The notes under the pieces are model-generated. The model was not told the DNA's origin and did not search any database. It saw only the letters and a program-made list of their open reading frames with translations. Source: a virus. Taken from it: a DNA stretch of 39,977 nucleotides. Below are positions 1 through 39,977 of this stretch, in pieces. Where the stretch lies: IMG/VR virus record IMGVR_UViG_3300020185_000111, positions 1 through 39,977 of that record; one strand, 5' to 3'. Every line of letters begins with the position of its first letter. Position 1 is the stretch's first letter. The position numbers were made by a program, and so were the translations under genes.

Positions 1-1
1 A

Positions 2-253
2 CCACTTGACGCAGACAGTATACTAGAAGACTTCTATTCAGCTCTAGCAGATGGCGACATAAAGGCTATTAGGAATATACATATACCACGTTCTGATGTA
101 TTCTATGTTAGACAGAAGTACTTTATAGACACGGGTGAGTGGATAACCTTAGATCGAATGGAACGCTGTATGTACCTTGAAGGGTTACTATCAGCTTCTG
201 AAGTAAGAGACCCTGATCGTGTTAGAGATTGGGAATACACAACGACAAACTAG
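2..253 (+). CDS. C-terminal end of unknown phage protein (cut by window edge)
   Basis: An open frame runs from the window edge to a TAG at 251-253, giving 83 residues (PLDADSILEDFYSALADGD... ending DWEYTTTN). It is acidic and mostly helical-looking, has no membrane segment, and its start lies outside the window. The stop is followed 11 nt later by the next start codon with a good ribosome site (aggagag), so it is probably the upstream member of the lysis operon. I recognise no family. That it is coding is supported by the uninterrupted frame, the tight spacing to the next gene, and codon choice (CTA, GCT, AGA) like its neighbours. Confidence 0.6.
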   Translation, partial: PLDADSILEDFYSALADGDIKAIRNIHIPRSDVFYVRQKYFIDTGEWITLDRMERCMYLEGLLSASEVRDPDRVRDWEYTTTN

Positions 254-264
254 GAGAGTCTACC

Positions 265-552
265 ATGAATACGTACATTAAGACAATAACTCTTATTACC
301 TTATTAGCTATAACCACTGCGACAGCTACACAGGCTCACACAGTTACTGTTAAGCATACACCTTACACAGATGAGCAAGTTATAGTAGCTACAGTTGGTT
401 GTGCTGTTCTCTTTGGAGCACTTGCAGCAATGACTAGCGGTATCTCTACAGCTGTGGGAGCAATAGCAGGTGGCTCAGTATGTGCTGTTGGCTTTGGAGA
501 AGACTATATCAAACATGATGGTCGTATCGTAGGTTACGAATCAGGAGCGTAA
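265..552 (+). CDS. Small exported or membrane protein with signal peptide (lysis region)
   Basis: This gene encodes 95 residues. I chose the ATG at 265, which follows aggagag at 252-258, rather than an upstream TTG at 229 that has no ribosome site. Residues 1-24 read as a signal peptide: a Lys at position 5, a hydrophobic Leu/Ile/Thr core, and an Ala-x-Ala-type end (ATQA before HTV). Residues about 38-72 are a second Gly/Ala-rich hydrophobic stretch with small residues spaced like a glycine-zipper membrane helix pair. The next gene, an endolysin, starts 10 nt after its stop. It could be a holin, antiholin or envelope-active accessory protein. No family is recognised, and the lysis role is inferred from position only. 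Confidence 0.65.
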   Translation: MNTYIKTITLITLLAITTATATQAHTVTVKHTPYTDEQVIVATVGCAVLFGALAAMTSGISTAVGAIAGGSVCAVGFGEDYIKHDGRIVGYESGA

Positions 553-561
553 TGAATCATA

Positions 562-1263
562 ATGACTCAGACAACAAGTGATAAAGGTATATACGCACTC
601 GTACAACATGAGGGTGTAGTGCCTGCTCCCTACTTCGACTCTGTAGGTGTTCTCACTTACGGTATTGGACATACTAAGGCGGCTGGGTCTCCTGATCCAG
701 CTAGTCTACCTAAAGGTATGCCTTCCAGTTCTAACCTAGACGATGCGCTTGAGGATGTGTGTCAAGTATTTAAGATTGACTTAGCTAAGTATGAAGCTGC
801 CGTAGCTAAAGCTATAACAGTACCAGTTGAGCAACACCAGTTTGATGCAGCTGTAAGCTTTCATTATAACACAGGTGCTATCTCCTCAGCTACTTGGGTT
901 AAGACTCTAAACTCTGGTAATACTTCCTTAGCTGCTGATCAGATAATGAATTGGACTAAACCACCTGAGATTATACCCCGTAGACAAGCTGAACAAGACT
1001 TGTTTCGTAATGGTATCTACCCAGAAGATAATGTTATTGTATGGAAAGTAGACTCAGCCTGTAAGGTTATATGGGATCCTGCCTGTACTCTTACCTCTTC
1101 TGAGGTACTAGGATACCTTAATTATAATGATAATGATATTAATAATGATAATGATGCATATACAAAAGATAAGGGCAGTCAAACATCTAGTTCAACTGTA
1201 AGCTGCCCCACCTGTAAAGGTTCAGGTGTCGTTTCGAGCAGGAGACGTAACAAGAGGGGCTAA
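562..1263 (+). CDS. Endolysin, T4-type lysozyme (GH24)
   Basis: The product is a predicted muramidase that cleaves the MurNAc-GlcNAc bond of peptidoglycan at lysis, 233 residues long. The N-terminal part carries the GH24 catalytic signature: E17 in QHEG, D26 in YFDSVGVLT, and T32, with the same 9 and 6 residue spacings as E11, D20 and T26 of T4 lysozyme, followed by YGIGHT. There is no signal peptide or SAR helix, so release should depend on a holin. Residues about 190-210 are an Asn/Asp-rich linker encoded by AT repeats, followed by a CPTCKGSG motif (half of a DnaJ-type zinc site) and an Arg/Lys-rich end. The tail is longer than in minimal GH24 endolysins and may bind the wall or a partner. 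It sits inside a cluster of small membrane-protein genes. Confidence 0.9.
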   Translation: MTQTTSDKGIYALVQHEGVVPAPYFDSVGVLTYGIGHTKAAGSPDPASLPKGMPSSSNLDDALEDVCQVFKIDLAKYEAAVAKAITVPVEQHQFDAAVSFHYNTGAISSATWVKTLNSGNTSLAADQIMNWTKPPEIIPRRQAEQDLFRNGIYPEDNVIVWKVDSACKVIWDPACTLTSSEVLGYLNYNDNDINNDNDAYTKDKGSQTSSSTVSCPTCKGSGVVSSRRRNKRG

Positions 1264-1303
1264 TTCACCCATACTTAAAGAGACATAAGACTGGAGAGAT
1301 CTG

Positions 1304-1504
1304 ATGTCATCAGAAAGAGAAGAATTAGAAAGGCAGATTAACAAACTAACGATTAAACAAGCACTGCTTGAACAAGCAGTTAACGACTTAAAGCAAGATC
1401 AGACAAGCAAGGAAGCCTTCACAGAAAAGGTACAATTCTTCTTAATCGGCGGTGTAATATCTGCAATACTAGCATTTGTCGTAAAGGGAGGTCTTTCGCT
1501 ATGA
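1304..1504 (+). CDS. Small coiled-coil plus one-TM protein, holin/XhlA-like
   Basis: The product is 66 residues. The first 38 are charged with heptad-like Leu/Ile spacing (LERQINKLTIKQALLEQAV), and residues about 43-64 form one membrane helix (FFLIGGVISAILAFVV). This order, a cytoplasmic coiled coil followed by a C-terminal membrane segment, is that of XhlA/hemolysin-type holin accessory proteins, but similarity is architectural only. The start follows ctggagagatctg. Its TGA overlaps the ATG of the next gene (ATGA), which indicates translational coupling. A role in lysis timing is inferred from its place just after the endolysin. Confidence 0.7.
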   Translation: MSSEREELERQINKLTIKQALLEQAVNDLKQDQTSKEAFTEKVQFFLIGGVISAILAFVVKGGLSL

Positions 1505-1707
1505 CTCTTAATTTAAAGAATACAGTAGTTAATATACCATCTATGGTGGCGGGGGCAGTCGTATTTGGTTTAATAATCTATTGGATTTTACTGTTTATCA
1601 GTATATCACACACATACGACTTTCAATCCAAAAGAGAAAGGATAGGTTTAGGATGTACTCAGTGTACCTCGATACCTTTTCAACAGCTTGGGCTTGTATC
1701 TTATTAA
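1501..1707 (+). CDS. Single-TM small membrane protein, lysis region
   Basis: The product is 68 residues with one hydrophobic helix at about residues 12-35 (IPSMVAGAVVFGLIIYWILLF) and a polar, cysteine-containing tail (GCTQC). The start has a strong ribosome site (gggaggt at 1486-1492), and the ATG overlaps the preceding stop. Its 3' end overlaps the next gene out of frame by 55 nt. Nested small membrane genes beside an endolysin recall spanin pairs, but no lipobox follows an N-terminal signal, so a spanin assignment is not supported. Function is unknown. Confidence 0.6.
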   Translation: MTLNLKNTVVNIPSMVAGAVVFGLIIYWILLFISISHTYDFQSKRERIGLGCTQCTSIPFQQLGLVSY

Positions 1708-1922
1708 TCATTACAGCCTCCCTAATATACAAACACAAAGGTAAGTTAGAAGTCTATCTAACGATACTAGCTTGCTTATTATACTTAATCGCACAGACAG
1801 GATGGACTACCGCCTACTTCAATGGAATACTCTGGGGAGCCGACATATTCAACTATGTATGGTTCGCATTTAATACCACTGTCTTTGCCACTCTTACAAT
1901 ATACTTAAGGAAACTAAAGTAA
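1653..1922 (+). CDS. Three-helix membrane protein, unknown
   Basis: I take the ATG at 1653 as start. It has an aaaggat ribosome site about 9 nt upstream, and the longer frame begins at an unsupported TTG at 1581. The 89-residue product has hydrophobic stretches at about residues 10-25, 34-50 and 64-83 with short Lys-rich loops, so it is probably a three-helix inner-membrane protein. It overlaps the preceding gene by 55 nt, and its TAA overlaps the following ATG by one base. It may be a holin, antiholin or superinfection-exclusion protein; the sequence does not decide. Confidence 0.65.
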   Translation: MYSVYLDTFSTAWACILLIITASLIYKHKGKLEVYLTILACLLYLIAQTGWTTAYFNGILWGADIFNYVWFAFNTTVFATLTIYLRKLK

Positions 1923-2332
1923 TGGCTTTACCTGCACTTATACCTTTGTTAGCTCCTCTCTTAGGAGATATAGTTAAAAAGGTTGTACCTGACAAGAACT
2001 TAGCTGAGAAGATAGAACGTGAAACTACACTTGCTCTAATTCAGAAGTCTGATTCTCTTACACAGATTCAAGGAGAGATTGTATTAGCTGAGGCTAAGTC
2101 AGACAGTTGGATCACCTCATCGTGGCGTCCTTTGCTTATGATGGTCTCCGTACTTATTATAGCTATCAACTTCTTAATAATACCTGTTGTAGCTATGGCC
2201 TACCCGCCTGTTACTTCCAATATGATAGACTTCCCTAACCAACTGTGGACTCTTCTACAGATTGGTGTAGGCGGTTATATTGTAGGTCGTAGTGGTGAGA
2301 AGATCATTAAGAACTGGGATCACTCTAAGTGA
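1922..2332 (+). CDS. Holin, 3TMs family
   Basis: The product is 136 residues and resembles the Holin_3TMs family, also used for release of gene-transfer agents. It has an N-terminal hydrophobic amphipathic segment (ALPALIPLLAPLLGDIVKKVV), a charged middle (residues about 25-60), the conserved SW-(x)n-WRP turn (SWITSSWRPLL), two strongly hydrophobic helices (about 70-95 and 106-124) and a short Lys-rich tail. In this family the protein forms the inner-membrane lesion that lets the endolysin reach the wall. It is the best holin candidate of the cassette. The next gene begins at a GTG that overlaps its TGA. Confidence 0.8.
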   Translation: MALPALIPLLAPLLGDIVKKVVPDKNLAEKIERETTLALIQKSDSLTQIQGEIVLAEAKSDSWITSSWRPLLMMVSVLIIAINFLIIPVVAMAYPPVTSNMIDFPNQLWTLLQIGVGGYIVGRSGEKIIKNWDHSK

Positions 2333-2610
2333 CTCCTCTAGAGGAGATAGATATTGAAGATCGTAAGCGTCAGATGTTTGATGCTGATAAGAAACGTGAC
2401 GCTGAGAGGAATATGTCGTATGCTGCTCTAGCTGGTATGCTGGCATTTCCTCTTCTTATTATCATCTCCTCCTTTTTAGGTTTAGATAAAGCTGCAACAC
2501 TTCTAGCTGACATAGCAGGTATCTCTTATATAGCAGTCAGCGCTGTATTAGGTAGCTACTTTGGGTTTAACACTCTATCGGAGCTTAAGAATCATGCCAA
2601 AGGTAAATGA
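2329..2610 (+). CDS. Two-helix small membrane protein
   Basis: The product is up to 93 residues. An Asp/Arg/Lys-rich N-terminus of about 30 residues is followed by two hydrophobic segments (about 31-50 AALAGMLAFPLLIIISSFLG and 57-78). The start is uncertain. GTG at 2329 overlaps the preceding stop (GTGA) but has a weak ribosome site; ATG at 2374 is the first in-frame ATG, and gaggag at 2341-2346 lies too far upstream of it. The protein resembles small membrane proteins I recall from marine podoviruses near holins, without an established role. It overlaps the next gene by 17 nt. Confidence 0.65.
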   Translation: MTPLEEIDIEDRKRQMFDADKKRDAERNMSYAALAGMLAFPLLIIISSFLGLDKAATLLADIAGISYIAVSAVLGSYFGFNTLSELKNHAKGK

Positions 2611-2887
2611 CAATACAGATATTACACTACCTGTTAAGAATCTAATAGCTATTGTTATTGCTACAGGCTTAGCTGCTACAGCTTACTTTGAGATACAGAA
2701 TAGATTAACCCATTTGGGCTTTCAACAAGAAGTTATTTGGACTAAGGTTAGGGAAGCAGAGGAGTATATAAATACATTTGATCCAAAAGAAGCTGTAGAG
2801 TACCATATAACTAAACAATATAAGTTAGAATTACTATTAAATAACGTAATAACTAGGCTAGAACAACTAGAAGAGAAAAGGAAGTAA
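2594..2887 (+). CDS. Membrane-anchored coiled-coil protein, i-spanin-like layout
   Basis: I take ATG 2594, with cggagc about 10 nt upstream, and reject the TTG-started frame at 2561. The 97-residue product has one N-terminal membrane helix at residues about 14-32 and then 60 charged residues with heptad spacing, ending in a Glu/Lys/Arg-rich helix (LLLNNVITRLEQLEEKRK). An N-terminal anchor plus a helical soluble domain is the layout of inner-membrane spanins (Rz), but no partner outer-membrane lipoprotein is visible, so this is only a layout match. It is the last gene of the membrane cassette. Confidence 0.6.
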   Translation: MPKVNDNTDITLPVKNLIAIVIATGLAATAYFEIQNRLTHLGFQQEVIWTKVREAEEYINTFDPKEAVEYHITKQYKLELLLNNVITRLEQLEEKRK

Positions 2888-2890
2888 GAT

Positions 2891-3337
2891 ATGGGAAGTT
2901 TAAGAAAAGGCACAGGCGATCCTGTTGTAAAACCTGGACGTGGAGGTAAAAGCACTGGTGGAAGTGGTGGTAGTACCAGAAAAGGTTCTTCGGCTGCGCC
3001 CTCAACATCAAAGTATCCAAAGGGACGTCCTAGCAGTACGGGTTCTTATGACAAGGGTATGCCGTCTGATAGTAAACCTAGAGACTATTTCACTAAGTCA
3101 GAGGGTGGTGCACCTAAAAGTCCTTTAAAGAAGAAGAAGAAGAGTGACAGCACAACATCCACACCATCCAAACCATCTTATAAATCTAAAGCATCTCCTT
3201 CCAGTAAAGGTAGCCCTAAGAAAGCTCCTAAGAAGTCTCCTAAGAAGAGTGGCTCCTCTACTAAAGGTAAGGGTCCAATGCGGTTCTCAGCTAAAGCTGG
3301 AGCTTCTGTACCTCCTAATAGAATGGCTAAGAAGTAA
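2891..3337 (+). CDS. Very basic Ser/Lys/Pro low-complexity protein
   Basis: The product is 148 residues with no folded domain visible. It is built from Gly/Ser/Lys stretches, a KKKKK run, and SPKK-type repeats (GSPKKAPKKSPKKSGSS) like those in the tails of histone H1. A DNA-binding or DNA-condensing role is plausible from composition, because SPKK motifs bind the minor groove, but a virion or nucleoid function is not shown. The ribosome site is aaaaggaag. It lies between the membrane cassette and the small packaging genes and is followed by two more basic small proteins. Confidence 0.6.
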   Translation: MGSLRKGTGDPVVKPGRGGKSTGGSGGSTRKGSSAAPSTSKYPKGRPSSTGSYDKGMPSDSKPRDYFTKSEGGAPKSPLKKKKKSDSTTSTPSKPSYKSKASPSSKGSPKKAPKKSPKKSGSSTKGKGPMRFSAKAGASVPPNRMAKK

Positions 3338-3363
3338 TAACAATCTAAAGAATGGTGATAGAT

Positions 3364-3522
3364 ATGCAAAGCACAGTCATACGTGACGTTAAGAACAGTG
3401 GAACAGCTAGTGGTGACATAAATATGGTCATCAAAGAGCCTGACACACCTTCTACTTCAAAGAATAACGCAGGTAGTCCCAAAGGTGGGACTGCTTCGTC
3501 TTCTATTAATAAAGGTTTATAA
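3364..3522 (+). CDS. Small unknown protein, 52 residues
   Basis: ATG at 3364 opens a 52-residue frame (MQSTVIRDVKNSGTASG...) that ends in TAA at 3520-3522, one base before the next gene's GTG. The product is Ser/Thr/Gly/Asn-rich without a recognisable domain, and the ribosome site is weak (ggtgat). It fills the only space between two real genes on this strand with matching codon choice, so I consider it probably coding, with no function proposed. Confidence 0.4.
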   Translation: MQSTVIRDVKNSGTASGDINMVIKEPDTPSTSKNNAGSPKGGTASSSINKGL

Positions 3523-3523
3523 A

Positions 3524-3805
3524 GTGCCTATTAAACCTAGAAACTACAAACGAGAACGTCAGCTTCAATCTACTCCTATTGAACTAGCTAAGAATGCTGC
3601 ACGGAAACGTGCTCGTAGGAAGTTAGAGAAAACTGGCGTTGTTAAGAAGGGAGACGGTAAAGATGTAGACCATAAGAATCGTAACCCAATGGATAACGCT
3701 AGGGGTAACCTTAAAGCTAAGCCTAAGTCGGCTAATCGTAGTTTCTCACGTAAGGGTACTAAAGGTGTCTACGGTAAGAAGAACCCCACACCTAGGAGGA
3801 AGTAA
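3524..3805 (+). CDS. Small HNH-like nuclease-type protein
   Basis: I take GTG at 3524, with aaaggt 8 nt upstream and one base after the previous stop. The 93-residue product is very basic and holds the core of an HNH/beta-beta-alpha nuclease site, DVDHKNRNPMDNARGNL: a D-H pair, then P-x-D-N and N-L as in phage HNH proteins. The usual C-terminal histidine is not obvious, because the region after it (KAKPKSANRSF) ends in a Lys/Arg tail. HNH proteins beside terminase genes often assist packaging nicking in other phages. Here that role is inferred from position, directly before the small terminase. It could instead be a degenerate DNA-binding relative. Confidence 0.65.
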   Translation: MPIKPRNYKRERQLQSTPIELAKNAARKRARRKLEKTGVVKKGDGKDVDHKNRNPMDNARGNLKAKPKSANRSFSRKGTKGVYGKKNPTPRRK

Positions 3806-3807
3806 TA

Positions 3808-4191
3808 ATGACTATTAATACTAAAACTGGTAGAAAGCTAAGTGAGAAGCAAGAGAAGTTCCTTGCTGTTCTATTTGAAGAAGCTAAGGGAGACCCTCTA
3901 GTTGCTAAGCGTCTAGCTGGTTACTCAGATAATAAGTCTACATCTGTTATAACAGCTGCTCTAGTTGATGAGATAGCTGAGTTAACTCGTAAGTTCATTG
4001 CACAGAGTTCTACTAAAGCTGCGTATACAATGTTCAGTGTTATGGGTTCTAAGGATATGCTAGGTGCTAAAGAGAGAATGAATGCAGCTAAAGACATAAT
4101 GGATCGCGCTGGTTTTGTTAAGACTGATAAAGTAGAAGTCACTACAGCTGAACCTCTGTTTATCCTACCAGCTAAAAGAGATGATGACTGA
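3808..4191 (+). CDS. Terminase small subunit
   Basis: This DNA-recognition subunit of the packaging motor has 127 residues. Residues about 10-45 (LSEKQEKFLAVLFEEAKGDPLVAKRLAGYSD) match the N-terminal helix-turn-helix of small terminases, in which the segment begins with an L-x-x-KQ-x-x-F pattern. Residues 50-105 are helical and suit oligomerisation. The Asp-rich tail (AEPLFILPAKRDDD) resembles the C-terminal segment that contacts the large subunit. An excellent ribosome site (aggaggaag) precedes the start, and the stop overlaps the next ATG by one base. Position between an HNH-like gene and the large terminase supports the call. Confidence 0.75.
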   Translation: MTINTKTGRKLSEKQEKFLAVLFEEAKGDPLVAKRLAGYSDNKSTSVITAALVDEIAELTRKFIAQSSTKAAYTMFSVMGSKDMLGAKERMNAAKDIMDRAGFVKTDKVEVTTAEPLFILPAKRDDD

Positions 4192-4457
4192 TGCCTAGGA
4201 AAGCAGAGAAAGCTATTCCTAAGACAACCAAGGGTAAGAACGCTAACTACCTGAAGACGTCCAAAGGGGCTGGCATGACTAAAAAGGGTGTGGCAGCTCA
4301 TAGAGCCGCTAACCCTGGGTCTAAGCTAAAGACTGCTGTAACAGGTAAAGTTAAACCTGGAAGTAAAGATGCTAAGAGACGTAAAGCATTCTGCAGTCGT
4401 TCTAAGAGTTGGACAGGTGAACGTGGGAAAGCCGCGAGAGCTAGGTGGAAATGCTAA
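4191..4457 (+). CDS. Basic small phage protein (DUF6321-like)
   Basis: The product is 88 residues and extremely Lys/Arg-rich. The motifs GAGMTKKGVAAHRAANPGSKL, KRRKAFCSRSKSW and a C-terminal RARWKC are familiar from a small conserved protein of T4-like and T7-like marine phages, which I recall as DUF6321. Its biochemical role is not known to me. The two conserved cysteines and Trp residues suggest nucleic-acid binding. It starts inside the stop of the small terminase gene and is probably co-translated. A nine-codon frame follows at 4457 and is too short to judge. Confidence 0.65.
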   Translation: MPRKAEKAIPKTTKGKNANYLKTSKGAGMTKKGVAAHRAANPGSKLKTAVTGKVKPGSKDAKRRKAFCSRSKSWTGERGKAARARWKC

Positions 4458-4501
4458 TGGCTACTCCTACTAATAAGAAACTATAATTAGTTAATTAGCA
4501 C

Positions 4502-4530
4502 TTGACAAATGACTTATAATGTGATATAAG
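4502..4530 (+). promoter_or_regulatory. Sigma70-type promoter before the HTH/terminase unit
   Basis: TTGACA at 4502-4507 and TATAAG at 4525-4530 are separated by exactly 17 bases. A TATAAT at 4515-4520 lies only 7 bases from the -35 and is probably not the -10. Transcription would start near 4537, which is the ATG of the next gene. The same arrangement recurs at 15407 and 25352. Confidence 0.8.
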
Positions 4531-4536
4531 AGTTAA

Positions 4537-5013
4537 ATGGAACGTAAACAAGCACCTAAGATGACTTACATACATCCTGACCAAACTTGGAGAATACCTA
4601 AGCGTGGTGAGGATGGTGAATGGTTTCCTATAGTTAGAATAGGTAGGCATGTACCCTTTGGTTACTATCAAGACAAAGATGATAAGAATCTATTACTTCC
4701 TATTCCATCAGAACTAGAGTTACTAGAAATAGCTAAGAAGTACCTTAAAGAATACTCATTACGTATGGTAGCCCGTTGGTTAACTGAAGAGTCAGGACGG
4801 TACATCTCCCATGTAGGATTAAACAAACGTGTCAGCATCGAATACAAAAGGCGTCAAGAAAGTATCACCTATCGAATGTATGAAAGGCGCTACAAAGAAG
4901 CCTCGGAAACGGCGCGTAAGCTCGACCAAGAAAGGCTCGGTGGTATCCAAACAAGAAGATACTACACCACAGACGAAGATAGAAAAGACTATACCAGCGA
5001 CGGTGATACCTGA
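4537..5013 (+). CDS. HTH-type DNA-binding protein beside terminase, probably leaderless
   Basis: The product is 158 residues. Residues about 60-100 (ELELLEIAKKYLKEYSLRMVARWLTEESGRYISHVGLNKRV) look like a resolvase/Hin-type helix-turn-helix that is often found just before large terminase genes in marine phages. Residues 100-135 are a highly charged helix. The first ATG (4537) coincides with the expected transcription start and has no ribosome site; the next, M9 at 4561, also lacks one. The last 185 nt overlap the large-terminase frame. It may be an accessory packaging factor or a regulator; both are inference. Confidence 0.7.
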   Translation: MERKQAPKMTYIHPDQTWRIPKRGEDGEWFPIVRIGRHVPFGYYQDKDDKNLLLPIPSELELLEIAKKYLKEYSLRMVARWLTEESGRYISHVGLNKRVSIEYKRRQESITYRMYERRYKEASETARKLDQERLGGIQTRRYYTTDEDRKDYTSDGDT

Positions 5014-6427
5014 ACCTATTAATGTAGCTAAAGCACAGGATATCATATTCCAACCAAACGAAGGTCCACAGACAGACTTTCTAGCATCTAATGAACAAGA
5101 GGTGTTGTACGGTGGTGCAGCAGGAGGTGGTAAGAGCTACGCAATGGTAGCTGACCCTGTACGCTACTTTAACAACCCTCACTCCCGTGGCTTGTTAGTA
5201 CGTAGAAGTACTGAAGAACTACGGGAGCTTATCTCGGTGTCTAAGCAGCTGTATCCTAAAGCAGTTCCTGGGATTAAGTTTATGGAAAGAGATAAGACTT
5301 GGATAGCTCCAAGTGGTGCTACTCTTTGGATGTCTTATCTTGACAGAGATGATGACGTTATGCGTTACCAAGGTCAAGCTTTTAATTGGATTGGCTTAGA
5401 TGAACTTACACAGTGGCCTACTCCTTACGCTTGGAACTATATGAGATCACGTCTACGTACAACTAAAGCTTCTGGGTTACCTCTCTATATGAGAGCTACT
5501 ACAAACCCAGGAGGTCCAGGACATCACTGGGTGAAGAAGACCTTTATTGATCCTTCCCCAGCTAATAAGACTTTCTGGGCTACTGACGAATACGGAGAAA
5601 CTATATGTTGGCCTAAGGGTCATACACGCGCAGGGGAGCCTTTGTTTAAACGTAGGTTTATACCTGCTAATTTGTTTAATAACCCATACCTAGCTGAAGA
5701 TGGTATGTACGAAGCTAACCTTCTCTCAATGCCTGAGCATCAACGTAGACAACTACTGGATGGCGATTGGAGTGTATCAGAAGGTGCAGCATTTACTGAG
5801 TTTAAACCTAAGATCCATGTAGTAGAACCCTACGATATACCTAATTCATGGTCTAAGTTCAGAGCGTGTGACTACGGTTACGGAAGTATGACAGCTGTAT
5901 TATGGTTCGCAGTAACACCTGCTGAGCAGATAGTTGTATACAGAGAGTTATATGTTAATAAGACTACAGCTGTAGACCTAGCTGGTATGGTTAATGACAT
6001 AGAACGTGGTGAGAAGATACGCTACGGAGTCTTAGATAGCTCACTTTGGCATAACAGAGGTGACACAGGACCGTCTCTAGCTGAGCAGATGATACAAAGA
6101 GGATGTAGGTGGAGACCTTCAGATAGATCAAAAGGGTCACGTATAGCTGGTAAGAACGAAGTGCATAGAAGACTACAGGTGGACGAGTTTACAGAAGAAC
6201 CTAGGTTGGTATTCTTTAACGTCTGTAAGAACATTATAACTGAACTACCTTCACTACCTTTAGATAAGAATAACCCTGATGATGTAGATACTAAGAGTCC
6301 TATTGATCACGGTTATGATGCTTTACGTTACGGACTGATGACTAGACCAAGAAGTAGCTTGTTTGATTATGACCCTAATGCGGCTGGCGCAGGGTTTCAA
6401 GCTGCTGACGATGTTTTTGGATACTAA
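4829..6427 (+). CDS. Terminase large subunit (packaging ATPase and nuclease)
   Basis: This DNA-packaging motor has up to 532 residues. The ATPase shows an adenine-binding segment (FQPNEGPQ, about 74-81), Walker A GGAAGGGKS at 95-103, Walker B with D191-E192 (NWIGLDE) and a TTNPGG coupling motif at 224-229. The RNase H-like nuclease shows D348 (FRACDYG), D403 (VLDSS) and D493/D497 (IDHGYDALRYG). The start is uncertain. GTG 4829, ATG 4880 and GTG 4940 (aagaaagg upstream) all precede the motor domain, and residues 1-60 are Lys/Ser/Thr-rich, a possible by-product of overlap with the preceding gene. The portal gene follows after 15 nt. The protein is anchored at the portal during packaging. Confidence 0.93.
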   Translation: MSASNTKGVKKVSPIECMKGATKKPRKRRVSSTKKGSVVSKQEDTTPQTKIEKTIPATVIPEPINVAKAQDIIFQPNEGPQTDFLASNEQEVLYGGAAGGGKSYAMVADPVRYFNNPHSRGLLVRRSTEELRELISVSKQLYPKAVPGIKFMERDKTWIAPSGATLWMSYLDRDDDVMRYQGQAFNWIGLDELTQWPTPYAWNYMRSRLRTTKASGLPLYMRATTNPGGPGHHWVKKTFIDPSPANKTFWATDEYGETICWPKGHTRAGEPLFKRRFIPANLFNNPYLAEDGMYEANLLSMPEHQRRQLLDGDWSVSEGAAFTEFKPKIHVVEPYDIPNSWSKFRACDYGYGSMTAVLWFAVTPAEQIVVYRELYVNKTTAVDLAGMVNDIERGEKIRYGVLDSSLWHNRGDTGPSLAEQMIQRGCRWRPSDRSKGSRIAGKNEVHRRLQVDEFTEEPRLVFFNVCKNIITELPSLPLDKNNPDDVDTKSPIDHGYDALRYGLMTRPRSSLFDYDPNAAGAGFQAADDVFGY

Positions 6428-6442
6428 TAAGGAAGCGACAGT

Positions 6443-8611
6443 ATGGATGAAGATACAAACGAGATCATCATGGAAGAAGCAGTATCTTCGTATATTGATG
6501 ATATTAAAGAAGATGATAAAACAGATGAGAATGTAGGTTCTGTAGTAGGTTTTGTTACTCAACGCTTCTCTAAAGCTGAAACTGCTCGTTACATAGATGA
6601 GCAACGCTGGATTGTAGCTTACCGTAACTATCGGGGTCTCTATGGCCCTGATGTTCGTTTTACATCTACTGAAAAGTCAAGAGTATTCGTTAAAGTTACT
6701 AAGACTAAAGTATTAGCTGCATATGGTCAAGTTACTGAAGTTCTATTCGGTAATAACAAGTTTCCTATCTCAGTAGATCCTACAACGCTTCCAGAGGGCA
6801 TTACAGAGGCTGTACACTTCGAAAGCAGCTCTGATATGCAAAAGGCTAAAAAGGACGCTCAGGGCGGCTCTCAGAGCCTCTCAGAGCCTAGTATGGATGA
6901 CATGAAGCTAAAGCCAGGAGAGACACTGCCAGACTTAATGGAACGGGTAGGTTCTCTTAAGACTAAACTGGAACCTGTAGGTTCTTCATTAGAAGAGGGT
7001 CTCGGTGGTACAGCTACTGAAGTTACTATCTACCCTGCAATGATAGCAGCTAAGAAGATGGAGAAGAAGATACATGACCAGTTAGACGAGTCTAGTGCCT
7101 CTAAGAAGCTACGTACAGCAGCTTTTGAATGCGCATTGTTTGGCACAGGTGTTATGAAAGGTCCATTTGCTGTAGACAAAGAGTATCCTAACTGGGATGA
7201 AGAGGGTAACTATAAACCACGTATTAAGACAATACCACAATGTGATGCAGTTTCTATATGGAACTTCTACCCTGATCCAGATGCTAACTCTATGGAAGAA
7301 GCTGAGTACATTGTTGAACGACATAAGATGTCTAAGTCTCAGATGAGGTCTCTTAAGAAGCGTCCTTTCTTCCGTGATAACGCTATTGACTTAGCTCTGG
7401 GTTTTGGGCCTTCGTACACTAAAGAGTGGTGGGAGTCTATCATGGAAGATGACTCTACCGAAGTAGTAACAGAACGCTATGAAGTCCTTGAGTTCTGGGG
7501 TTACGTAGATCGTGAAGTACTTGAAGATCATAACGTTGATATTCCTAAAGAACTGAAAGATGCAGATCAGTTAAATGTCAATGTTTGGATATGTAATGAT
7601 CAGGTACTACGTCTGGTTATGAATCCGTTTAACCCACAGATAATACCCTACTACGCAATGCCATATGAAGTCAATCCTTACTCCTTCTTTGGGGTAGGAC
7701 TAGCTGAGAACATGGATGACACACAAACCTTAATGAATGGTTTCATGCGTATGTCAGTAGATAACGCTGCTTTGTCAGGTAACTTAATACTAGAAGTTGA
7801 TGAAAACAACCTAGTTCCAGGCCAAGACTTGTCAATATATCCTGGGAAAGTCTTCCGTAGAAGCGGTGGTGCTCCTGGACAGGCTATCTTTGGTACTAAG
7901 TTCCCTAACGTATCTCAAGAGAATATGCAGATGTTTGATAAGGCTAGGGTTCTAGCTGATGAATCAACTGGTTTACCTAGCTTCTCACATGGGCAGACAG
8001 GTGTCTCAGGTGTTGGTCGTACAGCATCAGGTATCTCAATGCTTATGTCTGCTGCTAACGGTTCTATTCGTACTGTAGTTAAGAATGTAGATGACTATCT
8101 CCTAGCTCCTCTAGGTAAAGCCTTCTTCTCATTCAATATGCAGTTTGACCATGACCCAGAGATCAAAGGAGACCTAGAGGTTAAAGCCCGTGGTACTTCT
8201 TCTCTAATGGCTAACGAAGTACGTAGTCAACGTCTTACACAGTTCTTACAGGTTGTACAGAACCCAGTGTTAGCTCCTTTCGCTAAGATGGACTACATCA
8301 TACGTGAGATTGCTGAGTCAATGGACCTAGACGCTGATAAGGTAGTCAACTCTTTCTCTGAAGCTGCTCTTCAAGCTGAAGTACTTAAGAAGTTCCAAGA
8401 AGCTAACCCTGAGGAAGCTCCTAAACCTGAGGCAGCACCAGAAGGTGGAGACCCCTCTGGTAACGGAGGTGGTACTATAGGAACAGGTGGTGTCCCAACT
8501 CCAGGAGAAGAAGGATTCTCAGGTAACGCAGGTACTCCACCTGCAGGACCAGAGGGTGGACTAGAGGCTTCCCTAAGTTCATACTTAGGTAATAATGGTG
8601 GTGTTCAGTAA
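6443..8611 (+). CDS. Portal protein (head-tail connector)
   Basis: The portal is the dodecameric vertex through which DNA enters and leaves the capsid. It has 722 residues, longer than T7 gp8 (about 536) and near the P22/N4 size class. The signature region RYIDEQRWIVAYRNYRGLYGPDVRFT (about 49-74) and the following EKSRVFVKVTKTKVLAAYGQV are typical of large podovirus portals of marine phages. The acidic first 30 residues and a Gly/Pro-rich tail (about 650-722) flank the core. It starts after taaggaagcg, directly downstream of the large terminase, and its TAA overlaps the next ATG. The family call rests on recalled similarity and position. Confidence 0.88.
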   Translation: MDEDTNEIIMEEAVSSYIDDIKEDDKTDENVGSVVGFVTQRFSKAETARYIDEQRWIVAYRNYRGLYGPDVRFTSTEKSRVFVKVTKTKVLAAYGQVTEVLFGNNKFPISVDPTTLPEGITEAVHFESSSDMQKAKKDAQGGSQSLSEPSMDDMKLKPGETLPDLMERVGSLKTKLEPVGSSLEEGLGGTATEVTIYPAMIAAKKMEKKIHDQLDESSASKKLRTAAFECALFGTGVMKGPFAVDKEYPNWDEEGNYKPRIKTIPQCDAVSIWNFYPDPDANSMEEAEYIVERHKMSKSQMRSLKKRPFFRDNAIDLALGFGPSYTKEWWESIMEDDSTEVVTERYEVLEFWGYVDREVLEDHNVDIPKELKDADQLNVNVWICNDQVLRLVMNPFNPQIIPYYAMPYEVNPYSFFGVGLAENMDDTQTLMNGFMRMSVDNAALSGNLILEVDENNLVPGQDLSIYPGKVFRRSGGAPGQAIFGTKFPNVSQENMQMFDKARVLADESTGLPSFSHGQTGVSGVGRTASGISMLMSAANGSIRTVVKNVDDYLLAPLGKAFFSFNMQFDHDPEIKGDLEVKARGTSSLMANEVRSQRLTQFLQVVQNPVLAPFAKMDYIIREIAESMDLDADKVVNSFSEAALQAEVLKKFQEANPEEAPKPEAAPEGGDPSGNGGGTIGTGGVPTPGEEGFSGNAGTPPAGPEGGLEASLSSYLGNNGGVQ

Positions 8612-9399
8612 TGGATGCTAAGTTATTAGCAACTATCATAGCTATAGCTAAGAAGGAAGCTGGTGCTTTAGCTAAAGATAACAGAGAGTTGGAACGTACT
8701 GTAACTGCTAAGCTACAGGAGTTTCACAAAAGGTCTCCTATTCTAGAGACACCTAAGTTCTTTAGGAAAGGTGGACAGCTCATATGCTCTTGGTCTTCAG
8801 GTTTAACATTAGACTTAGGTAATGTGGTTGGACCTAAGGGGGCTAAAGGCGACAAAGGTGATAAAGGTCTACAAGGCCCAGCTGGTGCCGATGGGCTTAA
8901 TGGTCGTAACGGCATTGATGGTCTTAACGGTAGAGACGGTGTAGACGGACGTAACGGTAAGGATGGAATACAAGGTCCAGCTGGTAAAGACGGAAGCACA
9001 GGTCTGAAAGGCCCAGAGGGTAACCAAGGACCAGCAGGTCCACAAGGTCTCAAGGGTGAAGAAGGTAAAGAAGGTCTACGAGGTCTTAAAGGACAAGATG
9101 GTTCTGATGGTCTTGACGGTGAAGATGGAGACGGTATAGCTAAAGCATGGGTTAGTGAAGATCATCACCTGATGATTAAACTAAACAGTGGACGTACAAT
9201 AGATACTGGTTATGTACGTGGTAAAGCTGGTATCTCTGGTAAAGGTGGTCGTGTCTCAGGAGGCTACGTAGGAGGAGGAGGCGGTGGTGGTAACATCATT
9301 GTACCTCCTGCTGATAATAATAATAATGTAGATGGCGGTGCTGCCGCATCTGTTTATTTAGTAACGCAGCACATTAACGGAGGAACCGCCAGTGGCTGA
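8611..9399 (+). CDS. Collagen-like repeat protein, fibre or head decoration
   Basis: The product is 262 residues. Residues 1-40 form a helical segment suitable for trimerisation. Residues 74-175 are about 34 Gly-X-Y triplets ([30 protein letters not shown]), which predict a collagen triple helix. A short beta segment ([15 protein letters not shown]) follows, then a Gly run (GGGGGGG) and an Asn/Gly/Ala-rich end. Collagen-like stretches in phages usually form rigid fibre shafts. Placement between portal and tail genes points to a fibre or capsid appendage. It overlaps the next gene by 8 nt and probably pairs with it. Receptor binding is not shown. Confidence 0.8.
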
Positions 9400-12300
9400 T
9401 ATTATTCAGATTAGACGAGATACACAAGGTAACTGGTTAGACGTAGATCCTATTCTAGCTCAAGGAGAGTTTGCTGTAGAGGTTGATACTAACCAGTTTA
9501 AGATAGGTAATGGCACAGACGTATACAGTGTCCTACCGTATGTGACACAAGGACCAGAAGGTCCGCAAGGTGGTCTAGGACCCGAAGGTCCACAAGGTAT
9601 TCAAGGTCCACAAGGTGATACAGGTCTGCAAGGACCAGAAGGTCCACAAGGTCCAGCTGGCAACGATAGTGTTGTTCAAGGACCCGAAGGTCCACAAGGT
9701 GCTACAGGACCCGAAGGTCCACAAGGTGCTACAGGACCAGAAGGTCCACAAGGTATTCAAGGTCTACAAGGGGATCAAGGACCTAAAGGAGACACTGGAG
9801 AGGCTGGCCCCAAGGGAGACACTGGTGATCAAGGTCCTACAGGACCAGAACTACAGACTGAGTTGTTTGACGATAAGTCACCAGTACTTGCAGCCAATCT
9901 TGATGCAAATAATAAGAATCTAGAAAACGTTGATACCATAACTGCGGCAAAGGGAGACTTTGGCTCCCCTGCGGCATTGCGTTCGTTTAACGTATATGGA
10001 ACTGGCACAAATGGTCGTCTGAGCTTACAAAGCAATGAGGCTGGAAACCCAGGTCTTGAGATGACTATAGATAGCAACGTTACTAGAGTGTTAGCTCGGT
10101 TAGCTAGAGCGGGGACAAGCGGTACAGAGCTTCAAGTCTGGAATCAACGAGACGGCGGTGGTATACATATGCCCTTCGTCTTTGGAGAGGGCGGTGAGTT
10201 CTTTATTAGACCCAAAGGCTCTAGCACAGATGTTGTAAATGATGCTGGATTCAGAAACCAAGCAGGCACTCTTGAGTTCAGGAATGATAATGGAACATGG
10301 TCTTCTTTTGGCTCGGCTGATGGAGAACAAGGAGAACAAGGACCACAAGGGCCACAAGGTCCGATAGGTCCAGAAGGTCTGATAGGTCCAGAAGGTCCTA
10401 AAGGTGACACTGGTGACGCTGGCCCACAAGGTTCTAAAGGTGATACAGGTCTGCAAGGCCCAGAAGGACCACAAGGTCCTATAGGTCCAGAAGGTCCAAC
10501 AGCGGTTTCAACAGATGCTGACAATACGGCTACGCTAGGAACGGATGGTCTAGTCTACGTAGCTGGACCGTCAGGAACACCAAGCCTAGACCTCCAATGG
10601 TTCTTTCAAGATTCAACTGCAGGACAACCTAACCCTAACTTCTTTAGGACAGACGAGCGTGAGATAAATGACATCACATCTTTAGACTTATCTTGGGTAT
10701 CGTTTCCTAACAGAGAGGTCGCTAACCTCCTAGGTGAGCTTAGGCAAGGTGACAAGATATACATACAACAGAACAACGCTGAGTCGAACTACGCCAACTT
10801 TGATATTACTGCTGACCCTGTAGACAACGGGACATGGTGGACTATCGCAGTTAATGCCTACGGAGCAGGTGAGAGATTCTCTATAGATCAAGACTGTGTA
10901 TTCCTATTCTGGCGGGGAGCTGATGATGGAGGAGGAGGAGGCGTAACCCCTGATGATAGCATAGCGAACTCTAAGGGTGCAGCACTGGCACTAGAGCAAT
11001 CGTTACTAGCTAAAGATGGACAGCCAGCACTGACGGTACTTGCAGTAGGCGCTACGAACACGGGGAAAGTGCAAGGTTGTAGCCTAGGTAATGGTAACGT
11101 TGTCGAGGTATATGCCAGTGGTGCTGACTTTAACAGCTCTACTGTTTTGCACCGAGAGTTCATGTCAGCAGGTGAACCTATCTGCTTCACGGGACTAAGC
11201 GCTGGGGCAATCATCACAAGCACCCAAGGCTTCTACGGTATGGGTGAACAGATAGAGGGGGGTAACGAAAGCCCTATGCCTTTGCTGTCTCTGGGCTTAG
11301 CGTTTACGGGTACGTTCCTGTATGCGTTTCGTAATTCTAACAACTACCCAAGTGAAGGCCTCAGTACAGGCCAAGTCACTGTGGTCAACGGCCCTCTACC
11401 TTCTACGGTTACGTTCACTAGGAATGGTAATCAAGTAGAAGATCAAGCGCCTCGCAACCTTGAGCCGTTTGAGCTTACGATCTTCTACACGAATGCGAAT
11501 GGAGAATACTTCCTGTCAGGTACGTCACCCGTTATGGCGTGTATACAAGCATACATGGGGACTAATCCTCCGCTAGTTCCTGGAGACCCAGCAGACGCAA
11601 GCCAGCGTTTTTATGATGCTCGTCTTGTAATGCCTCTAACAAACGACGGCATCACATGGCCTCGTTCTGGTTACGTGAGTGCGCCTTACGACAACACAAC
11701 GTCTAAGTATTATGTGCGTGACGGCGTTACTGGGGACTTCCCCGCAGTGAGTCCTGGAGTTCCCGTGGACTTTGACGCAGGCACCTCTACGGGCGCTAAC
11801 GACCCAGATTATGAACCAAGAGGGGCTACAAGACTTCGGGCTAATGGTCTTGTAGTGGCTTACTCAGGTGCAGACACAGCAGGTCTTGAGGCTTCACCTA
11901 TGATCCCTGTATCAGCTATGTCTCAGGTAGTTGCACAGCCCTTCTGGATTGATGATTCAGGAGATGGCGGTACCTCTGGCGTTGCTATTGCAAGCCCCTA
12001 CGAGGGTACAGCTAAGGTCTACGCTTGGAATGAAGCAACAGGTGTAGCTGAATTGGCCTATACAGTACCACTCGCAAGAGGCACTATAGGGCAGGGTATC
12101 GCACCTACTACACCAGAGGATCAATACATTCCTTGTGCTGGCATGGTAGCTAACGAGTCAACTCTAGATGCTGACCCTTCAGTTGTTCAGTTAGTTGGAA
12201 ACTTAGGCCCAGGATACGTTGTAGCTGACGTTCCCATCACAGTTGTAGCACAGAACGCATCACCGACCCTGATACCTGAAATACGTTCACAGAACGGAAC

Positions 12301-12454
12301 AACGACAACATCTATTGTTAGTGATGATGACGAAACGCTAATGCTGGGCTGGACGCCTGTACAGAAGAAGGCAGAGATCACAGAGGATGCCGATGGGTAC
12401 ACACGCAAACGAGTACTAGATAACACAGGAGCCATCACATGGCCTCTTACGTAA
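9392..12454 (+). CDS. Large collagen-repeat tail fibre or receptor-binding protein
   Basis: The product is 1020 residues, starting at GTG 9392 after ggaggaacc. Residues 1-50 ([31 protein letters not shown]) resemble the N-terminal domain of major-tropism-determinant-type fibres. Gly-X-Y blocks at 54-151 and 311-369 form shafts separated by a beta-rich domain. Residues about 400-520 hold a small domain ([25 protein letters not shown]) that I recall from marine myovirus structural proteins. The last 480 residues are a beta-rich, Gly/Ser/Thr-rich receptor-binding-like region ending in GAITWPLT. The C-terminal 1.2 kb uses GC-richer codons than the surroundings, a sign of separate origin. The overlap with the first collagen gene suggests joint assembly. 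Confidence 0.82.
9551..9844 (+). repeat. Collagen-coding tandem repeats, block 1
   Basis: Near-identical coding units of 9 to 27 nt (ggaccagaaggtccacaagg and variants) recur more than eight times and encode G-P-E-G-P-Q. They are broken once by a six-residue NDSVVQ insert. A matching block lies at 10322-10498 in the same gene, so recombination between blocks could change shaft length or delete the domain between them. Confidence 0.85.
10322..10498 (+). repeat. Collagen-coding tandem repeats, block 2
   Basis: About twenty Gly-X-Y codon triplets with the same nucleotide units as block 1 (ccagaaggtcc, ggtccacaagg-type) flank the beta domain encoded at 9845-10321. Confidence 0.85.
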
Positions 12455-12469
12455 CCAAGGGAACCAATA

Positions 12470-12676
12470 ATGATTATTAAACAACTAGTAAACTCTACAG
12501 CTTTGTGGGATGCCTTTAATACTGAGTTAGATGAACGTATCCACTTTGCACAAAAACAACTTGAGCAAAGAGACGAACAGCAAGAGCTTTATAGAATACA
12601 AGGTGAGATCAAAGCGTTGCGTAGCCTTAAGATGCTTCGTGATAAAGTCAACGGTGCTAGAACGGAGACCTTTTAA
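12470..12676 (+). CDS. Small helical protein of the capsid region, unknown
   Basis: The product is 68 residues and almost wholly charged and helical (FAQKQLEQRDEQQELYRIQGEIKALRSLKMLRDKV), so it is probably a coiled coil. The start follows agggaacc, 15 nt after the fibre gene, and the stop is two bases before the next gene. Small coiled-coil proteins at this place recur in marine podoviruses without known function. It may be a scaffold helper, chaperone for the fibre, or minor head protein; none is shown. Confidence 0.6.
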   Translation: MIIKQLVNSTALWDAFNTELDERIHFAQKQLEQRDEQQELYRIQGEIKALRSLKMLRDKVNGARTETF

Positions 12677-12678
12677 CT

Positions 12679-14412
12679 ATGGATGATTTGTTTGAAGAAG
12701 CTGCAACTGAAGGTATGGACGTAGATCCTATTTCAGGTAATGAGATTCCAGAAGGAGTATCAGGCAAGAACGTACGTGATGACGTAGATGCTAAACTATC
12801 TGAAGGTGAGTTTGTTATACCAGCTTACGCAGTTAAGTTCTTTGGAGTTGACTACTTCGAGAAACTCCTTAAGAAAGCTAAGAAAGGTAACGAAGAGTTA
12901 GCTAATGAAGGTAGGTCTGAAGGTGAAGGTCTTGAGATGCAGATGGGTGGCTTAGTCCCAGCGGCTAGAACTAGAGGTCAGGTTAGAAGTAATCAAGATT
13001 TATCTACTATGCAGATACAAAGTCCTACTAAAGCCGATAACCTTATTAATAAAGATAACATGACTGAGGTTGATGAAAAAGGTGACTTTAAGGAGATGCC
13101 TTCTAAGGAAGATCTACCTAGTGAAGAGGATAAACCACAAGAACTGTTCATAGGTGGTATTGTTAAAAAGGCTAAGAAGCTGGTAGGTCTAGGTGGTGGA
13201 GGAGGAGGAGGAGGTTCGTCTTACGAAGCACCAGAAAGGCAGTTTGGTGTAGGTGAGTATGACCCTTCTAACTTTATGAGCAAATGGAATGCGACTGACT
13301 ACGGTATGGGTTTCTCTACTAGACCTGAGTACAGTGGTAACGGTCCTGTTAAAGCTGCTTATACTTCTAAGGTTCAGTGTCCAGAAGGTTACGTTCTAGA
13401 TGAGAAACAGAACATATGTGTGCCTGTTGCTCAGCAGAAAGCACAGGATATTGCTAAGAACGCTGGTCAAATCAAAAACCCTAACTCTGAGGGAGAGCCA
13501 CGTACTGGTGACGACAGAGCAGGAACTACAGGAAACTCCGTTAGACAACCTAGCGGTGGTCAAGGAGATGCTAGTAAGAGTACCCCAGGAAGTGGTGGTC
13601 GTGGCTTCGGTGGTAACTGGACTTCTAAGTTTGACTACTCAGACACAGATTCCTTAGTAAATCAAACATTAACTACACTGGGTTCCACAGAAGCTGCTGA
13701 TGCTAAGAACGATGGTACTAGCCGTTTTGGTAACATAGGTGAAAGTATTGTAGGTGGCGTAGTAGGACGACTAGGTAGCGGTGCCGTAGGACAGGTTCTA
13801 GACTTAGGTGGTGACGTCATAAGTATGCGTACAGCTTCTATTGCTAATGCTAATGCTCAGTATCTAGACTCCATCGGTAAGAAGAAGGAAGCACAACAGG
13901 TACGTGACGCTGCTGACAAGTATGCTGAAGATAAAGGTCTGGTAGGACGCTTCGGTGTCATTAAGGATGACTACAACGGAACTCAACGCTTTGAGAACGC
14001 TCAAAAGCAAGGTCTATTTGATCAAGTAAAAAGCTTAGTATCACCTAGAAAGACTACAACTGCTTCTACGTCTCAAAGTGGTAAAGGGTCAGTAGGTACT
14101 GGAAGCTCATCAGCGCCTACTACAAGTGTACGTCCTCAGGCTCGCCCAAGTAAAGGTGGTGTGAAGTCTGGTAACAGCTCTAAAGGTGGTTACAATGCCC
14201 AAGGTAAATCAGGTAATGAAGGTAACCCAACAGGCGGTGATGGCAGCGGTGGCTACGATAACAATGGTAAGTCTGGACGTGCTGGCACTTGGGCTAAAGG
14301 CGGTATCGTCAAACCTAGAGTTAAGACTAAGACAGTTAAGGACATGGAAGCAAAGAATAAAGCTAAAAAGGTTTCAAAAGGTAAGAAAGGATTAGGACGT
14401 AAGACTAAGTAA
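12679..14412 (+). CDS. Unknown structural-region protein with conserved N-terminal domain
   Basis: The product is 577 residues. The N-terminal part carries a conserved segment (VRDDVDAKLSEGEFVIPAYAVKFFGVDYFEKLLKKAKKG, about 31-69) that I recall from cyanophage and other marine phage proteins of unknown role. The middle has a Gly run (GGGGGGGG, about 172-179). Residues about 340-430 are Ala-rich and helical. The final 150 residues are Gly/Ser/Lys low complexity ending in a Lys-rich tail (KAKKVSKGKKGLGRKTK). The basic tail could bind DNA or an acidic partner such as the scaffold encoded next. Most codons are typical of the phage. A virion role is inferred from position between fibre and scaffold genes. 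Confidence 0.65.
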   Translation: MDDLFEEAATEGMDVDPISGNEIPEGVSGKNVRDDVDAKLSEGEFVIPAYAVKFFGVDYFEKLLKKAKKGNEELANEGRSEGEGLEMQMGGLVPAARTRGQVRSNQDLSTMQIQSPTKADNLINKDNMTEVDEKGDFKEMPSKEDLPSEEDKPQELFIGGIVKKAKKLVGLGGGGGGGGSSYEAPERQFGVGEYDPSNFMSKWNATDYGMGFSTRPEYSGNGPVKAAYTSKVQCPEGYVLDEKQNICVPVAQQKAQDIAKNAGQIKNPNSEGEPRTGDDRAGTTGNSVRQPSGGQGDASKSTPGSGGRGFGGNWTSKFDYSDTDSLVNQTLTTLGSTEAADAKNDGTSRFGNIGESIVGGVVGRLGSGAVGQVLDLGGDVISMRTASIANANAQYLDSIGKKKEAQQVRDAADKYAEDKGLVGRFGVIKDDYNGTQRFENAQKQGLFDQVKSLVSPRKTTTASTSQSGKGSVGTGSSSAPTTSVRPQARPSKGGVKSGNSSKGGYNAQGKSGNEGNPTGGDGSGGYDNNGKSGRAGTWAKGGIVKPRVKTKTVKDMEAKNKAKKVSKGKKGLGRKTK

Positions 14413-14445
14413 TATTAATAACTCCGATAGAATATATAAGGCCAC

Positions 14446-14460
14446 TCAGCTATAAGCTGA
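14446..14460 (+). other. Small inverted repeat before scaffold gene
   Basis: TCAGCT and AGCTGA (6 bp, perfect) flank a 3-base loop 22 nt before the scaffold start. It has no T-tract, so it is more likely an mRNA processing, stability or operator site than a terminator. Confidence 0.35.
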
Positions 14461-14482
14461 CCCCAACATAAAGGAATACATA

Positions 14483-15382
14483 ATGGCTAATAATGAAATG
14501 GTAAAAGAGTCAACTCCAACTAAAGGATTCTCTGACAGAGGTTCAAACTACGCAGCTAAACAAGCTAAACTAGACGCAGACGAAGCAGAGATTGCTGCGT
14601 TAGTTAAGGCTCATGCAGAGGGTGACGAAGAAGATACACCCGAAGAAGCCTCAGATGTAGTTGAACAAGAGACTGAGGAGACACAAGAAGAAGATGACTC
14701 TAACCTATCACGCGAAGAGAAGTCATTTAAGAAACGTTACGGTGACCTACGCCGCCATATGGCTGAGAAAGAGAAAGAGTGGAAAGCTTCACTTGAATCT
14801 ACTAACTCAAGCTCAGTCCGTCCCCCTTCTTCTGATGAAGATATTGAAGAATGGGCATCTAAGTACCCTGAGATTGCAGCTATTGTAGAAACTATTGCTG
14901 ATAAGAAAGCATCAGCTAAGTTTGAACAAGCGGAAACTCGGTTCAAGGAACTAGATGATGCAAAGTATGAAGCTACTCGAACTAAAGCTGAAACAGCTAT
15001 TCGTAAAGCTCACTCAGACTTTGATGAACTACGAGAAGCAGATGAGTTCCACGATTGGGTAGAAGAACAGCCCAAGTGGGTACGTGATGCTTTATATGAG
15101 AACTCAGATGACGCCCAGAGTGTTGTACGTGTTCTTGACTTGTACAAGGTAGACAATGGTTTAACTCCTTCAGCTAAGAAGGCTAAAGCTAAAGATGCCG
15201 CTAAGACAGTTACTAAACGTAAGAGTCGCACACAAGTTGACTCTGATAGCCTAAACTCACAGATTCGTGAGTCGGATGTACAGAAGATGTCTGATTCAGA
15301 GTTTGAAGATAGGTATGAAGAGATACAAACAGCTATGTCTTCTGGTAAGTTTGTATACGATATCTCAGGTAAAGCAAGATAA
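14483..15382 (+). CDS. Capsid scaffolding protein
   Basis: The product is 299 residues and rich in Glu, Asp, Lys and Ala, with almost no hydrophobic core. An acidic stretch at about 48-74 (DEEDTPEEASDVVEQETEE) is followed by charged helices and a basic segment near 230-255 (KKAKAKDAAKTVTKRKSR), the type of composition and basic patch used by scaffolds to bind coat subunits. It lies directly upstream of the capsid gene, as in T7 and P22. Scaffolds guide procapsid assembly and leave or are degraded at packaging. The ribosome site is aaagga. The call rests on composition and position, because scaffolds are poorly conserved. Confidence 0.8.
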   Translation: MANNEMVKESTPTKGFSDRGSNYAAKQAKLDADEAEIAALVKAHAEGDEEDTPEEASDVVEQETEETQEEDDSNLSREEKSFKKRYGDLRRHMAEKEKEWKASLESTNSSSVRPPSSDEDIEEWASKYPEIAAIVETIADKKASAKFEQAETRFKELDDAKYEATRTKAETAIRKAHSDFDELREADEFHDWVEEQPKWVRDALYENSDDAQSVVRVLDLYKVDNGLTPSAKKAKAKDAAKTVTKRKSRTQVDSDSLNSQIRESDVQKMSDSEFEDRYEEIQTAMSSGKFVYDISGKAR

Positions 15383-15406
15383 ATCGTATATAATATAAAA
15401 TAGTAC

Positions 15407-15435
15407 TTGACATTTGATGTTAAGTATGATATAAC
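15407..15435 (+). promoter_or_regulatory. Sigma70-type promoter for the capsid gene
   Basis: TTGACA at 15407-15412 and TATAAC at 15430-15435 have a 17-base spacer. The preceding TAGTAC is shared with the promoter at 25352. Start of transcription is expected near 15442, giving a leader of about 255 nt before the capsid ATG. Confidence 0.8.
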
Positions 15436-15439
15436 TGAG

Positions 15440-15695
15440 AGTATAGCGTTGTGATACATAGCGTTATACTTACAGTTAGGTTCGACGGAACCACTACTGA
15501 ACACTAATAAATCACTAAGAACTACCTAACAAGTATAGGCCCATTTGATCATCTCTTAAGGCTTGATCTCCTTAATACTTGAACTGAATGCACCCTAAGA
15601 CACGTTAGCCTCTTGCCATGATTGTTTATGTTCCCTTAATGGAGTACATTTGTACTTTATATATCAAGCCTAATACATCTTGAAAGGATAAAACA
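15440..15695 (+). promoter_or_regulatory. Long structured leader of the capsid mRNA
   Basis: The 313-nt space between scaffold and capsid genes holds no open frame of note. The leader begins at the predicted transcript start with a 9-bp hairpin (15440-15448 with 15462-15470, one G-T pair). It also holds GGTTC/GAACC with a 4-base loop (15479-15492), TTAAGG/CCTTAA with an 8-base loop (15556-15575) and AGTAC/GTACT (15643-15656). ATAGCGTT occurs twice, at 15443 and 15458. The ribosome site aaagga lies about 10 nt before the ATG. None of the hairpins has a terminator T-tract. Stability or translational control of capsid mRNA is the simplest reading. Confidence 0.55.
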
Positions 15696-16763
15696 ATGGC
15701 TTTTCCATCAGCAGCAGGTTGGGGTAACTTACCCAACGGTAACTTCTCACCAGTTATCTATTCCAAGAAAGTCCAATTAGCATTCCGCAAGAAAGCGATC
15801 TGCATGGACGTAACTAACAGCGACTACTTTGGTGAGATTGCTTCGCAAGGTGACACAGTTCGCATCATTAAAGAGCCAGAGATTTCAGTAAGCGCATATG
15901 AGCGTGGTACTGTTATTGCTGCGCAAGACCTTGATGACGCTGACTTCTCACTTGTGGTTGATAAAGCTAACTACTTTGCATTCAAAATGGATGACATCGA
16001 AGAAGCTCATAGCCACATCAACTTTATTGATCTTGCTACAAACCGTGCGGCTTACCGCTTGGCTGACCAGCTTGACCAAGAAGTCTTAGGCTATCTGTCA
16101 GGTTACAAACAGTCTGCTATTCACACTAACTCTGATACAGTTAATGACACTGTCTCTGGTACTGTCGCAGACGTAAACGCTGGTACAGACGAATTGCTTG
16201 CTACAATGAAACTTAACAAAGGTTCATTCGGTAACATCACAGCTGGCGGAGATAACTCCATCCCAGTTGCTGCTCGTCTCCCAGGAGCTACTACTCTTCC
16301 AGATGAGTACGCTTCACCTGTTATGGTTATTAACCGTATGGGTCGTTTGCTTGACCAACAGAACGTTGACAAAGATGGCCGCTGGTGCATTATTGACCCA
16401 GTGATGCTTGAAGTGTTAATGGACGAAGACTCACGCTTCCTGAACGCCGACTTCGGTGAAACAGGTGCGCTTCGTAACGGTCTGGTACTAAGCAAGTGGA
16501 ATGGCTTCCGCGTTTACGTATCTAACAACCTACCGTCTGTTGGTACTGGCCCAGCAACTACAGGTACTGCAGATCAGAATGCTAACTACGGTGTTATCGT
16601 AGCTGGACATGATTCTGCTGTAGCTACTGCTGAGCAAATCAACAAGACAGAGACTTACCGTGACCCAGACAGCTTTGCTGATATTGTTCGTGGTATGCAT
16701 CTCTATGGCCGTAAGATACTTAGGCCCGAAGCTCTTGTCAACGCCAAGTACAACTTAGCGTGA
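15696..16763 (+). CDS. Major capsid protein
   Basis: The product is 355 residues and follows the scaffold gene. The pattern NGNFSPVIYSKKVQLAFRKKAICMDVTNSDYFGEI, then GDTVRI and VDKANYFAFKMDDIEEAHS, is typical of HK97-fold coat proteins of marine podoviruses, and the C-terminus carries the domain that forms the shell interface. Codon use differs from neighbouring genes: 15 of 16 arginines by my count are CGC or CGT, and CTA leucine occurs twice, against frequent AGA, AGG and CTA elsewhere. This fits very high expression. It has its own promoter and a strong hairpin after the stop. It is the main shell protein, in hundreds of copies. Confidence 0.9.
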   Translation: MAFPSAAGWGNLPNGNFSPVIYSKKVQLAFRKKAICMDVTNSDYFGEIASQGDTVRIIKEPEISVSAYERGTVIAAQDLDDADFSLVVDKANYFAFKMDDIEEAHSHINFIDLATNRAAYRLADQLDQEVLGYLSGYKQSAIHTNSDTVNDTVSGTVADVNAGTDELLATMKLNKGSFGNITAGGDNSIPVAARLPGATTLPDEYASPVMVINRMGRLLDQQNVDKDGRWCIIDPVMLEVLMDEDSRFLNADFGETGALRNGLVLSKWNGFRVYVSNNLPSVGTGPATTGTADQNANYGVIVAGHDSAVATAEQINKTETYRDPDSFADIVRGMHLYGRKILRPEALVNAKYNLA

Positions 16764-16783
16764 TAATCTAACCTACACTAACA

Positions 16784-16807
16784 GAGGCTCTCCTTCGGGG
16801 GAGTCTC
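16784..16807 (+). terminator. TTCG-loop hairpin after the capsid gene
   Basis: GAGGCTCTCC (16784-16793) pairs with GGGGAGTCTC (16798-16807) over 10 bp, two of them G-T, around a TTCG tetraloop. The downstream tract (acctattt) is weak in T, so partial termination with read-through to the tail genes is likely, or the hairpin protects the capsid mRNA 3' end. Confidence 0.75.
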
Positions 16808-16832
16808 ACCTATTTAATAGATAAGGTGACAG

Positions 16833-17516
16833 ATGGCATATACATACTTAGACTTAACTAATGAAGTCCTATCTCGTATGAACGAGGTTACTCTTACTGA
16901 CGCTGGCTTTGGTGCTGCAAGAGGATTTCAAGTTCAATGTAAGAATGCTGTTAATGATGCTATAAACTATATTGATACCTCTGCCTTTAACTGGCCCTTT
17001 AACCATGGAACATACACTGACCTACTAGTTGCTGGTCAGACCCGCTACTTCATTCCTTATAACGCTAAGTCTATAGACTACGATACATTCCGTTTAGTAG
17101 GAGATACTAACTTAGGTGTTACTGGAACTAAACTAGTAATACTAGCATACAAAGAGTACGTTGCTAAGTTTATTAGTCAAGAAGATGAAGCCGATAAAGG
17201 AGCTGTACCTAGGCGTATTGTACGTACTCCTGATAACAACTTCTTACTTTACCCTTACCCAGACAAAGCTTATTCAATTAAGTATGATTATGTATACAAA
17301 CCTTTACCTCTAGTGTCTCCTTTAGATGTACCCTTTATACCTGAGATACATCGTCAAGTTATAGCTGACGGTGCTACTGCTTACTCTTACCAATTTAGAG
17401 GTGAGCTAGAGCAGTACGAAGCTAACTGGGCTAGGTTTGAAACAGGTATTACAGATATGCGTACGCTACTCTCTAATAACTACCCCTACGTACGTTCCAC
17501 TGTAATCACATTCTAA
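16833..17516 (+). CDS. Head-to-tail adaptor (tail tubular protein A-like)
   Basis: The product is 227 residues. The opening YTYLDLTNEVLSRMNEVTLT and helical CKNAVNDAINYIDTS, then a beta-rich part and a terminal helical segment (HRQVIADGATAYSYQFRGELEQYEANWARFE), match the adaptor that docks under the portal in short-tailed phages (SU10 adaptor or T7 gp11 type). It joins the portal ring to the nozzle. It starts after aaggtga, follows the capsid hairpin and precedes the nozzle gene, the standard podovirus order. Confidence 0.82.
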   Translation: MAYTYLDLTNEVLSRMNEVTLTDAGFGAARGFQVQCKNAVNDAINYIDTSAFNWPFNHGTYTDLLVAGQTRYFIPYNAKSIDYDTFRLVGDTNLGVTGTKLVILAYKEYVAKFISQEDEADKGAVPRRIVRTPDNNFLLYPYPDKAYSIKYDYVYKPLPLVSPLDVPFIPEIHRQVIADGATAYSYQFRGELEQYEANWARFETGITDMRTLLSNNYPYVRSTVITF

Positions 17517-17536
17517 ACTAAGAAAGGTAGACAAGT

Positions 17537-19243
17537 ATGGCAGATGAATCTGGCCTAAGTCCATATGTCTTCCCTCTTGAAGGTGGACTCGTACTTAACA
17601 AATCTAACTTCTCAATAAAACCTGGAATGGCCCTAGAGCTAGAGAACTTCGAGCCTTCTGCCACAGGTGGATACCGCCGTATAAATGGATACACAGCTTG
17701 GGGACTAGAAGTACCCTATACTGACTCGCCTGTTGAACCAGTTCTTATGTCAGCCTTTTATAAAGGTGAAGTGATTGCAGCTAGAGGGTCAGCAGTATAC
17801 CGTTCTACAAACGGTAAAGCATTACTTAAACAACCAGTAGGGGTTAGTGAGACTACGTTAGTTGTGGATAGCACATCTGGTTTCTCAGACACAGGAGTCC
17901 TCCTACTAGAGACTGAGTACGTAGAGTACACAGGCTTAACTGATACTGAGTTTACAGGCTGCACCAGAGGTGCCTTAGGTACTTCAGCAGAAGTCCATGT
18001 CTTAAACATTACTATAGAACAAAGCTGGACTACCATTGAGACAGGACGTACAGGAGCTAATAAGTACCAGTTTATAATTGGTGCTCTTACTGGTCCTCTT
18101 AAGTTAATATACGCTGATGGAACTAACCCTGCGTCAATGTGGGACGGGTCTACTGTTACCCAGATAACAGGCGCTTTAGCTCCATTAGATCCTCAATACT
18201 TAACTGACTTTAAGAATACTGGATTCTACGCTGGTATGTCTGCTAATCCACAGGAAGTGGTCTACACAGCTCCAACTACATCAGACGACTTTGACCCAGC
18301 TAACGGCGCTGGTAGCTTTGTTGTAGATGAACCTGTTACAGGTCTGACTGTCTTTCGTGATTCATTGTATATCTTCTCAGCTAACCGTATCTACAGGTTA
18401 AGTGGTTCTACAGCAGAAGACTATGTACTTACACCTATTACTAGAAGTATTGGATGTCGTAACGGATGGACTATCAAGGAGTTTGCAGGAGACATTGTAT
18501 TCCTTGGACCTGATGGTCTTCGTACTATTGCTGGTACAAACAAGATTGGTGACGTTGACTTAGGTTCTATCTCTTCTCAAGTTCAACAGTTGTTTCAAGG
18601 TCAGACTAAGGTATCGGACTTTGAGTCTCTAGTTATACCTAACAAGACTCAATACCGTATATTCTTTAGTGACCCTGAGACACCAAAGGAAAGCACAGTA
18701 GGTGTCATTTGTACTCGTAAACAAGAAGGATACGAGTACGCTACCACAAAGGCTATACGACCTTCTTGTACTGATACTGAAGAATACTTAGGAGAGTACT
18801 TTGTTATCTTCGGTGGTTATGACGGTAGAGTTTACCGTCTTGAAGAGAGTACTACGTTCGACGGCAGTCCTGTTATTGGACGTTACCGTAGTTCAGATAT
18901 CACAGCTGGTGATCCAGGTATTCGTAAAGCATTTCAACGTATTATCATTAACTATACACCTGAAGGTACTGTAAACTCTAACTTATATATTAGATACGAT
19001 TACGAATCCTCAGATGTTCCCAGACCAGATCCTTACCCTTTTGATTCAACTAAGATTGTGGCTTTATACGGTACAGGTCGTTATGGTTTTGTTAATTATG
19101 GTGGTCAGAGTAACCCACTAGTAAGACAAGCTATTGAGGGTTCGGGGTTCGCATTAGCAATACGTGTTATTGACCAAGGTATATCCGATCCATACACGCT
19201 GAAGGGTTTTCAGCTTGAGTTCACTACGGGCGCAAGACGCTAA
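17537..19243 (+). CDS. Tail nozzle (tail tubular protein B-like)
   Basis: The product is 568 residues with recurring short beta hairpins (FYKGEVIAARGSAVYRSTNG, VFRDSLYIFSANRIYRLSG, VFLGPDGLRTIAGTNKIGDVDLGSIS). The last motifs, with DGLRTI and the SIS-x-QV phrase, are common to nozzle proteins such as P22 gp10 and T7 gp12, which form the hexameric tail tip ring. It is encoded 20 nt after the adaptor, which fixes its role. An insert around residues 105-155 (ETTLVVDSTSGFSDTGVLLLETEYVEYTG) looks like a small beta domain. No cleavage or signal is seen. Confidence 0.85.
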   Translation: MADESGLSPYVFPLEGGLVLNKSNFSIKPGMALELENFEPSATGGYRRINGYTAWGLEVPYTDSPVEPVLMSAFYKGEVIAARGSAVYRSTNGKALLKQPVGVSETTLVVDSTSGFSDTGVLLLETEYVEYTGLTDTEFTGCTRGALGTSAEVHVLNITIEQSWTTIETGRTGANKYQFIIGALTGPLKLIYADGTNPASMWDGSTVTQITGALAPLDPQYLTDFKNTGFYAGMSANPQEVVYTAPTTSDDFDPANGAGSFVVDEPVTGLTVFRDSLYIFSANRIYRLSGSTAEDYVLTPITRSIGCRNGWTIKEFAGDIVFLGPDGLRTIAGTNKIGDVDLGSISSQVQQLFQGQTKVSDFESLVIPNKTQYRIFFSDPETPKESTVGVICTRKQEGYEYATTKAIRPSCTDTEEYLGEYFVIFGGYDGRVYRLEESTTFDGSPVIGRYRSSDITAGDPGIRKAFQRIIINYTPEGTVNSNLYIRYDYESSDVPRPDPYPFDSTKIVALYGTGRYGFVNYGGQSNPLVRQAIEGSGFALAIRVIDQGISDPYTLKGFQLEFTTGARR

Positions 19244-19257
19244 GGGAGTTATAATAA

Positions 19258-20568
19258 ATGTCAGGTTATGTACGCCAAAGTTCTTATATTGACGGTGACG
19301 TTATACAAGCGTCAGACTCTAACACTGAGTATGAGGCTCTTGTTATTGCCTTTAATAATCAGGTAGGACACTCACATGACGGTTCAGCATCTGAAGGACC
19401 AGTTATAGGCCTTATAGGTGATGCTGGACTAATTAATCCTCTTAACAAGATAAGAGTAGACAGTATAGCAAGTACTATTAACTTCTCTATCAATGTATCT
19501 GATGTATCTGAGGAACAGATTAAACTAGTAGACGGGGTGTTGTTCCCTGCTGTTACTAACGATGTGGACTTAGGTACTGATCTACTTAAGTTCAAAGATG
19601 CCTACTTTAACGGTACAGTTGAGATAGGGACACTTTCTATTAGTAACGTTATAGGCTCACCTAGTTTTGGCACAGTGGACATAAACGGCGGTACGATAGA
19701 CGGAACGACCATTGGTGCAGATGTACCCTCCACTGGTAGTTTTACTAGTATAGATGCCGATACAGTTGATATAGACGGTGGTACAATAGACGGTACTACT
19801 ATAGGTGGTGTAGTAGCCGCATCTGGTAGCTTCACTGATTTAGGTGCTACAGGTGATATCACTGTGGATGGTACTGTAGATGGGCGTGATGTAGCTGTTG
19901 ATGGTACTAAGTTAGACTCCATTGAAGGTAATGCTGATGTAACAGATACAACTAATGTTGAAGCTGCTGGTGCTCTTATGGATAGCGAGCTGACTAACAT
20001 AACTGCGGTCAAGGCTTTAGACCAAGGTGTGTCTACAACAGATACTCCTACCTTTGCAGGTGTCAATACGAATACACTAGACCTAACAACGATTGAAGTA
20101 ACTAACATAAAAGCTAAAGATGGTACAGACTCAGCTTCGATAGCTGACTCAACAGGCGTTATGTCAATAGACTCAGCAGTCATAACAAGTGCTGATATTA
20201 ACTCAGGTACTGTAGACGCTACACTAGGTGGTACAACACCTGCTGCTGCAACAGTAACAACCTTAGTAGCAACTAACGGTGGCTCTCTGACAGGTACTTG
20301 GTCTGACTTAGGGTCAGTAACTACAGTAGACATAAACGGTGGTACTATAGACAACACTACAGTAGGTGCTGTTGACCCAGCTGAAGGTTACTTTACTAAC
20401 TTAACAGCTTCTGGTACTATTAATATAGACCTGTCTAATATCTCTACTACAGGTGTTCTAGCAGTTTCTAGTGGCGGTACAGGGGCTGCAAATGAGGAAG
20501 ATGCTCGTACTAACTTAGATGTAGACGTAGCAGGCACTGCACTTGCTCTTTCAATAGCATTAGGATAA
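19258..20568 (+). CDS. Tail fibre with repeated beta motif
   Basis: The product is 436 residues. The N-terminal part (YVRQSSYIDGDVIQASDSNTEYEAL, then NQVGHSHDG) is the virion-attachment type seen in many podovirus fibres. Three repeats follow of the form DI(N/D)GGTID(G/N)TT(I/V)G-x(8)-GSF/YFT (near residues 140, 172 and 358), and the DGRDVAVDGTKLDSIE phrase common to phage fibres. The C-terminus ends with a GGTGAANEEDART motif. The protein is acidic, with no cysteine obvious. Such repeats build a trimeric beta shaft. The following genes probably encode parts that bind to it. Confidence 0.78.
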   Translation: MSGYVRQSSYIDGDVIQASDSNTEYEALVIAFNNQVGHSHDGSASEGPVIGLIGDAGLINPLNKIRVDSIASTINFSINVSDVSEEQIKLVDGVLFPAVTNDVDLGTDLLKFKDAYFNGTVEIGTLSISNVIGSPSFGTVDINGGTIDGTTIGADVPSTGSFTSIDADTVDIDGGTIDGTTIGGVVAASGSFTDLGATGDITVDGTVDGRDVAVDGTKLDSIEGNADVTDTTNVEAAGALMDSELTNITAVKALDQGVSTTDTPTFAGVNTNTLDLTTIEVTNIKAKDGTDSASIADSTGVMSIDSAVITSADINSGTVDATLGGTTPAAATVTTLVATNGGSLTGTWSDLGSVTTVDINGGTIDNTTVGAVDPAEGYFTNLTASGTINIDLSNISTTGVLAVSSGGTGAANEEDARTNLDVDVAGTALALSIALG

Positions 20569-20581
20569 GGAACTAAACAAT

Positions 20582-20890
20582 ATGGCAAACGTCTTTAAGA
20601 ACTCAACGGATACAGCAGTAGGTACTTCACCTTCTACTTCGTATACTGTTCCAGCGGCTACTACTTCTGTTATGATTGGAATGACAGTAGCTAATACATA
20701 TTCTCAACAAGTAATTGTGTCTGTGCAGGTAGCGGGTGTATACTTAGTTAAAGAAGCACCTGTCCCCGTTGGATCAAGCCTCAGTGTACTAGACGGTAAG
20801 ATCATACTAGAGGCATTCGATACTGTTGTTGTAACATCAAGTGATAGTGCTTCTATTGACGTTATCATATCAATTCTGGAGCAGACCTAA
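20582..20890 (+). CDS. Small fibre-associated beta-sandwich protein
   Basis: The product is 102 residues, rich in Val, Ser and Thr, with alternating hydrophobic beta strands (TSVMIGMTVANTYSQQVIVSVQVAGVYLV, KIILEAFDTVVVTS, ASIDVIISILEQ). I recall similar short proteins in fibre regions of marine phages. The start follows taaggaac, and the stop overlaps the next ATG by one base, so it is co-translated with the next fibre gene. A structural or capping role is inferred. Confidence 0.65.
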   Translation: MANVFKNSTDTAVGTSPSTSYTVPAATTSVMIGMTVANTYSQQVIVSVQVAGVYLVKEAPVPVGSSLSVLDGKIILEAFDTVVVTSSDSASIDVIISILEQT

Positions 20891-21408
20891 TGGCTGGTTA
20901 CTTAGGGTCTGAGGCAGTCTTCCTGTCAGCTTCCCTAGCTGAGATAAAGGGTGATGCTAGCGTAGGTGGTGATCTCAGTGTTGAAGGCGTCCTTAATACA
21001 ACCAACGGTATAACCTTTGGAGCTGGTACTGATATTCTGAATGATTACGAGGAGGGTACTTGGGTACCCAATATTATTGGGGAAGTCACAAGTAGCTCTG
21101 GTACCTATACAAAGATTGGAGACATTGTCACTGCTCACTTTTGGATTGAGTTACCTAACATCGGTTTCTCCACAGACCCAGCTCTACTAGAAGGTATACC
21201 TTACTCTAGCAACTTCTCAGGAAGTACTGATGCTCGTAGAAGCGCTGGGTACACAACGTACAACACTGATAGTAAGGCTGCTTCTTTATTGTTTGAAACC
21301 GTTGACAGAGTGGGTTTTAGAGCTGACCCAGGAGGAGCAGCCTTGGACAGAGGAACATTGGCTGGTAACACTTACTGGGGAACCCTAGTTTATACAACTG
21401 ATAGTTAA
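20890..21408 (+). CDS. Short tail fibre or receptor-binding protein
   Basis: The product is 172 residues. Residues about 20-45 repeat short beta turns (DASVGGDLSVEGVLNTTNGI), and residues 50-80 hold the LNDYEEGTWVPNI and YTKIGDIV phrases characteristic of phage fibre tips. The remainder is a compact beta domain ending TYWGTLVYTTDS. It lacks an obvious attachment domain, so it may ride on the preceding fibre. The stop is followed by an ideal ribosome site for the next gene. Confidence 0.7.
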   Translation: MAGYLGSEAVFLSASLAEIKGDASVGGDLSVEGVLNTTNGITFGAGTDILNDYEEGTWVPNIIGEVTSSSGTYTKIGDIVTAHFWIELPNIGFSTDPALLEGIPYSSNFSGSTDARRSAGYTTYNTDSKAASLLFETVDRVGFRADPGGAALDRGTLAGNTYWGTLVYTTDS

Positions 21409-21421
21409 TAAGGAGGTCAAC

Positions 21422-21664
21422 ATGGCCCTTTCAGAGAAAACAATAGTAGACAAGATAGAAATAGTAGGTGAGTTTAAGATTGTACAAGTACGTACAGCCC
21501 GTATTATTCTTGAAAACGGTGTAGAGTTAAGCCGTTCATTCTCACGCCACGTTGTAGCACCAGATGCTAACGTGTCAGGCGAGAGTGCAGAAGTACAGGC
21601 TATCTGTGAAGCGGTACATACGTTAGCAGTTAAATCAGCATACGAAGATCACAAAGGATTATAA
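21422..21664 (+). CDS. Small conserved protein of the fibre region
   Basis: The product is 80 residues, with no membrane segment. The pattern KIEIVGEFKIVQVRTARIILENGVELSRSFSRHVVAPD, then a helix ending VKSAYEDHKGL, is familiar to me from cyanophage and other marine phage fibre loci, where its role is unknown. The ribosome site aaggaggtc is the strongest in the window, suggesting high expression. It may be a chaperone or minor tail component. Confidence 0.65.
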   Translation: MALSEKTIVDKIEIVGEFKIVQVRTARIILENGVELSRSFSRHVVAPDANVSGESAEVQAICEAVHTLAVKSAYEDHKGL

Positions 21665-21667
21665 GTA

Positions 21668-22933
21668 ATGTCAGGATACATAGGAAACGTACCTGTACCT
21701 CAGTCTACACAGAACCGTCAAGACTTTGTAGCAACTGCTGGTCAAACTGTATTTAACACTTTAGGCTATGAGCCTAAGTATGTAGACGTGTATCTAAATG
21801 GTATTAAACTTATTGATATTACAGAGTATACAGCTACTAACGGAACGGACATCATACTGACCTCAGCGGCTTCGGTTGGTGATACTTTAAGCTATCTGTC
21901 TTTTACTAACTTCACTATAGTTGATAGTGTAGGTGACCTTACTGTAACTAATATCAGTACTGAGACTTTAGAAGTAGGTGGTAGTGGGGTAACTATAGAC
22001 GCCATACTAGACGAAGACGACATGGTATCTAACAGTGATACAGCAGTGCCTACTCAACAATCAGTTAAGACCTATGTTGATACTTCAATAGTAGATTTAG
22101 AAGCTTCAAAACTAGGTATAGATGATAACGCAACAAGCACTGTTATAACTCTTACCCCTACGAATACAATGGAAGTGTCAGGGGATACAACTGTAACAGG
22201 TAATGTAGAAGCTGACTCTTTTAATGACGTCATAACTACAGACGATACGGTAGCAGGAGGAGAGGCTCTGGGAGTTAAGAGTACACTACCTACTGACAGA
22301 TCTTTGGTCTATAATGGTATTCACGTAGGTGCACGGGGTGTTTTAGAAGGTCCGAATAATGGCTTCTCGTTTGTTGACACTCTGTCACTGACCAATAACG
22401 GCTACACAGCTACTGCAGGTGTTAAAGCTCAGAATGACGGGCCTATTACTCGCTTCCAAATGCTTGATGGTCGGTTTCTCTTTCAGAACGTACACGCCTC
22501 AAGCGGTTCGAGCACCCCATCAGCTGGTGACGTTATATCTGCTGGAAACATAGTAGACGTTGCTGAAATAACAGCAGCAGGGTTTATGTACACACAGGGT
22601 CTTAACGTCAAAGAGAATGCACAATTTGAGGCTGCTATTGTTGAAGAAGTACACGTACTCTCAGGAACTTCTGTTGACTTAGACCCCGATAATGGGACTA
22701 TTCAAACTCACACTTTAACAGGTAACACAACATACACAGAGTCACTTAATGATGGGTTTTCTATGACCCTTATGATAGCTCCCACTACAAATACTATAAC
22801 GTGGCCTGCAATGAACTGGGTTAACAATGATACCCTTCCACCAGAATTAGGAACAACTGGTAATACCGTAGTGTCACTATGGCAAGTTGGTGGAACAGTA
22901 TATGGAGCCTTTGTAGGTAATAGTGAAGCATGA
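21668..22933 (+). CDS. Tail fibre protein
   Basis: The product is 421 residues. The N-terminal domain (TQNRQDFVATAGQTVFNTLGYEPKYVDVYLNGIKLIDITEY) is a small beta domain recurrent in phage fibres. It is followed by a shaft-like stretch (about 90-200) with short repeats, and the SDTAVPTQQSVKTYVD phrase that is common at fibre coiled-coil segments. The C-terminal third (VEEVHVLSGTSVDLDPDNGTIQTHTLTGNTTYTESL, ending WPAMNWV) is a beta domain I recall from phage tail fibres. It is probably a second, host-contacting fibre. Its TGA overlaps the following ATG. Confidence 0.75.
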   Translation: MSGYIGNVPVPQSTQNRQDFVATAGQTVFNTLGYEPKYVDVYLNGIKLIDITEYTATNGTDIILTSAASVGDTLSYLSFTNFTIVDSVGDLTVTNISTETLEVGGSGVTIDAILDEDDMVSNSDTAVPTQQSVKTYVDTSIVDLEASKLGIDDNATSTVITLTPTNTMEVSGDTTVTGNVEADSFNDVITTDDTVAGGEALGVKSTLPTDRSLVYNGIHVGARGVLEGPNNGFSFVDTLSLTNNGYTATAGVKAQNDGPITRFQMLDGRFLFQNVHASSGSSTPSAGDVISAGNIVDVAEITAAGFMYTQGLNVKENAQFEAAIVEEVHVLSGTSVDLDPDNGTIQTHTLTGNTTYTESLNDGFSMTLMIAPTTNTITWPAMNWVNNDTLPPELGTTGNTVVSLWQVGGTVYGAFVGNSEA

Positions 22934-23952
22934 AGCTTTGGTCTTTAATAAAGAAGTGGCTCCGTAAGCTCTTTTGTAAAGAAAAGACTAGTGATGTTAA
23001 ACCAGTTACACCTGCTATTGTAGAAAGTATTAAGGAAGATGAAGATATGCTAAGAAACTCAATAATAGGAGCTGCTGGTAGTAGTGGAGAGGTTCTTAGT
23101 CTTGACTTTGCTGAGTACACACTCAACCCCGCCAAGAGTTCGATAACTTACCATGACAATAGCAGTAACGGTCCAACTCTAGGGTTGCTGTGGACAAACA
23201 TCAAAATACGAGGTGTATCCGCTAGCCCAGACGGTACTAAACTCTACCTGCATGATGCTAATCAGGCCGAGACCTACGAGATGATAGGAGCAGGTCCGTG
23301 GGACTTCTCTTCCCTTAGTGTAGGATATACGAGGACAGTTGATACTCAGGGGATGCAAACTACTCCTGCATGGAGTCCAGACGGTACTCGTTATTATATG
23401 ATTTCAGGCCAAACTTCACCAAAGATTGTATATCAGTACAATGTAAGCACACCTTTCAGTTTGGCTTCTGCGAGTTATGCAGGCCAATCGAGTGTAATGT
23501 CTTCTGTAGTAACCAATGATGGTTATCTTGATAGATTTAACAAGATAGGCACACTTTTATTAGATGGAGATGGAAGCCAGTTTTACATAACAGATGACGG
23601 TGGTTTTAATACTAAGATATATGGTGCGACTATGTCAACTAACTTCGAAGTAACGACTTCTTCATTAATATCCAGCACTGCTACTCCATTCCAAGCCCAG
23701 ATCCGCATCTGGGGTGGTTGGATTCATCCTAAAGGTAAGCTGTTTGTAACGGCTGGTATAGACAGTATAGACTCTTATCAACTAGAAAAGGCTTTTGACT
23801 TCACTACCGCTGTCCTGCAAAGTAGGTTAATTCGTGCAGATAACAATATTTGGTCGAGAGGTGTAAGCGTTAGCGATGATTTAAGTAAATTGGTTGTATA
23901 TGACTGTCTAAGCCAACGGGAACATTACTTCAGTGTCTATGAGAAGTTATAG
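22930..23952 (+). CDS. Propeller-like tail appendage protein, copy 1, with N-terminal extension
   Basis: The product is 340 residues from ATG 22930, or 301 from an internal ATG 23047 that has its own ribosome site (aaggaag). Residues 40-52 (MLRNSIIGAAGSS) match the very start of the next gene. The first 39 residues (KLWSLIKKWLRKLF...) are a basic amphipathic helix absent from that gene. The body holds repeated SPDGTxLY, DGSQFYIT and PKGKLFV segments typical of beta-propeller blades, probably four or five. Similar proteins serve as fibre tips or adhesins in phages; binding activity is not shown. Its start overlaps the preceding stop. Confidence 0.7.
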   Translation: MKLWSLIKKWLRKLFCKEKTSDVKPVTPAIVESIKEDEDMLRNSIIGAAGSSGEVLSLDFAEYTLNPAKSSITYHDNSSNGPTLGLLWTNIKIRGVSASPDGTKLYLHDANQAETYEMIGAGPWDFSSLSVGYTRTVDTQGMQTTPAWSPDGTRYYMISGQTSPKIVYQYNVSTPFSLASASYAGQSSVMSSVVTNDGYLDRFNKIGTLLLDGDGSQFYITDDGGFNTKIYGATMSTNFEVTTSSLISSTATPFQAQIRIWGGWIHPKGKLFVTAGIDSIDSYQLEKAFDFTTAVLQSRLIRADNNIWSRGVSVSDDLSKLVVYDCLSQREHYFSVYEKL

Positions 23953-23954
23953 AG

Positions 23955-24875
23955 ATGTTAAGAAACTCAATAATAGGAGCTGCTGGAAGTGGTGGACTTC
24001 CTAGTATCGACCTCTCTGCTTTCGTATACAACGCAGCCAAGAGTTCCCCTATTTACAACAAGAATGGTACCGATTTCGGATCAGGGGTAAGTGATCTTGC
24101 ACAGGCTCTGGATCAAGGTATGGAGGTCAAACCAGACGGTACTCAAGTATGGCTGATTGATCGCCCTCTCAAGGAGATCGTTGAGGTAACTCTTGGTAGT
24201 CCTTGGGATTGGTCTAGTATGAACATAACCGCTAGAAGTGTACCACCATCCTCATCTGGTTGGACGAAGATAGGGTCTACCATTATATGGGCCGATGACG
24301 GTAATCTTTGTTATTTCCATGAAGACGGTGGCTCAGCCACGGGTAGCATAAATACAGCCTATCAGTACGCTGCAAGTACACCTTACAATATCGCTACTCT
24401 ATCCTATGTAGGCTCATCAAATGTTATGTCTCCACTTGTTGCAACTGGGTCTGGAGGAACGTGGCAGTTCATGTATCCATACGAAGATGGAAGTGGGTGG
24501 ATTATAATAGATGTTGCCGATAAAGCCTATTACGTGACTATGTCAACTCCCCACTCATTAGCAACTGCTTCATTAGTATCTACCACTCCGAAAGTTATAC
24601 CAAGCATTGATACTAGTGACCCTGTCCGTTGGATGCGTGGCGGTTGGTTTAACTCCAAAGGTACACAACTTGTAAAGGGTTCAGTTCGTGAAAAAGGGGT
24701 AGCTGCGTTTGAACTGGGTACTCCTTTTGACGTATCTACAGCCGTTAACACAGGTTATCTGGACACAGATCCTATCGGTCCAACGTTTTCTGTAGCATTT
24801 AGCGAAAAACAGGATATACTGATGATTTCTAACAGAGATGGAATTGATTGTAGATTCTCTATCTACGAGGCGTAA
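23955..24875 (+). CDS. Propeller-like tail appendage protein, copy 2
   Basis: The product is 306 residues and paralogous to copy 1: the same MLRNSIIGAAGS start, then PDGTQVWL, SPWDWSSM, STPYNIATLSYVGSSNVMS and FNSKGTQLV blade motifs in the same order. Bodies of the two copies differ strongly, while 28 nt at their 5' ends (23051-23078 and 23959-23986) are identical. It lacks the basic N-terminal extension of copy 1. It starts two bases after the stop of copy 1. Diversified twin adhesins are the likely reading. Confidence 0.7.
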   Translation: MLRNSIIGAAGSGGLPSIDLSAFVYNAAKSSPIYNKNGTDFGSGVSDLAQALDQGMEVKPDGTQVWLIDRPLKEIVEVTLGSPWDWSSMNITARSVPPSSSGWTKIGSTIIWADDGNLCYFHEDGGSATGSINTAYQYAASTPYNIATLSYVGSSNVMSPLVATGSGGTWQFMYPYEDGSGWIIIDVADKAYYVTMSTPHSLATASLVSTTPKVIPSIDTSDPVRWMRGGWFNSKGTQLVKGSVREKGVAAFELGTPFDVSTAVNTGYLDTDPIGPTFSVAFSEKQDILMISNRDGIDCRFSIYEA

Positions 24876-24891
24876 AGAAGAGGTTATAAAA

Positions 24892-25326
24892 ATGTATATA
24901 TTAGTAAATAACGGTGTAGCTGCATCTTACTCAATCACGCAGCTAAAGAAAGACAATCCAAATACCAGTTTCCCTAAAGAACCTACTGAGGAACTACTGG
25001 CTACGTATGGTGTGTATATCTGCACTAACGAGCCACAACCTGACTACGATGAATCAATAGAGCGTCTTATATTGGGGGATCCTGTTCTAGTAGATGGAAG
25101 TTGGGTACGAAAGTGGACTACTGTTCCTATTCCAGAGGAAGAACTAGCATTAAGTGTTCGTAATGAGAGAGACCGTTTGCTTACCGAGTCAGATTGGACA
25201 CAAGTGTCTGACTCACCCTTATTTCAGGATTCAGCTTGGCTATCATACCGAACTGAGTTAAGAGACATAACGGATCAAGATGGGTTTCCTTACTCTGTAG
25301 TTTGGCCTGTGATACCTCAGTCATAA
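24892..25326 (+). CDS. Tail-assembly chaperone-like protein
   Basis: I start at ATG 24892, with agaagaggt about 10 nt upstream, rather than the earlier ATG 24838 inside the previous gene. The 144-residue product ends in the pattern NERDRLLTESDWTQ..DSPL....W..YR.ELRDI..Q.GFP..VVWP..P, which is the C-terminal domain of Phage_tail_APC-type chaperones found at the ends of fibre operons. The N-terminal half is a small alpha/beta domain. Such proteins assist fibre folding or tail assembly. The gene ends the tail block, before a new promoter. Confidence 0.75.
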   Translation: MYILVNNGVAASYSITQLKKDNPNTSFPKEPTEELLATYGVYICTNEPQPDYDESIERLILGDPVLVDGSWVRKWTTVPIPEEELALSVRNERDRLLTESDWTQVSDSPLFQDSAWLSYRTELRDITDQDGFPYSVVWPVIPQS

Positions 25327-25351
25327 TAATAATAATAATGTAATTTAGTAC

Positions 25352-25380
25352 TTGACAAACCTTACAAACCAGTGTATAAT
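25352..25380 (+). promoter_or_regulatory. Sigma70-type promoter for the internal virion genes
   Basis: TTGACA at 25352-25357 and TATAAT at 25375-25380 are both perfect matches with a 17-base spacer, and TAGTAC precedes the -35 as at 15401. The expected start near 25387 leaves about 100 nt before the first gene. Confidence 0.85.
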
Positions 25381-25386
25381 AACTTT

Positions 25387-25488
25387 AAGGTTTCCGAGGG
25401 TGTATATAGTATACTAATAGTATTCTAAGGGTACTTAATACCTAAGTATTAATAATAACTAAGTATCTAATACAATAAGGATATATCA
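25387..25488 (+). promoter_or_regulatory. Leader of the internal virion operon
   Basis: This is an AT-rich leader without an open frame. TACTTA and TAAGTA (25434-25450 region) form a 6-bp hairpin with a 5-base loop, and CTAAGTAT occurs at 25442 and 25459. aagg lies about 10 nt before the ATG. There is no terminator-like T-run. Confidence 0.4.
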
Positions 25489-27438
25489 ATGAGAGATACC
25501 ATGTATAACCCTTTCAGTACATATGAGGCTAAGATATGTCGTATGCCATCTGAAGCTGGGTACGGTGTTAACGCTAGTGACTACTCGTATGCTAGTCGTC
25601 ACGCGGAGCTTCGTAAGCAACAAGCGGCTAGAAACCAACGTATAGCTGACGAGAAGGCTAAGCAAGATAGACTTGCTAGAGAGGCTCAGCAGAGGAACGC
25701 TAAAGCTGCTGCTGACAAGAGGGCTAGGGATGCTGCTGCTAAGAAGGCTAGCGATGCTGCTGCCAGTAGGGCTAGGGAGGCTGCTGCTAAGAAGGCTAGA
25801 GATGATGCTGCAGCAAAAGCTGCTGCTGCTGCTAGAGCTGCAGAGGCTAAGAAGAAGCAGGAAGCTGAAGCACGGGCTAAGTTGATTAAGAAGCAATCAG
25901 ATGAAATGATGTTACAAGCTGTAACTGATCCTGGGTCTATGTTTGGTAAAGCTGATGTCGCTACTATAAACTCTAATGAAGCTGGTACTAACATAGATGA
26001 AGGTACTGGTCAACTAACTGGTGATGCTCCACAGATAAGTACACCAGACAACTTTGATGCTGCTACTGTAGAAGCATCTACTGTATCAGATGATGTTAGT
26101 TCAGCACTAGAGGACGTTAACGCAGTCCAAGGTACTGTATCAGATGATTCCTTAGCTGAAGCTGCTACGTTAGACCCTACTGAGTTAGCTCAGTTGGATC
26201 TTGAAGCTACGACTATAGATGAGGCTCAGAAGGTAGCTGATACCGATGACCGTGTTCTAGAAGATGGTGAGCTATTAGAAGGCTCCTCTGTTGATATGTC
26301 GAAGGTAGACGAAGCGTTAGACTTCGAAGCTGCTCAAGCTACAGCGTCTAAGCAAGCTACAGTTCAAGGTCAAATGGAAGACTTGATGGAGGACTTTGAG
26401 GGTGGCAACACACCAGCATGGGCCTCAGGAGCTATGAGAGCTGCTACTGCGGCTATGGCTGCTAGGGGTCTAGCTGCGTCCTCTATAGCTGGTCAAGCCA
26501 TTGTACAGGCTACTATGGAGTCTGCACTACCTATTGCACTGCAAGATGCTCAGACTCATGCATCCTTTGAGATGCAGAACCTATCTAATAGACAACAGAC
26601 TGCTATGTTTGCAGCTGAGCAACGTGCTAACTTCTTAGGTATGCAGTTTACACAGGAGTTCCAAACTAGGGTACAGAACGCAGCTAAGATTAGTGACATT
26701 GCTAATATGAACTTCACAGCTGAACAACAGGTTGCCTTAGAGAATGCTAGACTAGCACAGACTGTAGACTTAGCTAATATGAATGCTGTTAATGCTAAGA
26801 TGATGGCTGATGCTGCTGCTATGTCTCAAGTTGAGCTTACTAACCTAAGTAACAGACAGCAGGCTGCGATACAGAACGCTAACGCTTTCCTAGCTATGGA
26901 TATGGCTAACACAGAGCTTATGCAACAAACAGAGATGTTTAAAGCACAGTCAGTTATACAAGGTCTCTTCACTGACCAAGCTGCTGAGAACGCTGCCAAG
27001 CAGTTTAATGCTGCTAGTGAGAACCAGACTAATCAGTTCTTTGCTAATATGGCTAATGAAGTCCAGAAGTTCAACGCTGGTATGACAGTACAACGGGATC
27101 AGTTCAATGCTCAGAACGCTCTAATCGTTGCTCAAGCTAACGCACAGTGGAGACAGAACGCCTCCGTAGCTAACGCAGCTGCTCAAAATGCTGCTAACCT
27201 TCAACACGCCCAAGCTGCTAACGGTATGACGATGGGTGCTATTGATCAGATATGGCAACGAGAACGTGACTTGATGGATAACTCTTTCCGTCAGTCTGAG
27301 TCGGCATCTGACCGTGCCTTAAGTGTATTCCTTGCTGAATTGCAAATGGATATGCAACGTGAATTGGCAGGTGATCAAGCTGATGCTGATGAGAAGGCTT
27401 CTAAAGGTTACCTATACGCTAGACTAGCGGGTATATAA
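25489..27438 (+). CDS. TolA-like Ala/Lys-rich internal virion protein
   Basis: The product is 649 residues. Residues about 54-131 are an almost pure Ala/Lys/Arg/Glu helix with repeated AREAAAKKARD units, like the long helix of TolA. Residues about 358-577 are Asn/Gln/Ala-rich with recurring NLSNRQQxAxxxAxxxA and QNAAxxxxxANMN segments, predicting a long stalk or coiled coil. There is no signal peptide or membrane helix. First of four genes after the promoter at 25352, it matches the internal core or ejection proteins of podoviruses, which enter the host envelope at infection. Function is inferred from composition and position. Confidence 0.7.
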   Translation: MRDTMYNPFSTYEAKICRMPSEAGYGVNASDYSYASRHAELRKQQAARNQRIADEKAKQDRLAREAQQRNAKAAADKRARDAAAKKASDAAASRAREAAAKKARDDAAAKAAAAARAAEAKKKQEAEARAKLIKKQSDEMMLQAVTDPGSMFGKADVATINSNEAGTNIDEGTGQLTGDAPQISTPDNFDAATVEASTVSDDVSSALEDVNAVQGTVSDDSLAEAATLDPTELAQLDLEATTIDEAQKVADTDDRVLEDGELLEGSSVDMSKVDEALDFEAAQATASKQATVQGQMEDLMEDFEGGNTPAWASGAMRAATAAMAARGLAASSIAGQAIVQATMESALPIALQDAQTHASFEMQNLSNRQQTAMFAAEQRANFLGMQFTQEFQTRVQNAAKISDIANMNFTAEQQVALENARLAQTVDLANMNAVNAKMMADAAAMSQVELTNLSNRQQAAIQNANAFLAMDMANTELMQQTEMFKAQSVIQGLFTDQAAENAAKQFNAASENQTNQFFANMANEVQKFNAGMTVQRDQFNAQNALIVAQANAQWRQNASVANAAAQNAANLQHAQAANGMTMGAIDQIWQRERDLMDNSFRQSESASDRALSVFLAELQMDMQRELAGDQADADEKASKGYLYARLAGI

Positions 27439-27451
27439 GGGATTATAAGTA

Positions 27452-28156
27452 ATGTCAGGATTGAACTACAAAGAGAACCTTGAGAGAGCAAGAGAGCATA
27501 CAATGAACAATCGTTCTAAGTTTGCTGCTCCTGTGGCTGCTGAGCAAGTAGAAAAGGTGCAAGAGGGTCTTATGCGTCCTATGGCTAGGCCAGAACCTAA
27601 AGAAACATCAGGTGGTATGGCAGGTGGTGTAGGTCTCGCAATGATGGAGAATATACAGGACTCCAAAGAACAAGCCTTTAAAGATAAGAGAAAGAAGGAA
27701 GCCCAAGCCTTTGAAGATGAGAAAGCTGCTTCTGACTTTGGCACTATAGAGGGTCTTGAGGGTTTCTCTAAGAAGATGATGATGTCGGAGTCAGGTGGTG
27801 ACACAGGTATTCAGATCACCCTTGAGGACGGTAGGACAATGACAGGAGCATTTCAGTTTGGCGATGCTCGTCTTAAAGACTACAAGAAAGCTACAGGTAA
27901 GTCCTTTACTACTGAGGAGTTTAGACTTAATCCTTCATTACAGAATCAAGTCTTTAGTTGGCACTTGAAGGATATAGACAGGGTTATAGACTCCCTAAAA
28001 GGGTCTAACACCTATAATAGAGATGGCTTACGTGCCGTTGCACACTTAGGTGGTACTACTGGACTCCGTAAGTACGTTAGTTCTAAAGGGCAGTACAACC
28101 CATCTGATAAGTTTGGTACTTCTCTTTCAGCCTACTATAACAAGTTTAGTAATTAA
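27452..28156 (+). CDS. Virion-associated peptidoglycan lyase/lysozyme-like protein
   Basis: The product is 234 residues. Residues about 108-234 resemble a lytic transglycosylase or lysozyme fold: a glutamate in SESGGD (E113) as probable catalytic acid, GAFQFGDARL (132-141), a helical WH-x-x-DI-x-x-VI stretch and AHLGGTTGLRKYV (197-209). The N-terminal 100 residues are helical and charged, with GLMRPMARPEPKE at 39-51. Proteins of this kind in podovirus heads open the cell wall for DNA entry. It is the second gene of the internal virion operon. Soluble, no signal peptide, so it would be delivered from the virion. Chemistry (hydrolase or lyase) is not decided. Confidence 0.78.
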   Translation: MSGLNYKENLERAREHTMNNRSKFAAPVAAEQVEKVQEGLMRPMARPEPKETSGGMAGGVGLAMMENIQDSKEQAFKDKRKKEAQAFEDEKAASDFGTIEGLEGFSKKMMMSESGGDTGIQITLEDGRTMTGAFQFGDARLKDYKKATGKSFTTEEFRLNPSLQNQVFSWHLKDIDRVIDSLKGSNTYNRDGLRAVAHLGGTTGLRKYVSSKGQYNPSDKFGTSLSAYYNKFSN

Positions 28157-28182
28157 TAATAATATAAGAAGGAACTTGGTTA

Positions 28183-28731
28183 ATGCCACAGATATTCCCA
28201 GGACAGAGCCTTACAGCTGAGCCTAAGAACGCACCCTATGAGAATCCTCCTGAGATGAATAAACCAGAAGAGGCTATACTTTGGCATCTAGAACGTATCT
28301 CAACTAAAGAGCGTACTGAGGCTTTAATAGACCTTATGGAACTAGACTCATCTGTTGTAGAGTTAACAGAAGGTATCTTGAGAGCTGCTGTTATGGAAGG
28401 ACGTCATAGCATTGACATATCTCTTATCATTGCTCCTATTCTACATGAAACCATTAAGACTATAGCAGACAGAGCAGGCATTGAATACGAAGAAGGTTTC
28501 CCAGATGACTCTGAAGAGAAAGCTGCCTTAGATTACGTCATAAACAACAAGCGTATCATTAAGGAGTTAGAGCGTCTTGAGGAGACAACTGGTGAGGAGT
28601 ATACAGACTTTGTAGACCCCTCCGATAAAGACATGAAGGATATAACTCCTGAATCAGAGGATACTCTGAAGGAAACAAAAGGGTTGATGGCACGTCCCAA
28701 ATCCAAGGAAATAGAAGGTGATATGGTATGA
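28183..28731 (+). CDS. Small acidic helical protein of the internal virion operon
   Basis: The product is 182 residues, acidic and helical with no membrane segment. The first residues (IFPGQSLTAEPKNAPYENPPEMNKPEEAILWHL) are a pattern I recall from marine podovirus genes next to internal virion proteins. The C-terminus carries GLMARPKSKEIEGDM, similar to the motif in the preceding gene. Its TGA overlaps the ATG of the next gene (ATGAG), so the two are translated together. It may bridge or chaperone the larger internal proteins; no function is known. Confidence 0.65.
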   Translation: MPQIFPGQSLTAEPKNAPYENPPEMNKPEEAILWHLERISTKERTEALIDLMELDSSVVELTEGILRAAVMEGRHSIDISLIIAPILHETIKTIADRAGIEYEEGFPDDSEEKAALDYVINNKRIIKELERLEETTGEEYTDFVDPSDKDMKDITPESEDTLKETKGLMARPKSKEIEGDMV

Positions 28732-31679
28732 GTTTCTGGGCAGGTATCGCAAAAGGTGTAGAGGCTAACGAAAGAGAACGTCAGATTGATGAAACACGGG
28801 ACGAACGTAGAGCTGAGCGTCAAGAAGCTCAAGAATGGCGTGAATCGCAGTTTAAGTACCAACAGAAGAGGGACGGCATTGTAGATGCTAGAGCAGATGC
28901 TGCCTTAGCGGAGAATGAGCGAAGGTATGAAGACGCTCAGGCTTTGAATAGTTTTAACCAATCCATGAAGATCGCATCGATGGTAGGTAGTCTAGGTCTT
29001 CCCTCTGGTGCTCTTTCAGCTTTCGCTTCACCTGGAAATGGTGAGACTAACGTGCGTGTGAGTGGACCTCCTGGGGCTTCACCTACGCCTAGTGCTACTT
29101 CTGTTGCTGGTGGGGGACGTCTTACTCCAAAAGAAACCCGACAAGTAGCTAATCTTATTAATAACATAGACATAAAGAGCTTAGATGAAAACTCCGCTGA
29201 AGCAGAGTTCTGGGGGAAGGCTGTCCAAGACCCTAGTACTCTTTTACAGTGGGAGAAATGGAGGAACGATAATAACGCGAAGAACCCAAGTAACCACATT
29301 GCTCTAGAAGACTTACCTAAATTCATTAAGATAACTGGTGTTGCTGAAGCTTCAGGTCAAGATGGTTTTAAGGCTCTAAATGAGTTTTTACAAGACAGTG
29401 ACTCTGTAATAAAGGACCCCGAAGGGTTTCTAAAGGCTATGGAAAGTGCTAAAGCTTGGACACCTTTTCAAGTATACTTTGAAACTAAAGCAAGTCCGCT
29501 CACATATAAAGCCAAAAATGATCAAAAGCTCTATGCTACAAGCCTTATAGAGAATACGATGGCAAAACTCTATGCTGCTAGGGAAATGGGAATTAATCCT
29601 GAAGAAGTTCGGTTTGCGAGTACTGTAATAGGTACCAATGAAGCATCGACACCTTTTGCTATTCTTGATGGTATTGCATCTCAAGGTCTCGATTCATCAG
29701 TTGGCCTTTTCAAAGCTGCAAACCTTATTATAAGAGACCCTGACACGCCAGATAAGTATATAGCTGTTGGTGATCTTATACTAAGACAAGGAGATATGAA
29801 CGTAAAAGACAACGCTCTTCTTAATAGCTACACACCTGTACTTGCTACGCGCCTCTATGTTGATGAACTAAACGGTGTAAGCAATGAAGGTACTGGTACT
29901 GGTACTGTTACTGGTAATGGTGCTGTTACTACTGATGCTGTTACTACTGGTACTGGGGCTGATATTGGTGCTAATATTGGTGCTAATATTGATGCTACTG
30001 CTGTTAATACTGGTACTACTACTACTGGTACTGGTGCTGTTAATACTGGTACTACTACTACTGGTACTGGTGCTGTTACTAATCTTAATGAAGATAATAC
30101 AGTTAAGATCAAATCTACTGATCTAGAAGGTAATCCTCTGCCAGCTGAACAAATGGCAGATATAGTACAAAATACAGACAACATTGATACTTTCAGGTAT
30201 ATAGACTTTGGAGATGGTAAGGGTCTTCGTACGAACCCCTACTTTGTCGATCCAATACCTGCTAACGCTGCCCCTGCTCTTGGGGAAGTACCTGCTAAAG
30301 CTGCCCCTGCTCTTGGGGAAGTACCTAAGCCTGACAGCATCCCTGTAGCAGAAGTAGACCCTAGAACAGGTGTGGCTCCTATCGGTGAAGTTATGGCGGG
30401 TGCACGGTCTGAATTACGTGAGAATCCTGAGTTAGATGCTGATGTAATGTCTGCACTAGAAAGTATAAACACTAATGAGGGTGTCAATGCTAATTCTATA
30501 GCAGTTCTTGAGGCTCTTGTTGAGAAGCATGGTGAAGAGGCTGTTGAGTTGAATATGTCTAGGGTGTTAGCTGCGAAAGGGTTAACTATGGAAGACCTTA
30601 GAGACTATATATACTCTTCACTTACACCAGCAGCTACAGGTAATACAATTCCTTCCCCATATAACGAGAGGTATGATGAAGAACCTTACTTTGAAGACAC
30701 TGTAGGCCAAGAGGGTTTGAAGGCTCTAGTTGAGAGTGTTGATAACATTAGCCCTGCGATGTCTGCCTTTGACGAAGCCTTAGCGAAACGCCCAAGCTTA
30801 GCTTCTAGAATTGCCGATGTAGCTGGTGATGTTGTTAAAGGTGTTAAAAGCACTGGTAACGCTGCAATAGGAGCTGTACTGAGGGATCAAGGTTTTGGAG
30901 CTTTAGCTACATCTTTTGAGGAATCTGCATTGACGGATCAGCAGATAGCTCAGGCAATGATTATGAAAGCAGAACCTTACAATAGAGAGGCAGCTAATAG
31001 ACCCTTAACTATAGCGCAACCTGATAATGGGTTCCAACAACAAACAGAAACAGGTAGGGCTGCTCCTCTTAGAGAAGCTGCTACAGGTGAGACTGCCTAT
31101 CAAAACCCAAGGGATGCTGATGGAGAGCCTTTCTTTGAAGATGGACCTTTGAACCCTGTAACAGATATTGCTGATGACATTGATGGTCAATTATCTGAAG
31201 TTGATAATGCTCAAAGTAAGTTGAATGAAAGACTTACTGAGATAGGTGAAGCTAAAGTAGCAGATGCACTTTCTAAAGTTCAAGTGTTATCTGAAGAAGT
31301 TATTGATGTAGCTGTTGAGACTCTTGAAGACAGTATTGAAGGTACCTATGGTAATGGTAAGCCTGTTATAGCTGCTGTACTAAGAAACCAAGGTTTAGGT
31401 GCTTTAGCTACGGCTATTGAGGAGTCTGATCTAACAGACCAACAGATAGCTCAGACACTGATTCTCTCAGCTAACCGTATGTCAAGACCTGCGGAGACAC
31501 TTGATGAGAATAACATCATTACAGACCGTAAAGGATTAGGTAGCAGAGCTAAATCTATGTTTGGTGGTGAGAAAGATACCGTAGAGAGAGGAATAGATGA
31601 CGGAGAGATAACAGGTCCATCTCGTTTAAGAGATGTTTCTGGTGCTCTTGATTCTAAACTCCCTGATTTCCTTAAGTAA
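28728..31679 (+). CDS. Large internal virion protein with low-complexity repeats
   Basis: The product is 983 residues. Residues about 10-75 are a strongly charged helix (ERERQIDETRDERRAERQEAQ). Residues 386-453 are Gly/Thr/Asn-rich tandem repeats, residues 511-533 carry two APALGEV units, and the C-terminal 340 residues hold a divergent duplication: about 646-749 and 794-916 share FEDG/FEDT, AVLR(D/N)QG(F/L)GALAT and L-TDQQIAQ. No enzyme motif is seen. Position between the lyase-like protein and the ejection-like protein suggests a core or channel component. Copy number and location in the virion are unknown. Confidence 0.7.
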   Translation: MSFWAGIAKGVEANERERQIDETRDERRAERQEAQEWRESQFKYQQKRDGIVDARADAALAENERRYEDAQALNSFNQSMKIASMVGSLGLPSGALSAFASPGNGETNVRVSGPPGASPTPSATSVAGGGRLTPKETRQVANLINNIDIKSLDENSAEAEFWGKAVQDPSTLLQWEKWRNDNNAKNPSNHIALEDLPKFIKITGVAEASGQDGFKALNEFLQDSDSVIKDPEGFLKAMESAKAWTPFQVYFETKASPLTYKAKNDQKLYATSLIENTMAKLYAAREMGINPEEVRFASTVIGTNEASTPFAILDGIASQGLDSSVGLFKAANLIIRDPDTPDKYIAVGDLILRQGDMNVKDNALLNSYTPVLATRLYVDELNGVSNEGTGTGTVTGNGAVTTDAVTTGTGADIGANIGANIDATAVNTGTTTTGTGAVNTGTTTTGTGAVTNLNEDNTVKIKSTDLEGNPLPAEQMADIVQNTDNIDTFRYIDFGDGKGLRTNPYFVDPIPANAAPALGEVPAKAAPALGEVPKPDSIPVAEVDPRTGVAPIGEVMAGARSELRENPELDADVMSALESINTNEGVNANSIAVLEALVEKHGEEAVELNMSRVLAAKGLTMEDLRDYIYSSLTPAATGNTIPSPYNERYDEEPYFEDTVGQEGLKALVESVDNISPAMSAFDEALAKRPSLASRIADVAGDVVKGVKSTGNAAIGAVLRDQGFGALATSFEESALTDQQIAQAMIMKAEPYNREAANRPLTIAQPDNGFQQQTETGRAAPLREAATGETAYQNPRDADGEPFFEDGPLNPVTDIADDIDGQLSEVDNAQSKLNERLTEIGEAKVADALSKVQVLSEEVIDVAVETLEDSIEGTYGNGKPVIAAVLRNQGLGALATAIEESDLTDQQIAQTLILSANRMSRPAETLDENNIITDRKGLGSRAKSMFGGEKDTVERGIDDGEITGPSRLRDVSGALDSKLPDFLK
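30006..30077 (+). repeat. 36-bp perfect tandem repeat, two copies
   Basis: Two identical 36-nt units (30006-30041, 30042-30077) encode NTGTTTTGTGAV twice. Flanking Gly/Thr/Asn codon repeats extend from about 29886. The short period and perfect identity point to recent slippage in the 983-residue protein gene. Confidence 0.85.
30261..30326 (+). repeat. 33-bp tandem repeat, two copies
   Basis: Two units (30261-30293, 30294-30326), identical apart from one base by my reading, encode A-N/K-AAPALGEVP. Each contains cccc/gggg able to form a small hairpin. They keep the reading frame of the host gene. Confidence 0.85.
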
Positions 31680-31693
31680 GAAGAGGTATACTA

Positions 31694-34600
31694 ATGACAA
31701 TGCGTCTTGATGAAGAACAGCAAGATACCTTCAACCCAGTTAACGTAAGTAGAGAACGGACAGAGCTAGGGAAGCCTATCAGTCTTGCTGACTCTATGGA
31801 TAATCTGTTCCCTGTCGTTGAGGGAGAAGATAAAGAAGGGGAGGTAGTAGTACCTGAAGAACCTCAGGTACAGGCAGAGGCAGTAGTACCTGAAGAACCT
31901 GTAACCTCTCAGTTAGACTCTATGTTCCCTGTTGTTGAAGAAGAAGAAGAAATACCTGTAACTGCAGAACTTAAGGTACAAGAATCAATAGTAGAAGAAC
32001 CTATAGACTCTCAATTAGACTCTATATTCCCTGTTGCTGAAGGTACTCCATCACCTATAGTAGAGACTGCCCCAGTAGATACACGGAGTGCTCTAGAGAT
32101 AGCTATGGAAGAAGAGAAAGCACTAGGTGGTGGTACTTCTGAAGATGAGTATGCTGCCTATGCTACTGAAATGCTCCCAGAAGGTGTTGAGGCAGGTTCG
32201 TACTCTCCTGATGATATAGCTGGTAATGAGGCTCTGTACGGTGTAGTTAAGGACTACATGACAGATAAGATAGGGGTACGCGCTGTTAAGACTTACAGTA
32301 AAGAGGAGCTAGTCGATACATTCTTACAGAGTCGCCGTAATGTAGCTATGTCTGGTAACATATGGAGCGTAGGCTCAGAGGTTGACTATCTTGTTAAGAT
32401 CAGCGATGACGAGACCAAGATGAGAAACGCTGCTGCTGCGTATGTTCTTTATGAGAGCATGGCTGGTATTACTTCTGATGATTACAGTTGGGGTGAACTA
32501 GGTCAATCATCTTGGGATGTTATACAGGGTATTGCTACAGACCCAATGACATACCTATCCCTTGGCTTTGGTAAAGTAGCTGGTGCTGGTTTTACTAAGC
32601 TTGGTTCTGACATACTTAACAAGCAGGTTATGAGTCATGCTATGAAGGGCTTAGCTAAGGGTATGTCTAAGGAGGCTGTTAAGGGACAAAGCAAGAATAT
32701 AGCACTTAAAGCTGGTTTAGAAACTGCTGAACAACAAGCTAAGAGTATAGCTAAGTTCACTGCTCAGAATGTAAATAAGACAGGCTTAGAGAAGTTAGCG
32801 AGTCGTGAAGGTGTACGTGAGGTTATAGCTACTGTTGCCTTTGATGCTGCTGCTGGTTCTCTGTCTGAGTATTTATATCAAACTACACTAGTAGACAGTG
32901 GTGTTCAGGAAGACATCAACAAGTACTCTGTCGGTATGGCTGCTGTAGCTACTTTAGTTATTGGAGGTGCTGTCGGTGCCCGTGTTGCTACTAGAGGTTT
33001 TAGTAAGACAGCCCTACCTAATCAGGACGTAGTTGCTGGGTCACCTAAGGTTGCTATTAAGAGGCTACAAACTTCTATAGATGCGCACCTACAGGATGTT
33101 AAGAAGAATAAACCAAAGAGGAGAGTAGTTAAGACTTCCTTTGAAGGTAAGAAGAGTAGAGCTGAGAATACAAAGCTAAGCACTGAGTTTGATACCTTCT
33201 TTGACGAGTTCTTACTGGGTGTATCTGAGACGCTACCAGATGGTTCGGTTAGGACTTTACGTAAGGGTCTTGCTCACGTTATGCAAGAGGAGGGTTTCTA
33301 CAGAAGGACAGGTGGTAAGGGTGACGATACAGCCGCTAATCACTTTGCTAACTTCATTAGAGCTAACTTTACTCAAGCAGATATCATAAGGTTGATTAAG
33401 TCTGGTGAGGATCAGATAGGAAAACGTATGAGAGGCTTCACTGACTCATCCAAAAACCCTCTGGGTACCTACAAGACAGGACCCATGAAGAAGCAACCTA
33501 AGTACCCTACTCCTTCACAATTCGCTGATGCCTTTGCTGCTAGAATTAGCAAGCAAGCTGAAGGTATGGGTGTAGTTAGTAAAGCTGCTTCTTTAATAAG
33601 CGCAGATGTACCTACGTTTCAAGTAGAGGCTATGCTTAAAGGTGCTGCTGATCCTAAGCTTCTTAAGAGTAAAGGCGAGCAAACTCTAGGTTCAAAAGCC
33701 TGGAGTTACCTTTCAGACACTACCGTAGCTGTTCAAGGTAGGTATGTACGTTCCTTGGTTTCAAGCCTTTCTACATCTGCTCTAAACGTACTAGGCTACG
33801 GTGTCGTCACCGCTATGGGTACTACGACTGATCTGGTACGTGCTTTTAGTCTATTGGGAGTAGGAGCTGGTCAACAGTTATTAGGAGAGGCTGCTAGTAA
33901 GACTGGTCTTAAGAACATAAGAACAGGTAGTGATCTCATTGAAGCTAACATTAATCGTATTCAACGTTTGTTTGATAGTGACATGACTGCTGAAGCATTT
34001 AACTCTATATCTCTTAAGAGTACTGGTGCCATAGCACGTATGCTACGTGTACAAGGTGGTGGTGTTGACATGGGTAAAAGTGTTGATGACATTGTAGATA
34101 CTACATGGCTTGGTCGTAAGCACGATAAGTTGATAGAGTGGGGACAGTTTGGCACTCTAGTTAAGACTCAAGATATTATGACTAAATCACAAGAGTTTGT
34201 ATTTCAGATGGATAAGGCTCTCCGTGCAGAGTACGGGATGTCTTGGAATAAGTTCTATGGACCGAAGCACACAGAAGCTACTCGTAAGATGAACACAGCT
34301 AGGTATGCAGAGATTGAAGAAGAAGTCGTAGCTACAGTTATGAGAAACACTTTCTCTGAATCTTATGCAAACACAAGTACCATAGCTAAGATGATTGAGG
34401 AAAGCAGAAGGTATCCTTTTGTAGGTATGTACCTTCCTTTTGGTAAGTTCTTCAATAACACTGTTGCATTTACAGCTCGCAATATGCCTATAGGTAACGT
34501 TGCTATAAAGTATATGGGTAGGGACAAGTTTGAGGATATGCCTTGGAGTGAAGTCTGGTCTAGGAATGTAGTATCAGGTGGCTTGTTATACAGCTATGCT

Positions 34601-35608
34601 GAAATGGGTAAAGAGAGACGTGAGGAAGGTCTAGGTGCATACGAGTTTAGAGACAAAGAGACAGGTGAGATAATAACACATGAGTACGACTACCCAATAT
34701 CTCTGTATGCAGGAGGCGGTATGGTTCTTTCGTATATTCTAGACGGAGAACTACCACCGATGGAGCTTCTTGGACAGTTAGGTACTGACTTCGGTATATC
34801 AGGGCTTACTAGAGGTCTTACTACTACTGCTGATGATGTAACTGAGATGTTTAAGTACCTCCTAGCAGGCGAGATAAGCATTGGTCTTAAAGACCTTGGC
34901 GCTGTTGCAAGTGGTACAATCTCTCAGTATGCGGCTGGTGTAACACGTTCTCTAGATAATGTTGATACCTTAATAGGTACTATCTACGGTGCAGACCGCC
35001 GTCCTACTAACATTAAAGATGGTAACAAGTTCTGGGGTAAGACACTGACTAACTTAGATAACACCGTACAGCTACTCACAGGAGCTACTCAGGGTGATCC
35101 TAAGTTCTCAGCTATCGAAGGCCCCCTTACTGACACAACAGGTAGGCAGACAGGTCTTCGTACTGTTCAGATGACTAACTCTATGCGTATTATGAACATA
35201 CTTTCATATGAATACTGGACTGAGGGTCCGTCTTCTAAGGCCAACAATCTTGCAGCTGGTGCATCTAATTCCTTCAAGAAAGTGTTCTTTCGTAGAACTG
35301 AGGACCTTGCTACTCAGCTAATGAACAGTGATCAGTTTATGTCCTATTCTTTAGAAGATAAACGTAAGCTATGGAACGAGAAGATGTCTGATATTAAGGA
35401 GTTGACACTTCTGGAACTAACTTCTAGTTTTGAAGGTAGGCAGAACACAGCGGCGGCGATGATTAAATTAGTAGATAAGTACCCAAAGGTTGACTTACAT
35501 AATACGATGCGAGCGCTAAATATGAGTACTGATATAGGTGATCTAACTTTAAACGAAGTGCTGATTCTTACTAAGCAACTAGAGATAGACAAGGCTCTGA
35601 GTAAGTGA
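31694..35608 (+). CDS. Large internal virion / DNA-ejection protein (T7 gp16-like size)
   Basis: The product is 1304 residues, close to T7 gp16 (1318). The first 120 residues are acidic and carry three copies of a motif centred on F-P-V-V/A-E at residues 39, 78 and 112, with VVPEEP twice between them. Hydrophobic, Gly/Ala-rich segments near residues 410-440 and 694-735 suit membrane insertion, and RRYPFVGMYLPFGKFF, with NMPIGNVA further on, recurs in podovirus ejection proteins. The peptidoglycan activity found at the N-terminus of gp16 is absent here and may be supplied by the separate lyase-like gene at 27452. Last gene before the terminator. Confidence 0.8.
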   Translation: MTMRLDEEQQDTFNPVNVSRERTELGKPISLADSMDNLFPVVEGEDKEGEVVVPEEPQVQAEAVVPEEPVTSQLDSMFPVVEEEEEIPVTAELKVQESIVEEPIDSQLDSIFPVAEGTPSPIVETAPVDTRSALEIAMEEEKALGGGTSEDEYAAYATEMLPEGVEAGSYSPDDIAGNEALYGVVKDYMTDKIGVRAVKTYSKEELVDTFLQSRRNVAMSGNIWSVGSEVDYLVKISDDETKMRNAAAAYVLYESMAGITSDDYSWGELGQSSWDVIQGIATDPMTYLSLGFGKVAGAGFTKLGSDILNKQVMSHAMKGLAKGMSKEAVKGQSKNIALKAGLETAEQQAKSIAKFTAQNVNKTGLEKLASREGVREVIATVAFDAAAGSLSEYLYQTTLVDSGVQEDINKYSVGMAAVATLVIGGAVGARVATRGFSKTALPNQDVVAGSPKVAIKRLQTSIDAHLQDVKKNKPKRRVVKTSFEGKKSRAENTKLSTEFDTFFDEFLLGVSETLPDGSVRTLRKGLAHVMQEEGFYRRTGGKGDDTAANHFANFIRANFTQADIIRLIKSGEDQIGKRMRGFTDSSKNPLGTYKTGPMKKQPKYPTPSQFADAFAARISKQAEGMGVVSKAASLISADVPTFQVEAMLKGAADPKLLKSKGEQTLGSKAWSYLSDTTVAVQGRYVRSLVSSLSTSALNVLGYGVVTAMGTTTDLVRAFSLLGVGAGQQLLGEAASKTGLKNIRTGSDLIEANINRIQRLFDSDMTAEAFNSISLKSTGAIARMLRVQGGGVDMGKSVDDIVDTTWLGRKHDKLIEWGQFGTLVKTQDIMTKSQEFVFQMDKALRAEYGMSWNKFYGPKHTEATRKMNTARYAEIEEEVVATVMRNTFSESYANTSTIAKMIEESRRYPFVGMYLPFGKFFNNTVAFTARNMPIGNVAIKYMGRDKFEDMPWSEVWSRNVVSGGLLYSYAEMGKERREEGLGAYEFRDKETGEIITHEYDYPISLYAGGGMVLSYILDGELPPMELLGQLGTDFGISGLTRGLTTTADDVTEMFKYLLAGEISIGLKDLGAVASGTISQYAAGVTRSLDNVDTLIGTIYGADRRPTNIKDGNKFWGKTLTNLDNTVQLLTGATQGDPKFSAIEGPLTDTTGRQTGLRTVQMTNSMRIMNILSYEYWTEGPSSKANNLAAGASNSFKKVFFRRTEDLATQLMNSDQFMSYSLEDKRKLWNEKMSDIKELTLLELTSSFEGRQNTAAAMIKLVDKYPKVDLHNTMRALNMSTDIGDLTLNEVLILTKQLEIDKALSK

Positions 35609-35621
35609 AGGTAACAAAAAG

Positions 35622-35651
35622 GCCCACCTAAGGTATTAACCAAAGGTGGGC
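35622..35651. terminator. Bidirectional terminator between converging blocks
   Basis: GCCCACCT (35622-35629) pairs with AGGTGGGC (35644-35651) over 8 bp with a 14-base loop. Five A residues (35616-35620) give the - strand transcript a U5 tract one base after the stem; the + strand has a weaker tract (ttatagttt). It stops transcription from both structural and metabolic blocks. Confidence 0.85.
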
Positions 35652-35658
35652 TTATAGT

Positions 35659-35907
35659 TTAGTCTTCGTATTGTATAAGCAAGTCGGCGTAACGATATGC
35701 TTCGTCTACGAGTTCTTTGGCTCGTATTGATCCCCCACCTCCAGCTATTAAACCTCCAAGGACTGAGGCTGCTAACTGTGCCCTAAGATGGGAGAGATCA
35801 TCTTTTGGACTTTTGGGTGGGGTATTCTTGGTCTTACTTGACTTAAAGGCTTTAGCCTCTTGTTCCAGACTAGGAGCAAGGGGTTTCTTCTTGCTTGGCC
35901 TAGGCAT
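35659..35907 (-). CDS. Small basic protein, last gene of the - strand block
   Basis: The product is 82 residues. Residues 1-40 are Lys/Pro/Ser-rich (RPSKKKPLAPSL, KNTPPKSPKDD), and residues 42-62 (LRAQLAASVLGGLIAGGG) are a hydrophobic, glycine-ended segment that may be membrane-associated or a helix. The end is an Asp/Tyr-rich helix (ELVDEAYRYADLLIQYED) as in small phage proteins of unknown role. The ribosome site aaggat lies 10 nt upstream. Its start is one base from the upstream gene's stop. No function proposed. Confidence 0.6.
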   Translation of the reverse strand: MPRPSKKKPLAPSLEQEAKAFKSSKTKNTPPKSPKDDLSHLRAQLAASVLGGLIAGGGGSIRAKELVDEAYRYADLLIQYED

Positions 35908-35908
35908 C

Positions 35909-36571
35909 TTACATATATCCTTCCAGTACTAACTGTTGTGATGACACCAAGTGTTCTCTTAACCAGTACTCGTCAACGTAGTAAGTAAACTGGTCTTCTA
36001 CTAGTGGTCCTGTAGAGAACTTTAATAGATCAACTTCATCTCGGAATACTATAAAGGTACTCTTGTTAGTAGCGGCTGCTATTACTAATGGTAGTTCAAA
36101 TCCAAAACCATTCTCAATAAAGTGCATTACGGTCAGAGTACCTAGGTGGATTGACATATTAACTAAGTCATCTTTAGAAATAGCTAAGGCTTCCTGTGCT
36201 GTTACGAAGCCGTTGTGAAACCCTAAGATTCCATCAATGCGCATATCAGATGCACCTATGAACGCGAAGGCACACGCACTCAGACACTTAAAACCTTTGT
36301 TGACTGTAGCTTTAACATCGTGTTCGTATAATACAGTTGCTAAGGCAACACCTTCCTTAGCCATACCACCTCTAGAGTCAAAGGCTACTTCTGTTATATC
36401 AGGGTTCATATTAAGAAAGGTATCAGTACGTGCTGACGTTCCCTCTATGAAGTCCCCAGCTATTACTAGTATAGCTTTACTACCGATGTCTACCCTAGTG
36501 AGCTTCTCCGCACTCAGTGATGTTGTAGAAGCTAATGCTATAATTAGTGATGTCGTTAGTTCCTTAATCAT
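35909..36571 (-). CDS. Exported ClpP-fold serine-protease-like protein
   Basis: The product is 220 residues with a signal peptide (TTSLIIALASTTSLSA, likely cut after residue 21), placing it in the periplasm. The mature part follows the ClpP/SppA pattern of the COG3904-type periplasmic family: VAFDSRGGM (62-70), the oxyanion-type turn, then a helix, CLSACAF with probable nucleophile S98, and GFHNGF with H119. A third residue is not assigned. Prohead proteases with this fold lack a signal peptide and lie in head operons, so this is unlikely to be one. It overlaps the preceding gene by ATGA. Envelope remodelling or exclusion are possible roles; neither is shown. Confidence 0.75.
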   Translation of the reverse strand: MIKELTTSLIIALASTTSLSAEKLTRVDIGSKAILVIAGDFIEGTSARTDTFLNMNPDITEVAFDSRGGMAKEGVALATVLYEHDVKATVNKGFKCLSACAFAFIGASDMRIDGILGFHNGFVTAQEALAISKDDLVNMSIHLGTLTVMHFIENGFGFELPLVIAAATNKSTFIVFRDEVDLLKFSTGPLVEDQFTYYVDEYWLREHLVSSQQLVLEGYM

Positions 36572-36906
36572 TTGTGTTTCTCCTCCATTGCTTTAACCAT
36601 CTTGTTAATGTACCACTGAGCCTTGTGGCTATCCTCAACTGGGTTACCTTTGTAACCTGCTCGGTGGTTATACTTCATGGCGTTACCTTTGCAGTAAGCT
36701 ATGAATCCGTCTAGACCTAGTACCTGTTTGATATAGTCAATACATTCGATACCGTCTGTATGATTGTAGTGATAAGGTTTATTAACTGGGTCATAATTAT
36801 CTTTGGTATCTTTGATAGTTAAGTGATCTCTCATTGATTTACATTCTCCACAATCGCCGTTATCATCTACTAGGTATCCACAAGTCATACAAGTGTGTCC
36901 GTACAT
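36568..36906 (-). CDS. DUF3310 protein with zinc-ribbon N-terminus
   Basis: The product is 112 residues. C6-x2-C9 and C19-x2-C22 form a zinc-ribbon-like site. The rest (DPVNKPYHYNHTDGIECIDYIKQVLG, YCKGNAMKYNHRAGYKG, WYINKM) is the DUF3310 domain, sometimes annotated as a phage nucleotide-kinase-related protein, without established catalysis. The ribosome site is aaggag. It lies between PhoH and the exported protease-like gene, in a metabolic block. Confidence 0.85.
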   Translation of the reverse strand: MYGHTCMTCGYLVDDNGDCGECKSMRDHLTIKDTKDNYDPVNKPYHYNHTDGIECIDYIKQVLGLDGFIAYCKGNAMKYNHRAGYKGNPVEDSHKAQWYINKMVKAMEEKHK

Positions 36907-36916
36907 TATAAACTCC

Positions 36917-37651
36917 TTATAGGTTCTCTGAGTGAAACGCTCTAACCCACATTGCTGTTATGTCTGATCTTATAATGTCGTCCATACTGAACTCTACTAT
37001 TGGAACAGGAAGCATATGTTTCTTAGCTATGTGTATAACCTTAGTTAAACCGTCTGCTTCTTTTAGGTCACTTTGTTGAACATCTCCGTTAAGAACAATA
37101 GTACTACATTCTCCTACTCTTGTCAAGAGCATTTTGAGTTCATGTGTAGTTATATTCTGAGTTTCATCTACTATTATAAATGTATTGTCGAATGATCTTC
37201 CTCTCATCAGAGCTAGGGGTGCTATCTCTATGTTGCCGTTCTTAATACCTGTCTCAACTGTACCTTTACCTAAGTGCTTCTCTAGTACGTCTAGTACAGG
37301 TAAAGCCCAAGGCATTGTCTTCTCAGTCAAGTCTCCCTTTAAGAAACCTAACTCTTTACCTACTGCAACGTGTGGTCTAGTTATAACTATCTTGTCTATC
37401 TTCTTAGTAGTGTATAGGTCAGAGGCGAAGGTAGCAGTAACATAAGTCTTACCTGTACCAGCTGGACCTAGTATGAATACCTGATTGGAAGACTTAAGTG
37501 CATCTATTAACTCCTTCTGTTTGCTGGTCTTAGGGGTAAGACCTGACGTCTTCTTAGATACTGCACCTTTGTAAGTAGTCTTACGTCTTGATCTAACTTG
37601 TTTAGAAGGAGGCTCATTGTCGTCATCTATCTTACGTCTAGTCATTGTCAC
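36917..37651 (-). CDS. phoH: PhoH-like ATPase
   Basis: The product is 244 residues with an N-terminal Arg/Lys-rich extension of about 35. Walker A GPAGTGKT is at 62-69, Walker B VDE at 161-163 (FIIVDETQN), and sensor-type LNGDVQQSD follows near 195, matching the PhoH family of phosphate-starvation-induced P-loop ATPases that are common in marine phages. The cellular role in phages is unresolved, with RNA metabolism or stress response proposed for hosts. The start overlaps the preceding gene by ATGA, with aaggtg upstream. Confidence 0.93.
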   Translation of the reverse strand: MTMTRRKIDDDNEPPSKQVRSRRKTTYKGAVSKKTSGLTPKTSKQKELIDALKSSNQVFILGPAGTGKTYVTATFASDLYTTKKIDKIVITRPHVAVGKELGFLKGDLTEKTMPWALPVLDVLEKHLGKGTVETGIKNGNIEIAPLALMRGRSFDNTFIIVDETQNITTHELKMLLTRVGECSTIVLNGDVQQSDLKEADGLTKVIHIAKKHMLPVPIVEFSMDDIIRSDITAMWVRAFHSENL

Positions 37652-37983
37652 ACCTTCTTCTCTAACTCAGCTGCGTCTTGTAGTCTATCCATTACTACAG
37701 CTAGAGCTGCTCCTAGTTCACTGAAGGTAGCTTGCTCTGCTACTTCCTTGATGTTACCCCAAGGTGACTTGAAGGCTTGTACGGTACTACGTGACGTTGG
37801 TTGTGGCTCTGGTTGCGTCATAGTATGTGCTGTAGGTACGGGTGCTGAGAAGGTATTGTTTAGGTAGTTAATAAGTCCAGACTTATCAGTGGGAATCTCT
37901 ATGCTCTTGTAGTCCTTACCCCAAAGCTTCCTAGCGTCAGCTTGTGTACCAGCGTATGTTAAACCGTTTGTATATAGATTCAT
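37648..37983 (-). CDS. Small unknown protein between RNR and PhoH
   Basis: The product is 111 residues. The first 50 (NLYTNGLTYAGTQADARKLWGKDYKSIEIPTDKSGLINYLNN) look like a small folded domain. A Pro/Thr/Gln linker and a C-terminal helix (ATFSELGAALAVVMDRLQDAAELEKKV) follow. Similar small genes occur next to phoH in marine podoviruses as far as I recall, without function. ctaggagag provides the ribosome site, and its TGA overlaps the phoH ATG. Confidence 0.65.
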   Translation of the reverse strand: MNLYTNGLTYAGTQADARKLWGKDYKSIEIPTDKSGLINYLNNTFSAPVPTAHTMTQPEPQPTSRSTVQAFKSPWGNIKEVAEQATFSELGAALAVVMDRLQDAAELEKKV

Positions 37984-38000
37984 GTAGTCTCTCCTAGGTT

Positions 38001-38025
38001 GTAGGTGCAGCTAAGCCACACCTAC
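38001..38025 (-). other. Inverted repeat between RNR and the next gene
   Basis: GTAGGTG (38001-38007) pairs with CACCTAC (38019-38025) around an 11-base loop. No T-tract follows on the - strand, so it is an mRNA stability or processing hairpin, or attenuator, rather than a terminator. It lies in the only gap of about 50 nt in the block. Confidence 0.45.
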
Positions 38026-38033
38026 TGTTGTGT

Positions 38034-39938
38034 TTATGTTAAGTCAACTAACTCACACGTATCTCCTGAGCAAGCAAGAGTTTGACTTCCTGAGGTATTA
38101 TCTTCCTTCTCATAATCAGATAACTTAGACCAATCGATCTCCTTAGGCATTAGTGACTTGAGGGTTTTATAGTCTGAAGCTCCACACTCTTGATAAGGTG
38201 CCTGTTGGTATGTCCCACCGTCATAAGGTAGGAACGACACACCTGACATTTCATCGAAGTGTTTGTATACGAATGCTCCTACTTCCATCCATTCGTGGTC
38301 CTGTACTGAGACCGTTACAGATGGTTTATGCTCACACCAATGACGTTGATACATTAACCATGTCTCTAGTTGTTGTATAGCTGTTACATCGTTACGTAGT
38401 ACTGCTCCTTTAGGTGACTTCTGTGGGAAGCTAAACACTGTAGTAGTATCAGGCTTCATCACACAAGGTTCACTAGGGACTCCTTGATCCTTCATAAACT
38501 GTGTGAGTGGATCTTTGTTGTCTCCACGTACAGTTCTGATGTAGTGCTCAGAGTGACGTGTGTGGATACCTGAGGCGCTGTCTACAAGCTGCGATACAGT
38601 ACCCGATGGTTTGACACAAGTGATAGCGGCAGACACAGGGATACCTAGTTTGTTAGCCCAATGCTTGTTAGTCTTAATAGCTACATCCCGTAGATGTTGT
38701 AGTGTCTTCTCTAGTCCTTTGTTAGATGAAGTCATCAGGGTGTTATCCATGATACCTGTTAGTGATACACCTAGTAGACGCTCCTCATCTGTGTTACGTT
38801 GCCATACCTTACGCAAGTAAGGGAACTTAGTATAGGTAGATTGAATAGTACCAAGTATTGTAGCTAACCTAACTTTATCTGATAGGTCATCTAAGGTATC
38901 CGTAGCCCGTACTACAACCTCCGTCAGATTACAGAACTGATTAGGACGCAGTATGATCTCACTACAAGGGTTAGTACCGAACTCATGGTTAGGGTCACGC
39001 CTACCGTTCTTATCTGCTTGGTTCTTAGCTGCTTGACGATTGAATACTCCACGCTCTCCTGACTTGCTCTCTACTAGTGCAGTCCACTCACGCATGAAGG
39101 TATCCATGTCTGGACGCTCGTTGTAGCAGACACTGTTGTTAGCTAGTGCTCGTTGTGCATCGTTCTCCCACCACTGTCCTGACTTAGCGTGACGCATACG
39201 ATCATCTGATAGGTTAGACAATGATATCATAGCTGATCTTCGCACACCGCCTACGACTACCACCTCACCGATCTTACACATGATGTCGTGACATTCGATA
39301 GAGGCAAGCTTACGTCCTGCTGCCTTACGGAAGATGTCGATAGTGAAGTTGAATAAGTCAACGAGAGGTGCAGGTCCACTAGCACGTCCACCGAAGGTCT
39401 TTAGCTTAGCACCTGCTGGACGTACAAGTCCAATGTCCCACTGAGGAATCTCACCAGCCCATAGCAAGCTAAGTAACTGACGATAAGCCTTAGCCCAACC
39501 CTCCTTGCTATCCTTGACAACAATAGTAGTCTCACTCTTAAACAAGAGGTCAGGTACGTCAGGTAGCTTAGAGACAAACTGACGCTCTACACTGAAGCCT
39601 ACTCCTGTGCCACATAGCAAGATGAACATAGCCTCATCGAATGCTTTAGGATCATCTACTGCTAAGTATGAACAGTTATACATACAGGTGTTGTCACGGT
39701 TAGCCGCTGGACCTGCTGTCATCATTGCTCTCATAGAAGGAGTAATAGCTAACGATGTGATAGCATCACGTATATCTAGGTAGGCCTTACCTTCACCTAT
39801 GTGAGGTACTACCACATTGTCAAGGTAACGGTCTACAGTCTCACTGAAGCTCTCCCTGCGTCCCTCGCTTGCTAACCAACGTGCATAGCGAGAAGTATGT
39901 ATAAAGGATTGGTAGTCTGTAGGTAATATATTACTCAT
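38034..39938 (-). CDS. Class II (adenosylcobalamin-dependent) ribonucleotide reductase
   Basis: This monomeric type of 634 residues reduces ribonucleoside triphosphates to deoxyribonucleotides with a cobalamin-generated thiyl radical. Key residues match the Lactobacillus leichmannii enzyme in spacing: N323 and E327 around C325 (NPCSEI; C408 of that enzyme) and C336 eleven residues later (C419). C89 (YNCSYL) is the likely partner of C336, and a C-terminal CSGDTC pair (C623, C628) fits the CxxxxC thioredoxin-linked site. It is about 100 residues shorter than that enzyme. It needs host or environmental vitamin B12. The upstream partial gene overlaps its start by ATGA. Confidence 0.93.
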   Translation of the reverse strand: MSNILPTDYQSFIHTSRYARWLASEGRRESFSETVDRYLDNVVVPHIGEGKAYLDIRDAITSLAITPSMRAMMTAGPAANRDNTCMYNCSYLAVDDPKAFDEAMFILLCGTGVGFSVERQFVSKLPDVPDLLFKSETTIVVKDSKEGWAKAYRQLLSLLWAGEIPQWDIGLVRPAGAKLKTFGGRASGPAPLVDLFNFTIDIFRKAAGRKLASIECHDIMCKIGEVVVVGGVRRSAMISLSNLSDDRMRHAKSGQWWENDAQRALANNSVCYNERPDMDTFMREWTALVESKSGERGVFNRQAAKNQADKNGRRDPNHEFGTNPCSEIILRPNQFCNLTEVVVRATDTLDDLSDKVRLATILGTIQSTYTKFPYLRKVWQRNTDEERLLGVSLTGIMDNTLMTSSNKGLEKTLQHLRDVAIKTNKHWANKLGIPVSAAITCVKPSGTVSQLVDSASGIHTRHSEHYIRTVRGDNKDPLTQFMKDQGVPSEPCVMKPDTTTVFSFPQKSPKGAVLRNDVTAIQQLETWLMYQRHWCEHKPSVTVSVQDHEWMEVGAFVYKHFDEMSGVSFLPYDGGTYQQAPYQECGASDYKTLKSLMPKEIDWSKLSDYEKEDNTSGSQTLACSGDTCELVDLT

Positions 39939-39976
39939 TGTTTGCCGCGTCCCTTCATTGTTTTATCTTCATCTAA
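39935..39976 (-). CDS. C-terminal end of an upstream - strand gene (cut by window edge)
   Basis: The last 13 codons (LDEDKTMKGRGKQ) read in frame into a TGA that overlaps the ATG of the reductase gene (ATGA), as several neighbours do. Too little is present to identify it. The overlap and strand support a co-translated gene upstream of the reductase. Confidence 0.4.
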   Translation of the reverse strand, partial: LDEDKTMKGRGKQ

Positions 39977-39977
39977 C

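Follow-up and report, generated by a model that had tools for sequence, protein, structure and literature searches.

Secreted proteins that resemble the ClpP peptidase are already known from bacteria and from a few phages. The bacterial forms, for which we take COG3904 to be the family name, include PAN-domain forms encoded on rhizobial plasmids. A survey of HMO-2011-type phages (PMC9038755) treats ThyX, MazG, ARH, Fe-S and phosphate transport genes, and the words Clp, SbmA, protease and peptidase are absent from its main text. Here we describe a ClpP-like protein, termed ClpP-A, that lies in this phage group and in the same operon (RNR, PhoH, MazG) as these auxiliary metabolic genes. ClpP-A shares with the bacterial secreted proteins a signal peptide and the motifs SxGG, CxSxC and GxH, and tblastn comparisons between the two reach E values down to 9e-8. 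The phage family differs from them in forming its own clade (support 96/96), in lacking the C-terminal PAN and linker domains, and in residing in an RNR-PhoH-DUF3310 operon.

A ClpP-like gene in a podophage early operon

The window (the whole 39,977-base virus record analysed here) encodes a capsid protein that is 80% identical to that of Roseobacter phage CRP-13, a PhoH protein up to 87% identical to those of Cobavirinae, and a ribonucleotide reductase (RNR) 78% identical to that of CRP-5. On these sequence grounds, we classify the window phage as a mosaic HMO-2011-type podophage; its host is probably roseobacter-like. The structural genes between 4829 and 31679 are of the HMO-2011 type, and PhoH and RNR (36917-39938) are closest to Cobavirinae (Zobellviridae).

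Table 1. Features of the ClpP-A locus in the window.
Feature	Position	Strand	Evidence or remark
ClpP-A, ClpP-fold protein, predicted periplasmic, 220 aa	35909..36571	-	ORF, AlphaFold model, Foldseek
Predicted signal peptide, predicted cleavage after A21	36509..36571	-	inspection, hydropathy scan, family conservation
G68-G69, oxyanion-hole glycines by analogy with ClpP	36365..36370	-	invariant 38/38
C96-L-S98-A-C100, candidate nucleophile Ser98 (codon 36278-36280) between two cysteines	36272..36286	-	C96, S98 and C100 invariant 38/38
H119 codon, candidate catalytic base	36215..36217	-	invariant 38/38
DUF3310 gene	36568..36906	-	PF11753, E 6.7e-19; 4-nt overlap with ClpP-A
PhoH	36917..37651	-	PF02562, E 8e-65
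111-aa gene of the same operon, function unknown	37648..37983	-	family c34, present in L098 too
B12-dependent ribonucleotide reductase (RNR)	38034..39938	-	phrog_367, E 1.8e-185
c12, 82-aa gene, conserved last operon gene	35659..35907	-	in relatives, cassette lies between DUF3310 and c12
Terminator-like hairpin between convergent early operon and structural genes	35608..35660	.	-21.5 kcal/mol, z -4.35 on - strand
c11, convergent 1304-aa virion-region gene, bounds locus in relatives	31694..35608	+	locus maps of relatives

The ClpP-A open reading frame (220 codons) begins with ATG behind a strong ribosome-binding site, GGAGGAGA, and a 4-base ATGA overlap couples its start to the DUF3310 stop. 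This -4 spacing is by far the commonest in relatives too, and ClpP-A is translationally coupled to DUF3310 behind RNR and PhoH. The family matches listed in Table 1 bear out the initial annotation, which had placed the gene with PhoH, DUF3310 and the reductase; its neighbours are genes of nucleotide metabolism or the early operon, with no head genes among them.

The product begins with a classical signal peptide, MIKELTTSLIIALASTTSLSA, followed after the predicted cleavage site by EKL, as judged by inspection, by a hydropathy scan and by conservation in the family, in agreement with the signal peptide that had been noted from the window. ClpP-A therefore probably reaches the space between the host membranes; the predicted signal peptide speaks against the location in the cytosol that is typical of the ClpP tetradecamer and its AAA+ partner.

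Fold, candidate active site and conservation

Sequence searches with the single window protein recover little. Pfam, NCBIfam and PDB searches were negative or below their cut-offs (no Pfam family matched), phrog_30575 gave a weak match (E 5e-4), and the sole match in the locus search was a 100% identical copy. Among the families matched by 35 ClpP-A members, PF00574 (CLP_protease) is absent. An hhalign comparison with cytosolic ClpP (probability 4%) gave an unreliable alignment and was set aside.

Structure prediction and fold search were more informative. The AlphaFold2 model, built from 35 sequences, has a mean pLDDT of 91.3 and a pTM of 0.85, and in a Foldseek search all of the best 50 PDB matches are ClpP (best E 8.4e-8; TM scores for these matches of 0.39-0.52 by query and up to 0.64 by target). 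The matches in a viral structure library are to Atu_ph07 and to phage Clp proteases. The model thus supports a ClpP fold, within the ClpP/crotonase-fold superfamily. Of the ClpP/SppA fold proposed originally, the ClpP part holds and the SppA part does not: the Ser-Lys dyad of SppA (S49) finds no counterpart, since the family has no invariant Lys and an invariant His instead, and only one of the 35 members matches an SppA model (E 0.05).

The candidate catalytic residues lie where they had been located from the window alone, S98 in KCLSACAF and H119 in GFHNGF. By their order and rough spacing, Gly68-Gly69, Ser98 and His119 would correspond to the oxyanion glycines, nucleophile and base of ClpP (MEROPS S14), with which ClpP-A shares both the fold and the order Gly-Gly, Ser, His. 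ClpP-A differs from S14 proteins in its predicted export, its Cys-flanked Ser, the lack of a conserved Asp and the lack of a Pfam CLP_protease match. The cysteine pair around Ser98 could form a disulfide in the periplasm. The family alignment has no invariant acidic residue, and the site equivalent to ClpP Asp171 in an alignment made by hand is variable; the Ser-His-acid triad therefore looks incomplete.

The first relatives were collected with a fixed-spacing DNA motif scan. Because these carry the motif by construction, conservation was re-tested on a motif-independent set, comprising loci reached through SbmA and c12 together with isolate-phage members found by plain similarity. This set contains 37 unique sequences plus the window (38 in all); many of its loci lie on the same contigs as those of the motif scan, and L161, L240, L252, L266 and L270 do not. 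G68, G69, C96, S98, C100 and H119 are invariant in all 38 sequences, with overall identity in the family falling to 20-25%. An N-terminal hydrophobic export signal is present in every member of the set but two isolate proteins as annotated, Atu_ph08 gp71 and qdvp001 gp044. In both, the annotated start is too far downstream, and an in-frame upstream ATG (L002:1332-1371 and L228:2390-2429, respectively) restores the signal peptide. Phage homologs therefore keep both the key residues and the export signal.

Members in isolated phages (Atu_ph08 gp71, Atu_ph07 gp511, Vibrio VnaP_103 and qdvp001 gp044) have the signal peptide and all key residues of ClpP-A. They differ in genomic context, which is unrelated to the marine locus, with no SbmA or ExbBD neighbours in the annotation. 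In the phylogenetic tree, 40 non-redundant marine rows form one ClpP-A clade (96/96). The family is under purifying selection, with dN/dS values of 0.07-0.18 in six close pairs.

The cassette in marine relatives

In most marine relatives (dozens of contigs), ClpP-A is the first gene of a conserved cassette that occupies the same site. The gene order is ClpP-A, an ExbB/TolQ-like gene, an ExbD/TolR-like gene, a small membrane protein gene (c5), SbmA, a cytosolic ClpP and c12, beyond which a structural gene of about 1200 aa runs in the opposite, convergent direction; contig L066 provides an example (4759-8965). ClpP-A is immediately upstream of the ExbB/ExbD-like genes and tightly spaced with them. 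Some relatives carry optional genes between SbmA and the cytosolic ClpP, namely an M42 aminopeptidase (E 9.5e-86 in L074), a Leu/Glu-type dehydrogenase (the Glu/Leu/Phe/Val dehydrogenase of L035, with homologs in L033, L060 and L074) and a secreted subtilase (a lipoprotein of the S8 family in L065). At L055:2675-3226, a phage lysozyme gene lies within the SbmA/ClpP cassette.

The importer and the cytosolic protease are readily recognized. The phage SbmA matches SbmA_BacA in Pfam (E 3.5e-124) and the solved SbmA structure 7p34 (E 2.7e-99), to which it aligns over its whole length, starting at about SbmA residue 75; what sets it apart from SbmA/BacA is that it is phage encoded and accompanied by ExbB/D-like genes. 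The cytosolic ClpP matches CLP_protease (E 6.1e-28 in Pfam). The ExbB-like gene matches PF01618 (MotA_ExbB) with E 0.003 in L066 and with 1.1e-8 and 9.5e-10 in related modules, and the best Foldseek matches of its product, though weak, are ExbB, TolQ and ZorA. The ExbD-like protein is not recognized by Pfam, and its putative assignment rests on a single N-terminal helix with an invariant Asp. Curli secretion genes are known from pelagiphages, and a curli reading of the cassette was rejected on finding no Csg domains among its genes.

Among the 35 c12 loci whose maps could be read, near-identical contigs included, 27 have ClpP-A, as do all 17 that bear ExbB/D and all 14 that bear SbmA. Many of the relative contigs are near-identical, and these counts therefore overstate independent support. 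Some phages have ClpP-A and the cytosolic ClpP alone, without the importer; the periplasmic protein therefore needs no importer. Conversely, other marine phages have SbmA and ExbB/D but no ClpP-A.

Of the cassette site, the window phage retains just ClpP-A and c12, which are its first and last genes; SbmA, ExbB/D and cytosolic ClpP are found neither in the window nor in a contig of the same phage, the record being incomplete. In the tree, the window groups with L098 (100/99) inside a group of 14 rows (99/89), 11 of which have the cassette. This nesting suggests that the window lineage probably lost the middle cassette genes. Empty sites are found in CRP-9, where a DUF3310-like gene is followed directly by c12, and in CRP-13, where PhoH is followed by c12.

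Parts of the cassette also occur elsewhere. Other marine phages have an ExbB-ExbD-c5-SbmA block with ClpS (for example, L192:5020-7957 and L223:2522-8348), once also with ClpP (L223, where DnaK-like and Hsp20-like genes were seen by eye). Marine viral contigs often encode SbmA-like importers: a relative is present in 277 of 319 candidate stretches (L163-L225), many of them in phages whose gene content is quite different. Four relatives of the ExbD-like gene in genome contigs have no SbmA or ClpP-A neighbours, and bacterial (Desulfobacterales) ExbB-ExbD-c5-like genes occur without SbmA in L273, L274 and L275. No SbmA was found in credible phage isolates; the SbmA-bearing records S.Kent 1-2-1 and Acinetobacter MD-2021a appear to be contaminated with host DNA and were left out of the count.

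Proposed protein and peptide salvage and alternative roles

The initial annotation had envisaged that ClpP-A cleaves or blocks an envelope protein, protects against superinfection or quiets an envelope stress signal. The company of SbmA, ExbB/D, ClpP and, in some phages, an aminopeptidase, a dehydrogenase or a second secreted protease points instead to protein or peptide turnover, a link that is not visible in the window alone because its phage appears to have lost those cassette genes. We propose, with about even confidence, that ClpP-A is a periplasmic ClpP-fold serine peptidase (COG3904-like) that performs the first step of a phage salvage route for proteins and peptides. The fold, the export signal, the conserved Ser, His, Gly-Gly and Cys residues, the operon position, the cassette linkage and purifying selection are each supported by the observations above; we infer catalysis by ClpP-A, its substrates, the feeding of peptides to the importer and the role of ExbB/D.

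In the proposed route, the exported peptidase would cut periplasmic proteins and the phage SbmA-type importer would take in the resulting peptides, SbmA being described as a proton-motive-force-dependent inner-membrane peptide transporter (PMC13162253). The cytosolic ClpP and, in some phages, the M42 aminopeptidase would finish the peptides, from which the amino-acid dehydrogenase of some phages could release ammonia and reducing power. Drawing on the proton gradient, the ExbB/ExbD-like pair may, with the small membrane protein, energize or tether the periplasmic step. The window phage would carry out the periplasmic peptidase step alone, relying on host uptake systems, and the adjoining RNR and PhoH serve phage production.

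An alternative is that one particular envelope protein of the host, such as a receptor or a protein of secretion or stress signalling, is the target of the peptidase, whose cut would block superinfection or ease later lysis, and that ExbB/D and SbmA are a separate, co-travelling function. Periplasm-directed proteins of phage lysis control are known, T4 RI being an example (PMC8385771), and ClpP-A is found without the importer cassette, with the Atu_ph07, Atu_ph08, VnaP and qdvp001 members in unrelated contexts. This reading appears doubtful given that the gene has a fixed place in the nucleotide/early operon, where its neighbours are SbmA and cytosolic ClpP rather than lysis or receptor-binding genes; moreover, exclusion would have no use for the aminopeptidase and amino-acid dehydrogenase that belong to the same cassette. 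The periplasm has no ATP, and a ClpP located there therefore lacks an AAA+ partner, which raises another scenario: ExbB/ExbD could exert force on ClpP-A, much as ClpX acts on ClpP with ATP, in a proton-driven quality-control machine that clears misfolded or host envelope proteins while SbmA removes the peptides. The tight spacing of these genes and their co-occurrence in all 17 ExbB/D-bearing c12 loci favour such a machine, but several phages, that of the window included, have ClpP-A without ExbB/D, and ExbB/D-SbmA blocks occur elsewhere without ClpP-A; we consider it improbable.

ClpP-A might also be a catalytically dead, ClpP-fold binding protein that acts as an inhibitor, scaffold or decoy, as its unconserved third triad residue and its great sequence distance from ClpP would allow. 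Drift would be expected at an inactive site, however, and retention of Ser98, His119 and the oxyanion glycines in 38 of 38 sequences, with overall identity falling to 20-25%, makes this quite improbable. The idea of an ordinary head-maturation protease displaced in the genome draws on weak similarity to families of head maturation proteases but can hardly be credited: the match to NF045542 scores 15.5 bits against a curated cut-off of 120, the family has a signal peptide, the gene lies in the early operon rather than among head genes, and the close relatives CRP-9 and CRP-13 have no such gene there.

Our literature search, with most subscription journals and bioRxiv preprints outside its reach, returned no published description of an SbmA/ExbBD/ClpP cassette, nor any that treats the phage family as one conserved clade, and the cassette has a fair chance of representing a new viral strategy. 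The prevailing view is that phages assemble virions out of intracellular amino acids plus degraded host material. We suggest tentatively, at somewhat less than even confidence, that the marine cassette constitutes a complete periplasm-to-cytosol salvage system, in which a secreted protease (the window gene), a proton-driven energizer, a peptide importer, cytosolic ClpP, an aminopeptidase and an amino-acid dehydrogenase would derive amino acids, energy and nitrogen from dissolved protein or from proteins of the host envelope. Such phages may feed on host envelope proteins during infection. If so, an exported protease, a peptide importer and amino-acid catabolism would together represent a new form of viral self-supply in one of the most abundant groups of marine phages. 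The natural substrate of SbmA in bacteria is unsettled, and the cassette would bear both on what SbmA normally transports and on the function of secreted ClpP-like proteins.
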